Source: Bacteriovoracaceae bacterium
GTDB lineage: Bacteria > Bdellovibrionota > Bacteriovoracia > Bacteriovoracales > Bacteriovoracaceae
Reading direction: 5' to 3'
NCBI GenBank assembly: GCA_947441615.1
Contig: CANEUH010000001.1
Coordinates: forward strand, 62,001 to 126,000
DNA: 64,000 nt
Position 1 is the first letter of the stretch. Every line of letters starts with the position of its first letter. A program made the translations under genes and the position numbers. Shown in pieces: positions 1 through 64,000 of the stretch. The notes beneath the pieces are model-generated. The model saw only the letters and a program-made list of their open reading frames with translations, was not told where the DNA came from and did not search any database.

Positions 1-2
1 TA

Positions 3-149
3 TCTTCTCTAAGTATCGATTTAGATTTTTTGGCCTATTCAACTGTTTATGGGATATCTTTTGTGTGGATATTAGTGGCTGCCTTAATTGGATATTTCCG
101 ACTTAAGCGAAGACCAATTATGCAAGGCCTTCGTCAGGAGTTTAATTAA
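3..149 (+). CDS. Lol-type ABC permease, C-terminal end (partial)
   Basis: The window opens inside an open frame whose last 48 codons are visible. They encode one hydrophobic segment (around SFVWILVAALIGYF) followed by a basic tail ending in RQEFN. This is the usual end of an FtsX-like/LolC-LolE permease: a last membrane helix and a short cytoplasmic tail. The stop codon (147-149) shares its last base with the ATG of lolD, so the two are translationally coupled. The LolCDE transporter extracts lipoproteins from the inner membrane. Family assignment rests mainly on the neighbour and on the tail topology, because most of the gene lies outside the window. Confidence 0.6.
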   Translation, partial: SSLSIDLDFLAYSTVYGISFVWILVAALIGYFRLKRRPIMQGLRQEFN

Positions 150-808
150 TGAGTTTTATTGTTTTATCAAATGTTGAGAAATCTTTCGGTAAAACTAAAG
201 TTCTCCGTGGATTAAACTTATCCATCGAATCAAGAGAGCTCGTTGCCATCCGTGGTGCTTCTGGTTCTGGTAAATCGACCCTTTTATATTTATTGGGTGG
301 TCTAGATCATCCATCATCGGGAAAGGTTGTAGTCGAGGGTAAGAACTTAACCTCTATGGACGATGAGGAGCTCGCTCAATTTAGAAATCAATACGTTGGT
401 TTTGTATTCCAGTTTCACTTTCTACTTCCTTCGATGACATGTAGGGACAATATTCTACTTCCGGCCCGGATCGGTGGACGAGATACGACTCCAGTTGAAA
501 AGGACATAGAAGAGCTTGCCAATTATTTAGGGGTTACTCATTGCTTATCGAAATTCCCATTTGAAATATCTGGCGGTGAGCAGCAACGTATTAACATTAT
601 TCGGGCGCTTTCTTTAAGACCTAAAATTCTTCTTTGTGATGAACCAACTGGAAATCTTGATTCAAAAAATTCTGAAAAAGTGGCCTCCCTTTTAAAGTCA
701 TTGGCGGCTGAATTTGGAGCAACCTTACTCGTGGTGACGCATGACGACAAAGTGGCTTCTTTTTTTCCTCGCAAAATAGTCATTGAAGATGGTCAGATAA
801 TTGGCTAG
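149..808 (+). CDS. lolD: LolD-like ABC ATPase (lipoprotein release)
   Basis: This 219-residue ATP-binding subunit should power release of outer-membrane lipoproteins from the inner membrane with the permease encoded just upstream. Walker A (GASGSGKST) is at residues 36-44, the Q-loop glutamine is near 88, the signature ISGGEQQR is at 140-147 and Walker B ending in DEPTGNLD is near 159-170. The length and the DEPTGNLD form are typical of the LolD/MacB/FtsE group. The ATG overlaps the permease stop by one base. Position next to bamA, in an envelope-biogenesis operon, supports LolD over MacB or a generic export ATPase. The gap of 57 bases to bamA is AT-rich and may hold a secondary promoter, but I see no clear one. 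Confidence 0.85.
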   Translation: MSFIVLSNVEKSFGKTKVLRGLNLSIESRELVAIRGASGSGKSTLLYLLGGLDHPSSGKVVVEGKNLTSMDDEELAQFRNQYVGFVFQFHFLLPSMTCRDNILLPARIGGRDTTPVEKDIEELANYLGVTHCLSKFPFEISGGEQQRINIIRALSLRPKILLCDEPTGNLDSKNSEKVASLLKSLAAEFGATLLVVTHDDKVASFFPRKIVIEDGQIIG

Positions 809-865
809 AATTTTCGACTGCAAATAAAATTAATTAGATAGCTAACTGCGTTAAGGATTTCAGGG

Positions 866-3172
866 TTGAAACTTATTCAGCTGTTCATCATATTTTTTCT
901 GACTTTTTTAATTCAGGTTCATTCTGTTTTTGCACAGGAAATTATTGGTCCTATTAAAGAAATGTTTCGTGTCGACTCAATTGAATTCACCGGTAATCGT
1001 AAAGTTGAATCTGAGGCAATTCTAGAGAAGTTAGGCACCAGGCAAGAAATGATGCTGGATAATTATCTTCTTCGAAAAGATTTATCTCGGATTTACGAGA
1101 TGAAATATTTTGAAGAGGTTGAGGCCTATCATAAGATCTCTGGTGACAAGAATATTCTCCTTTTTAAACTCAAAGAAAAGCCAATCATTAGTAAAATTTC
1201 TTTCTCTGGTAATGATGAAATTAATGATGATGATCTTAAAGAGCAGATTAAGACTAAAGAATTTAACATCCTTGATATCTCAACTCTTAAAAACGATATT
1301 TTACTTTTACAGAAGCACTATGAAGAAAAGGGATATTTTCTAGCACTGGCCTCGTACAAGCTCAGTGATAATAAAAATGGCTCAGTCGACGTAAAGTTTA
1401 AAATTAAAGAATGGGACAAAGTTCGAGTCAAAAAGATCATTTTCCTCGGTAATAAAAATATCAAGGATGAAGAGCTTAAGAATTTTATGCAGACTCGTGA
1501 AGAGTCTTATTTCTCGTTTTTGTCTGGGTCAGGGAACTTTAAAGAAATTAATTTCCAAACAGATGTAGAACGATTGAAGTACTTCTATAAAACTCGTGGT
1601 TATCTGCAAGTTAACATTCAAAATCCTGAAGTCACTGCATCTGAAGATAAAAAATGGATCTTTATTACGGTGAGGCTACAGGAAGGTCCTCAATTTACTG
1701 TGAATGACATCTCTTTTAATGGAGAGCTTCTTTTTACAGAAAATGAAATGATGGAGAAGCTCAAGCTTAAGTCCGGTGATATCTACAACGAAGAAAACTT
1801 AAGACTTGATATTCAAACCTTAACTGAAATGTATCAGGATAAGGGTTACGCTTTTGCCAACGTGCTTCGAACTCTTGAAGTTGTTCCAGGGGAAAACAAA
1901 GTTGATGTCGTTTTCTCATTCGAGAAGGGTGTGATCGCTTATTTTGGTAAGATCACAATGAAGGGCAATACCAAAACAAGAGATAAGGTTATTCGTCGTG
2001 AGTTACGAATTCACGAAGGAGATATGTACTCTGGATCAAAACTCAGAATCTCCAAAGATAACGTAAATCGTCTTGGATTTTTCCAGCCAGAGAGTGTGGT
2101 CTTTAATACCATCACGAGAAAAGGCACAGATAATATTCTCGATGTTGAGATCTCGATTAAAGAGCGTCCGACGGGGCAAATTTCTTTAGGAGCAGGTTAT
2201 TCAACGGCGACACAAGGATTTATTCAGGCCTCTGTTGCACAAAATAACTTCCGTGGCTTAGGCCAAAACATTAATGCCAATCTTTCTTATTCAAACCGCC
2301 AGCAGATTTATAATTTAGGTTTTACTGAGCCGTACTTATTTGACACTCGGTGGACAGCTGGGGCCGATTACTATCAAACACTTTCTTATTTTATTCGCTC
2401 ATTTGCGTATCGTAAGCATGGGGGAGATGTACGTGTCGGTCACCCGATTTTTGAATATACTCGTTTGTTTCTTACTTATCGATATGAAGACAACAAAGTT
2501 AGTAACGTAATCAATGAGGGAATTAATCCTGCAGTTGAAAATGGTTCTGCTTCATCTGTTCAGGCCTCTATCATAAGAGATAAGAGAAATAATATTTTTG
2601 AACCTAGTAATGGTTATTATGCTTCAAGCTCCCTTGAGTATACAGGTCTAGGTGGTACGATGCGTTGGATGAAGGGCGAAGTTGAAGGTCGATACTATCG
2701 GCCTATTATTGGAGATCTTGTCTTGAGGTCTCGATTAAATATCGGTCAGCTTTTTAAGACAACCGATCGTGAGATTCCACGAGTTGAGAGATTTTCGATG
2801 GGTGGAGCTCGTAATATGAGAGGGTTTAACCTCGAGGATATCGGGCCAATTAGAAAAGCTAGAAACACGCAAACAAATCGCCTTGAAGACTTTAACTTCG
2901 GGGGTCTCTTTACACTTCTCGGAACTTTAGAATTTGAGCACCCTCTAATTAAAGAAGCAGGTCTTAAGTGGGTTCTTTTTTATGATGCTGGTAACGTCTT
3001 TGAAACGAGAATTGGTGAAAATAATAATTTTGGATTAAGAAGTGACTACGGGTTTGGATTCCGTTGGTTCTCACCAATTGGAGTGTTGAGATTTGAGTTT
3101 GGATTCCCGATTAATCCAAGGAAAACTGAGGAATCTAATCAGTTCAATTTTGATATAGGACAATTATTTTAA
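866..3172 (+). CDS. bamA: BamA, outer-membrane protein assembly factor
   Basis: BamA is the central beta-barrel of the BAM machine, which folds and inserts outer-membrane proteins. The product has 768 residues, with an N-terminal signal peptide (hydrophobic core, ending near VFAQE), then about 400 residues of repeated POTRA-type modules (for example ITMKGNTKTRDKVIRRELRI near 365-385) and a C-terminal Omp85 barrel. The barrel holds the typical lid-lock style segment VERFSMGGARNMRGF and ends in a terminal phenylalanine (DIGQLF). Start: TTG at 866, chosen because AAGGA lies about eight bases upstream and the signal peptide begins there; no ATG is better placed. It is followed by skp and lpxD, the order seen in many diderm bacteria. 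Confidence 0.95.
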   Translation: MKLIQLFIIFFLTFLIQVHSVFAQEIIGPIKEMFRVDSIEFTGNRKVESEAILEKLGTRQEMMLDNYLLRKDLSRIYEMKYFEEVEAYHKISGDKNILLFKLKEKPIISKISFSGNDEINDDDLKEQIKTKEFNILDISTLKNDILLLQKHYEEKGYFLALASYKLSDNKNGSVDVKFKIKEWDKVRVKKIIFLGNKNIKDEELKNFMQTREESYFSFLSGSGNFKEINFQTDVERLKYFYKTRGYLQVNIQNPEVTASEDKKWIFITVRLQEGPQFTVNDISFNGELLFTENEMMEKLKLKSGDIYNEENLRLDIQTLTEMYQDKGYAFANVLRTLEVVPGENKVDVVFSFEKGVIAYFGKITMKGNTKTRDKVIRRELRIHEGDMYSGSKLRISKDNVNRLGFFQPESVVFNTITRKGTDNILDVEISIKERPTGQISLGAGYSTATQGFIQASVAQNNFRGLGQNINANLSYSNRQQIYNLGFTEPYLFDTRWTAGADYYQTLSYFIRSFAYRKHGGDVRVGHPIFEYTRLFLTYRYEDNKVSNVINEGINPAVENGSASSVQASIIRDKRNNIFEPSNGYYASSSLEYTGLGGTMRWMKGEVEGRYYRPIIGDLVLRSRLNIGQLFKTTDREIPRVERFSMGGARNMRGFNLEDIGPIRKARNTQTNRLEDFNFGGLFTLLGTLEFEHPLIKEAGLKWVLFYDAGNVFETRIGENNNFGLRSDYGFGFRWFSPIGVLRFEFGFPINPRKTEESNQFNFDIGQLF

Positions 3173-3205
3173 ACAATGATATCTTTTGGCCTTAAGGAGA
3201 AACCC

Positions 3206-3715
3206 ATGAAACTAATTTTGAGCTTAATGCTTCTTACTTACAGCTTCTCTTCATTCTCATCCGTTTTGATTGGACTCGTTGATATTCAAAAAATCATCAC
3301 ATCAATCAAAGAGGGTAAGAATGTTCAAAAAACTCTTGAGAAGAATTTTAATGATAAGAAAACACTTTTAAAGAAAGATGAAGAGGCGATTAAAAAAGCC
3401 CAAGAAAATTATAAGAAGCAATCGATGGTTTTAGCTGAAGCTGCTCGTGCGACAAAAGAACGTGAAATTCAAGAAATGATGATGAAGCTTCAAAATAAAA
3501 CGATGGAGTTTCAGCGCGAAATTCAAAAAATGGAACAGGATATGAAAAAACCAATCCTTGAAAAGCTTCGCCCAATTATTGATGAAGTTTCTAAGGCAAG
3601 CGCTGTTACGATGACCTTCGAGCTATCTGCTGCTCCTATTGTTTATGCAGAGTCGAAGAAAGACCTATCTGACGAAGTTATCAAGGCCTACGATAAAAAG
3701 CATCCTGGGAAATAG
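3206..3715 (+). CDS. skp: Skp/OmpH-family periplasmic chaperone
   Basis: This is a periplasmic holdase for unfolded outer-membrane proteins, placed between bamA and lpxD as in many Gram-negatives. It has 169 residues with a signal peptide (MKLILSLMLLTYSFSSFSS), the start of the conserved body at VLIGLVDIQK and a long Lys/Glu-rich alpha-helical hairpin (about residues 45-125) that would form the tentacles of the trimer. Start: the frame is open from 3176, but the ATG at 3206 has a strong AAGGAGA six bases upstream and opens directly with the signal peptide, so the ten upstream codons are rejected. Only 17 bases separate it from lpxD. Confidence 0.88.
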   Translation: MKLILSLMLLTYSFSSFSSVLIGLVDIQKIITSIKEGKNVQKTLEKNFNDKKTLLKKDEEAIKKAQENYKKQSMVLAEAARATKEREIQEMMMKLQNKTMEFQREIQKMEQDMKKPILEKLRPIIDEVSKASAVTMTFELSAAPIVYAESKKDLSDEVIKAYDKKHPGK

Positions 3716-3732
3716 GATCAGCTGGAGGACAA

Positions 3733-4782
3733 GTGAAGCTCCAAGATTTAATAAAATTTGATTCAAGTCTAAAGATTGTTAAAAATAGCGAGTGGCCGGA
3801 AGAAATTCTGGCCATTTCTGCATTAGATGGTCTGACAAATCAATCCATGGTGTTTCTTAAAAATGCCAAATTTCTTAAAAAATTTGAATCTAGTATTGAA
3901 GCAGCAGTTAAGTTGAAGATTGGTGCTGTTATTGATGAGAAATTTTTCAATCTGATGAGTGCGGATATTAAGAATGAACTTCTAAAATTGTCTTGGATTG
4001 CGGTGACGGCCAATGTCGCTAATTCCCTTACAGCACTTTCAAAACCATTCTATGATCAAAAAATGGGAAGCCTCAATACACAAGTTGATGGTCGACAGAT
4101 GGGGACCACAGATATTGATCCAAGTGCTTATATTGCTCAAAATGTTTTTATTGGAGAGCATGTAAAAATAGGTTCAAAAGTTGAAATCATGCCTGGATGT
4201 GTGATCCTGCCTCATTCTGAAATTGGGGATAACACCAAAATTTATCCAAATGTTACGATTTATCCTTTTACTAAGATAGGTAAAAACTGTCGTATTCATT
4301 CTGGAGTCGTTATTGGTTCTGATGGGTTTGGTTACACCTTTAATCAAGGACATCACGTAAAAATTTGGCACATGGGTGGCGTTAAAATCCATGATGACGT
4401 TGAGATTGGATCTAATTCCTCAATTGATATGGGGACTTTTTCTCCCACAATTATTGGCCCTGGAACAAGAATCGATAACCTCGTTCAGATTGCTCACAAC
4501 GTGAAAATGGGAAGAGGGTGCGTGATTTGTGGTCAAGCCGGCATTGCTGGAAGTGTGGTGCTTGAAGATTATGTCGTTTTAGGTGGTCGCGCTGCTGTTG
4601 GCCCAGATTCTCATATTGGATCTGGTAGTCAGCTCGCTGGTGGTGCCAAAGTCAGTGAAGGGGCCATATGGCCTGCGGGATCTAAGCTTGGAGGTCATCC
4701 GGCGAAGGATCTTAAGGAGTGGAGTCGCGGGATTGCGTATCTTCGTATGATGTCTTTAAAAGAGAAGTCTAAGGAGTCATGA
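3733..4782 (+). CDS. lpxD: LpxD, UDP-3-O-acylglucosamine N-acyltransferase
   Basis: LpxD catalyses the third step of lipid A synthesis, transferring a 3-hydroxyacyl chain from ACP to the 2-amino group. The 349-residue protein has an N-terminal uridine-binding-type domain (about 1-100) and then a long left-handed beta-helix of hexapeptide repeats (IGEHVKIGSKVEI onwards, about 130-310), with the IAHNVKMG segment holding the expected catalytic histidine near residue 255. The C-terminal helix follows GGHPAKDLKEW. The start is GTG at 3733 behind GGAGGACAA. The stop overlaps the fabZ start by four bases (ATGA), indicating coupling. The length is normal for the family. Confidence 0.95.
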   Translation: MKLQDLIKFDSSLKIVKNSEWPEEILAISALDGLTNQSMVFLKNAKFLKKFESSIEAAVKLKIGAVIDEKFFNLMSADIKNELLKLSWIAVTANVANSLTALSKPFYDQKMGSLNTQVDGRQMGTTDIDPSAYIAQNVFIGEHVKIGSKVEIMPGCVILPHSEIGDNTKIYPNVTIYPFTKIGKNCRIHSGVVIGSDGFGYTFNQGHHVKIWHMGGVKIHDDVEIGSNSSIDMGTFSPTIIGPGTRIDNLVQIAHNVKMGRGCVICGQAGIAGSVVLEDYVVLGGRAAVGPDSHIGSGSQLAGGAKVSEGAIWPAGSKLGGHPAKDLKEWSRGIAYLRMMSLKEKSKES

Positions 4783-5282
4783 TGTTATTTAATAAAAAAC
4801 AGGTTATGGATTTTTTACCTCATCGAGATCCATTTCTATTTATTGATGGAGTCAAAGAAATAACTTTGCCTGAAAACTTAAATGGCAAATCTGGTCCATT
4901 TACGACTCAAGAGATGATTGGTGCCAAAAGTATCTGTACTTTTAAGGTGGATAATTCGGTAAAAGTTCTTGAAGGGCATTTTCCTGGTCATCCGATCCTC
5001 CCTGGTGTTGTTCAAGTTGAGATGATGGCGCAGGCAGCTTCATTTATGGCGATTCATTGCCTAGCTAAACCAATTGAAGAGTCAAAACTAGATGTTCAAC
5101 TTTTAGGTGTTGAGACAGCTAAATTTAGAAAACCTGTGATTCCTCCAATGGATTTAGAGATTCATTCTATATTAACGAAAGTTCGAGGCCCTATTCAAAT
5201 GTATGATTGTGAAATTTATTCAAATGGCGAATTAATTTCACAAACAAGTGTGATGGCCTCATTAAAAATTACTTACAAATAA
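4779..5282 (+). CDS. fabZ: FabZ, 3-hydroxyacyl-ACP dehydratase
   Basis: FabZ dehydrates 3-hydroxyacyl-ACP and so competes with LpxA and LpxD for the same acyl pool; its location between them is classical. The 167-residue hot-dog-fold protein has PHRDPFLFID (14-23) and EGHFPGHPILPG (65-76). Catalytic His is H67 and catalytic Glu is E81, with the 14-residue spacing of characterised FabZ enzymes. It is slightly longer than the usual 145-150 residues because of an insert after residue 30 (ITLPENLNGKSGPFTTQEMI). AAGGAG lies just upstream of the start, and a second in-frame ATG follows directly. Confidence 0.95.
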   Translation: MMLFNKKQVMDFLPHRDPFLFIDGVKEITLPENLNGKSGPFTTQEMIGAKSICTFKVDNSVKVLEGHFPGHPILPGVVQVEMMAQAASFMAIHCLAKPIEESKLDVQLLGVETAKFRKPVIPPMDLEIHSILTKVRGPIQMYDCEIYSNGELISQTSVMASLKITYK

Positions 5283-5292
5283 GAGAGAAATT

Positions 5293-6096
5293 ATGTCTTC
5301 AAATTATCAAGCACACCCAATGTCTTTTATTCACCCAGAAGCCAAAATTGGTAACAATGTTCAGATCGGTCCATTTTGTGTCATTGGACCAAATTCAGAA
5401 ATTGGTGATGACTGCGTTTTTCAATCCAATATTGTGGTCGAGGGCCACACTAAAATTGGTAAAGGGAATAAGTTTTTTCAATTTGGTTCTATAGGTGCCC
5501 CACCACAAGATAATTCATACAAAGGTGAGCCAACTGAAACAATCATCGGAGATAACAACACTTTTAGAGAATTTGTTTCCATTCATCGTGGAACTCTAAA
5601 ACAAGATAAAAAAACCATTATTGGATCAAACTCTCTCTTCATGGCCTACTGTCATATTGCTCACGATTGTACACTAGGTAACAATTTAACTTTTGCAAAC
5701 TCTGTAAACCTTGCTGGTCACGTGAATATCGGTGACAGAGTCATTATCGGTGGTAACACTGGTATTTCTCAATTTGTCACTCTTGGTAAAGGGGCTTACA
5801 TTGGCGGGGGATCTGCGATAGATCGTGATGTTCCTAATTTTTGTACGGCCTATGGAAACCGAGTTCGACTTAAGGGAATTAATATCATTGGTCTAAAACG
5901 CCAAGGTCACTCAAAAGAAATCGTGTCTGAAGTTGTAGAATTCTACAGAACAATGGAAGCCTCTGCCTTAGCTCCAAGGGCCTTCGTTTCTCATCCAGAA
6001 CTTATGGTTGATTATAAAAACAACGTGGTGATCCAGGATATTGCTGCTTTTATTACAAAATCAGAAATTGGAATCGCTCCATTCATGGCAGGATAA
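5293..6096 (+). CDS. lpxA: LpxA, acyl-ACP--UDP-N-acetylglucosamine O-acyltransferase
   Basis: LpxA performs the first acylation of lipid A synthesis in the cytoplasm. The 267-residue product is a hexapeptide-repeat beta-helix (about 12-190) with a C-terminal helical domain. FREFVSIHRGT (91-101) and HIAHDC (121-126) are present; H124 matches the catalytic histidine. The GSIGAPPQD segment (66-73) is typical. It starts ten bases after fabZ with AGAGA upstream, and only two bases separate it from the next gene. The length matches the family. Confidence 0.95.
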   Translation: MSSNYQAHPMSFIHPEAKIGNNVQIGPFCVIGPNSEIGDDCVFQSNIVVEGHTKIGKGNKFFQFGSIGAPPQDNSYKGEPTETIIGDNNTFREFVSIHRGTLKQDKKTIIGSNSLFMAYCHIAHDCTLGNNLTFANSVNLAGHVNIGDRVIIGGNTGISQFVTLGKGAYIGGGSAIDRDVPNFCTAYGNRVRLKGINIIGLKRQGHSKEIVSEVVEFYRTMEASALAPRAFVSHPELMVDYKNNVVIQDIAAFITKSEIGIAPFMAG

Positions 6097-6098
6097 AA

Positions 6099-7064
6099 AT
6101 GAATAAAGTTAGAGTTGCTGTTTTAGGATATGGTCACCTAGGAAAGTGGCATTGCCAGAAGGTAGAGGCACATTCAGATGTTGCTGAGTTTGTTGCTATT
6201 GTGGAAAAGTTTCCTGCTGGTCAAGAAGCAGCGAAGGCCAATCATCCTAACGTAAAAGTTGTAAGTGATATTAAAGAAGTGATCAATGATATTGATGCCG
6301 CTTTTATTGTTACACCTACATCCACTCATTTCGAATTAGTGAGCTATTTACTAGAGCAGAAGAAGCACGTCTTCTGTGAAAAACCTGTCTGCTCCAATGA
6401 TGCCGAAGGACTAAAGCTAAAAGAAATTGCGGCTACAAAAAATGTCGTGATTCAAGTTGGTCATTCCGAAAGGTTTCATGAGGCGTGGGAAAAACTCAGA
6501 GACACGTTTCAGAATCTTCCAACTCCATACACTGTTAGAATTAATCGAGTGGCACCATTTAAGGGCAGAGCGACTGATGTGGACGTAGTTCAAGATCTCG
6601 CTATTCATGATCTCGATCTCGTTCTCTATCTTTTTAAACAAAAACCCAAATCGATATCAGCGACTGGTTATAAAATCAGAACTACGAAATGGGACCATGC
6701 AAGTATCAATGTTAAATTGGAAGAAGATTGTGAGGCACTCATTACAGTTGGAAGAAACGCCACTCGAGAAGTAAGGGATCTAGAAGTTATTTCTCAGATG
6801 GGAATGCTATCAGTTGATTTGTTCTCTAATAAAATTTTTATCGCCACAAACTCTCAGTTTGGAGACGGAACGTTTGTCAGTGAGGAGTCTTATAACAAAC
6901 GAGACCATCTCCTGCTTGAACACAAGAATTTTTATAAATCCATTCAAGAGAAGTCTTCACCCCTAGTAAACTTAAAGGATGGACTTAATGCTGTTCATCT
7001 GGTGGATTGTACACTGAAGGCACTTGAAACAAAAAAATCTGAGATGGTGAAGTCATTTGAATAG
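6099..7064 (+). CDS. Gfo/Idh/MocA-family NAD(P)-dependent oxidoreductase in the lipid A operon
   Basis: This 321-residue protein has an N-terminal Rossmann fold with VAVLGYGHLGKWH (6-18), the family motif EKPVCS near 95-100 and a C-terminal substrate domain containing DLAIHDLDLVLYL near 168-180. Those features define the Gfo/Idh/MocA family of sugar dehydrogenases. Its place between lpxA and lpxB suggests work on a UDP-sugar or lipid A intermediate. GnnA, from the same family, oxidises UDP-GlcNAc at C3 for diamino lipid A and is often encoded beside lpxA. Its partner aminotransferase GnnB is not in this window, so that role is inference. Its stop overlaps the lpxB start by eight bases. Confidence 0.82.
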   Translation: MNKVRVAVLGYGHLGKWHCQKVEAHSDVAEFVAIVEKFPAGQEAAKANHPNVKVVSDIKEVINDIDAAFIVTPTSTHFELVSYLLEQKKHVFCEKPVCSNDAEGLKLKEIAATKNVVIQVGHSERFHEAWEKLRDTFQNLPTPYTVRINRVAPFKGRATDVDVVQDLAIHDLDLVLYLFKQKPKSISATGYKIRTTKWDHASINVKLEEDCEALITVGRNATREVRDLEVISQMGMLSVDLFSNKIFIATNSQFGDGTFVSEESYNKRDHLLLEHKNFYKSIQEKSSPLVNLKDGLNAVHLVDCTLKALETKKSEMVKSFE

Positions 7065-8178
7065 TTGTTTAGTTATCGCAGGTGAAAAATCTGGTGAAGA
7101 ACATGCACTAACATTTTTTCCTGAGCTCAAGAAGCTCTGTCCGGATGTTGCGTTCTATGGAGTAGGTGGAGACGACTTAAGACTTCACGGTATGGATCTC
7201 ATTTATCACTTAAAAGATTTCTCAAGCATGGGGTTCTCCGAGGTTATTGGAAAAATCCCATTTTATTTAAAAGCTTTAAAGAATTTAGAAAACGAGGTTA
7301 TTAAGCGCGGAACTAAAACAGCAATCCTTGTTGATTTTCAAGATTTCAATATGAGACTTGCTGAAAAGTTAAAGAAAAGAGGAGTCAAGGTCCTTTACTA
7401 CGTTGCTCCTCAGGCCTGGGTTTGGAAGCCTCACAGGGCCAGTGCTCTTGCGAGAAATGTTCATACTCTTTTTACGATTCTTCCTTTTGAAAAGGAATGG
7501 TTTGGTTCTAGAGGTGTAAAGCAAATTAGATCAATTCCGCATCCTTTGATGTTAACCTACAAAGATCAACTCCATCATATCCCGGAAAAGTTATTTAACT
7601 CTTGGGGTGAGAAACTAAAAATTCTCCTTTTGCCTGGTTCAAGAAAATTTGAAGTCTATGGGCTACTTCCAGAATTTATCAATACGATCAATATCCTGAA
7701 GAAGACCATGAACATTGAGGTTCATCTTGTAAAAGTTAAGCATATAAACCAAGATTTTTATGAGCTTTACAAAAAAGATATCGATGTTTGGTATGACTCT
7801 GAAGAGTTATCCGAGGCCATGCTTACATCACATTTTGCATTGGCAGCGAGTGGGACAGTGACTTTAAGCACGGGACTTTTTGAACTCCCAACTCTCGTAT
7901 GTTATCGAGCGAGCCTACTAAATGAGTTTATTTTTAACAATTTTATCCAATATCAAGGACCTATTTCTCTTACCAATATCATCCACCATGGTTCCATATT
8001 CCCAGAGTTTGTGCAATCCAACGTAGATCCAGCAAGTCTTGCGAGTGTAATTAAGACTTGGACATCCAATCAAAAGATTTATAATGAATTAAAGGTAAAA
8101 TTGAGAGAAACAAAAAACCTACTTTCTGGTGAGAATTTTTCAGTACCTCAATATATGTCACAGGTCATCCATGAGTGA
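7057..8178 (+). CDS. lpxB: LpxB, lipid-A-disaccharide synthase
   Basis: LpxB (GT19) joins UDP-2,3-diacylglucosamine with lipid X to make the lipid A disaccharide. The protein has 373 residues. GEKSGEEHA (9-17) corresponds to the family GE-SGD motif, FYGVGGDDL and YYVAPQAWVWKPHRA (about 110-125) are characteristic, and the C-terminal half has LLLPGSRKFEV and AASGTVTLSTGLFELPTL. The start is TTG at 7057, overlapping the previous gene by eight bases; the N-terminus SCLVIAGEKSGE fits the family without extension. Its stop overlaps lpxK by eight bases. No LpxH, LpxI or LpxG, which make the lipid X substrate, is encoded nearby. Confidence 0.93.
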   Translation: MNSCLVIAGEKSGEEHALTFFPELKKLCPDVAFYGVGGDDLRLHGMDLIYHLKDFSSMGFSEVIGKIPFYLKALKNLENEVIKRGTKTAILVDFQDFNMRLAEKLKKRGVKVLYYVAPQAWVWKPHRASALARNVHTLFTILPFEKEWFGSRGVKQIRSIPHPLMLTYKDQLHHIPEKLFNSWGEKLKILLLPGSRKFEVYGLLPEFINTINILKKTMNIEVHLVKVKHINQDFYELYKKDIDVWYDSEELSEAMLTSHFALAASGTVTLSTGLFELPTLVCYRASLLNEFIFNNFIQYQGPISLTNIIHHGSIFPEFVQSNVDPASLASVIKTWTSNQKIYNELKVKLRETKNLLSGENFSVPQYMSQVIHE

Positions 8179-9271
8179 TTCATTACTAAAAAACAGAGTT
8201 CGTTTGAAGTCCATAGTCAAAGGGACTGCCTTTACGCCACTTAGTTTTATTTGGGAGTGGGTCTATCGAATTAGAAGATCATTTTATGAATACGGTGTAT
8301 TAAGAAAGAAAACATTCAAAGTACCTGTTATTTCTGTCGGTAATTTATCTTTCGGTGGAACAGGAAAAACACCAACGATCGTTTGGCTTGCTGATTGGTT
8401 AATAGAGAAAGGACTTACTCCGGTTGTTCTGACAAGAGGATATAAAGGTCAGCTTGAGCACTCATCTGGTTTATTAAAGTCTGGTCAAAAGTTTCGTCTC
8501 AATCCTTTTGACTACGGCGATGAGCCACTTATGATTTCAAATAAAATGAAAAAAGGTGCGGTCATTGTTGGTAAGAATAGAGCAGAAAATCTATTAAAAT
8601 ATTTCTCAGAAGTTAAACCAGATGTTGTTTTACTAGATGATGGATTTCAGCATCTTCAAATTTATCGCTCTTATAATATTGTTTTATTTGACGCAACGAT
8701 GCCTCTCAACCTTTATAAGGTTGCACCTTTGGGGTACTTGCGTGAAGGTATGTCTGCGCTTAAAGATGCTGATGCGATCGTTATCTCTCGCGCTGATATG
8801 GTTACGAAGGAAAAAAAAGATAAATTAATTGTCACACTCACGGAGCATTTTCATCATCGCCCACCTATTGCGCTCACTCGGTATCAACCACTTGGTGTTT
8901 ACGATGTATACGATAAATACATTTTTTCAATCCATGAACTCAAAGGACTTAAGGCGATTGCTGTCACTGCTATTGCCTCGCCTGAATCTTTCTATAGTTA
9001 CCTAGAGAGTTTTGGTGTTGAAATTCTTGAGAAGGTGAGTTTTTTAGACCACTACTTTTTTACGCCTGAAGATGTGAATGAACTTTTGATCAAGGCTTCT
9101 CAGTTATCGGCGATTATTCTTTGTTCTGAGAAGGATATGGTCAAAATGAAAAGAGTCTCTCTCGATAGCAGGATTCTCTTCACAAAAGTTAAAGTTGACT
9201 TCATCAGTGGGGAACAAGATCTCGTGAATGGATTAAGCAAAGTTCTCCGACTTGATTCTGTGAATCAATAA
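8171..9271 (+). CDS. lpxK: LpxK, tetraacyldisaccharide 4'-kinase
   Basis: LpxK phosphorylates the 4' position of the lipid A disaccharide at the inner membrane face. The frame is open from 8129, but ATG at 8171 overlaps the lpxB stop by eight bases and gives a normal LpxK N-terminus with a hydrophobic/basic membrane-associated helix (TAFTPLSFIWEWVYRIRRSF). This yields 366 residues. The P-loop VGNLSFGGTGKTPT is near residues 56-69 and the metal/catalytic segment DDGFQHL near 155-161. All expected motifs are intact. The gap of 37 bases to the next gene contains AAGGAAGG. Confidence 0.94.
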   Translation: MSDSLLKNRVRLKSIVKGTAFTPLSFIWEWVYRIRRSFYEYGVLRKKTFKVPVISVGNLSFGGTGKTPTIVWLADWLIEKGLTPVVLTRGYKGQLEHSSGLLKSGQKFRLNPFDYGDEPLMISNKMKKGAVIVGKNRAENLLKYFSEVKPDVVLLDDGFQHLQIYRSYNIVLFDATMPLNLYKVAPLGYLREGMSALKDADAIVISRADMVTKEKKDKLIVTLTEHFHHRPPIALTRYQPLGVYDVYDKYIFSIHELKGLKAIAVTAIASPESFYSYLESFGVEILEKVSFLDHYFFTPEDVNELLIKASQLSAIILCSEKDMVKMKRVSLDSRILFTKVKVDFISGEQDLVNGLSKVLRLDSVNQ

Positions 9272-9308
9272 TTTACAATAATCTTAAGCATTTACTAAGG
9301 AAGGATGA

Positions 9309-10367
9309 GTGAAACATTTGGTTTTCGCTCTGGTTGCACTAACGAGTTGTGCCAGCTGGAAGCAAAAAGATTTTGTAAAAGAATTGAATAAACCATCAGA
9401 AGAAGTCAATGCTTCATCAGTAGCTTCCTCTCCAACTGATGTTAAGTTACTCGAAAAATTTGAAGTTCAGACCGTAGAAGAGAAAAAAGAAGAAAAAGTT
9501 GAAATAAAGAAAAGCGAGGAAAAGAAAAATTCCGAAGCAAAAAAAATAGCGATCAAAAAAGATAAAAAGAAAACGGTAGCGGAAGCTATTGTTGAAAAAA
9601 TAAAACCTCTACCCTCGGACTACCCACAGGAATTGATCGAGATTAATAAGAGAGCAAAGAAGGTTTGGGATGTGTACGTACCTAATCATCACATCGGCCA
9701 GACAGTTTACTTAGATATTCATTATCTTGGGATGACCGTTGGAAAGATCGTTCTCGTTAACAAGGGTAAAAAAAACGTTAACAACAATGAAGCTTGGCAC
9801 TTCCATGCCAGATTTAAGTCGGCGCCATTCTATAGCAAAATCTATGAACTAGATGACACTGTAGATACTTACGTAACAACTGAAAAATTCCTTTCCACTC
9901 GTTATAGTCTCGTGCAAAGGGAATCAAAGCAAGACATTGATGATCTTCAGTTGCATGATCGAGATCAGCACAAAACATTTTGGTTCTATAGACAAAAACG
10001 ATCAGGGGAAAAAGAGAAAAATAAAAAAGTTGAAAAACCCATGCCTTATTTTAGTACAGATCCTTTCTCTGTTGTTTTCTTCTATCAAGGACTCCCGCTC
10101 AAAAATGGTGATGTTTACGAAATACCTCTCGTCAATAAAGGTAAGATTCTTATCTTGAAGTCTCTGGTAGAAGGACGAGAAACTATCGAAACAGAAAAAG
10201 GAAAAAGAAAAGCAATTAGAGTCCATGCCACAACGAAATACACGGGTGAAACTTTAAAAAGTGGAGACCTCTATTTTTGGTTTACTGACGATGAACAAAG
10301 AACGTTCCTCAAGGCGCAAGCAAAAATTAAAATAGGATCTGTTACAGCAGATATTGTTAATAAATAA
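9309..10367 (+). CDS. DUF3108-type lipoprotein
   Basis: The 352-residue product begins with a short lipoprotein signal with lipobox LTSC (cysteine at residue 14), followed by about 90 residues of extremely Lys/Glu-rich linker (35-95) and a globular C-terminal domain from about residue 110. That domain (QTVYLDIHYLGMTVGKIVL, FHARFKSAPFYSKIYELDD, FSTDPFSVVFFYQ) looks like DUF3108, a beta-rich periplasmic domain of unknown function. The start is GTG at 9309, four bases after an out-of-frame ATG, with AAGGAAGG about seven bases upstream. It sits between lpxK and a glycosyltransferase, so a role in LPS or envelope assembly is plausible but not shown. The charged linker could span part of the periplasm. 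Confidence 0.75.
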   Translation: MKHLVFALVALTSCASWKQKDFVKELNKPSEEVNASSVASSPTDVKLLEKFEVQTVEEKKEEKVEIKKSEEKKNSEAKKIAIKKDKKKTVAEAIVEKIKPLPSDYPQELIEINKRAKKVWDVYVPNHHIGQTVYLDIHYLGMTVGKIVLVNKGKKNVNNNEAWHFHARFKSAPFYSKIYELDDTVDTYVTTEKFLSTRYSLVQRESKQDIDDLQLHDRDQHKTFWFYRQKRSGEKEKNKKVEKPMPYFSTDPFSVVFFYQGLPLKNGDVYEIPLVNKGKILILKSLVEGRETIETEKGKRKAIRVHATTKYTGETLKSGDLYFWFTDDEQRTFLKAQAKIKIGSVTADIVNK

Positions 10368-11542
10368 TGCGAGAAAAAATCCGACTATCAGATCTCACGG
10401 TTCTCTATGTTTGTCTTTCAGATAATTGGGGAACTCTCGAGCGTCGGTGTATAGCTGATGCGAGTTACTTTCGTAACATTGGGGGAACGGCTTTTCTTCT
10501 GTGTCATGAGAAGTCACTCGTGGATAGAGAGGCCGAGAGAGAGGATATTCCTCGATTACATTTTTCAAGTAATTTAAAGACCTGGAGATCAAAGTTAAAT
10601 TTTTATTTTCAGCTTCAGCATATTTTACAAAAGCAGCAAATTGATATCATTCATTCTTATAATTACGAAACTCTTCTTCCCCTTGGTATGATTTTAAAAG
10701 GCATGCTTCAAATTCCGATGGTCTTTACCTTTAATGAATCAATGCCATGGAAAAAAAATAATTTACTAGATAAATGGTTTATTTCTAGAACGGACTCTGT
10801 CTTTACTTTTTCTCCTAACATTAAAGAATTGGCGATCGAGAGTTTTCCCGTGAGTAGTAGAAGAGTTCATGTCACTGGGGCCGGGATTGATTTTCCAGCT
10901 AAAATTATTCGCTCGGTCCACATTGAAGAGAAGAGAAAAATTGTGATCTTTGTCTCTCGAACTGAAAAAAGTCTCTCAAGTATAAAACAATTTTTTGATA
11001 GCATCCCGTCGCTCTTTCATCAGTTAAGTACAGTCAATTTTGACAAGCGGCTTATCTTTACGCTCATGACGGATATCTCTTGGTACAACCATGAGATTTA
11101 CGATGAATTAAAGAGGATGATCCTAGAAAGGCACCTAGAGATGCATGTTAGTTTTGAGACAAGACCTCTGGCATCGGCGAGTTTTCAGGACTGTGATATT
11201 TTCGTGGGCCTTCCTCAAAGCGAACTTTTTTCAGATCAAGACCTCTATGCCCTTGTGACTCAAACCCCGGTTCTCCTCCCTAGAACTTCAACTCGTCAGC
11301 AGTTAGTCAAACAAGGAAAGTTTGGAGAAACCTACCACCCCGAGGATGGGCGAGAGTTGAAAGATAAGCTGGTTAAAATCCTGACTAATTATTCCAATTA
11401 CTTAGAGGAACTTCAGGGAGTTGAACTAGAGCTTCAGGAGCAGCATCACTTTGAACGGTACGCAGAAGAGCTCTATGCGCACTATGAAAAACTTTACACC
11501 CAGCGTCTTCGCTACAGCCAGAAGCAGAAAAAGCTCGCGTAA
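10367..11542 (+). CDS. GT4-like glycosyltransferase
   Basis: This 391-residue protein shows the two-Rossmann GT-B layout. The N-terminal half has VLYVCLSDNWGTLERRC (about 11-27), HILQKQQIDIIHSYNYETLLPLG and FTFNESMPWKK; VTGAGIDFP near 165-173 marks the domain junction typical of GT4 enzymes; and the C-terminal half has RKIVIFVSRTEK. The expected E-x7-E donor site is diverged (DIFVGLPQSELFSDQDLYAL). Its ATG shares one base with the preceding stop. Following lpxK, it may add a core or other sugar to LPS. It is not a recognisable WaaA (Kdo transferase), and the sugar cannot be read from sequence. Confidence 0.75.
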   Translation: MREKIRLSDLTVLYVCLSDNWGTLERRCIADASYFRNIGGTAFLLCHEKSLVDREAEREDIPRLHFSSNLKTWRSKLNFYFQLQHILQKQQIDIIHSYNYETLLPLGMILKGMLQIPMVFTFNESMPWKKNNLLDKWFISRTDSVFTFSPNIKELAIESFPVSSRRVHVTGAGIDFPAKIIRSVHIEEKRKIVIFVSRTEKSLSSIKQFFDSIPSLFHQLSTVNFDKRLIFTLMTDISWYNHEIYDELKRMILERHLEMHVSFETRPLASASFQDCDIFVGLPQSELFSDQDLYALVTQTPVLLPRTSTRQQLVKQGKFGETYHPEDGRELKDKLVKILTNYSNYLEELQGVELELQEQHHFERYAEELYAHYEKLYTQRLRYSQKQKKLA

Positions 11543-11587
11543 TCCCTTCAGATCATTTATATTTTCCGCTCTCCAGTAGGAGAATTA

Positions 11588-13354
11588 ATGTCTAAAAAGG
11601 GGGGCTATATTATGGCCACCAAACAAACAACTGCCTCTAAACCTAACTTTGAAATCCCAGCTTGGATCAAAGGGTTCGACTTCGAAATGGGAGACGTTCC
11701 AGAACAAAAAGCTAAAACTGAATTCAGCGAGATGATCAATTCCGCTGGCGCAAAGAATTTCGCTGAAGGCGAAGTTTTCATGGGCCGCGTAGTTGCTATG
11801 AGCGATGAATTCGTCACTGTCGACATCGGCTACAAGCAAGAAGGTCTTGTACTCGCTCGTGAATTCCGTAACTACGACGGAACCATGAAAGTGAAAGTCG
11901 GTGAAGAAATCCAAGTTTATCTTGAGAAGCTTGAGTCTACTATGGGGAACCTTGTTCTCTCTAAAGACAAAGCAGAAATTCTTAAGGCTTGGGATAAGAT
12001 CTCTGAAGCTTGCGAAAAAGGTGAACCTGTTGAAGGAACTGTTATCGCTAAAGTTAAAGGCGGTCTTTCTGTTGATATCGGTGTTAAAGCGTTCCTTCCT
12101 GGTTCGCAAATCGATATCCGTCCAGTTAAGAACCTTGATAAGTACATTGGTAAAACAATGGAATTCAAAGTTATTAAGTTCAACAAAAAACGTGGAAACA
12201 TCGTTCTTTCTCGTCGTGCAATTCTAGCTGAAGAGCGCGGTAAGATGAGAGATGAAACACTTACTCAGATCCAAGAAGGCATGATCGTGAAAGGTATTGT
12301 GAAAAACATTACTGATTACGGTGCGTTCATCGATCTTGGTGGTGTAGATGGTCTATTACATATCACAGATATGTCTTGGGGCCGTGTGAAGCATCCTTCT
12401 AACCTTCTTAACGTTGGTGATGAAGTAGATGTTAAAATCCTTAAGTATGACTCTTCCAAAGAGCGCGTATCTCTAGGTCTTAAGCAAGTTCAAGCTAATC
12501 CTTGGGAATCTGCTAAAGATAAGTATATGCCAGGTTCAAAAGTTTCTGGAGAAATCGTTTCTGTTAAAGATTACGGTATCTTCGTTGAACTTACAGACGG
12601 CATCGAAGGCTTGATCCACGTTTCAGAAATGAGCTGGACGAACAAAAAATCTGCTAACAAGACTTACAACGTAGGCGATAAAGTTGAAGCTGTAGTTCTT
12701 GAAGTAGATGTTGAAAACAAGCGTATCTCTCTTGGTCTTAAGCAACTTATGCCAAACCCTTGGGATGATATCGTTAACAAGTTCCCAGTAGGTAAAGTTG
12801 TTGAAGGAACAATCAAGGCGATCGTAGATTTCGGTCTATTCATTGATCTTGGTGAAGAAGTCGACGCTCTTATCCACGTATCTGACCTTTCTTGGACTAA
12901 GAAGAATGTAAACCCTTCTGAAGAGTACAAAGTTGGTCAAAAAATTAAAGCTGCAGTCGTAACTGTTGATGCTGAAAACCAAAAGTTCTGCTTAGGCCTT
13001 AAACAGCTTGAGGAAGATCCTTGGAAGAAGATCGAAGAGCGTATGCCTGTTGGTTCAGTAGTTGAAGGCGAAGCTGTTCGTATCACTGAGTTCGGCGTTT
13101 TCGTTGAGCTTGAGACTGGTATCGAAGGTCTTGTTCACATCTCTGAAATCTCTGAAGAGCGCGTAGAGAAGCCGTCTGATAAAGTTGCTAAAGGTGACAA
13201 AGTTAAGGCGATCGTTATCTCTATCGACAAATCAGCTAAAAAGATTGCTCTTTCTATGAAAGCCGTAGCTTCTGGTGAGTATAAGTCGAACTACAAAGCA
13301 GAAGTGGCACAGCCATCTACGCTTGCAGACAAGCTTAAAGGCTTCAAAGTTTAA
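11588..13354 (+). CDS. rpsA: 30S ribosomal protein S1
   Basis: S1 helps mRNA bind the 30S subunit. The protein has 588 residues and six S1 (OB-fold) repeats beginning near residues 61, 145, 231, 316, 403 and 490, several with the GLVHISE/GLIHVSEMSW hallmark and the closing ISLGLKQ. The last four repeats are the most alike. Start: ATG 11588 follows TAGGAGAATTA; a second in-frame ATG at 11612 would remove eight residues and has no comparable site. Codon use is visibly more biased than in neighbours (many CTT, GTT, AAG, GGT), as expected for a highly expressed gene. An intrinsic terminator follows at 13387. Confidence 0.97.
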   Translation: MSKKGGYIMATKQTTASKPNFEIPAWIKGFDFEMGDVPEQKAKTEFSEMINSAGAKNFAEGEVFMGRVVAMSDEFVTVDIGYKQEGLVLAREFRNYDGTMKVKVGEEIQVYLEKLESTMGNLVLSKDKAEILKAWDKISEACEKGEPVEGTVIAKVKGGLSVDIGVKAFLPGSQIDIRPVKNLDKYIGKTMEFKVIKFNKKRGNIVLSRRAILAEERGKMRDETLTQIQEGMIVKGIVKNITDYGAFIDLGGVDGLLHITDMSWGRVKHPSNLLNVGDEVDVKILKYDSSKERVSLGLKQVQANPWESAKDKYMPGSKVSGEIVSVKDYGIFVELTDGIEGLIHVSEMSWTNKKSANKTYNVGDKVEAVVLEVDVENKRISLGLKQLMPNPWDDIVNKFPVGKVVEGTIKAIVDFGLFIDLGEEVDALIHVSDLSWTKKNVNPSEEYKVGQKIKAAVVTVDAENQKFCLGLKQLEEDPWKKIEERMPVGSVVEGEAVRITEFGVFVELETGIEGLVHISEISEERVEKPSDKVAKGDKVKAIVISIDKSAKKIALSMKAVASGEYKSNYKAEVAQPSTLADKLKGFKV

Positions 13355-13386
13355 TTTCCAAAAGGTACTGTATACCTTTTCGATGG

Positions 13387-13412
13387 GCCCGCAGAAATGC
13401 GGGCTTTTTTTT
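13387..13412 (+). terminator. Intrinsic terminator of rpsA
   Basis: The stem GCCCGCA/TGCGGGC (13387-13393 with 13398-13404) closes a GAAA loop and is followed by eight T. It lies 33 bases after the rpsA stop. A near-identical copy is found at 17894. Confidence 0.92.
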
Positions 13413-13442
13413 GACTTCTTTTATCGATAAAAAGAAAATTTT
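13387..13442 (+). repeat. Direct repeat, copy 1 (rpsA terminator plus downstream)
   Basis: Bases 13387-13420 match 17894-17928 except for one extra C in the second copy. A further identical GAAAATTTT (13434-13442 and 17942-17950) lies exactly 22 bases after TTGACT in both. The repeat therefore spans about 56 bases and contains a terminator followed by a possible -35 element TTGACT (13412-13417). The two copies are 4.5 kb apart and in the same orientation. Confidence 0.85.
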
Positions 13443-13474
13443 ACTTTTTTTAGCGTCCGAATTAACCTGATTTT

Positions 13475-14419
13475 ATGAATTTTAAAAGTAAACACGTTCT
13501 TTATAGTTATCTTACCTTTTGGTTTTTTTTGCTTTTTCCTCAATTAGTCTACGCTAGATTCTATTGCGTCAAGAAAGGCGATAGTCTTTCAACAATTGCT
13601 TTAGAGAAAATCGGAGAACCTGTTTATGGTAAAGACGGATATTTAAAAAAAATTCTCGAACTAAATCCCGAAATCGCGAACCAGGATATTGTATACACAA
13701 ATCAGGCAATCTTTCTGGTGGATAAAAGTAATTGTTTAATTAATCTAAAAGATCCTGTGACCGAGAAAAGAACTGACGAAGAAAAGATGCCTGACCTGGT
13801 TAAGTCAAGGGTTTATGACCTAGGGCTTTTTTTAGGAGTTAAGTTTTTTAGTTCTCGTTTTTCTTCTGCTGTTTCTGATTCAAGTTTGGACCTCAATAGT
13901 TCCGCCTCTCCAAATCTTGGAGCACGTTTTTGTTGGGATCTAAAGAGTTGTTTGAATACTAATTTAACTTACTTAAATTATGGTAGCCCCGTCGGTATCT
14001 CACTTTCGAAAAATAATCAAATTGTAGGGAAGCTCTTACTTGAAAACCGTCTTTGGGATTCAGGTATCGGTCAAATCAGTGCTCTCGCTGGGATATATAG
14101 GTTGGGACATTTAAAGCAAGTGTCGACGTCTCATGTTGAGATGGTTGCACCCACGATGGGAGCATTAGGGGCCTACTATAGAACTAAAGACTTTCATGAA
14201 TTCAGATTGGAGCTAGAGTTACTTCTTACCACATCTTCTTCTCAAAATAATATCCAATTTGAAGAGGGTAATATTTTAGGAGTTAAATTCGTTAAAGATT
14301 TTGTCAGCTATCCTCAATTAGGGCTTGTGCTTGACTTCGAGAGAGTTGCACAAGAGGGGTCAAATTTTAACCTAGAGTCTAATAATTTTGGGCTTAGTTT
14401 GAGCTACAGAGTTCCTTAG
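13475..14419 (+). CDS. Secreted LysM-domain protein
   Basis: This is a 314-residue exported protein: signal peptide with core YLTFWFFLLFPQLVYA (about 12-27), then a LysM module (FYCVKKGDSLSTIALEKIG, about 29-75, ending with NQAIFLV), which should bind peptidoglycan. The remaining about 220 residues alternate short hydrophobic strands with turns (LGLFLGVKFFSSRFSS, LGALGAYYRTKDFHEFRLEL, FGLSLSYRVP), as in an outer-membrane beta-barrel. A peptidoglycan-anchored barrel is therefore likely by inference. I see no strong ribosome-binding site before the ATG. The stop overlaps the next start by one base. Confidence 0.75.
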   Translation: MNFKSKHVLYSYLTFWFFLLFPQLVYARFYCVKKGDSLSTIALEKIGEPVYGKDGYLKKILELNPEIANQDIVYTNQAIFLVDKSNCLINLKDPVTEKRTDEEKMPDLVKSRVYDLGLFLGVKFFSSRFSSAVSDSSLDLNSSASPNLGARFCWDLKSCLNTNLTYLNYGSPVGISLSKNNQIVGKLLLENRLWDSGIGQISALAGIYRLGHLKQVSTSHVEMVAPTMGALGAYYRTKDFHEFRLELELLLTTSSSQNNIQFEEGNILGVKFVKDFVSYPQLGLVLDFERVAQEGSNFNLESNNFGLSLSYRVP

Positions 14420-15753
14420 TGGTGACGTCGTTCAAAAAATTTATTACGAAGCGGGAAGGCGATACTTCCTTTCTGTTTTGGGTATATGCATTCTTGTTGC
14501 ATACCTTAGAGAATCCCATTAGTGGATTTCATCCATTACTTATTTTAGCTTTTTCACTTTTAATTTGGCAGAGGAGTGAATATTTAAAGTTCGCCTTTGT
14601 CTTATTTTATACGATGAGTATTTTGACTGAATTGCCTAAAGTCGCAAACCATTCAATTATTGCTCTCTTTATAAACATCTTCCTCCTCGTTAATACGACC
14701 CATTTTTTTTTGAAAGACAAAAAAATGAAAGTTGGATTCGATCATAATCAAAGAGGAATGGTTATCGTCATTTTATCGCTTGTTTATTTTTTTGCTTTTT
14801 TTCATAAGCTTAATCACGCCTATCTAGAATTGAATCTCAGTTGTGCCACTCAAATTTACCAAAAACTTTTAACAACTCCGTTGGGTTTTTTTTTACCGAA
14901 TAACACTTCTGTTTATTGGTTTAATATTTACGGTTCACTTTTTTTGGAAGGCCTGTTTGTTTTTCTATTTTTCATCTTTCCTGCAGTTGGGATTTTGTTG
15001 GGTTTCATTTTTCATAGTTTTTTAAGTTTTGGTATGCTCTATGACTTTGGTGCTATCATCTTCAGTCTTTATTTCATCTTGAGTGATCATTTCGAAAAAG
15101 GTGTGGTCACTACGAAGATCCGATGGGGAAGATCCTTTCTTTATTTCTCACTGATTCCACTTCTTTTTGTTAATGTCTTTAAGTTTAATCTCGGTTTTGA
15201 ACATCATACTTTAACAACCATATTTTTCGTTCTCGGATCATCTTTTTTACTTTTACCAGAACTTAAGTTCAAACCTGTTTTTTATCTAAAGAAGTTAAAT
15301 TTTAAGTTTCTGCATTCGGTGTTGATTGTTCTTTTTGTTTTGAATGGACTGTCCCCATACCTGGGTCTCAAAACCATTTCTAATTTTTCGATGTTCAGTA
15401 ATCTTAGAGTTGAGGGCAAGGGATCCAATCATCTTTTAGTTAATGATGAATTAGAGATCACTTCTTATAACGACGATATTGCTTGGATTATTTCAGCAGA
15501 GGGGCCTCCTGAGGAGTGGGTTTTTCACAAAGGGATTGGAATTCCATTCATGGAGTTGAGAAGAGTTGTCACCGAACTGCGCCTAATGGAGTATCCTTAC
15601 TTGAAAATTTCATATTTGAGAGGAGATAAGTTATTCCAATTTGATAATGCTCTCGGTGAAAGAAGCGAACTTCCCGATCTTGCGTTTTGGCAAAGAAAGC
15701 TTTTAGGCTGGCGAGAAGTCAGAAGAGATGGCGTTGAAGTTTGTCGGTGGTGA
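14419..15753 (+). CDS. Polytopic membrane protein, HTTM/gamma-carboxylase-like
   Basis: The 444-residue product has about nine to ten hydrophobic segments over residues 18-320 (for example MVIVILSLVYFFAFFHKLNHAY and FLFFIFPAVGILLGFIFH) and a soluble C-terminal part (about 320-444) rich in charged residues. The HKLNHAYLE segment and the block PYLGLKTISNFSMFSNLRVE resemble the HTTM family related to vitamin-K-dependent gamma-carboxylase. That match is from memory of the family pattern and is tentative. The start is GTG overlapping the stop of the LysM gene, so the two form a transcription unit. It ends directly against the stop of the convergent lipoprotein gene. Function unknown. Confidence 0.65.
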   Translation: MVTSFKKFITKREGDTSFLFWVYAFLLHTLENPISGFHPLLILAFSLLIWQRSEYLKFAFVLFYTMSILTELPKVANHSIIALFINIFLLVNTTHFFLKDKKMKVGFDHNQRGMVIVILSLVYFFAFFHKLNHAYLELNLSCATQIYQKLLTTPLGFFLPNNTSVYWFNIYGSLFLEGLFVFLFFIFPAVGILLGFIFHSFLSFGMLYDFGAIIFSLYFILSDHFEKGVVTTKIRWGRSFLYFSLIPLLFVNVFKFNLGFEHHTLTTIFFVLGSSFLLLPELKFKPVFYLKKLNFKFLHSVLIVLFVLNGLSPYLGLKTISNFSMFSNLRVEGKGSNHLLVNDELEITSYNDDIAWIISAEGPPEEWVFHKGIGIPFMELRRVVTELRLMEYPYLKISYLRGDKLFQFDNALGERSELPDLAFWQRKLLGWREVRRDGVEVCRW

Positions 15754-17667
15754 TTACTGTGCTCCCCATAAAATCCACGGATCTCCATAGGTTGTATTGC
15801 CCAGGTTTTGTATGATCCCGCACGTTTGGGTTGTGCACTTAGAGAAGTTGAAAAAGCTATCTATATACCAGAGGGTAGACGTTTGACTGCTACTCGTTGG
15901 CTCACTCCACGTTTCTGCAAAATTACTAAGTTGAGAGCAACTTGAACTGCTACAGTAGTAAATACCTCTAGGCGAGTAACTTCTATACCAGAGTCCAAAA
16001 TTTTTCCTATCTATCGTGACACTGCCAGATACGTTCCCAAGACCTGACAATGACGAGCATGTGCTTGAATTGCAAAGAAGAACTCCATAAGGAGAGGATC
16101 TTGTTGCAAAGATTTGTGTGCTCGATCCGCTTGATCCTTGCGAATGGACAAGCTGGAGTCCGGAAGCACCTGTCAAAATTACGCTACAAGAAGTAGTGGT
16201 GCAGTACAGGACACGAGTGTTACCATTAGTTGTAACCCAGATAGCATCTCCTGAAAGATTAGCGCTCACAGATCCAATAGTATCGACATAGGCCAATACA
16301 TTACAACCAGAACTTGTGCAGTATCTTAAGTTCCCAGAGTAACTTGGTCTTATCCATGCTCCGCCATCGGAAGGGTTTAGAATTGCTTCAGGCGAGGATT
16401 CTCCTGAGAAGGAGTAGGAAATGGTTTGAGTACAAGTTCCACTCGTTTCGCATCGGTAAATGAGATAGTTTGGGCTAGATACTCGATACCCCCACACTTC
16501 ATTAACGCTCGAGTTTGACCAAAGAGTACTACTCAAAGTCGTATTAGTTCCTTGGGCCGTTTTTGTGGAAGAATTTAAAAAATGCCATTGTCCTGAAGAG
16601 TTTTTTGCCCAAACACCGCTAGGGACTTTGCGCGCATCAGGATAAGTATGTTCGGTGAAGTTAGATATCTGAGTGCATGATTTAGAAAGGATATTACAGA
16701 AATAACCAGCGCCATAGTATTCGGTTTCACTGATTTGAACTTCAAACCGTTTTAAACTCGATGTGCTATCGCAACCTGAAGAAGAGCAATATTGATAGAT
16801 ACCGTTGCCCCAGCTCTTACTTTGGGGTTGGACAATCAAGTGTGTTTCGGATGTTGTTTTAAAAATGGAGGTCATAGAATAATCTTGTCTAAAAGAAGCG
16901 ATATCAGTGCATCCCGCAGCTGTGCAAAATTTTGCACCTTCTATATCCTGCCTGTTATCTCCTTGTATTTCTGATCCAATCCAAACATTATCGATAAGTT
17001 GTCCAATGTAGACTCCATCTGCTGTTGATGTTGTCGTGAGTCCAGTTGCGTTTGTGGCACGAACTGAAACAAAGTAAAATGATCCATTGGAAAGGTTTAA
17101 GTCACTTAGAGTGACGCTAGTATTTTCTGTCCTGATCCAGTTGACAACTTCAGTACCTCCGAATGATGTACCGAGAGCATATTCATAATAGCTGATGCCG
17201 GTCTCGGGATCACTTGAAGCCGTCCAAGAAAAGGAAAGAGATGTTGTACCAGTTTGATTCGTACCATCTGTAATGACCATCGAATTGGGCGGAGTTGCAT
17301 CCACTAATAAATTGATACTTCGCTGAAGTCGTTCAGCCCCTCTTTGAATCGTTAGGTAGTAAGTTGTTTGTGGGGATGCGGTCGTGGGGGTGCCACTAAT
17401 GATTCCAGTGAAGTTATCAAGAGATAAGCCTTGCGGAAGAGAGGGGGAGATAACAATCAAAAACTCACCAGCTCCAGTTGAGGTTGGAGCAAGATTAAAT
17501 GAGGCACCTGTAGGAATTTTGTGGTTTGTTGAATAGTAAAAATCTTCTGAGGCCGTAGTTTGACTACCTAATTCAGGTAATTCACCTGTGATAGTTGATT
17601 CCTGGCAACTTGCTAGCAATAAGGAGATCCAAATAATGAATAAAACATTAGAAATCATTATACGCAT
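15754..17667 (-). CDS. Large lipoprotein: Ig-like, FnIII-like and cysteine-pair repeats
   Basis: This 637-residue protein has a lipoprotein signal with lipobox LLASC (cysteine near residue 21). A putative Ig-like domain (about 55-125) carries SLPQGLSLDNFTGIISGTPT, and a fibronectin-III-like domain with ATPPNSMVITDGTN follows to about residue 220. The rest (about 230-637) consists of nine degenerate repeats of about 40-50 residues, each with two cysteines three to five residues apart (for example KFCTAAGC, YQYCSSSGC, LRYCTSSGC, VLLCNSSTC, FSKCTTQTC) inside an aromatic strand context. A beta-propeller or beta-solenoid stapled by disulfides is a reasonable inference. It is probably displayed on the cell surface. 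A start at the fourth codon (ATG) is possible. Confidence 0.75.
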   Translation of the reverse strand: MRIMISNVLFIIWISLLLASCQESTITGELPELGSQTTASEDFYYSTNHKIPTGASFNLAPTSTGAGEFLIVISPSLPQGLSLDNFTGIISGTPTTASPQTTYYLTIQRGAERLQRSINLLVDATPPNSMVITDGTNQTGTTSLSFSWTASSDPETGISYYEYALGTSFGGTEVVNWIRTENTSVTLSDLNLSNGSFYFVSVRATNATGLTTTSTADGVYIGQLIDNVWIGSEIQGDNRQDIEGAKFCTAAGCTDIASFRQDYSMTSIFKTTSETHLIVQPQSKSWGNGIYQYCSSSGCDSTSSLKRFEVQISETEYYGAGYFCNILSKSCTQISNFTEHTYPDARKVPSGVWAKNSSGQWHFLNSSTKTAQGTNTTLSSTLWSNSSVNEVWGYRVSSPNYLIYRCETSGTCTQTISYSFSGESSPEAILNPSDGGAWIRPSYSGNLRYCTSSGCNVLAYVDTIGSVSANLSGDAIWVTTNGNTRVLYCTTTSCSVILTGASGLQLVHSQGSSGSSTQIFATRSSPYGVLLCNSSTCSSLSGLGNVSGSVTIDRKNFGLWYRSYSPRGIYYCSSSSCSQLSNFAETWSEPTSSSQTSTLWYIDSFFNFSKCTTQTCGIIQNLGNTTYGDPWILWGAQ

Positions 17668-17981
17668 ATTCCCTAGTTCGGTTATTTTTTTAGGAACTTG
17701 AAATCGAAGGTTGAGTCGATAACATTTAAAAATCTAAGCCCCTAAAATCAGTAGGATGGGCCAGGAGTGCGTATTTAATGACTGTTCAATTGCAGAAAAG
17801 ATTCTCCATCTATAAAAGTATTTATTTCAATAACGAGAGAGTTAGGCTTCATACTTTAATAACAAAGATACGAGAGCAGTTATGGTATTGTTTGCCCGCA
17901 GAAATGCGGGCCTTTTTTTTGACTTCTTCTGTTGTATCAATGAAAATTTTTCTCATCCTTATTTTTCACCTGGAGTGCATC
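17668..17981. other. Intergenic region with orphan terminator copy
   Basis: This 314-base stretch lies between two divergent genes. A weak reading frame beginning at 17778 runs through a perfect terminator hairpin and is not a convincing gene. The region holds the second copy of the rpsA terminator repeat at 17894. The 50 bases before that copy also resemble the end of rpsA by eye (AGGCTTCA then TTTAAT at nearly the same distance from the hairpin). No other feature is visible. Confidence 0.6.
17894..17950 (+). repeat. Direct repeat, copy 2 (orphan rpsA-type terminator)
   Basis: This is a second copy of the sequence at 13387: stem GCCCGCA/TGCGGGC, GAAA loop, T-tract, GACTTCTT, then GAAAATTTT at the same spacing. 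No plus-strand coding sequence lies upstream for it to terminate. It stands just before the exported-protein gene at 17982. Confidence 0.85.
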
Positions 17982-18539
17982 TTGAAAAAGTTTTTTTTAA
18001 TCCTATATTTATTACCCCTGATTTCTTGGGCAGATTCTTCGCTCATTTATCAGGCGAGGGATAAGGGCATAGATCTCAAAGAAGAAGATCAAAAAGTACT
18101 ATCAATTGGGGAGATCTCGACTGCTCGTTACATCGTGGGTGGTATTCTTGGGACCTATCCCGTGGGCTTTGGGATTGGTCACGCCATTCAAGGACGTTGG
18201 TCTGAAGACGGTTGGGTTTTCACTGCTGGTGAAGTAGGGTCTTTGTCGCTTGTTGTGGCGGGTATCATTGGGTGTGTGGATCAGGCCTTTGATGATAGCA
18301 ATTGTTCTAACTTAGAAAGTGCTTTTATCGTCACTGGAGCTATTGGGTTTGTAGGATTTCGCATTTGGGAGATCGCTGATGTTTGGTCTAAACCACCTAT
18401 GTATAACAATAAATACCGAGATCTTAAAAAATATATTGAGACATCGCCCTCTAAAAAAGCTGTGCGCTCATCTTTAGATCTAAGACCTTTGGTCAATTCA
18501 AAGTTCGGAAGTGGATTGGTATTAAGTTTGAATTTTTAA
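17982..18539 (+). CDS. Small exported protein with glycine-rich hydrophobic segments
   Basis: The product has 185 residues. It has a signal peptide (MKKFFLILYLLPLISWADSS), then two hydrophobic, glycine-rich stretches (ARYIVGGILGTYPVGFGIGHA and SLSLVVAGIIGCVDQAF) and a third around AFIVTGAIGFVGFRIWEIADV, and a basic tail ending in LVLSLNF. Start: TTG at 17982, chosen because CTGGAG lies about seven bases upstream and the signal peptide begins there. The longer frame from 17778 would translate through a terminator hairpin and is rejected. The glycine-zipper-like segments suggest membrane insertion. No family recognised. Confidence 0.65.
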   Translation: MKKFFLILYLLPLISWADSSLIYQARDKGIDLKEEDQKVLSIGEISTARYIVGGILGTYPVGFGIGHAIQGRWSEDGWVFTAGEVGSLSLVVAGIIGCVDQAFDDSNCSNLESAFIVTGAIGFVGFRIWEIADVWSKPPMYNNKYRDLKKYIETSPSKKAVRSSLDLRPLVNSKFGSGLVLSLNF

Positions 18540-18571
18540 GACTCTTTTGAATTCATTTAGAAATAAAAAAA

Positions 18572-18598
18572 GGGCCGCTAAATGCGGCCCTTCTCTTT
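18572..18598. terminator. Bidirectional terminator
   Basis: Stem GGGCCGC/GCGGCCC (18572-18578 with 18584-18590) with a TAAAT loop, preceded by an A-run and followed by a pyrimidine-rich tract. It lies between two convergent genes and can serve both. Confidence 0.85.
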
Positions 18599-18619
18599 TC
18601 TTGGGAGGAAATTTATTTC

Positions 18620-19396
18620 TTATTGGGCCAAGAAATTTTTCAATTCACCGGCGCCAGTAACATGGATTGTGTCGTTACGTTCGAAAGCAGCAGACCAAGA
18701 GTTCATCTGGTACTTGATATTTACCATTGCGCCTGCAATTGGATTTGCTCTTGTTCCGTGGTTCATAACACCAGAGAGTGTCATCTTTGCATTAAAATCC
18801 CAACCATATGAAGTTTTAATTGCTCCAGGAACAACCATAACGTTAGTTAAGTATTTTCCCTTACCATCAAAAGATCCACCGTATGAGTAGATAACTTTAT
18901 AAGTAAAGTTAACCACTTCAGAGCCTGTTCCATTTTTTACTTTTGCAACAAAACTTCTCTCTACTGGCATAGAGAAACCTTCTAAGTCGAATGGATCAAC
19001 GTACTCTTTTGTTTCAGCATTACGAGGAACAACACTTATTGGAGCAAATTCTGTAACGTTTGAAGGGCGGCCTTTTTTCACCAGCTCATAGAATGCTTCA
19101 CCAAGAGCAACTAGATCACGAGCCGTTTGGATGACTTTTCCGGCCGTATCGGCCCTGTCTCCAATTGTTGGTGCTGGAGTTGGTTCAGGAGTCGTCGTTC
19201 CACCACCCGTTACACCGCCAGTAGCTCCGCCATCAGCTCCACCTTCTAATCCCATCATTGTCATTTTGTGCAAATTAGCTGGTGTTGTGACTTCAACAAC
19301 TGTGAAGCTAGAAATTTGCTGCTCTAATGGAATATTAGTTGCTGCAAAAGCTGCTGTTGATAAAACGAGTGAAGAAGCGAGTAATAATCTTTTCAT
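18620..19396 (-). CDS. Exported protein with glycine/threonine/proline-rich linker
   Basis: This 258-residue protein starts with a clear signal peptide (MKRLLLASSLVLSTAAFAA). A low-complexity stretch near residues 52-75 (GGADGGATGGVTGGG, then TTTPEPTPAPT) acts as a linker, and a beta-rich C-terminal domain of about 160 residues follows (ERSFVAKVKNGTGSEVVNFTYKVIY and YGGSFDGKGKYLTNVMVVPG). AAGGGAGAAAG precedes the ATG. No catalytic motif or family is recognised; it may be a secreted or cell-surface structural protein. It stands alone, with a terminator downstream and 235 non-coding bases upstream. Confidence 0.75.
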   Translation of the reverse strand: MKRLLLASSLVLSTAAFAATNIPLEQQISSFTVVEVTTPANLHKMTMMGLEGGADGGATGGVTGGGTTTPEPTPAPTIGDRADTAGKVIQTARDLVALGEAFYELVKKGRPSNVTEFAPISVVPRNAETKEYVDPFDLEGFSMPVERSFVAKVKNGTGSEVVNFTYKVIYSYGGSFDGKGKYLTNVMVVPGAIKTSYGWDFNAKMTLSGVMNHGTRANPIAGAMVNIKYQMNSWSAAFERNDTIHVTGAGELKNFLAQ

Positions 19397-19631
19397 TCTT
19401 TCTCCCTTAATTAGAAATCGTCTTATGATTTCATCCCTCTATTCATTAAATTGTGGGCTTTCTATCAACTTAAGAAACAGATGGTCAAGGGGATGCTCGT
19501 AATCTATCTTTTTTACATGCCGAGGCTGTTACACTTGCATATTTAAGTACTTAAATCCATTAGGGAGCACCGATTTGGGGTAAGTATTTATTAGAAATAG
19601 TAATAGCTGTTATTAGGTGCGCTAATACTTG

Positions 19632-20594
19632 TTACCTTTCAATAGTAAAGGCCCGATGAATATTGGTTTGATGGAAATCCTGAGGAATCGTCCATTGTGA
19701 GATTTCTTTAACCTTGTAATGGTCTGTGATGATCCGGTGAAGTTCGAATTTTCGTTTGTTAGTCGAAAAATAGAGAGTACCGCCCGGAGCGAGAAGATTC
19801 ATGCAATCTCTAATAAGGAGCGGATGATCCCTTTCAATATCTAGATCCTCTTCCATCCTTTTTGAATTCGAGAAGCTTGGAGGATCCAAGATAATGATGT
19901 CGAAGAATTCTTTATTTTCTTTTCTTACGTGTAATTCTTTTAGGACATCAGCTTGATAAAAGGAATGTATTTTTGGATCTAATTTATTCAGTAGAAAATT
20001 CTCATAGGCCCACTGAAGATATGTATTCGACATATCGATAGAAGTTACGATTCCTCCACCAAGTGCACAGGCGACACTAATTGAGCCTGTATAACAGAAG
20101 AGATTAAGAACTTTTTTGTCTTTTGAGTTTAAGTAGAGATGGCTACGAAGAGGGCGATGATCCAAAAAAAGACCAGTATCAAGGTAGCGCTCAAGGTTGA
20201 TGAGAAATTTAAATGGAGCTTCATCGACTGGAAAAAACTCATCAGAAGTCGGATCTAGGGGTCTATATTGTTCGTTGCCCTTTTGCTTTTCTCTAATTTT
20301 AAAGAATTGCTTATTTGCCGTTATCCCCAGAACGTCGGAAATAGCTACTTCGATATCCGTTTGATGCTCTTCACGTTTTTTTTGATCTTCCTCTCCTAAC
20401 TTTTTTCCTTGCTCATAGATTACAGCAGAGTCCCCGTAAACATCTATTAGATAAGGATACTCAGGAATGTCTTTGTTATAGATACGGTAAGCTTTAATTT
20501 GATTTTTATTAAGGTAAGACTTTAATTTTTTCTGGTTTTTTACGAGGCGATTTTTAAGTGCTGATGGGTCTCTGTTCACAGTATTGCCTTTCAT
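19632..20594 (-). CDS. rlmK: RlmK-like 23S rRNA (guanine-N7) methyltransferase
   Basis: The 320-residue protein matches the C-terminal half of E. coli RlmKL, which makes m7G2069 in 23S rRNA. It has an N-terminal part with SALKNRLVKNQKKLKSYLN and YRIYNKDIPEYPYLIDVYGD, then KFLINLERYLDTGLFLDHRP, the SAM-binding motif VLNLFCYTGSISVACALGGG (about 164-183), and the catalytic-site segment IILDPPSFSNSKRMEEDLDI with IERDHPLLI. In E. coli this domain is fused to RlmL (m2G2445); here it is free-standing. It faces clpS divergently, with 45 bases between them. Confidence 0.88.
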   Translation of the reverse strand: MKGNTVNRDPSALKNRLVKNQKKLKSYLNKNQIKAYRIYNKDIPEYPYLIDVYGDSAVIYEQGKKLGEEDQKKREEHQTDIEVAISDVLGITANKQFFKIREKQKGNEQYRPLDPTSDEFFPVDEAPFKFLINLERYLDTGLFLDHRPLRSHLYLNSKDKKVLNLFCYTGSISVACALGGGIVTSIDMSNTYLQWAYENFLLNKLDPKIHSFYQADVLKELHVRKENKEFFDIIILDPPSFSNSKRMEEDLDIERDHPLLIRDCMNLLAPGGTLYFSTNKRKFELHRIITDHYKVKEISQWTIPQDFHQTNIHRAFTIER

Positions 20595-20639
20595 GATGAT
20601 TTAGTGCATTCTCCTAATAATAACAATTGATAGTGAGTT

Positions 20640-20963
20640 ATGTCTTCAGAAACTGACAAAGATGAACAATCTGGTGTCGCAACCATAAAAAAAGTTAAGT
20701 TGCAGCCACCTCGAATGCACAAAGTTATCATGCATAATGATGACTACACGACTATGGAATTTGTTATTCATGTCTTAGAAAAGTATTTCAATAAAAACAC
20801 GACTGAGGCCCACGCCATCATGCTTGAAGTTCATACTCGCGGCTTCGGGATTTGCGGTCTTTTTACTTTTGAGGTTGCTGAGTCAAAAGTGGCCAAAGTT
20901 ATCAAGTATGCCCGCGAAAATGGTCACCCATTAAAGTGTAGTACTGAACCAGCTGATTCCTAG
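20640..20963 (+). CDS. clpS: ClpS adaptor for N-degron substrates
   Basis: ClpS delivers proteins bearing destabilising N-terminal residues to ClpAP. The 107-residue protein has a flexible N-terminal tail (about 1-27) and the ClpS core beginning [19 protein letters not shown], with the Asn-Asp-Asp of the N-degron pocket, followed by [20 protein letters not shown]. It is encoded directly before clpA, its partner, 78 bases apart. Length and motifs are normal. Confidence 0.95.
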
Positions 20964-21014
20964 CGAAAGTTTTTATCCCACCTTGCGTTTTTCACTTTGA
21001 TCACCATCTTCTAG

Positions 21015-21020
21015 TATAAT
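21015..21020 (+). promoter_or_regulatory. -10 element upstream of clpA
   Basis: A perfect TATAAT lies 22 bases before the clpA start, with GCGAGAGG between. The -35 region is weak (TCACTT at the expected distance), so a separate clpA promoter is plausible but not certain. Confidence 0.45.
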
Positions 21021-21041
21021 GAATAGCGAGAGGAAATTATT

Positions 21042-23381
21042 ATGATAAGTCAAAAATTAGAACAGTTATTGAATAAGGCGATTAAACGGGCCAATGAAAA
21101 GAGGCACGAATTCTTGACTCTAGAAAATGTGCTCTTGTCTATGCTCGAAGATGAGACGGTGATTGATGTTCTTTCTGATTGTGGAGCGAATTTAGGTGAC
21201 TTGAAAAAGGAATTGGCAGGTTTTATTGAAGAAGACTCTAACTTTTCCATTCTAAGTGAGGAAGAAATTCAGGACCTCAATCGTAAGCAATTTGGAAATG
21301 ATCAATTAAGAGAGATCGCTAGGGAGAATGGTATCCTTTACCAACCTGAGATCTCTTTAAGTTTACAGAGAGTGATCCAAAGGGCCGCAATCCACATTCA
21401 AAGCTCAGGGAAAAAATCGATCCAGGCAATTAACCTTCTCGTGGCCATGTTTTCAGAGAAAGAGTCTCATGCGACTTACTTTCTAGAAAAACAGGGAGTC
21501 TCACGAATTGATATTGTAGAAAAGATTGCTCACTCTACTGATAAACCTGTTAATAATAGTGAGAATGGCACGGTTGAGACTTCTGGTGAAACCTTTAAGA
21601 AAGAAGAAAAGTACGAAAAGGCTTTAAGTGAATTTACCACGAATTTAAATGACCTCGCTCGCAAGGGAAAAATTGATCCAATTATTGGACGAGAAGATGA
21701 AATTCAGCGAATCATTCAGATTCTTTGTAGAAGAAGAAAAAATAATCCGATCCTGGTCGGGGATTCTGGTGTGGGTAAAACGGCCATTGCTGAGGGACTG
21801 GCCAAGGCCATTGTTGAAAACCGGGTTCCTTCGGTTTTGGCCTCTACGACGGTTTACTCATTAGACATGGCCTCACTTCTTGCTGGGACAAAATTTCGAG
21901 GGGATTTTGAAGAAAGATTAAAGCTCGTTTTAGGTGCCCTAGAAAAAGAAAATGAAAAACAAGGTTCTATCTTATTTATTGATGAGATTCACACCATTAT
22001 TGGTGCCGGAGCAACTTCAGGAGGAAGTCTTGATGCTTCTAATCTCCTAAAACCAGCTTTATCGAAAGGTCTAATTAGATGCATGGGTTCCACGACTTTT
22101 GATGAATACCGAAAATATTTTGAAAAAGACCAAGCACTAAGCAGAAGATTTCAAAAAGTAGATGTTCTTGAACCTTCGGTGGAAGATGCTGTCAAAATTT
22201 TGATAGGTCTGAAGTCTAAATTTGAGGAGCACCATCAAGTAAAATATCCTGATCAAGTCATTCGTTCAGCCGTCGAGCTTGCTCACAAGCATATTGCGGA
22301 AAGGAAGCTCCCGGATAAGGCGATCGATGTCATTGATGAAGTGGGTGCTTATTTAAGATTAAGACCAGAAACGAAGAAGGATGCCGAGGTTACTTTAGAG
22401 GATGTGGAGTCGATTGTTGCAAAAATTGCCCGGATCCCACAAAAGTCAATCTCGACCAATGAAAAAGAAAAGCTTCGCTTCTTAGATAGAGATTTGAAGA
22501 TGATGATCTACGGACAGGATCAGGCGATTGAGAAAGTTTCAAATGCTTTAATATTGTCTCGATCTGGATTAGGTCATGTGGATAAGCCGATCGCGAGCTT
22601 TTTATTCACTGGACCAACAGGTGTCGGGAAGACTGAACTCGCTAAGCAACTGGCACATATAATGGGCATTAATTTTGTTCGAATTGATATGTCTGAGTTT
22701 ATGGAGAAGCATACAGTATCCAAATTAATTGGAGCTCCTCCTGGTTATGTTGGTTTTGAGCAAGGTGGTATTTTAACCGATGCTATCCATAAAACACCAT
22801 ACTCCGTCTTATTACTTGATGAGATAGAAAAGGCCCATCCTGATGTCTTTAACATCCTTTTACAGGTTATGGATCACGGAGCACTGACTGATTCTAATGG
22901 AAGAACCACCGACTTTAAAAATGTCATTTTGATTATGACTTCCAATGCTGGTGCCAAAGAAATGGAGGCCGGTTCTATTGGATTGGCAGGAAAAGTTGCC
23001 GGCCCTGAACTCAACTCGGCAAAAAGGGACCAGGCCATCAAGAGTTTCTTTACCCCAGAATTTAGAAACCGCTTGGATGCAGTCATTGGGTTCAACAAAC
23101 TGTCTAACCGAAATGTCGAAATGGTTGTTTCGAAGTTCCTTATGGAGCTTGAAAACCAGTTAGTTGAGAAGAAAGTGGAGCTTGAAGTGACTTCTCTTGC
23201 AAAAGAATGGTTATCTCAAAATGGATATGATGATAAACTAGGAGCAAGACCAATTGCTCGGCTTATTAATGATAAAATCAAGAAGCCACTGGCCCATGAA
23301 ATCCTTTTCGGAAAGCTTGAAAAGGGTGGCAAGGTGACAGTTGATGTGAAAAACGGTGATCTTGATTTCATTTTTTTCTAA
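21042..23381 (+). CDS. clpA: ClpA, ATP-dependent unfoldase of ClpAP
   Basis: ClpA unfolds substrates and feeds them to ClpP. The 779-residue protein has an N-terminal Clp repeat domain (1-150), an acidic linker (about 170-195), AAA1 with Walker [16 protein letters not shown] near 240-254 and Walker [15 protein letters not shown], then AAA2 with [15 protein letters not shown] near 525-539 and [15 protein letters not shown]. The SIGLAG loop near 648 matches the IGL/IGF tripeptide that docks on ClpP. There is no coiled-coil middle domain, so it is ClpA rather than ClpB or ClpC, and the upstream clpS agrees. clpP is not in the window. Confidence 0.95.
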
Positions 23382-23404
23382 ATTAATCTTTCGATCTTAC
23401 CGAT

Positions 23405-23465
23405 CCTCATGCATTCGATTTGATTTTTATCAAAAGAGTGCATGAGGTTCTTCAAAAAACCTCAT
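23405..23465 (+). other. Two mutually exclusive hairpins after clpA
   Basis: CCTCATGCATTC (23405-23416) can pair with GAGTGCATGAGG (23436-23447), and ATGAGGTT (23442-23449) can instead pair with AACCTCAT (23458-23465). Because the middle segment is shared, only one hairpin can form at a time. Neither is followed by a good T-tract. The surrounding 225 bases before the next gene hold no open frame. Confidence 0.5.
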
Positions 23466-23606
23466 AATCAACCTTCATGATAAAAAAAAAGATCAAATTG
23501 AATAAAATTTATATTTTTTATTTGCGTTAGATGAAAAATCTGATTAAGCTTTAAATAAGAAAGGTCAAATACTAGTGTTTAACCAACTATTTCCTGGGAG
23601 GAAATT

Positions 23607-23708
23607 ATGGCTAAGAAAGCAGCAAAAAAAGCTACAAAGAAAGTAGCAAAGAAAGCAACAAAAAAAGTAGCTAAAAAAGCTACAAAAAAAGCTTCTAAGA
23701 AGAAGTAA
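23607..23708 (+). CDS. 33-residue Lys/Ala-rich histone H1-like peptide
   Basis: This open frame encodes MAKKAAKKATKKVAKK and continues as AKK/TKK/VAKK repeats to a KKK end. It is about half lysine with the rest almost all Ala, Thr, Val and Ser. Such (A/T/V)(A)KK tails are known from histone H1-like and HU-fusion DNA-binding proteins; here the tail stands alone. It has an excellent ribosome-binding site (GGGAGGAAATT before ATG) and its own strong terminator 16 bases after the stop, so it looks like a monocistronic, well-expressed gene. A role in DNA or RNA compaction is inference. It is too short for most gene finders. Confidence 0.78.
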   Translation: MAKKAAKKATKKVAKKATKKVAKKATKKASKKK

Positions 23709-23724
23709 TTCTTCGAGCTAAAAA

Positions 23725-23749
23725 GCCCTCGCAAGAGGGCTTTTTTTTT
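23725..23749 (+). terminator. Intrinsic terminator of the histone-like peptide gene
   Basis: Stem GCCCTC/GAGGGC with GCAA loop (23725-23740) followed by nine T. The preceding A-run lets it also serve the convergent MFS gene in part. Confidence 0.92.
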
Positions 23750-23772
23750 GCCCTCTTTCCTCTTAAAAAAAT

Positions 23773-25107
23773 CTAATCTTTATTCTTCTTATTTTTTGAT
23801 TTTTCTTTAAATGGTTTTGTGAGTGCCACAAATGGCGGTCGGACTGACAGCAAGCGATTGAAGTTGATCATCTTTGGAATTTGGCCCCGAAAGTTTATTT
23901 GAGGAGCAAAAACGATCAGAGTTAGCCTAATTAATGTTGAAACTGCAAAAAGTGAAAGGTAACTATCCCAGTGACTAGGCAGAATTTTCATAAAACCAGC
24001 ACCTAATAGCGAACCAATGAACATTCCGGTTGTATTAAGTAGGGTGATATAAGTGATCACACTTGTCCGTTCTCGATCGTCAATTTTTTGATAGTACAGA
24101 AGGATCGTGGACAGTTCAAAACCTGCCCAATAACAGCCTGACAGAAATTCAATTCCAGCAATCCACCAATAATTTTGTGAAATCGCCCATAATATTGGTG
24201 TGGTTGAGACGCCAAAGGTAGCAAGTAGAAGGATTTTTTCTATGTCTTTGGACTTTGCAAACTTTTGAAGCATCCTAAACATAAATACTCTACCGAAGTA
24301 GGAGAGTGAGGTGATCATCATGAATTCAATGTAGTTGAATTTTAGCTTACCCAACATGAATGGATTAAAATACGGAGCAGAGAAGTGGACGGTTATATGG
24401 AAAAGAAAAAGAAAAGTAATGAGTTTTCCCTGTTCAGTGCCCTTTATCTTTTTGAAAAAGTCTCTTAATCGGACCCGGTGTTCTGAACCTGGGGCGAGTT
24501 CGTAGTCATTATGGTTAAATTTCACTTCGTAGATAGACATGCACTTTAAAAAGAAACCAAAGACAAAAATGCAGACATAGATGGGTAATTCGTGACCATT
24601 GTCTTTTGCCCAATAAAGAACAAGACCGCTTCCAATAAGTCCTAAGAAAACCGAGAATTGACTGAACTGACTTCTAATTGAAAAAAATCTGAGCCTAAAT
24701 GGGCCAGGAACCGTGTGTCCCATTAATCGATTCCAGGGTGGATTTAACGAGAGAACACTCGCCCAATACATACCAAGAATACCAATAATGAGGTACGGAG
24801 AGCTGATTTTGTAAACGCCAGCAAAGATCAATGGAATAAATGACAGTGCCTGCAAGGAAAGAAAAAGAACGATTCTTTTCTTAAGCGAATATTGGGTAAA
24901 AAAACTTCTAATACTCAAGAGTTGAAAAATAACACCTATAAACTGAGGAATGACTGTCCCAACACCTGCTACAACTTCTGACATTCCAAGCGCCAACATG
25001 AAGGCAGCAAAATAACTTTCGGCCATACCAATATTAAAACTCGTATAGGAAGCGTCCCGAAAGGAAGCTCTCACGTGTTTTTTAGTGGTGACATCAGTTT
25101 TGCTCAT
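23773..25107 (-). CDS. MFS-type membrane transporter
   Basis: The 444-residue product has about twelve hydrophobic segments and no signal sequence, with a long basic tail (KPFKEKSKNKKNKD). It has MFS-like layout: two six-helix halves separated by a charged loop (EVKFNHNDYELAPGSEHRVRLRDFFKK, about 205-230). The N-terminal half includes LALGMSEVVAGVGTVIPQ and the loop motif SLKKRIVLF. Motifs for a specific substrate are not recognisable. It starts 58 bases from the divergently transcribed DUF502 gene. Confidence 0.75.
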   Translation of the reverse strand: MSKTDVTTKKHVRASFRDASYTSFNIGMAESYFAAFMLALGMSEVVAGVGTVIPQFIGVIFQLLSIRSFFTQYSLKKRIVLFLSLQALSFIPLIFAGVYKISSPYLIIGILGMYWASVLSLNPPWNRLMGHTVPGPFRLRFFSIRSQFSQFSVFLGLIGSGLVLYWAKDNGHELPIYVCIFVFGFFLKCMSIYEVKFNHNDYELAPGSEHRVRLRDFFKKIKGTEQGKLITFLFLFHITVHFSAPYFNPFMLGKLKFNYIEFMMITSLSYFGRVFMFRMLQKFAKSKDIEKILLLATFGVSTTPILWAISQNYWWIAGIEFLSGCYWAGFELSTILLYYQKIDDRERTSVITYITLLNTTGMFIGSLLGAGFMKILPSHWDSYLSLFAVSTLIRLTLIVFAPQINFRGQIPKMINFNRLLSVRPPFVALTKPFKEKSKNKKNKD

Positions 25108-25128
25108 CGAGCGGGCCTGTGATATGTT
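25100..25128 (+). promoter_or_regulatory. Possible promoter for the DUF502 gene
   Basis: TTGCTC and TATGTT are separated by 17 bases, 38 bases before the ATG at 25166. The match to the sigma-70 consensus is moderate, and the -35 lies inside the divergent MFS gene. Confidence 0.35.
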
Positions 25129-25165
25129 ATTGTTAAATCAAAGGATATCGGAAAAACTAATCTTC

Positions 25166-25765
25166 ATGAAACATATAAATCAAATATTTTTTAAAGGTCT
25201 AATCGTTGTTCTCCCCATCACTTTGACTTTCTATCTATTAATCTGGGCAAGTTATAAAATAGAATCATTGTTTGGCTCAATGATTGAATGGTTAATCGGT
25301 CAGTGGCTTTATATCCCTGGTCTTGGGATTATTGTTACCCTCATTTTTATTTTTCTGGTTGGATTACTGGTTAATAATTACATCACTGGACGCTTTTTTA
25401 AGTGGCTTTCCCAAACATTAGAGAAGGTACCACTCATAAAAGTTATTTATAACCCTCTTAAGGATTTGATGGCGCTTCTTCCAAGTAAAGGTTCAGATAA
25501 AAGTCGTCCTCAAAGGGTGGTTCTTGTTCCACTTCCTCATTTAGGGCTTAATGCTTTGGGCCTAGTCACAAGAGAAGAGCTTGATGAATTACCGGGGACT
25601 AATCTTATTCCTGTCTACATCCCTTTAAGTTACATGCTTGGTGGTGTCACTGTACTCATTGAAAAAGATAAGGTTCAGAAAGTCGATATTCCGGTAGATC
25701 AAGCATTAAAACTTTCTGTCACTGCCTGGATCAAGGCCGGAGAAGACGATAAGTCAAAAAAATGA
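25166..25765 (+). CDS. DUF502 family membrane protein
   Basis: The product has 199 residues. It has two hydrophobic segments (IFFKGLIVVLPITLTFYLLIW at about 7-27 and IPGLGIIVTLIFIFLVGLLV at about 50-69) and then a conserved soluble domain with EKVPLIKVIYNPLKDLMALL, a hallmark of DUF502, and VYIPLSYMLGGVTVLI. Function is unknown; DUF502 proteins are widespread inner-membrane proteins. Start: the frame extends to 25085 inside the divergent MFS gene, but ATG 25166 begins with the typical charged residues before helix 1. It overlaps the next gene by four bases. Confidence 0.85.
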   Translation: MKHINQIFFKGLIVVLPITLTFYLLIWASYKIESLFGSMIEWLIGQWLYIPGLGIIVTLIFIFLVGLLVNNYITGRFFKWLSQTLEKVPLIKVIYNPLKDLMALLPSKGSDKSRPQRVVLVPLPHLGLNALGLVTREELDELPGTNLIPVYIPLSYMLGGVTVLIEKDKVQKVDIPVDQALKLSVTAWIKAGEDDKSKK

Positions 25766-26403
25766 TTTGTCCTCTCTGTCATCATGAGAAAACTAACTTG
25801 TATGAGAGGGTTCAGGATCGAACCTATTATCAGTGTGAGTTGTGTTCGCTAGTTTTTGTTCCAAGAGTAGAACTTATTTCCTTTCAGCATGAAAAAGAGC
25901 GCTACGAAAATCATCAGAACTCTGAAGATAATAGTGATTACATAAAATATTTGGCCGCTATAGCTGAAAAAATATCTTCCAAAGTTACAAGGGGATCAAC
26001 CGGTCTGGACTTTGGTTGTGGAAAATCACTCTTAATGGAAAAAATCTTAGGTCAATATGGGTTTTCAGTTTCCTCTTATGATCTTTTTTTTCATCCCAAC
26101 GAAAGTGTTTTAGAAAAAAAATATGACTTTATTCTTTTATCCGAGGTTATTGAGCATTTAAGGGATCCTGACGAAGTACTTCGAAAGATTAGCGGTCTAC
26201 TAAAGGAAAAGGGAAGTTTAATTATCAAAACGAAATTATTAACGAACGAAATTAAAGATTTTAAAAATTGGTTTTACAGGCGGGACATCACTCATGTTCA
26301 GTTTTTTTCTGAAAAATCATTCTTAAAACTTGGCCATCTCTTCCAATTTGAGGTTTATGAAGAAATTGGTGAGGATTTATTTATCTTCAGGAACAATGGA
26401 TGA
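25762..26403 (+). CDS. Class I SAM methyltransferase with N-terminal zinc ribbon
   Basis: The protein has 213 residues. Residues 3-33 carry two CxxC pairs (CPLCHHEKT and CELCSLVF) likely to bind zinc, followed by a SAM-binding motif LDFGCGKSLLMEKIL near 78-92 and the acidic/HLRDP segment LSEVIEHLRDPDEVLRKI near 126-143. This arrangement is that of Methyltransf_23-type enzymes, which often act on sugars, lipids or small molecules; the substrate is not deducible. The start overlaps the DUF502 stop (ATGA), and its end overlaps the convergent deaminase by 27 bases. Confidence 0.82.
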   Translation: MICPLCHHEKTNLYERVQDRTYYQCELCSLVFVPRVELISFQHEKERYENHQNSEDNSDYIKYLAAIAEKISSKVTRGSTGLDFGCGKSLLMEKILGQYGFSVSSYDLFFHPNESVLEKKYDFILLSEVIEHLRDPDEVLRKISGLLKEKGSLIIKTKLLTNEIKDFKNWFYRRDITHVQFFSEKSFLKLGHLFQFEVYEEIGEDLFIFRNNG

Positions 26404-26913
26404 AAAATAATGAGAAAGCTCATTGATAATTTCACGTCGTAACTTAAGTCCTCTATATTGCACACCAGACATATCAAAGATTCTTTTAGCAATTTGATTT
26501 TCAACAGTATCGCTATACTTGTCAGTTAGAAATACGACCTCTTTTACCTTTACTGTTGCGATCATTTTTGCGCATTCGTGACAAGGGAAAAGAGTCACGT
26601 AGCACTTAGATTGGGCAAGATCTGCCTTCGCATGAAGAATGGCATTGGCCTCTGAGTGGACAACATAGGCGTACTTTTGTTGATCAAGAGGCACGGTTTT
26701 ATTGTTGCCCCAAGGAGTTCGGGTTTCATCGATTCCAGCGATTTGGCCATTGTAACCCATGGATAGCTGGTGATTATTGTGATCGACGAACACACAGCCA
26801 ACCTTCGTATTAGGGTCCTTACTTTTAAAGGAGGCCATGATCGCTTGAAGCATGAAGTATTCATCCCAATTAATATGTGAAGAGACTGGGAGGAAATTAA
26901 CTTTCTGATCCAT
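26377..26913 (-). CDS. dCMP deaminase family protein
   Basis: The 178-residue protein is a zinc-dependent cytidine/deoxycytidylate deaminase. It has HSEANAI near 112-118 (zinc His and catalytic Glu) and PCHEC near 134-138 (two zinc Cys); the N-terminal part has WDEYFMLQAIMASFKSKDPNTKVG, which is typical of dCMP deaminases of the ComEB type that supply dUMP for dTMP synthesis. Start: ATG 26913 has GAGG nine bases upstream; an upstream in-frame ATG at 26928 lacks a site. It is convergent with the methyltransferase gene. Confidence 0.9.
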   Translation of the reverse strand: MDQKVNFLPVSSHINWDEYFMLQAIMASFKSKDPNTKVGCVFVDHNNHQLSMGYNGQIAGIDETRTPWGNNKTVPLDQQKYAYVVHSEANAILHAKADLAQSKCYVTLFPCHECAKMIATVKVKEVVFLTDKYSDTVENQIAKRIFDMSGVQYRGLKLRREIINELSHYFSSIVPEDK

Positions 26914-27006
26914 ATAACGCGACCTCATCTAACAAAAAACAATAAACTTTTTACGTACTTCGGAGTATCTTTTAAGGGTAAAAAACTGTCAATCAAGGTG
27001 TCTAAA

Positions 27007-27327
27007 ATGAACTATGAAATTCCTCGTGAAGCCTTTAAACAACGTCTAGAAGACCGTCTTAATTTTGTATTGGTCGATCTTTTGCCTGCTGAAAGAACTC
27101 CGGCAAAATTTGAGAATGTTGTTCATATTAACTACAGTTCACAGTTTAAGAATCAATTTTCCTCTCAATTTCCAGATAAAAATCAAAACGTGATTCTTTA
27201 TAGTCTTGAGACTGGTGACGATGCTCCAGCGAAAGCGGCCAATGATCTCGCTGAACTTGGTTATCATTTCGTGTATTTTTACAACGGAACGCCAGATGAT
27301 GTAGTTTTAGATAAGGGATTAAATTAA
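27007..27327 (+). CDS. Rhodanese-like protein without the catalytic cysteine
   Basis: This 106-residue protein has the single-domain rhodanese fold pattern: VLVDLLPAERTPAKFENVVHI (DxR-like strand/turn), then NVILYSLETGDDAPAKAANDLAELGYHFVYFYNGTPDDV. In active rhodaneses the loop after the VIxY strand begins with Cys; here it is Ser (YSLETGDD), so sulfur transfer is unlikely. It may be a binding or scaffold module. Start: ATG 27007 is preceded by AAGG at seven bases, better than GTG 26998. A shared terminator follows. Its divergent neighbour is the dCMP deaminase. Confidence 0.7.
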   Translation: MNYEIPREAFKQRLEDRLNFVLVDLLPAERTPAKFENVVHINYSSQFKNQFSSQFPDKNQNVILYSLETGDDAPAKAANDLAELGYHFVYFYNGTPDDVVLDKGLN

Positions 27328-27340
27328 GAAAAATAAAAAA

Positions 27341-27363
27341 GCCCTCTTACGAGGGCTTTTTTA
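27341..27363. terminator. Bidirectional terminator
   Basis: Stem GCCCTC/GAGGGC with TTAC loop (27341-27356), flanked by an A-run upstream and T-run downstream. It lies between convergent genes and resembles the terminator at 23725. Confidence 0.9.
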
Positions 27364-27684
27364 TTAGAAGAATGGAAGAAATCTACAATTAATGTTTGCC
27401 CAACCACCAACAAAAGGTGAAGCAAACGTCGTGTTCACATACGCGATTCTATTGGTTCCCACTGGAAGAAGTTGTTCAATAAAAAACGCATTAAAGACTG
27501 GCCCATGAGCTGTTTGTCCAAAAACTTGACCCTGACAAACAATGGGCTGAAGAAAAGGATTAATGACTTCGGCCGTCACTTGAAGCGGAAGAACCACAAT
27601 ATTTACACGTGGCTGGAACCATTGAGCGAAAGCAGATGTCGAAAGAACAACTGTAAAAGCGACAAAAAGTGCCTTGAGTTTCAT
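27364..27684 (-). CDS. Small secreted protein
   Basis: This 106-residue protein has a clear signal peptide (MKLKALFVAFTVVLSTSAFA, cut before QWFQP) and a mature part of about 86 residues rich in hydrophobic, Asn and Pro residues with two cysteines (IVCQGQVFGQ and NINCRFLPFF) that could form a disulfide. No family recognised. Start: ATG 27684 has GGAGG about six bases upstream. The frame extends 30 codons further, but that part has no signal-like or coding character. A good promoter lies 34 bases before the ATG. Confidence 0.7.
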   Translation of the reverse strand: MKLKALFVAFTVVLSTSAFAQWFQPRVNIVVLPLQVTAEVINPFLQPIVCQGQVFGQTAHGPVFNAFFIEQLLPVGTNRIAYVNTTFASPFVGGWANINCRFLPFF

Positions 27685-27717
27685 GAAAACCTCCAAATAC
27701 GGGCGAATGTTTTTTCT

Positions 27718-27747
27718 CTTATAGAAATTCTTTGGGCATCCTGTCAA
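27718..27747 (-). promoter_or_regulatory. Sigma-70-type promoter of the small secreted protein gene
   Basis: On the minus strand, TTGACA (27747-27742) and TATAAG (27723-27718) are separated by 18 bases, 34 bases upstream of the start codon at 27684. Confidence 0.65.
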
Positions 27748-27820
27748 CTTGAGCAAGCTGACATTCTTTATCAAGAAGGGTAAAACACCAAGAAATTAAC
27801 CACTTAAACGAGAAGACTTT

Positions 27821-29272
27821 ATGCAAATTCCAAGTCATTTTCCTGCTGAACCAAGTGCTATTTGGGGTCATTTTCACGCCATTACTCAAATCCCAAGACC
27901 CTCAAAGCAAGAGGATAAAATGCGCGACTACATCCTCTCGTGCGCAAAAAAATTAAACTTAAAAACTGATGTTGATGAAGTTGGGAATGTGATTGTTTAT
28001 GTTCCTGCTACTTCTGGTTATGAAAATCATGAAACCGTCATTATTCAAAACCATATGGATATGGTGACGGATGCAACTCCCGATAGAAAAATTAATTTTT
28101 CTCAGGACCCAATTATTACATTTAGAGATGGTGACTGGATCAAGGCCGATCGCACGACTTTAGGTGCTGATAACGGAATCGGGTGTGCAGCCGCTTTAGC
28201 ATTAATGTCTGACCAGTCCATCGCTCATCCTACCCTTGAACTGTTATTTACGATAGATGAGGAAACCGGATTAAAGGGTGCCTGGGGTGTGGACGGAAAA
28301 AAACTTAAAGGTAAAAAGATGCTTAATCTTGATACTGAAGAGTGGGGGAGTGTTTACATTGGATGTGCTGGAGGAATTGATTATGAATTTAAGCAAAATG
28401 TTCGAATGGTTCCGTCCAAGATAGAAGGACATTTTTATAAATTAACCGTTGGTGGATTCCTCGGGGGACACTCCGGTGTCGATATTCATGAGCAAAGAGG
28501 AAATGCAATTAAGTTTCTCATGGATTGGTTAAGTCATCTTCCAAAAGAAAGCTTTGAATTGGTTGAGTGGAGAGGAGGGAAGGCCCACAATATTATCCCT
28601 CGTGATGCATTTGCCATTTTAAAACTAACCTCTCCAGACCTTGCCACTGAAATATCAGAAAGTGTTTTAAAGAGATGGAAAACGTTTTTACCTAAAAATG
28701 ACCAAGGTTTATTCACGGCAGTAGATAAAGTTGAAATATCATCAAATGAGGTTGTTCATTTTGAGGATTTAGAAAAGATGAAGAATTTTCTTCAAGCTTT
28801 TCCCCATGGTGCTCATTCTTATGATCTTGCAAGTGGTAAACAGCTCGTTGCCATGAGTAACAATCTGGCCATCTCTCTTTTAGTGAGAGGACAGTTTTAT
28901 CTTCAGAGCTCTCTTCGCTTTTTCGACCGTGGTGAGTGCGTGGGTCTTGAAAATCAAATCACTTCTCTGGCCCAAGGTTTTGGGATTGATTTTACAAAAA
29001 ATGGAGAGTATCCGAGCTGGAAGCCAGTCAGAGAGAATAAGCTCTTAGATCTGGTCTGTGAAAGATATCAAGAAATGTTCAACCAGAAGGCCCATATTAC
29101 AGCTATCCATGCGGGTCTTGAGTGTGGCATTTTAAGAGATAAGATTGGTCCTATCGATGTGGTATCATTTGGCCCGACTATTATGGGTGCGCATTCTCCC
29201 CAAGAGAGGCTCCATGTTCCATCGGTTGAGACCTTTTGGAAATTATTAAAAGAAGTTCTAAAATCGCTATAA
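27821..29272 (+). CDS. pepD: PepD-like aminoacyl-histidine dipeptidase (M20)
   Basis: The 483-residue cytosolic metallodipeptidase would cleave Xaa-His and related dipeptides. It has IIQNHMDMVTD (about 74-84, first metal ligands), LGADNGIGCAAALALM (about 111-126) with the bridging Asp, and FTIDEETGLKGA (about 146-157) with the catalytic Glu pair; FLGGHSGVDIHEQRGNAI marks the dimerisation domain and AIHAGLECGIL and GAHSPQERLHV close the active site. Length and motifs match PepD. It would suit a peptide-consuming lifestyle. A weak GAGAAG precedes the ATG. Confidence 0.93.
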   Translation: MQIPSHFPAEPSAIWGHFHAITQIPRPSKQEDKMRDYILSCAKKLNLKTDVDEVGNVIVYVPATSGYENHETVIIQNHMDMVTDATPDRKINFSQDPIITFRDGDWIKADRTTLGADNGIGCAAALALMSDQSIAHPTLELLFTIDEETGLKGAWGVDGKKLKGKKMLNLDTEEWGSVYIGCAGGIDYEFKQNVRMVPSKIEGHFYKLTVGGFLGGHSGVDIHEQRGNAIKFLMDWLSHLPKESFELVEWRGGKAHNIIPRDAFAILKLTSPDLATEISESVLKRWKTFLPKNDQGLFTAVDKVEISSNEVVHFEDLEKMKNFLQAFPHGAHSYDLASGKQLVAMSNNLAISLLVRGQFYLQSSLRFFDRGECVGLENQITSLAQGFGIDFTKNGEYPSWKPVRENKLLDLVCERYQEMFNQKAHITAIHAGLECGILRDKIGPIDVVSFGPTIMGAHSPQERLHVPSVETFWKLLKEVLKSL

Positions 29273-29284
29273 AGGAGACTCAAG

Positions 29285-29632
29285 GTGATTTCATACGAAA
29301 ACTACAAAATTATTCATTTAACTTCTATCCTCATCCTCTTCACTGGGCTTGCCATCAGTTTTTATGGTGCTAATCATAAGCACATTAAAATGCTGACTGG
29401 AATCGCAACTCTAATCACTCTTGTTGGTGGAATGGGTCTTATGGCGAGACTTGGAATTGGTCACGGAACTGGTTGGCCAATGTGGATAAAATTAAAAATG
29501 ACCATTTGGTTTATCGTTGGAATTGGCGGGGCAGTGGTTGCTCGTCGTTTTCCAAAATTTGGTAAGCCAGCTTATTTCATCTCAATCTTTTTGTTTGTGA
29601 TCGCTAGTCTTTCAGCAAATTATAAATTCTAA
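29285..29632 (+). CDS. SirB2-like small membrane protein
   Basis: This is a 115-residue protein with four predicted membrane helices ([71 protein letters not shown]). The four-helix layout with [11 protein letters not shown] resembles SirB2/YchQ-type proteins, whose function is unclear. The start is GTG with AAGGAGAC upstream, 12 bases after pepD, so it is probably co-transcribed with it. Its stop codon overlaps the terminator stem. Confidence 0.65.
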
Positions 29633-29667
29633 GTGATCGGGGAGCGAATCCCCGGTTACTTTTTTTC
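29632..29667 (+). terminator. Intrinsic terminator after the pepD unit
   Basis: AGTGATCGGGGA (29632-29643) pairs with TCCCCGGTTACT (29649-29660), with two G-T pairs and a GCGAA loop, followed by seven T. The stem begins inside the preceding stop codon. Confidence 0.85.
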
Positions 29668-29703
29668 TTTTCAATCTCATTCATTGGGCCCAAAATAAAA
29701 TAC

Positions 29704-29925
29704 ATGATTCATGCATTACTACAGATTTTTATCTATATTCTTATTTTTGATGTGATCATGAGCTATTTTCCAGACATGAGAAGACAAGAATGGGCACAAG
29801 TGCTCCATAAAATAGCAGATGCTCCTCAGAAACCGATAAGAGAAATGCTACCAAAAGGTTTACCACTAGACCCAACCCCGATGATTCTTATCATCGTGAT
29901 ACAAATTTTGATGCAAATACTATAA
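29704..29925 (+). CDS. YggT family membrane protein
   Basis: The 73-residue protein has an N-terminal helix (LLQIFIYILIFDVIMSYF), a polar middle with DAPQKPIREMLPKG, which matches the conserved PIR segment of YggT proteins, and a C-terminal helix preceded by LDPTPMILIIVIQ (the LDxSPI motif). It is shorter than two-copy YggT proteins and represents one unit. Function is unresolved. Nine bases separate it from the next gene. Confidence 0.8.
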   Translation: MIHALLQIFIYILIFDVIMSYFPDMRRQEWAQVLHKIADAPQKPIREMLPKGLPLDPTPMILIIVIQILMQIL

Positions 29926-29934
29926 GGAATCATC

Positions 29935-30759
29935 ATGGATGAGATGTCACTTTTAGTTGAAGAAACATTTAGGCACTTCCACGAGAATTTTAATATCGGT
30001 GGCTTCGATGAAGTAACAGTTGCCCCTACGAGAAAGAGTCATTCCTTTCATTCTTTTCCTAACGGGCCAGGTGTTATCTATCATATTCAAAAATCGACTT
30101 CAGTTTTTGTTTTAAGAACGTTTGTTTCTACAAATCTCCGAGATGACTATTTAGAAATTTTGGACCATCCCGAAGATTATCCAAGTCTTCGCTTAATCGA
30201 TGCGAATGATGATGATTTGGAGTCCCGGTTAAAGTTTTTTATGGTGGATAATCTCTCTGAGGCCGAGATCATTCATGATCATCTTCACAATAGAAGATTT
30301 CCTATCCACGAAGAATTAATGTGCAATTTATCTGACCCCGGCTTTAGCTGGTGGTTGACCAAAAAAAATCCAGGTTTCCAAGTTTCATTCACACTGTCTG
30401 TTTCTTCTGATGGGGACTCAATTAAGCTTGGTCCTCTTGGTGACCGAGAACTTGCGCTAAGAAAATTTCAAGACTTTGAGTCCCTTGTGAATTCAACTGG
30501 TATCAATATGAATATCCAGAATGAAACGAATCGAGTTCAAATCACTGAATGTGAAGAGTTTATTCTGGAAGAGTTAAAGGATATTTTTGAGTTTGGTGTT
30601 ATTACCGATACTTTTAGAGATTTATTTAAAATTCTGGCAAAAAACACGAAAGACACCACTCTTCTTGAAGGGACATGGTTCTACATTCATGAATTGGCGG
30701 CGATGAGAAGATTCTGGATTCAAGTCCAATATGATTTGAACCCAGAAGCTCTTTCTTAG
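29935..30759 (+). CDS. Cytoplasmic protein of unknown function
   Basis: The protein has 274 residues, no signal peptide and no membrane helix. Acidic and aromatic-rich, it has alternating beta-like segments (HSFPNGPGVIYHIQKSTSVFV) and helical parts (TECEEFILEELKDIFEFG and WFYIHELAAMRRFWIQVQYD). No motif or family is recognised. AAGGA precedes the ATG by seven bases, and it is close to the YggT gene, so the two are likely co-transcribed. It overlaps the convergent gene by four bases. Confidence 0.65.
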   Translation: MDEMSLLVEETFRHFHENFNIGGFDEVTVAPTRKSHSFHSFPNGPGVIYHIQKSTSVFVLRTFVSTNLRDDYLEILDHPEDYPSLRLIDANDDDLESRLKFFMVDNLSEAEIIHDHLHNRRFPIHEELMCNLSDPGFSWWLTKKNPGFQVSFTLSVSSDGDSIKLGPLGDRELALRKFQDFESLVNSTGINMNIQNETNRVQITECEEFILEELKDIFEFGVITDTFRDLFKILAKNTKDTTLLEGTWFYIHELAAMRRFWIQVQYDLNPEALS

Positions 30760-31001
30760 TGTTGAGTAGATTTTAGACTATCTTCATGCTTGGCAGCTAA
30801 ATAGCCAGTCACCATGAGTTGGGCCAGCATTCCAAGTTCTTCGTCATCTGTAATGCCGTAAAAATTTTCAATGTGGTGAACAAAGATCTCAACATCTTCA
30901 TCTGAGAGATGTTTTTCAACCATCGACATCATGGCATCTGACTCCATCTTTTCGAGGGAGTCGAAGAAAGATGTAAGAATTTGGTGTTTTTCTGATTTCA
31001 T
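30756..31001 (-). CDS. Small acidic helical protein
   Basis: The product has 81 residues, mostly alpha-helical and acidic (FDSLEKMESDAMMSMVEKHL, DDEELGMLAQLMVTGYLAAK). No family recognised. Start: ATG 31001 is preceded by AAGGCG at seven bases; the frame extends to 31052 but those 17 codons look non-coding. It is convergent with the preceding gene and divergent from the next. Confidence 0.6.
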   Translation of the reverse strand: MKSEKHQILTSFFDSLEKMESDAMMSMVEKHLSDEDVEIFVHHIENFYGITDDEELGMLAQLMVTGYLAAKHEDSLKSTQH

Positions 31002-31159
31002 TTTTTCGCCTTTTGGTGTCACTATTGCACCACGAAAATTTAAGGTTGTCATTCAGTAAACTAAGTGGCAACAATTGAATGCTGTTTAAGTTCTGTATAA
31101 AAATGTTTAGTATTGACCCTATTGAAAATTTTAATGATTGTAAGGAAGGCAACATCTCT

Positions 31160-32110
31160 ATGAAAAGTTCTTTTGTTTTAATTTCTTTATTTTCTGCACT
31201 CTTTATAAATGTTGCTTTGGCCCAGTCCGTATTAAAGCCTTCTGCCCGAGAGATGAAGCCCCAAGATAAGAAAACGTTTGATAAATTTTATGATCGACTG
31301 CGAATCAGCTGGTTTGGTGTTTTAACTACACCTCACTTTGATGATATGGAAAAAGGTAATTGGAGAAATGCGGCTACATCTCCAGAGTTTGGTAATGCTC
31401 CTAAAGGTGATAAAAAAAACGAAGACACGTGGCCAACGAACATGTGGAACCAGATAAGCTTTAACTATAATTTTGGGGCGAAAATGAATTTCGTGGTGAA
31501 CCCACGTTTTGCAATTCCATTAACTCCTGAAAAAGACATGAGTCCAGCTGAAGATAAATCCCTTATCCTGTTAGATGATTTACTTTTTGGATTTCAAGGT
31601 GTGGTTTACAGCACTGAAGATAAAAAATTGAATCTTTGGATTCGTCCAGGGATCCGTCTTCCAACTTCAAGAGGAAGCAGAACTTCTGGTCAGGGTGGAG
31701 CAGGAACTCTTTCAAATCAATTGGAACTCGCTTACCTTGCGACATATGACTTTACAAAAACTTGGCAGATGGGGGTTTTCGGTCAGGCTCGTCAGTGGGT
31801 AATCGATGACCGCTATAACAGAGACCGTTTCCGTTTTTATACAGCCCCTTTTGTTCAATATACAATTAACGACACTTCTCGGATTCAGGTTTACTACGAG
31901 ACGATGCTCGAGACCGACAGAAGAGCAAAGCCAACAGGGGACAGGGACCCTATTTTTAAAGATCTTTGGCAGAATATTTTTGCAGGTTATTCAAAAGATG
32001 TTAATGCAAAACTTAATGTGATGCCTTTTATCGGTTGTTTTGTTAACGACACTCCTGTGACTGATAAATCAGTTTGGCTTGGGGCCTGGATGTCGTATCA
32101 ATTTAAGTAA
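31160..32110 (+). CDS. Predicted outer-membrane beta-barrel protein
   Basis: The 316-residue product has a signal peptide (MKSSFVLISLFSALFINVALA) and a mature part made of alternating amphipathic strands separated by polar turns (QISFNYNFGAKMNFVVNPRF, NLWIRPGIRLPTSRGSRTSG, FRFYTAPFVQYTINDTSRIQ), ending in AWMSYQFK. The strand pattern suggests a barrel of about 12-14 strands. Start: ATG 31160 behind AAGGAAGG; an in-frame start at 31079 would place 27 non-signal residues first. Its cargo is unknown. Confidence 0.7.
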   Translation: MKSSFVLISLFSALFINVALAQSVLKPSAREMKPQDKKTFDKFYDRLRISWFGVLTTPHFDDMEKGNWRNAATSPEFGNAPKGDKKNEDTWPTNMWNQISFNYNFGAKMNFVVNPRFAIPLTPEKDMSPAEDKSLILLDDLLFGFQGVVYSTEDKKLNLWIRPGIRLPTSRGSRTSGQGGAGTLSNQLELAYLATYDFTKTWQMGVFGQARQWVIDDRYNRDRFRFYTAPFVQYTINDTSRIQVYYETMLETDRRAKPTGDRDPIFKDLWQNIFAGYSKDVNAKLNVMPFIGCFVNDTPVTDKSVWLGAWMSYQFK

Positions 32111-32115
32111 ATTAA

Positions 32116-33507
32116 TTATTCACCGGTACTTATGAGTGCCTGATAACTTAGTAAAGTATTCATAAACGCTAGTCTGGATTCATGAAAAGAAGCTTCGGCA
32201 CTTGCTTGGGCTTCTTCTCTCAAGTTTACTAAGAATAAATTTCCACCACCTGTTTTAAATTTATAAGTTTCAGAGATCACGAGTTCTTTTGCTTTTGAAT
32301 ATTCAATCTCAGACTGAATGACTTGTTCTAATTGCAAATAGAGGGATTGCCTAAGGGCCATCACCTCAAACTTATAAGATTGTCGTCCTAGGCTCATCTC
32401 TCTTTCGGCCACCATCTTACGTGCCCGAGCTGCCGCAATATTACCGTTTCCTAAATTTCTTTCAATCGGAACACTCAGTTGTGCCATGACCATTAAGTAG
32501 TCACGGGGCATATTCGAGTTTTCAGCTGTACGCTGATAATACTCTGTTGTCACATCGATCTGAGGTTTTAAGTCTTGTCTCGCTAAATCTAGATCGACAT
32601 CAGTTTTTTCTACGGTAAGAGAAAGATTTTGTAGATCCGGACGCTTCTCCATTAATGTATCAATATTTGAATTTGTATCTAGATTCTCTAAAAAAGTAGC
32701 GAAGTTATTTGGATATTCTTCAAATGTCTCTTTTTCACTGGGAATAATCGGCTCACCATTTTCATCTCGGTAAAATAACGAAAGAGCATACTCAGAGCGA
32801 AGAAGTCTTTCTTTGGCCACCTGAAGTGAACCTTTCCGACTTGCCACATATTGCTCATTCTCAGTCACTACGATTTGAGCAATATCACCTTTTTTGGAAC
32901 GAGTCACTAAATACTCATTTCTTGTTTCGCCATTTCGAAGAAGTTCCTCAAAGACACTTTTAATCTTACTTGCTGTGACCCATTCCCAATAGGCAAGCTG
33001 ACCTAGTCTACCAATATTTAATTCAGTCAAATATTTGTCAGCTTTGGCCATTTTAGAATCATACTTTGCATTTTTAAGAGAGGCCCTATTAGGATCAATG
33101 AATAAATTTTTCCAAAGAGATAGCTGAAGTCCTAGCACAGAATAATTTCCTGGCTGGCCAGTAGTACTCGGGTTTCCAGTATTATAAACCGGAGAAAACC
33201 TACCGTTGAGGTTACTGATTTGTTCTGAACCAGCATAGATTTTTGAATTTGCGAGTGGAATGGGTTTCACAAGAAAGGATCTCGAGACGGTATTTTTATA
33301 GTCGCCCTTCGTTTGTCTTTTATAGTCTGAAACAACTTTAGTATCAAAGGCCCCTCTCGCCCCTTTGACGGTTTCATCTGCGGCCCGCATCTTTTCGAGA
33401 GCTGCTAGAACCGTTGGGTGATATTTCAGTGCACTTTCCTTAACCACTAAAGGGGAGAGTGCTCCGTATGAAGGAAGGGTTATAAGAAGTAAAATGAAAT
33501 ACTTCAT
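32116..33507 (-). CDS. TolC-family outer-membrane efflux protein
   Basis: The protein has 463 residues with a signal peptide (MKYFILLLITLPSYG), then the long helical repeats typical of TolC: ALKYHPTVLAALEKMRAADE near the start and the second half RPDLQNLSLTVEKTDVDLDLARQDLKPQIDV, with the conserved LKPQID turn. TolC proteins form trimeric outer-membrane ducts joined to inner-membrane pumps by an HlyD-type adaptor. Its ATG overlaps the adaptor stop (ATGA), so it is the last gene of the export operon. Confidence 0.85.
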   Translation of the reverse strand: MKYFILLLITLPSYGALSPLVVKESALKYHPTVLAALEKMRAADETVKGARGAFDTKVVSDYKRQTKGDYKNTVSRSFLVKPIPLANSKIYAGSEQISNLNGRFSPVYNTGNPSTTGQPGNYSVLGLQLSLWKNLFIDPNRASLKNAKYDSKMAKADKYLTELNIGRLGQLAYWEWVTASKIKSVFEELLRNGETRNEYLVTRSKKGDIAQIVVTENEQYVASRKGSLQVAKERLLRSEYALSLFYRDENGEPIIPSEKETFEEYPNNFATFLENLDTNSNIDTLMEKRPDLQNLSLTVEKTDVDLDLARQDLKPQIDVTTEYYQRTAENSNMPRDYLMVMAQLSVPIERNLGNGNIAAARARKMVAEREMSLGRQSYKFEVMALRQSLYLQLEQVIQSEIEYSKAKELVISETYKFKTGGGNLFLVNLREEAQASAEASFHESRLAFMNTLLSYQALISTGE

Positions 33508-34607
33508 TCTGGAATCTCCTGAGTGGAGGTTTCGAGAGATCCTGGAGCTGCATCCAAAGATGGAGGGAAGCCGTTAAATTGTCTCCAAAGCTCATAGCCC
33601 AAGGAGACATTATTTAAAAGAATCCATCCATTCACTCTTGTCCCTTGTCTAATAAACCTGGATTCTGGCCACTTCTCTCCTTTCTCAGGAATGATAATGA
33701 CTCGAAATAGACCCTCTGGAGTCGCAGATTGATCCACAAAAGATACAACCCCGCCGAATGTTCCAACAGCTACTGAAGGCCAACCAGAAAATTGAATCGC
33801 GGGCCATCCTTCAAATTGAAGACGTACTTTTCTTCCCTCGTAAACAAGAGGTAGATCGTTACCACGAATGAAAACGTGGGCCGAAAGATTTTTACTTTTT
33901 GGAACGAAAATAGCGACAACTTGCCCTTGGTTAACAACGACTGAACTAGTACCAACGAGTAGCCTGACAATCGTTCCATCACTCGGCGCCAGAACGAGCT
34001 GAGACTGCTGCCGAGAAAGTCGAGACTGCATTTGCGTATAATTGGCGAGGGCCTGCGCCTCTGCAGACTGAGCATTTTTATAAGCGATGATCGCTTGCTC
34101 CATGTCTTTTCTCGAGCTAATTCCTTTTGAGTAGAGATCCGTTTGGCGATCGTAATCAAATTTAGCTGTCTTCACCACAGCGACCGAAGCTTCATACTGA
34201 CTTTTGGATGCTTGGTACTCAACTTTTAGTCTTTCCATATAGTTCGGATCAATATCTATAATTTCCATGATCTGATCCCCTTTCTTTACAAAGGAGCCTT
34301 CTCGCACGAACCATTTATTAATTCTTCCAGTAACAGTTGCGTGGATATTTTGAACTCTATCTTGAGGAAGATAGGCCATGACTTTTCCTGAGCCTGGAGA
34401 TGTCTGTTGCCAAGGTATCGCAATGAGAAAAACCATCATAAAGAGAACAAAGATAACCACTAATCGAGTGACTAATTTTGCAGCTTCGGGGAGGTCATGC
34501 AATTTCAGCATCTGATATGGAGTATTAGCAAATTCCTCTTTAAGAGTCACTTCAGGCAATGGATAATGACTAGAATTCTCACTGGAACTCTTAATTTCTT
34601 GTTCCAT
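33504..34607 (-). CDS. HlyD/MFP-family periplasmic adaptor
   Basis: The 367-residue protein has a cytoplasmic N-terminal tail (about 45 residues), one membrane helix (LVVIFVLFMMVFLIAIPW, about 45-62), a lipoyl-like half-motif (IHATVTGRINKWFVREGSFV), a coiled-coil hairpin (about 120-200) and the returning lipoyl half (LVLAPSDGTIVRLLVGTS), followed by a beta-barrel. This is the adaptor that bridges an inner-membrane pump to TolC. Start: ATG 34607 has AAGGAG about nine bases upstream; TTG 34616 is possible. It overlaps the upstream ABC gene by 17 bases. Confidence 0.85.
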   Translation of the reverse strand: MEQEIKSSSENSSHYPLPEVTLKEEFANTPYQMLKLHDLPEAAKLVTRLVVIFVLFMMVFLIAIPWQQTSPGSGKVMAYLPQDRVQNIHATVTGRINKWFVREGSFVKKGDQIMEIIDIDPNYMERLKVEYQASKSQYEASVAVVKTAKFDYDRQTDLYSKGISSRKDMEQAIIAYKNAQSAEAQALANYTQMQSRLSRQQSQLVLAPSDGTIVRLLVGTSSVVVNQGQVVAIFVPKSKNLSAHVFIRGNDLPLVYEGRKVRLQFEGWPAIQFSGWPSVAVGTFGGVVSFVDQSATPEGLFRVIIIPEKGEKWPESRFIRQGTRVNGWILLNNVSLGYELWRQFNGFPPSLDAAPGSLETSTQEIPE

Positions 34608-36315
34608 AAATCTCAATCTCCTTCAAAAGGTCCGAGGGCCCGTTAAGTTCTGTCATTTTTGATCTTTCTAGCATGCAGTAGCGATCAAAGTTTCCAGTAT
34701 AAAATCTCTGGGTAAAAAAGAGTACAGTCCCAGAAAAATGTTTATCTAAAATTTCCTTATAAATGAGACTCCTCTTAAAAGTCGAAATTTGCTCAAAGTC
34801 AGGTGTCACCAAGAGAATTTTAGGTTTAAGAAGGAGTGCTTTGGCAATTTGTAAGGATAAAAGCTGGGACTTAGAGAGCGGAAAAGTATTTGGTTGAATT
34901 TCCGTTTCCAGTCCCTTGGGTAACTTAGCAATATTTTCTTCAATCCCAACTTTCTTTAAAACATTTTCGATCTCTGTATTTGAAAATTGACGATGACTAA
35001 TACCCGTTAAGTTCTCTCTGATGGTTCCACTAAAAAACTGATCATAGCGAATTATTTGAATCTCATTTCTTACGGCCCCAAAATCTAAATCATCGGCCAG
35101 AAGATTATCAAATCGAACGTTCCCACTTGATTGATTACTAAAGCCCATGAGTGATTCATAAAAGAGATCAATAGAAGAAAAACTTTTAACAAAAATAAGA
35201 TTTTTCGTCCCTTCTTTAAAACTAAAATTAAAATTGTAATTGGGCTCAAATTTGAGGTTCTCAAATTGGAAATCGAATTTGCGTGGAACAATAGCATTTT
35301 CTTTAGGTGTTTCAAGTTCAAAGTCATAAAAGCGAGCAATCATGTCGAGAGATGTACTGTAGTTATAAACGCTGAAAAAGAAGTTTTGAAGATTTGGAAG
35401 ACTCGCGATAATACTGTTTACAACTAGTGCCGCTGCCACTAATTGTCCTGCGGACAATTCTTTCTTTAGAACCAGATAACCACCCATCCCAAGAAGAATA
35501 ATATTCATGACAACACCAAAGATCTGAAGACCGACATGTTGTCTAAATTGGAACTTAAATAGATTCTCTCTCACATGAAGCCAATCGTTAAAAAGGTGAT
35601 TGAGTTTTCTGTTGGAAAAATCTTTTCCATTGTCTGAGCAAAAAATATTTCTCACCCGACTTAACTCCTCTACCCAAGTCACAACTTTATATTTCCCGTT
35701 AGCTTCAGGAGAGCCCGCTTTAACTCCGTTAGGGCCAAAGAGCATCCAGTTCAGTATAAGAAACTGGCCCATAAAACCAGCGAATCCCAAAAAGTAAGGA
35801 TGATAAAAAGTGAGAAGAGTAAATCCAATAACAAATTGGATAATAAAGCCAAAACCCGTGACGAAAAAAGTCACCATGCTTGATTGCATGATTATAATAT
35901 CAAAGTAGCGATTGATGAGATCTTGATGGTTTGCTTTCTTAAACAACTTATCTTTGTAACTTGTGAGCCTTTCAGAAATAATAAAACCGTATCTCACGAA
36001 GAGTCTTCTTTGAAGAATTTCTACCGTATAGGTTTGAATCGTCTGAAGAACTCCACTACAGGATAGAATAAAAAAGAGAAGGGCACATAACACAACTAGT
36101 GGTTGGAGCATTGTTCGTACTCCAATATTATTTATAATCATCTGAATAGCGAGAGGAACGCCAAGACTTAATAAATTAATTGCCAGGGCATTAATGACAA
36201 TTGATTTGATGAAACCGATTTCAGGTTTTGTCATGAGATAGAGAAGGTCTCTAAATCTCTCACCAGATTTAATAAGGTTATCTGAAAGTAAATGAAAATG
36301 AAGTTTCCTACTCAT
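34591..36315 (-). CDS. ABC exporter-like protein with a degenerate nucleotide-binding domain
   Basis: The 574-residue protein has the type-IV exporter layout: five to six membrane helices (about 30-330) and a C-terminal ABC domain (about 345-574). The fold is recognisable from FFSGTIRENL and KALLLKPKILL, but every catalytic motif is altered. The Walker A region reads IFVKSFSSID (about 374-383) in place of GxxGxGK[ST]. The Q-loop Gln is Arg, the signature LSGGQ is LSKSQ, the Walker B Asp-Glu is Thr-Pro (LLVTPDF), and the switch His is Gln (FFTQRF). ATP hydrolysis is thus very unlikely. The frame is otherwise intact. The start overlaps the symporter stop by eight bases. Confidence 0.82.
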   Translation of the reverse strand: MSRKLHFHLLSDNLIKSGERFRDLLYLMTKPEIGFIKSIVINALAINLLSLGVPLAIQMIINNIGVRTMLQPLVVLCALLFFILSCSGVLQTIQTYTVEILQRRLFVRYGFIISERLTSYKDKLFKKANHQDLINRYFDIIIMQSSMVTFFVTGFGFIIQFVIGFTLLTFYHPYFLGFAGFMGQFLILNWMLFGPNGVKAGSPEANGKYKVVTWVEELSRVRNIFCSDNGKDFSNRKLNHLFNDWLHVRENLFKFQFRQHVGLQIFGVVMNIILLGMGGYLVLKKELSAGQLVAAALVVNSIIASLPNLQNFFFSVYNYSTSLDMIARFYDFELETPKENAIVPRKFDFQFENLKFEPNYNFNFSFKEGTKNLIFVKSFSSIDLFYESLMGFSNQSSGNVRFDNLLADDLDFGAVRNEIQIIRYDQFFSGTIRENLTGISHRQFSNTEIENVLKKVGIEENIAKLPKGLETEIQPNTFPLSKSQLLSLQIAKALLLKPKILLVTPDFEQISTFKRSLIYKEILDKHFSGTVLFFTQRFYTGNFDRYCMLERSKMTELNGPSDLLKEIEIYGTRN

Positions 36316-37813
36316 ATTTATTCTCTTTTGGTGTATCTGCAAAATCGATTAAAACTGAATTAAGCCACATAAAACCAACAGTTGTAATGATGCCAACGAG
36401 GATGCTTAATTGTGGGTTGAATTCAAAACTAAAGTGATTAAGGGCCATGCCTAGAAAACAAGTAAAGATACTTAAAATAATAATGGATGAAGTGAATGAA
36501 ATTTTAATCCATTTTGAAAGCATCATCCTGCATATAAAAAATGACAAAAGGGGAGCAGTGGAGAAGTAAGCAAAGTACATTCCGATTTTAATGGATCCCG
36601 AGATGAGTGAGAATAAATGGGCCATGATCACAATCGAAACCGTAATAATGAAGTTATCAACCTTAATATAAAGTTTAAAAAGGTTAGATTTTTTACCAGA
36701 CATTAAATCATTCCAAAAGACGGCACTCATCGCATTTATAGATGAATCAAGTGTCGACATATTGGCCGCTAGAATACTTGCCACCATGAGCCCCTTAAGT
36801 GGTGTTGGAAAATAGTTTTCAATTAAGGATGAGAAGATTTTTTCTGGGGCGGGAGCTGTTTGGCCGTGTTTTGTATAGTATGACCAAATCACGACACCCA
36901 AGCTTAGAAAAATGAGATTCACAATGAGGGACCCAACTGAGGACCAAGCAAGGGCTTTTTGGGCCGTTTGCACATCTTTTGCGCCTAATAACTTTTGGGC
37001 CAAATCTTGATCCACTCCGTGAGTAGCTGCATCGTAAGCAATCCCTGCGATAATTCCGTAGATGAAAGTCAGAAAACCATGTGCATCTGTCCATGGACTA
37101 AATTTATGGTTTGTAAAACCAAATGAAACTAATTCTCCCCAAGTAAGGTGACTCATCTGTCCCACCACATGATGGGCGACAATACCTCCAAGGATAAAAA
37201 TTGCTGCTTGAAGCATGTCTGTTCTAACGACGGCCTTTAATCCTCCGAGAATGATATAAAGATAGGTCATTAAAGAGATCAAAACCATCGCAGAGAAAAT
37301 GGAAGTACCGAAAAACTCCGCAATAAGAATGGAGCCTCCTAAGAGTTTAACACTCACTCCAATAAGCTTGGTGAAAATATAAAAGAAGGCGAAGGTTCTT
37401 TTCGCTCTCGTTCCAACTCCCCTGATTTCTCTGTAGGTATATATTCCTCTGGCCAGGACTTCAAAAATGGTAAGTCCCTTACCGTAGATCTTTGGAATAA
37501 AATACCAGGAGATAAAACTGCGACTTATAATTGCACCCAAGATGAATTTAAAGTAGCTAAAATTTTCCATATAAACATAAGTGGGAATGACTAAAAATGC
37601 CATGGCCGAAAACTCTGTCGCTATAATGGAAAGAGTTGCTTCCCAGAAAGTGATACTTTTTCCGGCAAGATAGTGATTATCAATCGGTCTCAGCCCATTC
37701 ACTGAATCGTTTTTTTCAATCCGCTTCATGAAGGTTCTTGCTTTGTAGGCAATTGTAAATATTAAGGCGATGTAGCCAATAATCACGAATAAATCTAGAT
37801 TCGTTAATTGCAT
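36308..37813 (-). CDS. Sodium/solute symporter (SSS family)
   Basis: The protein has 501 residues with 12-13 membrane helices in the LeuT-like SSS arrangement. Family segments include YLAGKSITFWEATLSIIATEFSA split over the first helices, the GGLKAVVRTDMLQ motif (about 195-207), and NMSTLDSSINAMSAVFWND near 350-368, the position of the Na2-site helix. The substrate (sugar, amino acid, osmolyte or sialic acid type) cannot be read. It heads an operon with the degenerate ABC exporter, HlyD adaptor and TolC protein, which is unusual for an uptake system. Confidence 0.85.
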   Translation of the reverse strand: MQLTNLDLFVIIGYIALIFTIAYKARTFMKRIEKNDSVNGLRPIDNHYLAGKSITFWEATLSIIATEFSAMAFLVIPTYVYMENFSYFKFILGAIISRSFISWYFIPKIYGKGLTIFEVLARGIYTYREIRGVGTRAKRTFAFFYIFTKLIGVSVKLLGGSILIAEFFGTSIFSAMVLISLMTYLYIILGGLKAVVRTDMLQAAIFILGGIVAHHVVGQMSHLTWGELVSFGFTNHKFSPWTDAHGFLTFIYGIIAGIAYDAATHGVDQDLAQKLLGAKDVQTAQKALAWSSVGSLIVNLIFLSLGVVIWSYYTKHGQTAPAPEKIFSSLIENYFPTPLKGLMVASILAANMSTLDSSINAMSAVFWNDLMSGKKSNLFKLYIKVDNFIITVSIVIMAHLFSLISGSIKIGMYFAYFSTAPLLSFFICRMMLSKWIKISFTSSIIILSIFTCFLGMALNHFSFEFNPQLSILVGIITTVGFMWLNSVLIDFADTPKENKYE

Positions 37814-37865
37814 AAAATTCCCTAAAACGTTGTCATTTTATTCGAGTGGAAAAAGGCAGAGTTTA

Positions 37866-38168
37866 TTAAATAAGAAGGAAAAATTGTTTTTGGCGTTTTA
37901 GATTGTAGGCTGCAAGATAGTACTTGAAAAAATCTATGTGATCCGGAGCATCTGCAATAATCACAATAGGAATAAATTCCTGAGCTATAAAATTAATTTT
38001 TGTATCAATCTTCTTTTGTCTATTTGTAATAGGTTCAATCTTCCAAAATGATAACTGAGGTGGTGATGAAAGTTGTTCCGAATGATATGCGTATGCCTTA
38101 GGTAATCCTGAAAGAACTGAGGTCATTCCAACTAAAACTGTTAAAAGGAGAAAATAAGTAGGTTTCAT
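37866..38168 (-). CDS. Small putative exported protein
   Basis: The product has 100 residues. It begins with a plausible signal peptide (MKPTYFLLLTVLVGMTSVLS, cleavage near AYA-YHS), and the mature part is about 70 residues, ending in a basic and aromatic stretch (YNLKRQKQFFLLI). I recognise no family. The ribosome-binding site is poor, so this gene is less certain than its neighbours. It lies 52 bases upstream of the symporter start, in the same direction. Confidence 0.45.
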   Translation of the reverse strand: MKPTYFLLLTVLVGMTSVLSGLPKAYAYHSEQLSSPPQLSFWKIEPITNRQKKIDTKINFIAQEFIPIVIIADAPDHIDFFKYYLAAYNLKRQKQFFLLI

Positions 38169-38485
38169 CTAAATAATATTTTAAGTTATTCCGAATTTCT
38201 CTCAAGATAAAAATGTAAAAAATTCTTATGTGATCAAACGGTAATTAATTGAAATCATACTAAAAAGCTTTACTTTTGGGATTGCTATTAACGCGCTATT
38301 TACAAAAGAATCCTGTTTATGCTAGAAGGATCTCAGTCGTATATTTTGTACCTTGTTCCCACCCGGATCTTTTCGTCTATCTAGGTCTAAGTGGTTCCTC
38401 AGGGCTGTTTTGAGACCAATTGGACCAGGCCTCATCTACATTCAAAATGCGCATAACAAATAACTTTCTCGAAAGGAGAAAACGC
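38169..38485 (+). other. Long leader region of the DEAD-box helicase gene with a strong hairpin
   Basis: This 317-base stretch has no convincing frame except a short extension of the helicase ORF. GGTCTAAGTGGTT (38384-38396) pairs with GACCAATTGGACC (38414-38426) in 12 of 13 positions, counting G-T pairs, with a 17-base loop, about 60 bases before the start codon. Long structured leaders are known for cold-shock DEAD-box helicase genes, where they control expression. Confidence 0.5.
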
Positions 38486-40195
38486 ATGTCTTTTAATGAA
38501 CTTGGACTCAAAGAGTCTTCCCTCAAAGCAATCGCAAAAATGGGTTTTGAAAACCCTTCAGAAATTCAATCACAGGCGATTCCTGTGTTACTTCAAGGTG
38601 ACGTTGATTTTATTGGCCAGGCCCAAACTGGTTCAGGAAAAACTGCGGCCTTTGTTCTTCCGTTACTTGAAAAATTAGATTTCAAATCACCGGCACTTCA
38701 AGCTGTGATTCTTGCTCCGACTCGTGAGCTAGCGAACCAAATCAACGAAGAAATTCAAAAGCTATCGGCGTTTGAACCCATCCGTTCAATGTCTGTTTAT
38801 GGTGGTACTTCTGTAGGACTTCAGATCAAAGATTTTAAGTCAAAAAAACCTCAAGTCGTTGCTGGTACTCCAGGACGAGTGATGGATCTTATTGAGCGCG
38901 GAGTTTTGAAGTTTGAAGCTACAAAATTCGTCATTCTTGATGAAGCAGATGAAATGCTTGATATGGGATTCTTCGATGACGTAACGGCAATTATTGACCA
39001 AATTCCTGAAAAGAGAATCTGGATGTTCTCAGCAACTCTTCCTGGACCTATTTCAGATCTCGTGAACCGTGAGTTTTCTAATCCTGTGACTGTAAGAGTA
39101 ACAAAGAAAGTTTTAACAGCTGACTCAGTTGAACAGAAAGCAGTCGTCGTTCGTCGTGAAAACGGAATTGAAGCTCTTTGTAGATATATGGATTACTCAG
39201 ATAATATGTACGCCATTATCTTTACTCGAACTAAAATTGGTGCCAAAGAACTGACTGACGAATTGAATGCTCGCGGTTACCCAACAGACGCTCTTCACGG
39301 TGATATGGATCAAGCAGCTCGTGATATGACGATGAAAAAATTTAAAGAGAAGAAAATCAATCTTCTCGTTTGTACCGATGTTGCTGCACGAGGGATTGAC
39401 GTTAATAACCTCACTCACGTGATTAACTTTGGTCTTCCACAAGATAATGAATCTTATGTTCACCGAATTGGTCGTACAGGCCGTGGTGGTTCAAAAGGGA
39501 TTTCACTCTCTATCATTGAGCCAAATGAACAAGGTCGCGTAGGTCAGATCGAAAGACTTACGAAAGCAAAAATCGAAAGAGTCTTTCTTCCGAAAGTGAA
39601 TGAGATCAGAGAGAAAATTTTAGAGAAGTCTTTAAAGCGTTTCACAGATCATATTTCTTCTTTCCATGATGAAGAAGTTCTTCATTATGATGCATTTAAA
39701 GCAAAGTTCGATTCTCTTGAAAAAGAAGATATTGTTAAAGGTATCTATGGTTTCATGTTCGAAAATACATTGAAGCGTTACCAAAAAGCGCAAGAAATTG
39801 ATGTCGCTCCTCGTGGCCAAGGTGAGCGTCCTCAGGGTGTGAGAGTTCAAACAGGTATGCAGAGATTCTTCATCAATCTAGGAACGATGGATGGAGCAAA
39901 TCCAGGCGAATTATTAAAGTTTGTTTCAAATACAACTGGAATCTCTGGAAGAAACCTTGGGCGAATTGAAACGAAAGAAAAATTTGCGTTTATTGAAGCT
40001 CCTTCAGAGTTTACTGATGCCATGATGAACCTTAAGGGTGAAATGTTTGGCAATCGCCGTGTTTCTATCGAACTCGCTACAGCTCCTGCCGGAAATGGCG
40101 GTGGGCGTGGTTTCGGTGGTGGCGGTGGTGGCTTTAGAGGTGGCCGCGGCGGAGATCGTGGTGGACGATCTTTCAGTAGGGGCAGTCGTTACTAG
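38486..40195 (+). CDS. deaD: DEAD-box RNA helicase (DeaD/CsdA-like)
   Basis: This 569-residue ATP-dependent RNA helicase has the Q motif and F-GF-PS start, motif I AQTGSGKTAAF (about 47-57), motif Ia PTRELANQ, motif II LDEADEMLDMGF, motif III SATLPG and motif VI HRIGRTGRGG. After the helicase core comes a DbpA-type RNA-binding domain (MQRFFINLGTMDG to RRVSIELATA, about 462-535) and a glycine/arginine-rich RGG tail (about 540-569). These suit ribosome assembly or mRNA decay at low temperature. Start: ATG 38486 has AAAGGAG upstream, eight bases away. Confidence 0.93.
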   Translation: MSFNELGLKESSLKAIAKMGFENPSEIQSQAIPVLLQGDVDFIGQAQTGSGKTAAFVLPLLEKLDFKSPALQAVILAPTRELANQINEEIQKLSAFEPIRSMSVYGGTSVGLQIKDFKSKKPQVVAGTPGRVMDLIERGVLKFEATKFVILDEADEMLDMGFFDDVTAIIDQIPEKRIWMFSATLPGPISDLVNREFSNPVTVRVTKKVLTADSVEQKAVVVRRENGIEALCRYMDYSDNMYAIIFTRTKIGAKELTDELNARGYPTDALHGDMDQAARDMTMKKFKEKKINLLVCTDVAARGIDVNNLTHVINFGLPQDNESYVHRIGRTGRGGSKGISLSIIEPNEQGRVGQIERLTKAKIERVFLPKVNEIREKILEKSLKRFTDHISSFHDEEVLHYDAFKAKFDSLEKEDIVKGIYGFMFENTLKRYQKAQEIDVAPRGQGERPQGVRVQTGMQRFFINLGTMDGANPGELLKFVSNTTGISGRNLGRIETKEKFAFIEAPSEFTDAMMNLKGEMFGNRRVSIELATAPAGNGGGRGFGGGGGGFRGGRGGDRGGRSFSRGSRY

Positions 40196-40240
40196 GAAAA
40201 TATTTCCTCCGTCATATTAAGTACTTGTAGCATTATGCTT

Positions 40241-40311
40241 CCCATGTCAAAATTTGAGTAACACACTAAATTAGACATGGGCAGCAGTGCCCAAAATACA
40301 GGATGTATTTT
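40241..40311 (+). other. Cluster of three adjacent hairpins
   Basis: Three stems follow each other in the 130 bases between the helicase and the FtsB-like gene: CCCATGTC-type arms (40241-40255 with 40268-40281), GGGCA/TGCCC (40279-40283 with 40288-40292) and a perfect eight-base AAAATACA/TGTATTTT (40293-40300 with 40304-40311). The first two share bases. The last could act as a weak terminator. They may end the helicase transcript or form a leader for the next gene. Confidence 0.5.
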
Positions 40312-40325
40312 GCGTGGAATTAAGA

Positions 40326-40985
40326 ATGAATCAATCGACTCATGAAGAGTATGAAGAAGTAGAATCACCGTTCGCGTCAAAATCATCTGATAAATCTCCT
40401 CACCGAGAAAGACTGCGCACCCGGAAGAATGTTTTTAACCGTCCCTTCGCGACGGACACAACTAATGCGCCTACATATTTTGAAACAACGGCGACAAGAA
40501 AAGCCATTGGCCATGCTGATCAAACAGAACTTTTAGATCATAGAAAGGGCTCCCTTCACGAAACAGAGATAGACTATCTTAATGAAGAAGAAGAGGAAGT
40601 TGAGGAAGAAGTAGAGAAGCGTCCAGCGCGATCTCCTTCAGTGTCAGTTAAGAAAAAAGAAAAGCTTAAAAAAAATCTTTTAGCAAAGCTAGGATGGTCA
40701 GTTGTTGGCCTACTTGTTCTTCGCCTTATCTTTATGGACCGTGGAGTTTGGGATTACTTCTCAACTGAAGGTGTTATTCAAGAGAAAAGAGAAGAGTTAA
40801 AGTCCATTCAAATGGAAAATAAAGACCTTAAAATTGAAATCACAAAAATCCAGCTTGATCGAAATTATCAAAAGCAATTAGCAAAAGAGCACCTTGGTGT
40901 GATCGCTGCAGATGAATTTTTAATTCTTTTTGCTGGAGAAAGTCCAGATTCACCTGAAACTTCTGAAGAAAACATTTCTATCTAG
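40326..40985 (+). CDS. FtsB/DivIC-like septum formation initiator protein
   Basis: The 219-residue protein has a long acidic cytoplasmic region (1 to about 115; STHEEYEEVESPF, then EEEEEVEEEVEKRP), one membrane helix (LGWSVVGLLVLRLIF, about 129-143), and a periplasmic coiled coil (VIQEKREELKSIQMENKDLK, about 155-190) ending in AKEHLGVIAADEFLILF, the typical end of FtsB/DivIC domains. The extended N-terminal tail is unusual for FtsB. A role in the divisome FtsQLB complex is inferred from the domain. It overlaps the convergent DUF192 gene by four bases. Confidence 0.75.
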   Translation: MNQSTHEEYEEVESPFASKSSDKSPHRERLRTRKNVFNRPFATDTTNAPTYFETTATRKAIGHADQTELLDHRKGSLHETEIDYLNEEEEEVEEEVEKRPARSPSVSVKKKEKLKKNLLAKLGWSVVGLLVLRLIFMDRGVWDYFSTEGVIQEKREELKSIQMENKDLKIEITKIQLDRNYQKQLAKEHLGVIAADEFLILFAGESPDSPETSEENISI

Positions 40986-41497
40986 TTCTTACCAAGTTTC
41001 TTTTTTACAATATTTTCCGCTTCTATAAGTGTTACTTTTCCATTCCAGGTAAGTTTATCGCCAACGTTTATTTTTTGAGCGATCGAAGAAGTTGATTTCA
41101 TTTCCAGAACATGTCGGCACCAGACTCCTCGTGCACGCGGAATAAGCTCTGGATTTGAGCGACCAACATAGAAGGGGAGCTTTCGTACGATATCGATGAT
41201 TTTTAAATCTTTATCGAGATAAAAGAGATCTAGTTCAAAGTAAGTGTCTGGCATCCAAAAGTGCCTCTCTTCATCTTGAAGATAGAAAAAGAGCATTCCC
41301 TCCGAGTCACCAAAATCCTCCGGTTTCACTCCGGAAAGGCCCATCTCCTGTTCTTTCGCGTCGATAGCAAGAGTCGCTTCTATTGAGGGCCCGAAACTTG
41401 TTTGGAGTTCAACTTGTTTCAAGGGGTTCTGATTTTGTGACTCACTTTGGCAAGAGAGAAGAGTAAAGAGAGAGAGGAACAGGATCAATTTTCTCAT
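40982..41497 (-). CDS. DUF192 lipoprotein
   Basis: This 171-residue protein has a lipoprotein signal with lipobox LLSC (Cys 16), followed by a DUF192 domain (about 38-165): IDAKEQEMGLSGV, GMLFFYLQDEERHFWMPDTY and RHVLEMKSTSSIAQKINVGD. DUF192 is a small beta-barrel fold of unknown function. It is tethered to a membrane here. It faces aspS divergently. Confidence 0.88.
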   Translation of the reverse strand: MRKLILFLSLFTLLSCQSESQNQNPLKQVELQTSFGPSIEATLAIDAKEQEMGLSGVKPEDFGDSEGMLFFYLQDEERHFWMPDTYFELDLFYLDKDLKIIDIVRKLPFYVGRSNPELIPRARGVWCRHVLEMKSTSSIAQKINVGDKLTWNGKVTLIEAENIVKKKLGKN

Positions 41498-41562
41498 GAA
41501 GTTTATCCCTGATTCAGGTATGATTTCACAGTCTAATTAAGAGATACGACAGGAGCTCTCAA

Positions 41563-43350
41563 ATGTCATCGGTTAAAAATTTACCAGGATTAATGCGCAC
41601 TCATCACTGTGGAGAACTTAGAGAAAGTGATATTGGAAAAAATGTCACGATTTGTGGGTGGATGAATAAATATAGAAATCTCGGAAGTCTTCACTTCATC
41701 GATCTTAGGGATAAGTATGGCATCACTCAACTTGGGTTTGAATCATTTAAAGGTGATGTGAATGAACTTAGAAAGTTCTCATTAGAATCAGTTCTTATGG
41801 CAACAGGTAAAGTCGTTGCTCGTCCTGATTCAGCAAAAAATCCAAACATGGCTACAGGAATGGTGGAAGTTCAAGTTGAAGAAATTCGTCCTCTCTCACT
41901 TGCTGAAGAAGTTCCTTTTCTTCCTCATGGTATGGTTCAAGCAACTGAAGATCTTCGTCTTCGTTATCGCTACTTGGATCTTCGTTCAAAAAAATTACAA
42001 GACATCCTTAGTCTTCGTTCTGAAACGACAAAGAAAGCGCGAATGGCCCTCTATGAGCTTGGGTTTAATGAAATTGAAACCCCAATTCTCTATAAGACAA
42101 CTCCAGAGGGAGCGAGAGACTATATCGTTCCTTCACGTGTTCATCCTGGAAAAGTGTACGCCCTTCCACAATCTCCCCAAACACTGAAGCAGCTGTTGAT
42201 GATTGCTAATACTGATAAATATTTTCAAATCTGTCGCTGCTTTCGAGATGAAGATTTAAGGGCCGATCGTCAGCCAGAATTTACTCAAATCGATATTGAG
42301 GTTTCTTTTCCTACTCTAGATTACATGAAAAACCTTGCCACTCATGTGGTAAAGAACATTTTTAATATGCCTGAAAACTTTGAGATGACGTCAATCTCCT
42401 ATGACGAAGTGATGAGAGATTACGGCTCTGATAAACCCGATGTCCGCTTTGGATTAAAACAGCTTATCGTTACTGATCTTTTTAAGACTTCATCTTTTGC
42501 AACATTCTCTGAGGTTGCTAACTCCAAATATGGAATGGTTAAGGCGATGTTTATTCCAACTTCAGTTGGCACACTTGCTCGAAAAGACATTGATGGTCTG
42601 GTTGAAGTTGTGAAGCCATACGGCGGAAAGGGTGTGGCTTGGTTTAAAGTTGAAAATGGCCAGGTCAGTGGTGGAATCTCGAAGTTTATTGATCCAAATT
42701 TACTAAATGCTCTTTATGAAAAGTCTCCAGAAAAAGGAGACGGGTTGTGGTTCTTTACGGCCGATAAAAATTTTAACATCGCTCATGATTGCGCCGATGC
42801 TTTAAGACGGTATTTTGGGAAGCACTTTAACCTTATTAATCCAGATCAGTATGCCTTTCTGTGGGTTTATGATTTTCCACTTTTTGATTACGATTCCGAT
42901 GCCAATACCTTAGGAGCAAAACACCATCCATTCACTCGTCCAAAGGACGAAGATATGGAGCTCTATTATTCTAATGATAAATCTAAAGTCAAAGACGTGA
43001 AGGCCTATGCCTATGATATCGTCTGTAATGGTTATGAAATTGGTGGAGGTTCCATGAGGATCTTCGACAATAAACAGCAATCGAGGATGTTTGAACTTTT
43101 AGGGTTTACTCCAGAAGATGCTCAACACCAGTTTGGATTTTTCATTGAAGCTTTAAAATATGGAACTCCACCACACGCAGGCATGGCCTTTGGTATGGAC
43201 AGGCTAGTTATGCTTCTTGCGAAAACAGACTCGATTCGAGATGTGATTGCTTTTCCTAAGACAGCTTCTGCAACAGATTTGATGGCGAGTTCTCCATCAA
43301 AACCAAGCGATGCTCAAACAAAAGAATTGGGATTTAAGTGGCTTGATTAA
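41563..43350 (+). CDS. aspS: Aspartyl-tRNA synthetase
   Basis: AspS charges tRNA-Asp (or also tRNA-Asn in non-discriminating forms). The 595-residue protein has an N-terminal OB-fold (about 15-105; [20 protein letters not shown]), class II motif 2 [20 protein letters not shown] (about 226-245), the bacterial GAD insertion domain (about 300-410) and motif 3 [13 protein letters not shown] near 544-556. The long bacterial-type insertion shows it is the bacterial, not archaeal, kind. ACAGGAG precedes the ATG. It overlaps the convergent RDD gene by four bases. Confidence 0.96.
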
Positions 43351-43940
43351 GCTGCCGTTTTCCAATCTGTTTCTTCTAAGATTTTTTCATTTTCAAATTC
43401 ATGAATCTTCTCCAATAAATTGATTGGGGAAGATTCCTTATATGTCATAAAATCAGAATAGAGATAATCGTGGGCACGGAATTTATTCCAAATTGATTTT
43501 TGCCAAAGATAAGAAAGTCCGAAGCTAAAACATAGAGTCATTGAATGAGCTGCCCATCTTAAAGATTCATTAAAGCTCTTGGATTTTTGATCAATTCTCA
43601 TCTTCGTTAAATGCATCCCATAAGTTTGGCCATCATTGAAGAAATAAGAAAAGAAAAAATAATTAAATAGGAGAAAAGGAAAAATTAAAAAGGAAAATCC
43701 AATAGATGAAGTTATTTCATTGGGAGAACTAAATTTCGAATTAAATAGAAGAGATTCAATTTGAATTGAAGTTATATTAACTAGAAAAAGTGTGATTCCA
43801 AATGAAAGATAAAAATCGATTATATGAGAAACAAAAAGTTTCATATTCCATGATTGGTGCTTCTCCTTATTTGGATGAAGGTAAAAAGAGGGCAATTTTT
43901 TAGAATAGTTAGCAAAAGGAATAAGATCAATAGGAGTCAT
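43347..43940 (-). CDS. RDD family membrane protein
   Basis: The 197-residue protein has about three membrane helices ([53 protein letters not shown]) and the RDD-type segment [14 protein letters not shown], where a water or ion-coupled membrane domain usually has GxTxGK. Function unknown. It follows mutS by 45 bases, and its start region is enclosed in a perfect hairpin, so its translation probably depends on translation of mutS. Confidence 0.75.
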
Positions 43941-43941
43941 G

Positions 43942-43979
43942 AATCACCTCTAATAGCCTATCGGTTGTTAGAGGTGATT
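43942..43979 (-). promoter_or_regulatory. Hairpin sequestering the ribosome-binding site of the RDD gene
   Basis: On the minus strand AATCACCTCTAA (43979-43968) pairs perfectly over 12 bases with TTAGAGGTGATT (43953-43942), with a 14-base loop. The 3' arm contains the Shine-Dalgarno sequence (AGAGGTGA), and the ATG starts one base later. The 5' arm imitates the anti-Shine-Dalgarno end of 16S rRNA. It starts six bases after the mutS stop, so a ribosome ending mutS would open it. Confidence 0.75.
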
Positions 43980-43985
43980 GTTTAG

Positions 43986-46640
43986 TTATTGACTTGCTAA
44001 CTGGGTTTTAAATTCATGAAGTTTCTGAAGGGCCTCTAGGGGAGTGATGTTTAGTACGTCTAAAGCCTTCAAATTACTTTCTAAGGATGAGAGATAATCA
44101 GGTATTTGGGGAGAAATGACCTCGGAACTAAAAAAAGTCAGCTGATGATTTAATAGCTCATGTCCCTTCGCTTCTTGGGATTCAAGATCTTTTAAAATCT
44201 CTCTGGATCTTTTTAAAACTTCACGGGGAAGTCCCGCAAGCTCGGCAACATGAATCCCAAAACTTTGAGTCGCTCCCGCCTCAATGAGCTCATACATAAA
44301 CTGTACTTTACCATTTTTTTGTTCCGTTCTAACTGTAAAATTCTTCCCTTCAGGCATACTCTCAACAAGATCAATAAGCTCATGATAGTGAGTTGCAAAA
44401 AGAGTTATTGATCGTGTTTTTTTAATAAAATGTTCAACCAGCGCCCAAGCAATTGATAGACCATCATAAGTTGAAGTCCCACGGCCAATTTCATCTAGGA
44501 TAATGAGAGATTTCTCTGAGGCATGGCGTAGAATTTCTGCCGTTTCTGCCATCTCAACCATGAATGTTGACTGGCCCTTGATAATATCGTCGGAAGCACC
44601 TAAGCGTGAGAATAAATAGTCGCAAAGACCTAGATCAGCTGAATAAGCTGGTACAAAACATCCCATTTGCGCCAAATACTGAATGATGGCAACTTCTCTC
44701 ATCACAGTTGTTTTTCCGGCCATGTTTGGTCCAGTGATTAAACCAAAGTAGCATTTCTCATTTAGATCAATATTATGAGTGATAAAGCTGTCTTTAATGT
44801 TGGCCTTAATGAGAGGGTGCCAAGCACCTTTGATGCTGATGTGTTTTTTATCATCTCGTAACATTGGGCGAGTAAAGTTTTCTTGAAGGCTCACCCAGGA
44901 AAGTGCTTGAAACACATCAATTTGGGCCATTCTCTTAGCAACATCAAGAACGAGATGGGAGTGATCTTCGATCTTTTTATTAAAGCTCTCGAAAATATCC
45001 TTTTCTAGCTTAATAAGTTTATCCATTGCTTGCGTAACATCTTTCTCAAAGGCCTCAAGTTCTTCCGTTACATACCGCTCGTTATTGACGAGAGTCTGTC
45101 TGCGCATAAATGATTTTGGTACTTTTGAGAGATGAGAATTTGATACTTCAATGAAGTAGCCAGAAATGTTATTGTGCTTAATTTTTAAATTACCAATATT
45201 CGTCGATGATCGGTATTTTGCTTCAAGTTTTAGAATTTCATCCGAGGCAGAGTTTGCAAGCTTTGCGAGCCTATCTCTTTCTGTGCTGGCCCCAGGTTTA
45301 ATAAGGTTTCCTTTCTCTACATGGGCACCCATTTCATCGTTAATCGTAAAACGAATCTCTTGTGAAAGCTTATTTAAAAAATCGAGATCTTTTCGTGGAA
45401 GTTTTTGAAAGAAATTAAACCCTTCATCATCCATTGTTTTTTCGATTTCAATAAATATCTCAAACGCCCCTGCAAGATTTAAAATATCTCCGGCCACTAC
45501 TTTCTTGGTTGAGACCTTCGCCATAATACGATCGATATCTCTTACGTCAGAAAGAAGTGATCTAAGATTTTTAATAAAGTTTGGCTTTGCAACGAGACCT
45601 TCAATGAGATCAAGACGTTTATTGATGGCATTTTTGTCACAAAGTGGAGTCTGGAAATATTGTCTTAGGTAACGAGTTCCCATGGATGTTTTTGTTTTAT
45701 CCATGAATCCCAAAATAGAATTTCCTTCATTCTCTTTAGAGCGTGGAAATATTTCAAGTCCAGAAAGTGTAGAGTAAGTCACCTTCATCGAATCTTCATT
45801 ATTATGCATCCTGAATGGACGCAAATGCGAAATCTTCTCTAAGGTTTGTGTCGAAGTGACATAGTAGCTTAAAGCTCCTAGCGGAGAAAGCAAAACTGGT
45901 AATTGAGAAATGATTCCATCTCGTTGATAAGTTGGAATAAGTTTCTGTATATAAAAACTAGTGTGCTTCTCTTCAAAATATTCTTGAGAAAGGTGAGTCT
46001 TAAGAGCATCAATGCCTTTTAAATAATCTTCAACGATGGGCTCATTCTCCCACTGTCCTAAATAGGAAATAAATTCTTTGGGTTTAACCATCATGAGTTT
46101 CTCACAAAACTCTTCAATGGTCTTAAATGTCGTTCCGTAAAAGTCACCCGTCGTGAAATCTAAGAGAATAAGAATGAATTGATTTTTATCTTTAAATCCA
46201 GCTGCAAGAAACTTATTTTCTGAAGCTGTTGTTTTATCTAGATCATAAGGCATTCCTGGAGAGACGATTTGAGTGACTCCACGTTTTACGATTCCCTTGA
46301 CTGATTTCGGGTCCTCAAGTTGTTCACAAATCACAACTTTTTTACCAAGTTGTGAAATCCTGTCGACATAAGTTGAAGCCGCGTGATGGGGGATGCCGGC
46401 CATGGGAATCGGGACATCGCCAAGTTTTCCCCTGACTGTTAGAGAGATATTAAGAAGTCTCGCTGCTTCACGAGCATCTTCAAAAAACATCTCGTAAAAG
46501 TCACCCATCCTGAACATCAGAAGAATATCAGGATAGAGTTTTTTGACTTGATAATACTGCTCCATCATTGGAGTAAGTTTGATGCCTGATTCAACGAGTT
46601 GGGCCAGTGTTTGGGCCTCTGGAAATATTTGATTTTGCAT
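43986..46640 (-). CDS. mutS: MutS DNA mismatch repair ATPase
   Basis: MutS recognises mismatches and starts repair. The 884-residue protein has the mismatch-binding N-terminal domain with the Phe-x-Glu motif in MFRMGDFYEMFFEDA (about 43-57), connector and lever domains, the clamp, and the C-terminal ABC ATPase with GPNMAGKTTVMREVA, the DELGRG-like ILDEIGRGTSTYDGLSIAWA and the FATHYHEL switch. Length is normal for MutS1. The downstream mutL gene is not in the window. The RDD gene follows with an unusual coupled start. Confidence 0.96.
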   Translation of the reverse strand: MQNQIFPEAQTLAQLVESGIKLTPMMEQYYQVKKLYPDILLMFRMGDFYEMFFEDAREAARLLNISLTVRGKLGDVPIPMAGIPHHAASTYVDRISQLGKKVVICEQLEDPKSVKGIVKRGVTQIVSPGMPYDLDKTTASENKFLAAGFKDKNQFILILLDFTTGDFYGTTFKTIEEFCEKLMMVKPKEFISYLGQWENEPIVEDYLKGIDALKTHLSQEYFEEKHTSFYIQKLIPTYQRDGIISQLPVLLSPLGALSYYVTSTQTLEKISHLRPFRMHNNEDSMKVTYSTLSGLEIFPRSKENEGNSILGFMDKTKTSMGTRYLRQYFQTPLCDKNAINKRLDLIEGLVAKPNFIKNLRSLLSDVRDIDRIMAKVSTKKVVAGDILNLAGAFEIFIEIEKTMDDEGFNFFQKLPRKDLDFLNKLSQEIRFTINDEMGAHVEKGNLIKPGASTERDRLAKLANSASDEILKLEAKYRSSTNIGNLKIKHNNISGYFIEVSNSHLSKVPKSFMRRQTLVNNERYVTEELEAFEKDVTQAMDKLIKLEKDIFESFNKKIEDHSHLVLDVAKRMAQIDVFQALSWVSLQENFTRPMLRDDKKHISIKGAWHPLIKANIKDSFITHNIDLNEKCYFGLITGPNMAGKTTVMREVAIIQYLAQMGCFVPAYSADLGLCDYLFSRLGASDDIIKGQSTFMVEMAETAEILRHASEKSLIILDEIGRGTSTYDGLSIAWALVEHFIKKTRSITLFATHYHELIDLVESMPEGKNFTVRTEQKNGKVQFMYELIEAGATQSFGIHVAELAGLPREVLKRSREILKDLESQEAKGHELLNHQLTFFSSEVISPQIPDYLSSLESNLKALDVLNITPLEALQKLHEFKTQLASQ

Positions 46641-46750
46641 CCTAAAAAGGTATCAAAAACCGATTAAAAACGTCACCTGATTTTAGCATTCTGAAATCTG
46701 GGAAAATTAGACCCACAACTGTTTGGAATCAAAGAAAAGAGTATAATAAA

Positions 46751-47752
46751 ATGATGAAGTTTCGTGACCCAAAATCAATAATAATTATTGCAATTTATTT
46801 CGTGAGCAATTCCTTCATTATTTTTTCAGGATTAAGGCCCGGTGAGGATGAAGTTGAAGTAAAAAAAGTGGCGAAAAGTCTCGCTCCTGAGTTCACAAAA
46901 ATTTCGGGTTTAGAATATTTTCATTTAAAAAACTCTCTACCTCAGATGTCCCTATCCGCCCAAGAGATGCGCTCTCAAGGTGAAGAGATTGCAGAATTTG
47001 AATACCCTCGTGGAGTTTATAGTTATCAGCAAAAAAATAAGACGATTAAATACAGTGCTGATCAAGCGATTTATAAAAAACAAAAAGAGATTCTAAATCT
47101 TGACGGTGATGTTCAGATTTCATCAGAGGATTCAAATTACTCAGCTGATCATCTTAAATATTTTTTTAAAAAAGACCTCATCATTGGAAAAGGAAATGTG
47201 AAGTTTGATGGACTCGATCTTAAATCAAACGATCATGTGATGATTCAGTCAGACTCTATGCGGGCCAATCCAGAAGCAAAACTCAGTCGATTTAAAGGCA
47301 ACGTTCAAGGCAGCATGGAAAGACAAAAAAAGTATGAGGGCAAGCTAACCTTTGCCTCTCAAGAAATGCAGCTCGATGGTAATAATTCTTATGCTCATCT
47401 TGAGGGTAATGTTCGCATGAAACGGGATAACTATGACATAACTGCCGGAAAAGCCGATATGTATATGGAAAACTTTAATAAAAGTCTCAAGTATTTCATT
47501 CTAAATGACGATGTGAAGGTGTCTGAAAAGCTTCAAAGCACTGAAGGCGTTAAAGAGCGAAGAGCATTCGCAGAACGTTTAGAGGGATTTGGGAGAGATC
47601 AGAAGATGGTGCTCTCGGGTGCACCAAGAGTGGAAATGGGAACGGATGTTATTAAAGGATACCGCATCACGATTAGAGAAAATGTTGATTTGATTGAAGT
47701 TGATGATGCGATGTCAGACGTACAAGTTAAACGAAAAAAACTAAAGGAATAG
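46751..47752 (+). CDS. LptC-LptA fusion-like LPS transport protein
   Basis: The product has 333 residues. It has an N-terminal hydrophobic segment (SIIIIAIYFVSNSFIIFSGL, about 9-28) that anchors it as LptC is anchored, then an LptC-like region (GVYSYQQKNKTIKYSADQAI, about 90-110), followed by OstA/LptA-type beta-jellyroll strands (ILNLDGDVQISSEDSNYSAD, GKGNVKFDGLDLKSND, SYAHLEGNVRMKRDNYDITA, about 110-290). One protein thus covers what is usually split into LptC and LptA. It is followed by lptB at six bases. The predicted role is to carry LPS across the periplasm from the LptBFG pump. Confidence 0.75.
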   Translation: MMKFRDPKSIIIIAIYFVSNSFIIFSGLRPGEDEVEVKKVAKSLAPEFTKISGLEYFHLKNSLPQMSLSAQEMRSQGEEIAEFEYPRGVYSYQQKNKTIKYSADQAIYKKQKEILNLDGDVQISSEDSNYSADHLKYFFKKDLIIGKGNVKFDGLDLKSNDHVMIQSDSMRANPEAKLSRFKGNVQGSMERQKKYEGKLTFASQEMQLDGNNSYAHLEGNVRMKRDNYDITAGKADMYMENFNKSLKYFILNDDVKVSEKLQSTEGVKERRAFAERLEGFGRDQKMVLSGAPRVEMGTDVIKGYRITIRENVDLIEVDDAMSDVQVKRKKLKE

Positions 47753-47757
47753 TTTTT

Positions 47758-48483
47758 ATGAATGCAAGTTTCCACGCTCGAGATCTTAAGAAAACATATA
47801 ATGGCCGCGAAGTCGTGAAGAGTGTGAGTATAGATGTTGAAAGAGGCGAAGTTGTTGGACTACTGGGTCCAAATGGAGCGGGAAAAACAACATCGTTTTA
47901 TATGATGGTGGGACTCGTTAAAGCAGATAAAGGGGAAATTAACCTCGATTCTGAAAATGTAACGGAGCTACCACTGCATGTGAGAGCAAAAAAAGGGATT
48001 GGTTATTTGCCTCAAGAGGCAAGTGTGTTTAGGGAACTTACAGTAGAAGAGAACATATATTCGGTTCTTGAAGTAAGAGACCTAACTGATAAAGAGAGTC
48101 AAAACGCTTTAGATAACTTGATTAGTGATTTCAGTTTGGACCACATTCGGAAATCAAAGGGGAGAGAGTTATCAGGCGGAGAGAGACGAAGAGTAGAGAT
48201 CGCCAGGGCCTTAGCACTCGATCCGAAATTTGTTCTCTTGGATGAACCTTTCGCTGGAGTTGATCCTTTAGCAGTAGGTGAGATTCAGTCGATTATAAAA
48301 AGACTGAAACAAAGAAACATCGGAGTTCTCATCACAGATCATAACGTGAGAGAGACTTTGGGAATTGTTGATAGGGCCTATATTATGAGTCGGGGAGAAC
48401 TTCTTGTAAGTGGTACTCCGGACGAAATAGTAAACAATGAAATTGCCCGTAAGTTTTACTTAGGGGAAGAATTTAAGATGTAG
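47758..48483 (+). CDS. lptB: LptB, LPS-transport ABC ATPase
   Basis: LptB is the ATPase of LptBFG, which extracts LPS from the inner membrane. The 241-residue protein has Walker A GPNGAGKTT (about 38-46), Q-loop in YLPQEASVFRELTVEENI, signature LSGGERRRVEIARAL (about 139-153), Walker B FVLLDEPFAGVDP and switch DHNVRETL, which is typical of LptB. It stands between the LptC/A fusion and rpoN, the usual neighbour set. lptF and lptG are elsewhere. Confidence 0.95.
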   Translation: MNASFHARDLKKTYNGREVVKSVSIDVERGEVVGLLGPNGAGKTTSFYMMVGLVKADKGEINLDSENVTELPLHVRAKKGIGYLPQEASVFRELTVEENIYSVLEVRDLTDKESQNALDNLISDFSLDHIRKSKGRELSGGERRRVEIARALALDPKFVLLDEPFAGVDPLAVGEIQSIIKRLKQRNIGVLITDHNVRETLGIVDRAYIMSRGELLVSGTPDEIVNNEIARKFYLGEEFKM

Positions 48484-48492
48484 GGGAAAGAA

Positions 48493-49947
48493 ATGGCGAT
48501 CAAAATGCATCAAGGGCTAAAGCAAACGCAAGGCCTCATGATCACGCCTCAGCTTCAACAAGCGATTAAGTTATTAACACTTACTCACTTGGAAATGACG
48601 ACTCTTATCTCTCAAGAAATGGTTGAAAACCCCATGCTTGAAGAAATCGATGGAGAGGTAGACGCTGGACCAGCTGAAGAATCCCGCGAAGAATTTGATA
48701 ATCACGAAGCGACTGCTGAAAACTTCTCAGGTCCTGAATTGATTGAGGGGTCAAAAGATTCATTTGACTGGGATTCATATTCTGATTCCTTTAATAGTAA
48801 TTCATCCTCCGCCCCTAATATGAAGGAGAGCTCTTCTCCTGATGACCTTCCTTCCTATGAGAATATGATTTCTAAAGGACAATCCCTCCAAGAGCATCTT
48901 GAGTGGCAGCTTCGGATGGAGAGCCTTTCTGTAGAAGAGTTAAATTTCTGCCTCGATATCATTGGAAATATAGATGATGAGGGATACCTCGAGATTTCTT
49001 TTGAAGAGATCGTTGCTCGACATGGTAAGCTAGAAAGAGATGAGGCCCTAGGCATGCTAGGTCTTGTCCAGCACCTTGATCCCGTAGGTTGTGGGGCGCA
49101 GAATATTCAAGAATGTCTGGGAATTCAGGCGAGACTTCTGCCTGAGAGATCCCCACTCGTAGAACTCATTATTGAAAAAAATCTCCAAGACCTAGAGAAA
49201 AAAGATTACGTGAAGATTTCAAAAATCTTTGGAGTCTCTAAAGATAAAGTTAAAGATGCAGAACTTATTATCATGGGTCTTAATCCAAAACCAGGAAGAC
49301 TTGTTTCAGCAGAGGAAACTCAATATGTAGTTCCTGATATCTTCGTTGCTGAAGTCGGTGGAGAGTTTGTTGTCCAAGTCAATGATGAGGGTGTACCTCG
49401 ACTTAGGATTTCGAATCTTTATAAACAGCTCATGAAAAGTGGCCAATCCAATGTTGATGCCAAGGAGTTTGTTCAGGACAAACTCAGAGCTGCGAAATGG
49501 CTTATTACCTCAATCGAAAATAGACAAAAAACGATTTATAAAGTGGCAAACTCGATTGTCCGGACACAGCAGGATTTTTTTAAGAAAGGCCCGGCCTTTC
49601 TTAAACCGATGATCTTAAAAGACATCGCTAATGAAATTGGTATGCACGAATCAACTGTTTCTCGAGTGACGACTAATAAGTTCATGCACACTCCTATTGG
49701 AACTTTTGAACTAAAATATTTTTTTAATGCCGGAATCGGTGGGAAAAACGGTGGTATCGATATCGCAGGTGAAAGCCTGAAGCTTAAAATTAAAGAGATG
49801 ATAGGGAATGAAGATCCCAAAAGGCCACTCTCTGATCAAAAAATCTCGGAACTTTTAAGTACTAAAGATATCGTTGTTGCTCGCCGAACAGTGGCAAAAT
49901 ATCGTGAGATGATGAGTATTGCCCCATCTTCAAAACGAAAAAAATAA
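48493..49947 (+). CDS. rpoN: Sigma-54 RNA polymerase factor
   Basis: RpoN directs RNA polymerase to -24/-12 promoters and needs bacterial enhancer-binding proteins. The 484-residue protein has region I (LKQTQGLMITPQLQQAIKLL, 8-27), an acidic region II (about 50-115), a core-binding domain, the HTH ESTVSRVTTNKFMHTPIG and the RpoN box VARRTVAKYRE (about 463-473). AAATAAGGAGG directly follows its stop. The rpoN-hpf order behind lptB is conserved in proteobacteria. Confidence 0.96.
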   Translation: MAIKMHQGLKQTQGLMITPQLQQAIKLLTLTHLEMTTLISQEMVENPMLEEIDGEVDAGPAEESREEFDNHEATAENFSGPELIEGSKDSFDWDSYSDSFNSNSSSAPNMKESSSPDDLPSYENMISKGQSLQEHLEWQLRMESLSVEELNFCLDIIGNIDDEGYLEISFEEIVARHGKLERDEALGMLGLVQHLDPVGCGAQNIQECLGIQARLLPERSPLVELIIEKNLQDLEKKDYVKISKIFGVSKDKVKDAELIIMGLNPKPGRLVSAEETQYVVPDIFVAEVGGEFVVQVNDEGVPRLRISNLYKQLMKSGQSNVDAKEFVQDKLRAAKWLITSIENRQKTIYKVANSIVRTQQDFFKKGPAFLKPMILKDIANEIGMHESTVSRVTTNKFMHTPIGTFELKYFFNAGIGGKNGGIDIAGESLKLKIKEMIGNEDPKRPLSDQKISELLSTKDIVVARRTVAKYREMMSIAPSSKRKK

Positions 49948-50011
49948 GGAGGTCTGAATGACATAAATGTTTTGTTTTAATTTTTTATTGTGCGAAAACA
50001 TTTTTACTTAG
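49946..50011 (+). other. Strong Shine-Dalgarno with tiny ORFs and an AT-rich hairpin between rpoN and hpf
   Basis: AAGGAGGT overlaps the rpoN stop and leads into ATG-ACA-TAA (49958-49966), a two-codon frame, and then a 14-codon frame from ATG 49967 (MFCFNFLLCENIFT, stop at 50011). AAATGTTTT (49965-49973) pairs perfectly with AAAACATTT (49995-50003). This may be a translational leader for hpf, a weak terminator, or chance. Confidence 0.35.
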
Positions 50012-50024
50012 AGGCACGTTAATT

Positions 50025-50414
50025 ATGAAATTAAAAATTTCTTTCAAGCATCTAGATCACACTCCATCTCTTGATGAACGTATTAAAGAAAAATCGGAAA
50101 AATTTGAAAAGTATTTTCAGGGGAACACCAAAATTGAGTGGTTCTGCTGGGTTCATAATGAAGAACATTGGGCGGAAATTAAAGTTCATGGCCCAAAATT
50201 TGATTTCTTTGCCAAGGCATGCGCAGACAATATGTATAAGTCGCTTGATCTGGTAGTGGAAAAAATGGAAAGACAAATAGAAAAACAAAAAGACCAGAAA
50301 CGCAACAAATTACACTCGCATCCTTATAGCACTCCAAAATATATACAGATTGAGGGATCTATCAAAGATGAAGAGGAATTTTATTATAAAGAGCTTGAAG
50401 AAAGATCGGCTTGA
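50025..50414 (+). CDS. hpf: Ribosome hibernation-promoting factor (short form)
   Basis: The 129-residue protein has the beta-alpha-beta-beta-beta-alpha HPF/YfiA fold: KISFKHLDHTPSLDERIKEK (about 3-22), a strand with WFCWVHNEEHWAEIKVHG and helix MYKSLDLVVEKMERQIEKQK. There is no long C-terminal dimerisation domain, only an acidic tail after about residue 105. It binds stalled 70S ribosomes in stationary phase. The rpoN-hpf linkage supports the call. Confidence 0.9.
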   Translation: MKLKISFKHLDHTPSLDERIKEKSEKFEKYFQGNTKIEWFCWVHNEEHWAEIKVHGPKFDFFAKACADNMYKSLDLVVEKMERQIEKQKDQKRNKLHSHPYSTPKYIQIEGSIKDEEEFYYKELEERSA

Positions 50415-50435
50415 AAGATTAAATTATCCCTACCG

Positions 50436-50462
50436 AAAGGCCCTGTTCAGGGCCTTTTTTAT
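50436..50462 (+). terminator. Intrinsic terminator of the lpt-rpoN-hpf unit
   Basis: AAAGGCCCT (50436-50444) pairs with AGGGCCTTT (50449-50457) around a GTTC loop, followed by a T-tract. Confidence 0.9.
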
Positions 50463-50487
50463 TTCATAGAGAAATGAACTCCTTCAT

Positions 50488-50600
50488 GTTAAGGTTTGCT
50501 TACATCCTGCCAACCGGAAGATCGGTGAAAATCCGACACTGTCCCGCAACTGTATAGTCAGATACGGCGCAAGATGAAGACATTCCCGAGGAGGAAATAA
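50488..50600 (+). promoter_or_regulatory. Cobalamin riboswitch controlling btuB
   Basis: The conserved core of the B12 riboswitch is present: GGTGAAAATCCG (50524-50535), the ACTG then CCCGCAACTGTAT block (50537-50554) and, upstream, CCAACCGGAAGATC. The element ends in GAGGAGGAAATAA just before the GTG start of btuB, so ligand binding could block translation. It is about 110 bases long, shorter than the usual 180-200, and the distal GCnACTGG / TGGGAAGG-type arm is not visible. Confidence 0.85.
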
Positions 50601-52361
50601 GTGTCTTTGATTGTGTTATATTTCTTATATTCATTAAGTTTATTGGCCGACGTTGAACTCCTTCCCGTAGAAGTCAAAGGTCTAAAAGAACTAAATACCT
50701 TTAGTTTCTCAGATCAAGTTTCCATCGGAGAAGAGGAGCTTCAAAATCATCCCATTGGTCTCATTTCAAGTGATTTAGAAAAAATACCTGGAGTCATTGC
50801 AAGTCAAAATGGGGGACCTGGGGGACGGATCTCATTTTTTATCAGAGGAACTGAGAGTAGACACGTTTCTTTCATTCTAGATGGACTAAAAATAAATGAC
50901 ACTTCAAACACTGATAGACAGTTTGATTCATCTTTTTTTACTTCACCATTTTTAAAAGAAATCACTTTGTCTAAAGGACCTCAAGCCGTTCTATATGGAT
51001 CTGATGCGATGGGTGGTCTCATCGAATTAAAAACAAGAAAAGGTGAGAGGGCCCCTGAAACGAGACTCAATATTTCTGGCGGAAGTTATGGGACTATTTC
51101 ATCATCTCTCTCTAATGACTGGAAAACGACTAAGCACAACGGTTCTATCACTTATTCAACTTTTCACACTGACGGTTTATCAAGGCTCAACAAGAAAAGA
51201 TTTGATGCTAAGGAGCAAGATGCTACGGATATTACGCAAGCCCTTTCTTCGTCGGAACATAGGTGGGGAAATAAGACGCAAACTGATTTGTTAGCAGGAT
51301 TTCTTCGAGGAAAGTCGGAGCAAGATGGATTATCTAATGATAACTCACATGACTATAGTCGGAATGATCAATACCTTCTTCAGCAGAAAACAAATCTTGA
51401 ATTTTCTAAAGATCAGGCGATTTCCCTCAGGTCAGGACTTAATCGGCACCAGAGGTTAAATAATAGCTTAGTCTCACATAAAGATTTTTTTAATGGAGAT
51501 CTTTATCAAAACGAATTTCTTCATCGTATTAAGAATGAAAGGATCGATTTACTTTCAGGAGTTTCATCCGAGCATGAGAGAGCTAAAGCAAATGAACTCA
51601 ATAGATCTTTTGATCTCCATTCTCTTTTCCTACAAAGTGCTCTTAAAGTTGAAATGTTGAAATTTCATCTAGGTGGTAGGATCGATCGTCATTCAAAGTA
51701 TGGTGAATTTAAAACTGGTTCTATAGGAATCTCTGCAGGGGAGCTTAGCTTTCAATACTCTGAAGGTTATAAGGCCCCATCTCTTTATCAACTTTATGGC
51801 CCAGATTCATTTGGCTCGCCAGTTGGAAATGCTAATCTTATTCCTGAAACGAATCATTCCCTTGAATTAATGTGGAAAAAATCAACTGATCAATTTGAGA
51901 CATCTGTCACAGCTTTTCAAAATCGCTTATCTAATCTTTTTACCTATATCTTTGGCCAAGGCTATATCAATCAACAAAGATTTATTGCTGAGGGAGTTGA
52001 ATTAAATGGAAAAATTAAAGATAACTTTTACTCGATTTCAATGAATCTTACTCACCAAAACTTTAGAGAGGAAGAGTCGCCAGTTTTAAGGCGTCCCTAT
52101 AATTCAGCTTCTGGAACTCTGTCTTATTTTCCATCTGAAACAATTGAAGTTAATTTTCTGGGCCGCTGGTACTCTAGTCGAAAAGATGTAACTTCAAAAT
52201 TAAATGGATTTGAAGTCTTTGAACTAGGAATGAGAAAAAAATGGTCTCAAGATGAGATTTCGATTCAGTTGAAAAATATTTTTGATCGTGAATATGAGGA
52301 GGTTTATGGATTTAGTGTTCTAGGTCGATCTGTCTTCACAGGTTACGAACACCGCTTTTAG
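50601..52361 (+). CDS. btuB: BtuB-like TonB-dependent outer-membrane receptor
   Basis: This 586-residue receptor imports cobalamin, judging from the riboswitch in its leader. Signal peptide (MSLIVLYFLYSLSLLADVE), probable TonB box region (LLPVEVKGL, about 19-27), plug domain with IPGVIASQNGGPGGRISFFI, RGTESRHVSFILDGLKIND and LSKGPQAVLYGSDAMGG (about 62-142), then a 22-strand-type barrel to YEHRF. It begins with GTG immediately after the riboswitch GAGGAGG. Its stop overlaps the convergent gene by four bases. Confidence 0.9.
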   Translation: MSLIVLYFLYSLSLLADVELLPVEVKGLKELNTFSFSDQVSIGEEELQNHPIGLISSDLEKIPGVIASQNGGPGGRISFFIRGTESRHVSFILDGLKINDTSNTDRQFDSSFFTSPFLKEITLSKGPQAVLYGSDAMGGLIELKTRKGERAPETRLNISGGSYGTISSSLSNDWKTTKHNGSITYSTFHTDGLSRLNKKRFDAKEQDATDITQALSSSEHRWGNKTQTDLLAGFLRGKSEQDGLSNDNSHDYSRNDQYLLQQKTNLEFSKDQAISLRSGLNRHQRLNNSLVSHKDFFNGDLYQNEFLHRIKNERIDLLSGVSSEHERAKANELNRSFDLHSLFLQSALKVEMLKFHLGGRIDRHSKYGEFKTGSIGISAGELSFQYSEGYKAPSLYQLYGPDSFGSPVGNANLIPETNHSLELMWKKSTDQFETSVTAFQNRLSNLFTYIFGQGYINQQRFIAEGVELNGKIKDNFYSISMNLTHQNFREEESPVLRRPYNSASGTLSYFPSETIEVNFLGRWYSSRKDVTSKLNGFEVFELGMRKKWSQDEISIQLKNIFDREYEEVYGFSVLGRSVFTGYEHRF

Positions 52362-52666
52362 TGAACGATTTTATCTTTCGAATCCTCAAAGCAGCATGAG
52401 CCGTCATGTCCTTCCATTTCCTCATCAAGGCTCTTTTTATACTCCCTCATCTGATCAGAGGTTAAACCAAGGGAATTTGAAAGAGTTTCTGAAAGAGTGG
52501 GGGAAATGACCTCAACGTCTAATCCCATTTTCTCCATTTCTGCTGCGAAACTATAAGCTTTTTCTGAATCCTCAATCCCACATTCGAAAAGGCTTTGCTT
52601 GGTTTGAACATCGATCACGAGGATTTTTGACTTTTCTTTTTCCATATTCCGATGGTAGTAATCCAT
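52358..52666 (-). CDS. Small acidic protein with C-terminal HDGSCC motif
   Basis: The product has 102 residues, cytosolic, with mixed alpha/beta pattern (KSKILVIDVQTKQSLFECG, then KAYSFAAEMEKMGLDVEVI) and a tail with HDGSCCFEDSKDKIVH, where Cys-Cys and His could bind a metal. No family recognised. Start: ATG 52666 follows AAAGGGGGTT; an alternative ATG at 52645 has no site. It is convergent with btuB and divergent from the receiver protein gene. Confidence 0.55.
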   Translation of the reverse strand: MDYYHRNMEKEKSKILVIDVQTKQSLFECGIEDSEKAYSFAAEMEKMGLDVEVISPTLSETLSNSLGLTSDQMREYKKSLDEEMEGHDGSCCFEDSKDKIVH

Positions 52667-52693
52667 AACCCCCTTTGTCAAAGGATACTCTCA

Positions 52694-53047
52694 GTGGGAC
52701 TGATTCTCCTGGTAGATGAAAATAAATTTGTGACGGATCTCTTAGATAAAGTCTTCAAAAAGAAGAACTTAGCATTCTATACATTGAATTCTGCCAAGGA
52801 TTTTGTTTACCTTGTGAATGACTTAAAACCAGAGCTGATTGTGATTGATTCTAAGACGGCGCTCAATGAGATGGCCGACTTAAAGAAGCAGATTGATGGT
52901 TCCAAGGAACTTGGAGCTCTTCCCTGGATTATTCTCGGTGAATCCTCCGAGTTAGCTTTTATTCCCAATAAAATCGGCCAAATCAATCGTCCATTTGACC
53001 CTTTTCATATTCCAGATCTGATTGAAAAGATTGTAAAATCTAACTAG
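52694..53047 (+). CDS. Degenerate receiver-domain (CheY-like) protein
   Basis: The 118-residue protein is a single receiver domain. VGLILLVDENKFVTDLLDKV starts the first strand with the acidic pair (DE), ELIVIDSKT holds the phospho-acceptor Asp, and WIILGESSE the fourth strand. The fifth-strand Lys is Arg (INRPFD where KPF is usual), and the switch Thr is changed. Phosphorylation chemistry may be impaired. Start: GTG 52694 with AAGGAT seven bases upstream. A short open frame follows it. Confidence 0.65.
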   Translation: MGLILLVDENKFVTDLLDKVFKKKNLAFYTLNSAKDFVYLVNDLKPELIVIDSKTALNEMADLKKQIDGSKELGALPWIILGESSELAFIPNKIGQINRPFDPFHIPDLIEKIVKSN

Positions 53048-53067
53048 TCTTAATTTTAGAGGAATAA

Positions 53068-53163
53068 ATGAATCGAGATAAAATCGTCCTTACCGCGGGA
53101 ATCACTTTGACATTATTAGTCTTCGCTTTGACGCTTTACTTCCGAAGTGGTGCCTTCCGCTGA
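53068..53163 (+). CDS. 31-residue single-helix membrane peptide
   Basis: A small frame (MNRDKIVLTAGITLTLLVFA then LTLYFRSGAFR) has AGAGGA six bases before the ATG and a hydrophobic helix of about 20 residues. It follows the receiver gene by 20 bases in the same direction. Its last 48 bases overlap the end of the minus-strand DnaA-like gene. It looks like a genuine small membrane protein, though too short for certainty. Confidence 0.5.
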   Translation: MNRDKIVLTAGITLTLLVFALTLYFRSGAFR

Positions 53164-53526
53164 TTTATAAGAACCAAACTTTGGAGTAGGTAGTCGTTCT
53201 GATTGTGAAAGGAAAAAAGAAGAAAGTTTTTTATCCATAACGCTCAGGAGAATATCTACGAGCTCATGATAATGAGTGTGAATCCATTGGGCAGTGAAAT
53301 GATTGGGAACTTCAAGGATAAGAACATTATCAGAGATCACGAGAGGCTTTACGTTCTTAAACCATTGATGATGAATCTCTGGCCCTAAAACATCTGTAAG
53401 CTGATCAGATAAAATTGACCATAAGTATGAAGCCTTCACAACGGGGTGAGCGAGATTAAGGCTTTTTTCTTTTAACTGCGCTTTTTTTGCAGTCCAACGA
53501 AGTTTAAGGTTACGTTTTTTTTTCAT
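53116..53526 (-). CDS. Stand-alone DnaA N-terminal (domain I)-like protein
   Basis: The product has 136 residues. The core (about 35-98) matches DnaA domain I: LWSILSDQLTDVL, then IHHQWFKNVKPLVISDNVLI, then LEVPNHFTAQWIHTHYHELV. In DnaA this domain binds DnaB and regulators and self-associates. Here the ATPase and DNA-binding domains are absent. The N-terminus is basic (MKKKRNLKLRWTAKKAQLKE). It has no Shine-Dalgarno; the bases before ATG read CTCTCCTCCCC. It follows hflX in the same direction. Confidence 0.65.
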   Translation of the reverse strand: MKKKRNLKLRWTAKKAQLKEKSLNLAHPVVKASYLWSILSDQLTDVLGPEIHHQWFKNVKPLVISDNVLILEVPNHFTAQWIHTHYHELVDILLSVMDKKLSSFFLSQSERLPTPKFGSYKSAEGTTSEVKRQSED

Positions 53527-53575
53527 GGGGAGGAGAGATTAGTCCCTAAGAAAAAAACTGACAACAAAATTCCGA

Positions 53576-54907
53576 CTAAGAGAAGGGATTATGTTCCCAT
53601 TCTTTTGCTTCTGATGGCGCCAAAATGTAGCTATTGAGACCTAGTTGTTGGAAAATGAAATCTGGTACTCGGATTCGATAAAAAATCCCTTGCTCATGAG
53701 AAACAGAGTTCATGATGTTGGCGTTCCCTCTAATTCGAGAATGAGCTTCTCCCGCCTCATAGGGAATAAAGAGGTCGTAATGGTCTTGTTTTGATAAAAA
53801 ATAATTGATGATATGGTCTCTAAGATTTTTCATATCACTTTCATCATATGATGAAACGAGAAAGCTGTTTGGATAGTTGCGCATAATGATTCGCGCTCTC
53901 ACTGGATCATTAAGTAAATCCTTTTTATTAAATACAATCACCTGCTCTTTTTCTTCGATCTTTAGATCTTTCAACACTTCTTGAGTTACTTGAATGTGCT
54001 TTTGATAATTAGGGTCAGAGATATCACAAACAATAACAAGAAGATCTGCTTCCATCGCAGATTCAAGCGTTGTTTTGAATCCTTGAATCAGTGTATTGGG
54101 TAAATTTGAAATAAAGCCCACCGTATCAATCATAATCATGGGTGGCTTAGAATCTGGATTTAGCGTTCTAAAAGTTGAATCGAGAGTCGCAAAAAGCTTG
54201 TTCTCTTCAAGAACATTCACTTTACACAAACGATTCATGACTGATGATTTTCCTGCATTCGTGTAACCAACGAGTGCAGCCGTAACGGCTTGGTTTTGGC
54301 GTTTTTTTCTTTGTTGTTCTCGGGATCTTTGAACTTCGTCGAGTTGTTTTTTATAAAATTCGATCCTCTCCCGGACCATCCGTCTATCAAGTTCAAGTTG
54401 CTGTTCACCTTCCCCACCAATCGCCGCTCCGGAAGCACGCTGTTTAGAGAAGTGACCCCACATACTCGTTAAGCGGGGTAATAGATACTTTAGACGTGAG
54501 ATTTCGATTTGAATCTTCGCCTCTTTGGTTCTTGCATGAAGAGCAAAGATTTCTAAAATGATAGTATTTCTATCGACAGCTTCAAGTTTCGTAATTTCTT
54601 TTATGTTTCTCGCCTGTGAAGCGGTTAACTCAAAGTCAAAAACAAGAACTTGAGAGCCTTCTTCTCTGGCGGCATCTGCAATTTCTTCTAACTTGCCTTC
54701 TCCGAGCATTGTCGCAGGATCAATTTGCTTTCTATTTTGGACATACTCTTCACCAGGAACTAACCCAAGTGTACGAAGTAGTTCTCTTAATTCTCTAAGC
54801 GAATTATTTGTCTCGAGTATCGTGGAATGATTTTCAAACTTATCACAAACGATTGATACGAGAGATGCTTTTTGCCCTAATGGCAGTTTAAATTCTTCCT
54901 GATTCAC
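53576..54907 (-). CDS. hflX: HflX ribosome-splitting GTPase
   Basis: HflX binds the 50S subunit and rescues stalled ribosomes. The 443-residue protein has the N-terminal GTP-binding-associated domain with ASVSIVC-like start and EYVQNRKQIDPATMLGEGKL, a glycine-rich/helical linker (RASGAAIGGEGEQQLELDRR), G1 GYTNAGKSSVMNRL (about 212-225), G3 DTVGFISNLP and G4 NKKD, followed by the C-terminal domain. Start is GTG 54907, overlapping the panC stop (GTGA). It is read with the coenzyme A genes. Confidence 0.92.
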   Translation of the reverse strand: MNQEEFKLPLGQKASLVSIVCDKFENHSTILETNNSLRELRELLRTLGLVPGEEYVQNRKQIDPATMLGEGKLEEIADAAREEGSQVLVFDFELTASQARNIKEITKLEAVDRNTIILEIFALHARTKEAKIQIEISRLKYLLPRLTSMWGHFSKQRASGAAIGGEGEQQLELDRRMVRERIEFYKKQLDEVQRSREQQRKKRQNQAVTAALVGYTNAGKSSVMNRLCKVNVLEENKLFATLDSTFRTLNPDSKPPMIMIDTVGFISNLPNTLIQGFKTTLESAMEADLLVIVCDISDPNYQKHIQVTQEVLKDLKIEEKEQVIVFNKKDLLNDPVRARIIMRNYPNSFLVSSYDESDMKNLRDHIINYFLSKQDHYDLFIPYEAGEAHSRIRGNANIMNSVSHEQGIFYRIRVPDFIFQQLGLNSYILAPSEAKEWEHNPFS

Positions 54908-55758
54908 TGAACCTCCACTTGCATGTTATCTAGGAGACGGGTCGAACCCATCTGGTAGACAGCAAGGATTGTAATGTTTTTTGAATGACTTATATCTTCT
55001 GAAAAAGTTTCGGAATCTCTTATCTCTAGATAATTCCAGTTCGGATCTTTGAGTGTCTCCGTGATAAAACTATTGGCCTTTGGAATATTGACCCTTTTTT
55101 GATCAATAATATTTTTAATTATTGAAAGAGTATTAAACAATAGGAGAGATGTGGATTTTTGCTCAGCTGTGAGGTACTGATTTCGACTCGACAGTGCTAG
55201 ACCCTCAATTTCTCTGATAATAGGCATTCCCTGGATTTTTATTGGTAAGGCGAGGTCATTGACCATTTGTTTTATAACTAAATATTGCTGATAGTCTTTA
55301 AGACCAAAATAGGCCTTACTTGGTTTAATAATATCAAAAAGTCTGTACACAACTGTCGCAACACCATCAAAGTGCCCAGGCCGAATCTTACCCTCAAGAA
55401 CTGTGCTTAATCCATTGACTGAAATCACCTGGTGTCTGTCTTTGGGAAACACTTCATCTGGATTTTCTGGTGCGTAGATAATAACTTTTGAATCAGGGAA
55501 ATGGATGAGAGTGTTCTCAATTAATTCAATATCTCTTTCGAGGGTTCTCGGATAGCGATTAAAATCTTCCGAAGGTCCGAACTGTTTAGGATTAACAAAA
55601 ATTGAAAAATAAACGGTTTTAAATTCTTTTAAGGCCTCATGAAGAAGAGAGATGTGTCCTTGGTGAAGATTACCCATCGTAGGAACAAATCCGATATCTA
55701 ATAATTCGGTTTGTCTCTCTTTAATGAGGTCCGAGGTCTTCAAAATACATTTAATCAT
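54904..55758 (-). CDS. panC: Pantothenate synthetase
   Basis: PanC condenses pantoate and beta-alanine with ATP. The 284-residue protein has the HIGH-like TMGNLHQGHISLL (about 27-39), VNPKQFGPSEDFNRYPRTLE (about 53-72) and KDYQQYLVIKQM (about 150-161), and SSRNQYLT; these match the family. Start: ATG 55758 overlaps the coaBC stop by eight bases (ATGATTAA); an open frame runs ten codons further upstream. Confidence 0.94.
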   Translation of the reverse strand: MIKCILKTSDLIKERQTELLDIGFVPTMGNLHQGHISLLHEALKEFKTVYFSIFVNPKQFGPSEDFNRYPRTLERDIELIENTLIHFPDSKVIIYAPENPDEVFPKDRHQVISVNGLSTVLEGKIRPGHFDGVATVVYRLFDIIKPSKAYFGLKDYQQYLVIKQMVNDLALPIKIQGMPIIREIEGLALSSRNQYLTAEQKSTSLLLFNTLSIIKNIIDQKRVNIPKANSFITETLKDPNWNYLEIRDSETFSEDISHSKNITILAVYQMGSTRLLDNMQVEVQ

Positions 55759-56980
55759 GTTTTTGACCCTCATACCATGTGACAAGTTTCTCTCCTAATT
55801 GAGCCTTACTTAGTTTTATGGGACCCTCAATTGAGTCCATTCTCACAAAAAAGTATTCCCCTTCATTTCTTTGAAAGCCCTCGACTTGAGGTGATCCTAT
55901 GAGTCCATTTGAAACTTTGTTCCCAATCATAAGATCAACCGGCTTACGATTCATCTTTTCCATGAAAACGTCTCTGGTCGTTTCCGTCTCGGCAGCAAAA
56001 CTGATCACTTTTTGATGTTTCTTTAAGTGAAGTATTTCTTTTAAGATGTCGGCAGCTTGCTTGAATGGGAGACTATTACCCATGGTCTCTTTTTTTAGTT
56101 TTACTTCTGATGGATCAAATTCAATATCTGCTATGGCCCCAGTCGAAATATATAAATCTGATCCTGGGAAAAACTTAACGGCAGCATCTTTCATCAACGC
56201 TGTGGTTGGTGTCTTTAATAGATTAAAGTGTGGATGACCCTCCAGATTTTCTACTTCTTGAGTGCACTGATGTCCTGCCAAAACTAAAACTTCATAACCA
56301 GCAGATAAAAAAGCTTTGGCGACAGAAAGACCCATCTTCCCACTAGAAGGATTGGTGATATATCTCACCGGGTCTAGTGGAGATGCCGTGGCACCCGCCG
56401 TAATAATGATTTTTTTATTTTTTTTGAGATTGGGAGTAAATGTTTCGATAAGATCAACAACTGAACTCACTTCAGGAAATTTACCTGCCCCAACATCCCC
56501 ACAGGCCAATAGACCAGAGGTTGGATTAATGATGCCCACATGAGGCATAGCACTCAGCTTCAAGACATGTTCTTTAATTCTTGGGTTATTCCACATCTCA
56601 GTGTTCATTGCCGGAAAAAGAACCACTGGTTTTTTTCCAATGGCAAGAAAAACACTTGTGAGAAGATCATTCGTGATGCCAGTCGCAAGTCTTGATAAAG
56701 TATTCGCAGAGGCCGGTGCAATAATGAGTTTATCTGCCCATTTAACAAGTTCAATGTGAAGAACAGTTGATCCTAAATTCAAATGATTTGGCCTAAAATC
56801 ATCTTGAGGAAGATAGACTGCCTCTACGCCGATATACCGGAACGTTTCTGGTTTAATAAATTCCAGAGATCCTTGAGTTAAAACAACTTTTACCTGATGT
56901 CCGTTTTTAATCAGGAGCCTTGCTACATCAAAGCTTTTGTAACTTGCGATTGAACCAGTGATTCCTAAAAGAATATTCAT
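55751..56980 (-). CDS. coaBC: Bifunctional CoaBC (phosphopantothenoylcysteine synthetase/decarboxylase)
   Basis: CoaBC converts 4'-phosphopantothenate to 4'-phosphopantetheine in two steps. The 409-residue fusion has the FMN-dependent CoaC half (GITGSIASYKSFDVARLL, H/PASANTLSRLATGI near 85-98 and the active-site ACGDVGAGKFPEV near 160-172) and the CoaB half (TAGATASPLDPVRYITNPSS, and the AAETE motif). Start: ATG 56980 overlaps the coaX stop (ATGA). All motifs are intact. Confidence 0.95.
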   Translation of the reverse strand: MNILLGITGSIASYKSFDVARLLIKNGHQVKVVLTQGSLEFIKPETFRYIGVEAVYLPQDDFRPNHLNLGSTVLHIELVKWADKLIIAPASANTLSRLATGITNDLLTSVFLAIGKKPVVLFPAMNTEMWNNPRIKEHVLKLSAMPHVGIINPTSGLLACGDVGAGKFPEVSSVVDLIETFTPNLKKNKKIIITAGATASPLDPVRYITNPSSGKMGLSVAKAFLSAGYEVLVLAGHQCTQEVENLEGHPHFNLLKTPTTALMKDAAVKFFPGSDLYISTGAIADIEFDPSEVKLKKETMGNSLPFKQAADILKEILHLKKHQKVISFAAETETTRDVFMEKMNRKPVDLMIGNKVSNGLIGSPQVEGFQRNEGEYFFVRMDSIEGPIKLSKAQLGEKLVTWYEGQKHD

Positions 56981-57720
56981 AGAATTTCTATTTGTGTTGT
57001 CATCCAATAATGAAGGGCCCAGTGTATCAAATGGGGATGGGTCTCTACAACTAGGGTCTTTTTCTCTTCCTCAAAGAAAGGCTCCCAACTACTTGATCCT
57101 CCGCCCGTGATGAGGATTTTTCTAATCTGATTATCAGAAATGATCATTTTGGCGAGTGCAGCAAAAGCGGCATAACTACCGGCCATGGCCTCTTTTGTTT
57201 CTTTTGGGAGTCCATCTTGTTTTATAAAGTTAAGTTCTACTTCTTTTAATTTTTCACCCTTCTGGAAAGAATCAAAATATGAATGTATTCCGGGAATAAT
57301 ATACCCGCCCATAAATCCGGCTTCGCTTACAACGTCCATCGTAACAAAAGTTCCGGCATCAATGATAAGAGTGGGAGTCTTATCTTTTTTAAAAGTAAAA
57401 AAGGCTTCAATTAATCTGTCTTCGCCAAGAGTCTCTTTATAGGAGACCGGCATTCCGGCAAAACGAGATCCTTTCCAATAGTCCTTCACTCTCGTGATGA
57501 GAAACCCTTGCTCCTGGAGTTTTGTGATTTCCTCTTCTCTAGACTTAACTTCACAGACGACCACACTCGAATTGTCTGCATTCATCCCAAGTTGATTGAG
57601 AAAAATACTTAATTCAGCTAAAGGAGTGACTTTGATGAGGTCCCATTTATGATTATTTTTTTGAAAAAGACCAGCGTGAGGATGAGAATTACCAAAGTCT
57701 AGTGTAATTAGTCCCTGCAT
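56977..57720 (-). CDS. coaX: Type III pantothenate kinase
   Basis: CoaX phosphorylates pantothenate, the committed step of coenzyme A synthesis, and is not inhibited by CoA. The 247-residue protein has phosphate motifs LITLDFGNSHPHAGLF (about 4-19), GEDRLIEAFFTFKK (about 98-111) and TLIIDAGTFVTMDVV (about 116-130) typical of type III enzymes. Only one base lies between panB and this gene. Confidence 0.93.
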   Translation of the reverse strand: MQGLITLDFGNSHPHAGLFQKNNHKWDLIKVTPLAELSIFLNQLGMNADNSSVVVCEVKSREEEITKLQEQGFLITRVKDYWKGSRFAGMPVSYKETLGEDRLIEAFFTFKKDKTPTLIIDAGTFVTMDVVSEAGFMGGYIIPGIHSYFDSFQKGEKLKEVELNFIKQDGLPKETKEAMAGSYAAFAALAKMIISDNQIRKILITGGGSSSWEPFFEEEKKTLVVETHPHLIHWALHYWMTTQIEIL

Positions 57721-57721
57721 A

Positions 57722-58483
57722 CTAATGCCTTTGGTCCTTTAGGTATTTTTGAATAAGTTCTTTTTTTAATTCATAAAGATTTGCAACGGGTATACAGAAT
57801 TTTGGAGGAGTTTTTGGCCCCAATTTTAACAAATCATTTATGACAAGTACCTGACCATCCGTTTGTTTCCCTGAACCAATTCCTATGGTCGGTATTTGGA
57901 GTTCTTGTGAAATTTTTGTTGCGACAGATTCTTCAACCATTTCTAGCACGATCGAAAAACAACCTGCAGCTTGAAGGGCCAAAGCTTCCTTTAATAATCT
58001 CTCTGCATCCGTTTCGTTTTTACCGTGAGTAAAATAACCACCGAGTTGATGAACTGACTGCGGCGTGAGTCCAATGTGGCCCATGACTGGAACTCCGGTT
58101 TGAGTCAGTCTTTCAATAAGCTTTAATTGGTAAGGGAAGGCACCTTCAAGCTTGATGGCTTCACACTTTGTTGCTTGAAAAAGTTTTGTCGCCGATTGAA
58201 GTCCTTGGTTTACAGTAGAATATGAACCAAAAGGAAGATCGAGGATCAAAAATTTATCGGGTGCACCTCGACGGACCGCTTTACCAAAAATTTCCATTTC
58301 AATGAGGCTCACTTCAATAGTGGTGTCATACCCCAACATGACATTGCCAAGGGAGTCTCCCACGAGAATCATATCGAGCTCGGTTTCATTTAACATGGAA
58401 GCGGTTTGGAAGTCATAGCAGGTTAAGACTTGAAGGTTTTTTTGTTTTGATTTTTTGATCTCTCGTAAATTTAATTTCTTCAT
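57722..58483 (-). CDS. panB: Ketopantoate hydroxymethyltransferase
   Basis: PanB adds a hydroxymethyl group to alpha-ketoisovalerate to make ketopantoate. The 253-residue TIM-barrel protein has YDFQTASMLNETELDMILVG, GDSLGNVMLGYDTT (about 42-55), KLEGAF near 111-116, MGHIGLTPQSVHQLGG (about 134-149) and a catalytic Glu in VLEMV. The ATG overlaps the stop of the preceding reductoisomerase-like gene (ATGA), so the two products are made together. Confidence 0.95.
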   Translation of the reverse strand: MKKLNLREIKKSKQKNLQVLTCYDFQTASMLNETELDMILVGDSLGNVMLGYDTTIEVSLIEMEIFGKAVRRGAPDKFLILDLPFGSYSTVNQGLQSATKLFQATKCEAIKLEGAFPYQLKLIERLTQTGVPVMGHIGLTPQSVHQLGGYFTHGKNETDAERLLKEALALQAAGCFSIVLEMVEESVATKISQELQIPTIGIGSGKQTDGQVLVINDLLKLGPKTPPKFCIPVANLYELKKELIQKYLKDQRH

Positions 58484-59412
58484 GGATTTTCCTGTTTCAT
58501 CTTTTCAAAGGTCATTTGCAAAGGAGAAGCCTTCCAGCGGTTGATAATCCTATTTCTTATTTCGTCTACATTTGCTTCATCGATCTCTTGATTAAACGAT
58601 CCATCTTGAATCTCGGATAAGAGTGAATTCAGATTGTTTTGAAATCCATTTGTGAATAACTTTTGAAACCCTTTTTCGGAACCTATGAGTGCATTCGGAC
58701 TGATAAGATCAAAAAATCCTTTAGGACCAACATCAACCATGGCATTTACAATTAATTTCAATTCGTGCCAACACTCAAAGTAGGCGAGCTCCGGTTCAAT
58801 CCCTTTTTCAGTTAGACCGCGGAACATTTCTGAGGCCGCATAGGGAATGAGTGAGCAGAGGAGTCCTTGCTCTGAGTAAAGATCGGCTTCGGTTTCATTT
58901 TTAATCGTTGTTTTATAAGGTCCTAAGTTGATACCAAGGGCCTTAGAGAAATTTTTCATCCACTGCTCAAATAGGAGCGAGTCACCATGAAAATGTTCTA
59001 TTGAATATACGGCACCAAGCTTGCCTTTTATTTGAAACTGCTTTCTCAATTCAGATCCAATCGACTTTGGTGCGTAGAGAACATGATTGATATTTGGGTA
59101 GAGAAGTTCAAATTGGTGCTTGAGGAGAGAGTAACCATGAGCATAAAGAATCGTTGTTCCGGGTCGAAAATGCTCTCCATAATTTTTTAAAAATTCGACA
59201 TGAAGATGATCCGGGATCAAGAGGGCATAGATTTCATCCTGAAAAAAATCACTCGATCCAATTTCTACCGCCTCTAGACCACTGGACGCAACACTTTCAA
59301 AAGAAGCATTTTTGCTCCTTAAGGCCACTCTTACTGGAAAATTTGAATCCTTAAGGTTAAAGGCCCAGGAGCGCGCCTGGTTTCCGAACCCAATGATTGT
59401 TAGTCGCATCAT
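58480..59412 (-). CDS. Ketol-acid reductoisomerase homologue, probable ketopantoate reductase
   Basis: The product has 310 residues and resembles class I IlvC. The Rossmann motif GFGNQA is at 8-13; YAHGYSL carries His92 and YAPKSIGS Lys116. The metal site keeps Asp177 and Glu181 (ETEADLYSEQ), Glu213 and Glu217 (ECWHELKLI) and Ser238 (ISPNA), at class I spacings (4, 32, 4, 21). It heads a pantothenate operon that lacks panE, so it likely reduces ketopantoate to pantoate. IlvC is known to do this in Corynebacterium. Start: ATG 59412 begins just before the Rossmann strand; no good Shine-Dalgarno is seen, and 59472 is possible. Confidence 0.8.
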   Translation of the reverse strand: MMRLTIIGFGNQARSWAFNLKDSNFPVRVALRSKNASFESVASSGLEAVEIGSSDFFQDEIYALLIPDHLHVEFLKNYGEHFRPGTTILYAHGYSLLKHQFELLYPNINHVLYAPKSIGSELRKQFQIKGKLGAVYSIEHFHGDSLLFEQWMKNFSKALGINLGPYKTTIKNETEADLYSEQGLLCSLIPYAASEMFRGLTEKGIEPELAYFECWHELKLIVNAMVDVGPKGFFDLISPNALIGSEKGFQKLFTNGFQNNLNSLLSEIQDGSFNQEIDEANVDEIRNRIINRWKASPLQMTFEKMKQENP

Positions 59413-59487
59413 AAAATTGAGGTGTTTGAAACTCCTGATCCAAGCTATCATGTTTAAGTCAGACTTGGCCAAATTTTAAGGGGAAAC

Positions 59488-60288
59488 GTGACTGATAATA
59501 ATAACCGGGCGTTCATGTATGGAGAGTCCGTATTTACTACGATGAGGCTCTTAGATGGGACCCTTTCAGACTGGGATCTTCATTACGATAGACTTCAGAA
59601 GGGTGTCGAATTTCTTTACGGTCCATTTACCGACGGGGATGACTGGACTCATAAGCTTAAAAATCGTCTGGAGTCCAAATTTCTTGATCTGTCCGGGGAT
59701 AAAATTCTTAGGCTCTCTGTTTATCGAGAGCAATCCAGAGGACTTATTCGAAGCGGATTAATTTCTGTCACTGATTTAAAGGTTCATCTCTCGCAAGGTC
59801 CATTAGACCAATCGAGATATATAGATAAAACGATAAAACTTCGTACATGCCCAGCACCAATGCGGCCTCATTGGTGGCCATCATTTCTCAAAGCTGGGAA
59901 TTATCTAGAAACAATTCTTGCTCAGAAAATGTTCATGCGACCTGATGATGATGATGTTTTATTTTTATCCCAAGATGACACGGTGTTGGAATCTTCAGTT
60001 GCCAACATCTTTGTGGTTAAACATGACAAGCTCTATACAGCTCCCTTGGGTGCAAATGTACTGGATGGAGTCATGAGGAAAAAAATTATTCTATCGGCTC
60101 CAGATGTTTTTAAAGATGTGGACGAAACAGAAACGACGATTGAGCAATTATTTAAAGCAGACGCAGTATTTGGGTGTAATTCAGTAAGAGGACTATTTAT
60201 AATAGACCGTATCGATGACCATGAGATTAAATATAATGAGGAATTTAAAGTTAAATTTGAAAGGTTAAAAAGTTTGGTTTTCAAATGA
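59488..60288 (+). CDS. pabC: Class IV aminotransferase, aminodeoxychorismate lyase-like
   Basis: The 266-residue PLP enzyme has AFMYGESVFTTMRLLDG (about 8-24), the catalytic lysine in FLKAGNYLETILAQK (about 132-146) and SSVANIFVVK (about 171-180), typical of class IV aminotransferases. PabC makes 4-aminobenzoate for folate; branched-chain or D-amino-acid transaminase activity is the alternative. Start: GTG 59488 with AAGGGG at eight bases. It overlaps yacG by four bases. Confidence 0.78.
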   Translation: MTDNNNRAFMYGESVFTTMRLLDGTLSDWDLHYDRLQKGVEFLYGPFTDGDDWTHKLKNRLESKFLDLSGDKILRLSVYREQSRGLIRSGLISVTDLKVHLSQGPLDQSRYIDKTIKLRTCPAPMRPHWWPSFLKAGNYLETILAQKMFMRPDDDDVLFLSQDDTVLESSVANIFVVKHDKLYTAPLGANVLDGVMRKKIILSAPDVFKDVDETETTIEQLFKADAVFGCNSVRGLFIIDRIDDHEIKYNEEFKVKFERLKSLVFK

Positions 60289-60503
60289 AACAATTAGAAG
60301 TTATTTGCCCAACATGCAAGAAAAAATTTAATTATTACGCTTCAAGCTTTAGACCATTTTGTGACGAAAGATGTCGCTTGATAGATTTAGGACAGTGGCT
60401 TTCAGAATCCTATTCCGTTCCTGTTCAAAAACTTACGATTGAAGAACAATTAACACTAGAGCAAATTGCCAATGAAAAAGAAAGCGATCAAGAAAACGAA
60501 TAA
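60285..60503 (+). CDS. yacG: YacG-type zinc protein (DNA gyrase inhibitor)
   Basis: The 72-residue protein binds zinc with CPTC near 8-11 and the FCDERC pair near 26-30, followed by DLGQWLSESYSVP, the standard YacG sequence. YacG inhibits DNA gyrase in E. coli. Its coding end overlaps the suhB-like gene by 32 bases. Confidence 0.92.
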   Translation: MKQLEVICPTCKKKFNYYASSFRPFCDERCRLIDLGQWLSESYSVPVQKLTIEEQLTLEQIANEKESDQENE

Positions 60504-61335
60504 AAAGAGTGAACTTAATCTTAATAAAGTTTTAAATCAAATGATTCAATGGTCATTTGAATGTGGAGAGATTTTAAATAATCATCTTATCGATTCATAC
60601 AATGCCCCTTTAAAGATCATCGATAAGGGTAAGCAAGGAGTCGCAACTGAAGCAGATATACTCTCAGAAAAATATGTGATGGAAAAAATTCATGAGTTTT
60701 ATCCTGATCATAAAATCTTGTCCGAAGAGGACGCATTCGCCCGAGAACTTAAACTTGAGGGGCCCAGTGACGAAGAGTATCTTTGGTTAATCGATCCCTT
60801 GGATGGAACTAATAATTTTTATAACCGAGTTCCATTTTTCGGAGTCAGTCTGGCGCTTAATCGCGGAAACACCACATTGATTGGAGTTGTCTATAATCCA
60901 GTGAATTGCGAACTTTTTTATGCAGTTAAGGGCGAGGGTGCCTTTATGGTTAGGCTTATTGGATCTAAAGAGGTGAGAATTCAGCTCAAAAAGCAGAAAA
61001 AGAAAAAAAGTTTCAAAGAAGCTCTTTTATCGGCCAATCTAACGAGTAAACGCGTTGAAAAAGATCTTTTAAAAGAATTTCCAGAAGTTCGTGCCATGAG
61101 AAGGTTTGGAAGTGCTGCTCTTGAAATGAGTTACGTCGCTGCTGGAATGCTAGATGCTTACTGGGAGCATCGACTTCAGCCTTGGGATATGGGGGCAGCA
61201 GGACTTATTTGTCTTGAAGCTGGTGTAAAAATATCAAGTATTGACGGTTCTGATTACAATCCCTTTAATTCTTCAGTTCTTTGCTCTGGAGATGATCTTT
61301 ATGGACCACTCTTGGTCATTCTTAACAAGAAGTAG
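60472..61335 (+). CDS. suhB: Inositol monophosphatase family protein
   Basis: The 287-residue protein carries the lithium-sensitive phosphatase motifs ILSEED (about 80-85), DPLDGTNNFYNRVPFFGVSL (about 107-126) and WDMGAAGLICLEAG (about 241-254). The N-terminal 20 residues are very basic (MKKKAIKKTNKKSELN). SuhB-type proteins dephosphorylate inositol phosphates and, in some bacteria, also act in rRNA transcription. Start: ATG 60472 is within yacG; TTG 60466 would add two residues. Confidence 0.88.
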   Translation: MKKKAIKKTNKKSELNLNKVLNQMIQWSFECGEILNNHLIDSYNAPLKIIDKGKQGVATEADILSEKYVMEKIHEFYPDHKILSEEDAFARELKLEGPSDEEYLWLIDPLDGTNNFYNRVPFFGVSLALNRGNTTLIGVVYNPVNCELFYAVKGEGAFMVRLIGSKEVRIQLKKQKKKKSFKEALLSANLTSKRVEKDLLKEFPEVRAMRRFGSAALEMSYVAAGMLDAYWEHRLQPWDMGAAGLICLEAGVKISSIDGSDYNPFNSSVLCSGDDLYGPLLVILNKK

Positions 61336-61348
61336 TTCATTGTTTACT

Positions 61349-61377
61349 TTGACATAAATTCTTATGGCCTAGATAAT
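61349..61377 (+). promoter_or_regulatory. Sigma-70-type promoter of the coiled-coil/HEAT-repeat operon
   Basis: TTGACA (61349-61354) and GATAAT (61372-61377) are separated by exactly 17 bases, 47 bases before the GTG at 61425. It is the best consensus match I found in the window. Confidence 0.75.
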
Positions 61378-61424
61378 GGGTTAAGCAGTTAAAAAATCTG
61401 GGAACTATATCCATGGAGGGGTAG

Positions 61425-62369
61425 GTGCTCGATACAGTGATTAATTATTTAGATAAGTTTGGGCCTGAGATCTTGGTTATTCAATCTGGACTCCTGGTCA
61501 TTTTGAGTACTCTGTTTTTGTGGTTGTGGTTTTCTAATCGTAGGAAATATCATAACTTAAAACATGCCATCCCCGCCAATGTCGTAAAGAGTTATCTTGA
61601 TTCAATTATTCAAAATTCTACGTCTCTAAAGTCATCACTTTTTCGTGGTGGAGGAACAGATATTAACGGGATTCCTTCGGTGATGCCCCTTGCGCATTTA
61701 TCTGGTGGTGATTCCCTAGGATTAAGTGGGGCGCCCTCAACAGCACTCATGGAAGAAATTAATCAAAAAAAGGCGATGATTTCTTCACTCGAAGCCCAAA
61801 TTTCTTCGTATCTTGCTTCTCAAAAAGAAATTGAAAATAAACTAATCTCTTATCAATCGAATCTTTCGAGTGCTGAAAATAAGGTGAAAGAATTAGAAGG
61901 GATACTTGCTGAATCAAGTAGTGGGGGCGATGCATCTCTTAAGAGTGAATTAGCAACGCTCAAAAAAGAAAGAGATGAAATTAAAGAAAAGTTAAAAGAA
62001 TTTGAAATCATTTCTGACGATCTTGCTAACCTCAAGCGTCTTCACCAAGAGAACGAACAATTAAAACGCTCTCTTGCCGCTATTCAAGGGGCGAGATCAT
62101 CAGAACCTCTTCCATCAATTGAAACATCTAATGCTCATTCAGCTGATGTCTCAGAACTTCTCGGTGATGTTGGAAAACCTTCTGAAGCAGGAAATGAAAA
62201 TAATGAAGCCTTAGATAGTTTTCTTGCGAGTTCAACTGAAGAGCCAACCTCTGGTCAACCAGATGCTTCGGCCCTGGCCGCCATGACTGAATCTGAGGGC
62301 CAGACCGATAGTAAGTCAGATAAGACGCCAGAAGATTTACTATCTGAATTTGAAAAGATGTTGGGGTAA
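61425..62369 (+). CDS. Membrane-anchored coiled-coil protein
   Basis: The product has 314 residues. An N-terminal helix (ILVIQSGLLVILSTLFLWLWF, about 15-35) anchors it, followed by a coiled coil of about 110 residues (about 110-222; KAMISSLEAQISSYLASQKE, LATLKKERDEIKEKLKEF) and a long acidic Ser/Glu/Ala-rich C-terminal tail (about 230-314). No family recognised; it could act as a scaffold or spacer at the inner membrane. Start: GTG 61425 with GAGGGG upstream. The stop shares one base with the next ATG, so the two genes are coupled. Confidence 0.7.
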   Translation: MLDTVINYLDKFGPEILVIQSGLLVILSTLFLWLWFSNRRKYHNLKHAIPANVVKSYLDSIIQNSTSLKSSLFRGGGTDINGIPSVMPLAHLSGGDSLGLSGAPSTALMEEINQKKAMISSLEAQISSYLASQKEIENKLISYQSNLSSAENKVKELEGILAESSSGGDASLKSELATLKKERDEIKEKLKEFEIISDDLANLKRLHQENEQLKRSLAAIQGARSSEPLPSIETSNAHSADVSELLGDVGKPSEAGNENNEALDSFLASSTEEPTSGQPDASALAAMTESEGQTDSKSDKTPEDLLSEFEKMLG

Positions 62370-63181
62370 TGATGAAAGTTTTATCGTTTTTTCTTTTTGT
62401 TGGTTTTACTTCAGGAGCTTTTTCTGCTGTGGATGCAAAAAAAATCCAACTTCTTAAAGATCCAAACGGTAAAAATATTCAAATAAACAACAATGATACA
62501 GTTCATTTGGATAGATTCCATCAAATGTTTAAAATGGATGCTAGAACTCCAGGCCTTCAAGCGATGCTTAAAAGAAATGCATTTAAACATAAGCAAAAAG
62601 CAGTACCTATCCTCATAAAGGTCATGAAAGAAAGTAAGTATCCCGTTCAAAACAGATGGCATGCAACCATGTTTCTTGCTCAAATCATGGGATCAAAATC
62701 GGCGCCATTTATTGCGAAATTCACAGATCATCCACATTGGATGATGAGAGTTGCTTCTCTGAAGGCCTTGTTAGGCCTAAAGCAAAAAGATTACGTCGGA
62801 GTTTATTCTAAATCATTAACCGACCCTTCTTTAATCGTAAGAGTCCAGGCCCTAGATAATATCTCTCAAATGAAGCTAGATAAACTTGCTCCAAATGTTT
62901 GGAGTATGATGTACGATCAGTCTAATTACACAGGTCAAAAAGGTGCTAGAAAGAGAACCTCTATTGTGAAGAGTATCATTCGTACCGTTGGTGACCTTAA
63001 ATATGTGCAGGCAAAAAAACCTCTGGCGAAGCTTATTCAAAAGCCAAAATATCAGGACCTAATTGAGGATCTAGATTATTCCTTAGAGAAAATTACCGGG
63101 GAAGTATCACCTAATTCAGTAGATCAGAGAAGAAAATTCTGGCAAAAAATGGCCCTTAATTCGACTTTAAGAAAGATGTAA
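62369..63181 (+). CDS. Exported HEAT-repeat protein
   Basis: The 270-residue protein has a signal peptide (MKVLSFFLFVGFTSGAFSAV, after the second Met) and then five to six helical HEAT-like repeats (about 60-250; KAVPILIKVMKESKYPVQNR, SAPFIAKFTDHPHWMMRVAS, YSKSLTDPSLIVRVQALDNI, KKPLAKLIQKPKYQDLI). HEAT repeats form protein-binding scaffolds; here the location is periplasmic. Its partner is unknown but may be the coiled-coil protein encoded immediately upstream. Confidence 0.72.
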   Translation: MMKVLSFFLFVGFTSGAFSAVDAKKIQLLKDPNGKNIQINNNDTVHLDRFHQMFKMDARTPGLQAMLKRNAFKHKQKAVPILIKVMKESKYPVQNRWHATMFLAQIMGSKSAPFIAKFTDHPHWMMRVASLKALLGLKQKDYVGVYSKSLTDPSLIVRVQALDNISQMKLDKLAPNVWSMMYDQSNYTGQKGARKRTSIVKSIIRTVGDLKYVQAKKPLAKLIQKPKYQDLIEDLDYSLEKITGEVSPNSVDQRRKFWQKMALNSTLRKM

Positions 63182-63189
63182 TTAAATCT

Positions 63190-63711
63190 TTATAAACCTG
63201 TTTTCTCAAGCTGCTCTTTTTCGCGGGCCTTATCGATTTCTTTGAGTTTATTATCCGTAGCAATTAAACGCTCAATTCTGTAAAGGAGAGTCTTCTCCAT
63301 AATTCCATCAGGGCTAACTTCTTTCCAACCCTGGAGAAAGTCCTGCTCGATGAGCTGCCTTTTGTAGATCGTGACTTTAGTCGCTTCCCTTGAGGCGCGA
63401 AATCCTTTGACCACATTAACAACAACTTTAAATTTAGCCGCCTTCACAGAATCTGAGGATCCAAATGAGTCAGCAAAATTCACTTCTAGAGTATTGTCCA
63501 TCCAGCGAGTCTTTATAAATCCTGCTTCTTGATTTTGTTGTGCGATATCAAATTTTCTCATGACTGAAATGACGGCCTGCCAAGTTTGATTGTAGTCAGC
63601 TTTGTAGACCTTGGATGGAATTTCGAGCTCTTCTGTCACTTGGCGAAACTTTTCATAACTGGCGCAGCCACTTAAAAAAAGGAATGATGTGATTAAAAGA
63701 TAAAATTTCAT
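63190..63711 (-). CDS. Lipoprotein of unknown function
   Basis: The 173-residue protein has a lipoprotein signal with lipobox LSGC (Cys 16), then a globular domain with DYNQTWQAVISVMRKFDIAQ and QEAGFIKTRWMDNT, resembling the fold of BamC-like or DUF3568-type domains, in which W..V..V......I of this kind is common; the similarity is loose. The C-terminus is helical and charged (EIDKAREKEQLEKTGL). It is convergent with the HEAT-repeat gene at eight bases. Confidence 0.65.
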   Translation of the reverse strand: MKFYLLITSFLFLSGCASYEKFRQVTEELEIPSKVYKADYNQTWQAVISVMRKFDIAQQNQEAGFIKTRWMDNTLEVNFADSFGSSDSVKAAKFKVVVNVVKGFRASREATKVTIYKRQLIEQDFLQGWKEVSPDGIMEKTLLYRIERLIATDNKLKEIDKAREKEQLEKTGL

Positions 63712-63763
63712 GACTTTTATGTTATCAATTATTCAAATAAAAAGAAACTTTTTGGATAGAATC

Positions 63764-64000
63764 ATGAATCATTCAAACCTGTTTACCCAAGTATTACGAA
63801 CAGAGGCCATGGCGATTGAGCTTGCGGCTTCACGCTTTACTGAGGAAAGTGCGCAAAAGCTCATCTCTGTTTATGAGCATTTGGCCTCGACTGGTGGGAA
63901 CTTGATCATTTCTGGAGTCGGTAAATCTGGCCACATTGGAACTAAGATAGCAGCGACTTTCTCATCGTTGGGCTTACCGTCCTTTTTTCTTCATCCAACT
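63764..64000 (+). CDS. kdsD: KdsD/KpsF/GutQ-type arabinose-5-phosphate isomerase (partial)
   Basis: The first 79 residues are present. GGNLIISGVGKSGHIGTKIA (about 47-66) and FSSLGLPSFFLHPT are the SIS-domain motifs of D-arabinose-5-phosphate isomerase, which starts Kdo synthesis for LPS. The rest of the gene, with CBS domains expected, lies outside the window. It fits the LPS theme of the first operon. The gap from 63712 holds AT-rich sequence without a clear promoter. Confidence 0.9.
   Translation, partial: MNHSNLFTQVLRTEAMAIELAASRFTEESAQKLISVYEHLASTGGNLIISGVGKSGHIGTKIAATFSSLGLPSFFLHPT

Follow-up and report, generated by a model that had tools for sequence, protein, structure and literature searches.

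We found that the gene at positions 58480-59412 of the window (the whole stretch of 64,000 nucleotides of Bacteriovoracaceae DNA analysed here) very probably encodes the ketopantoate reductase of the pantothenate pathway (probability about 0.88). The protein belongs to the class I ketol-acid reductoisomerase (KARI, IlvC) family, and it would serve PanB and PanC in an organism from which the valine/isoleucine pathway is gone. The features of the locus are:

58480-59412, minus strand: KARI-family gene, 310 aa from ATG, proposed ketopantoate reductase (open reading frame, KARI_N/KARI_C matches, predicted fold)
58480-58483, minus strand: ATGA overlap of the KARI stop and the panB start (window letters)
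57722-58483, minus strand: panB, ketopantoate hydroxymethyltransferase, 253 aa (PF02548, 301 bits; TIGR00222, 272 vs cut-off 208)
56977-57720, minus strand: coaX, type III pantothenate kinase, 247 aa (PF03309, 82 bits; TIGR00671, 71.5 vs cut-off 58.2)
55751-57007, minus strand: coaBC, 418 aa from TTG (TIGR00521, 308 vs cut-off 220)
54904-55785, minus strand: panC, pantoate-beta-alanine ligase, 293 aa (TIGR00018, 272 vs cut-off 213)
53576-54907, minus strand: hflX-like GTPase gene after panC, outside the pathway (GTP-bdg_N and GTP-bdg_M matches)
59488-60288, plus strand: class IV aminotransferase (pabC-like), divergent from the KARI gene (PF01063)
58699-59139, minus strand: codons of the catalytic H92, K116, D177, E181, E213, E217 and S238 (residue alignment)
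58873-59367, minus strand: codons of the pan-type markers W16, I118 and S180, mostly H/Q, P and G in normal IlvC

The KARI gene heads the operon KARI-panB-coaX-coaBC-panC, all on the minus strand, and panB, coaX, coaBC and panC each exceed the cut-off of their Pfam model and that of one or more NCBIfam models. The preliminary description had placed the gene at these positions with no strand given, joined to panB by an ATGA junction and followed by coaX, coaBC and panC; the one 310-residue frame on the minus strand, the overlap of the KARI TGA with the panB ATG, and the Pfam/NCBIfam order of the downstream genes all bear this out. A search for a known riboswitch 5' of the operon gave no Rfam match at the gathering threshold within 52000-62000. 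On the 3' side, the hflX-like gene is also found after panC in many related loci (an uncounted impression). At 53116-53526 (minus strand), a protein of 136 aa has the DnaA N-terminal domain as its sole Pfam match (PF11638, 47 bits), the rest of DnaA being absent; it might be a replication regulator.

The relationship to IlvC claimed earlier holds in family and in fold. The window protein matches KARI_N with 71.4 bits (cut-off 20.6) and KARI_C with 90.2 bits (cut-off 29.1), its AlphaFold model (17 sequences) has a mean pLDDT of 93.7, and all 50 Foldseek matches listed are KARIs, with query TM-scores of 0.73-0.89. It lies under every IlvC equivalog cut-off (TIGR00465, 157.5 vs 226.15; NF004017, 167.5 vs 336). 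Membership in the PanE/ApbA and PanG/DUF2520 families was searched for with ApbA_C (PF08546) and DUF2520 (PF10728), and the protein matched neither.

All seven catalytic residues are kept (H92, K116, D177, E181, E213, E217 and S238, aligned with normal IlvC), and we assume that the H, K, D, E, E, E and S have their catalytic roles in the window KARI. The spacing of D-E-E-E-S is 4, 32, 4 and 21, the same as in normal IlvC; that of H-K is 24 vs 23 and that of K-D is 61 vs 59-60 (window KARI vs normal IlvC). Hence, of the earlier statement that the class I catalytic residues are kept at exact spacing, their presence stands and the exact spacing does not. Loss of the metal ligands was considered and rejected, as the ligands are present. 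For three of them, the counterparts of D315, E319 and E496 of spinach KARI, the role is described in PMC11264209.

The assembly that carries the window (3.26 Mb, 40 contigs, 92% complete) holds a single KARI by profile search. Hence the gene is not a paralogue in this genome, contrary to the preliminary description, and no second ilvC was found. Another KARI_N (PF07991) match in this genome was rejected as a real ilvC, since by eye it reads as an adenosylhomocysteinase. Across the 92%-complete assembly there was no match to IlvD, to the PanE C-domain (PF08546) or to DUF2520 (PF10728), in agreement with the claimed absence of panE and panG. Three TPP-enzyme matches are present, one MenD-like (179 bits, under cut-off) and two indolepyruvate-oxidoreductase-like, and an acetolactate synthase was rejected on these grounds. 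The combination of a separate panE with a full ilv pathway lacking another ilvC was not seen in this genome.

We extended the search to a near-relative set of 38 genomes (the window's own, 23 of the same genus and 14 of the same phylum); a contig scan with one query protein gave 16 near relatives. Among named assemblies the nearest are Bacteriovoracaceae MAGs, several of them titled Bacteriovorax stolpii, and, at 43%, a Halobacteriovoraceae MAG. KARI was found in 30 of the 38 genomes and panB in 34. Within the genus, 23 of 24 genomes have KARI; the sole member with no match (G020) is an assembly of 59% completeness in which panB starts right at the edge of a contig. IlvD was found in 0/38 genomes, hence in 0/24 of the genus, and the PanE C-domain likewise in 0/38. 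DUF2520 was found in three of the 38, all three without KARI. In one genome of the genus (G012) there is a gene resembling acetolactate synthase (366 bits vs cut-off 538) and no IlvD match.

These searches bear on the reading that the protein is an ordinary IlvC, still making branched-chain amino acid precursors and merely relocated beside panB. Such an enzyme would be expected to look as this one does in fold, family and all seven catalytic residues, but its partners were not found: none of the 24 genus genomes searched, the window's own included, has an IlvD match, and the TPP-enzyme matches of the own genome are of MenD and indolepyruvate-oxidoreductase type. Where IlvD and acetolactate synthase are both lacking, a KARI can play no part in branched-chain synthesis, while PanB and PanC still need a ketopantoate reductase.

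We then counted profile matches in a phylum sample of 289 genomes, each at least 85% complete, and found KARI_C in 116, panB in 253, IlvD in 4, the PanE C-domain in 16 and DUF2520 in 131. In 14 control genomes the IlvD search was positive in 14, the PanE C-domain search in 8 and the DUF2520 search in 2; the low rates of the last two reflect the patchiness of both families. Among the 253 panB genomes, 114 have KARI only, 130 have DUF2520 only, one has both (G241) and eight have neither, and KARI is present in 115 of the 253 vs 1 of the 36 genomes without panB (G027); Fisher tests on these counts ignore relatedness and are descriptive only. The earlier proposal that the KARI replaces PanE thus gains support from gene content, as KARI tracks panB and excludes DUF2520 in the phylum sample. 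Four families (f1, f8, f12 and f20, read off tables) contain both KARI genomes and DUF2520 genomes, which suggests repeated swaps.

Several genomes depart from the common pattern. Of the eight panB genomes with neither KARI nor DUF2520, three have a PanE-like gene and five have no match of a known type (G043, G061, G070, G181 and G273, searched for KARI, DUF2520 and the PanE C-domain), so other ketopantoate reductases may exist, or genes were missed. An IlvD/EDD-family gene (PF00920) occurs in G221 and G272 with no KARI match, and their gene may therefore not be IlvD. One genus (g14) is mixed, with KARI in G111 and G172, where the pan operon is of the KARI type, and DUF2520 in G058, G092, G098, G132 and G169; either whole-operon exchange or a binning error would account for this.

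To compare neighbourhoods, loci were fetched around every KARI match of the phylum sample and the near-relative set, and a KARI was called panB-adjacent when its frame ends at most 300 bases from a same-strand panB frame, KARI first. We found a panB-adjacent KARI in 96 genomes besides the window. The order KARI-panB-coaX-coaBC-panC among queried genes is present in 75 of these 96 loci (67 + 8); the remainder show fewer genes, partly due to contig ends. In 45 of the 96 related loci the KARI stop reads ATGA (counted on the letters at that stop alone). Of the 97 panB-adjacent KARIs, 95 (94 of the 96 fetched, plus that of the window) retain the full set of seven catalytic residues, the exceptions being G197 and G101.

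Of the 116 genomes with KARI in the phylum sample, 92, window included, carry it immediately ahead of panB. The other 24 comprise 20 with lone IlvC-like KARIs (families f3, f4, f5, f9, f13 and f16) that lie off panB in genomes without IlvD, one at a contig edge (G039), two with pan-type KARIs away from panB (G236 and G243), and G241. Hence, as the 20 lone KARIs without IlvD and the KARI of G027 without panB indicate, KARI can persist without pan linkage. Four of the lone KARIs (L059, L061, L252 and L255, from G026, G034, G050 and G056 of families f4 and f13) carry N in place of the metal-binding D, and G or K in place of the last E, with no IlvD in their genomes; they are possibly pure reductases.

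In other lineages the place before panB is taken by a DUF2520 gene, which precedes panB in all six such loci inspected (G028, G029, G036, G141, G241 and G254). The four of these that were fetched (G028, G141, G241 and G254) have the order DUF2520-panB-panC-coaBC. For two of the DUF2520 proteins a profile search gave DUF2520 as the sole match, without any hit to a KARI model. That the protein is a reductase is suggested by this domain match and by two distant PDB relatives, one of them named a putative NADP oxidoreductase. Francisella PanG presumably belongs to the DUF2520 family.

The exchange of genes at this place argues against a reductase of some other 2-keto acid, tied to CoA or to the divergent aminotransferase. 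KARIs are promiscuous reductases (PMC4353338), which lends that idea some plausibility. On that reading, however, no recognised ketopantoate reductase would remain in 111 of the 115 genomes that have both panB and KARI (the exceptions being G059, G164 and G270, where a PanE-like gene stands alongside KARI, and G241, with DUF2520), and in the other lineages' loci inspected it is DUF2520 that stands in this position ahead of panB. We give it the least credence of the readings considered.

The remaining two of the four IlvD genomes serve as natural controls. In G241, one contig carries leuA, ilvD, ilvB and a normal ilvC (441 bits), and a different contig carries DUF2520-panB-panC-coaBC. G245 has clustered ilvD, ilvB, ilvC (389 bits, cut-off 226) and leuA, and at a second, separate locus KARI (158 bits)-panB-coaX-coaBC-panC. 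The ilvD, ilvB and leuA genes of both genomes score above the TIGRFAM cut-offs.

An IQ-TREE phylogeny was built with 85 of 135 sequences (the window and five others of its genus, one per genus elsewhere in the window's family, and all others); the B. subtilis plasmid stretch L126 was left out of the references because its match is in two pieces. In this tree panB-adjacent KARIs separate from IlvC: a branch with 100/99 support parts 50 pan-type rows from 35 IlvC-like rows. The 50-row side holds all panB-adjacent KARIs used and those of G039, G236 and G243. The 35-row side holds 11 plasmid-derived reference KARIs, both ilv-linked KARIs, the 20 lone KARIs and the extra KARIs of G236 and G260. As the tree is unrooted, it shows the split but not its direction.

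This separate clade, and the score of the window protein (157 bits vs cut-off 226, where the ilv-linked KARIs of G241 and G245 reach 441 and 389), weigh further against an ordinary, relocated IlvC, which we regard as very improbable. The extra KARIs of G236 (L228, 6258-7331) and G260 (L241, 6083-7102) are second, divergent copies with the catalytic K changed to R, and they group with a KARI-like gene of Eleftheria, which is flanked by one gene with a thioester-reductase domain and one with an fkbH domain.

Columns that differ between the two sides of the tree include W16, I118 (two residues after the catalytic lysine) and S180 (beside a metal-binding glutamate). We found W-I-S in 90 of the 97 panB-adjacent KARIs, and H/Q-P-G in both ilv-linked KARIs and in 9 of the 11 plasmid references. 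The two references that depart from H/Q-P-G, one from Haladaptatus (annotated ilvC) and one from Eleftheria, also have the catalytic K changed to R, and they were excluded from the 'canonical' group of the column comparison before counting. The lone KARIs are mixed at these sites, the middle one being mostly A or P and the last G or S. In spinach numbering, W16 is presumably Q140 and N240 presumably T520, by a mapping that we infer. Simulations place Q140 and T520 of spinach KARI close to the active site (PMC11264209).

These results lead us to favour, by a modest margin over its negation, a broader account: an anciently split KARI lineage, dedicated to ketopantoate, would be fixed as the first gene of the CoA operon in Bacteriovoracaceae-like genomes and in scattered families of the phylum, alternate with DUF2520 in the same place, and have lost useful isomerase activity through second-shell changes (W16, I118 and S180) with the metal ligands kept.

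Activity on acetolactate may persist, as the isomerase metal ligands are kept in 95 of the 97 panB-adjacent proteins. A bifunctional KARI, with ketopantoate reduction as its main activity and acetolactate activity retained and used in some members, as in the IlvC of C. glutamicum or Buchnera, would fit this conservation; the IlvC of Buchnera and of B. subtilis perform both jobs, according to the papers cited below, and within the genus G012 has its acetolactate-synthase-like gene. But G012 is likewise without an IlvD match, and G245 seems to split the two jobs between two KARIs. We consider such dual use improbable. Because the metal ligands remain, we are less sure that the window KARI acts on ketopantoate alone than that it has the proposed role in the pantothenate pathway.

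In the proposed pathway, PanB converts ketoisovalerate to ketopantoate, and the KARI-family protein would reduce ketopantoate to D-pantoate, probably with NADPH at its Mg-binding site. PanC then joins pantoate and beta-alanine, and CoaX and CoaBC lead onward to CoA. As acetolactate synthase and IlvD were not found, the ketoisovalerate would have to come from valine, imported or prey-derived, by transamination. The divergent class IV aminotransferase at 59488-60288 is a possible candidate for this supply, with PabC as the alternative. Its nearest solved sequence is an aminodeoxychorismate lyase, and it is poorly conserved beyond the genus (mostly 22-32% identity). A class IV aminotransferase gene is divergent and nearest upstream among queried genes in 78 of the 96 related loci. 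The host group, mostly predatory, appears unable to make valine. Reduced pathways for nine costly amino acids are described for most of 89 Bdellovibrionota proteomes in PMC11988736.

If the assignment is right, it supplies the reductase for CoA biosynthesis in this largely predatory phylum, and in at least 97 genomes a KARI gene should not be taken as a sign of valine biosynthesis. One operon place would then be filled by unrelated reductase families. G245, which has both enzymes, and the 97 panB-adjacent KARIs set against normal ones would form a natural series in which to study how an enzyme with isomerase and reductase functions turns into a plain reductase with the metal site kept.

Ketopantoate reduction by members of the IlvC family is known already. 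It is reported for IlvC of B. subtilis (PMC11487621), Buchnera (PMC4306246) and Salmonella (PMC5965847), and for C. glutamicum as cited in PMC4353338. Our search of open-licence literature for a KARI dedicated to the pan operon, or for a link between ilvC and pantothenate in bacteria of the Bdellovibrio type, gave moonlighting IlvC only among the matches listed; within that scope, what is new is a separate KARI lineage bound to the pan operon in organisms without the ilv pathway.

Compared with class I IlvC (PF07991/PF01450), the window protein shares the fold, both domains and the seven catalytic residues, but it has W-I-S instead of H/Q-P-G, an N-terminus about 16 residues shorter, scores below the equivalog cut-offs, a separate clade, and a place in a pan operon with no ilv genes found in its genome. 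The moonlighting IlvC of C. glutamicum, Buchnera, B. subtilis and Salmonella carries out the same reaction as that proposed here; it sits in the valine/isoleucine pathway and doubles as ketopantoate reductase, whereas the window KARI heads a pan operon in a genome where that pathway was not found. PanE (ApbA family, PF08546) has the same proposed reaction and is of a different family. The DUF2520 (PanG-type) proteins of sister lineages hold the same place before panB as the window KARI in the six loci inspected, with a different operon order in the four fetched.
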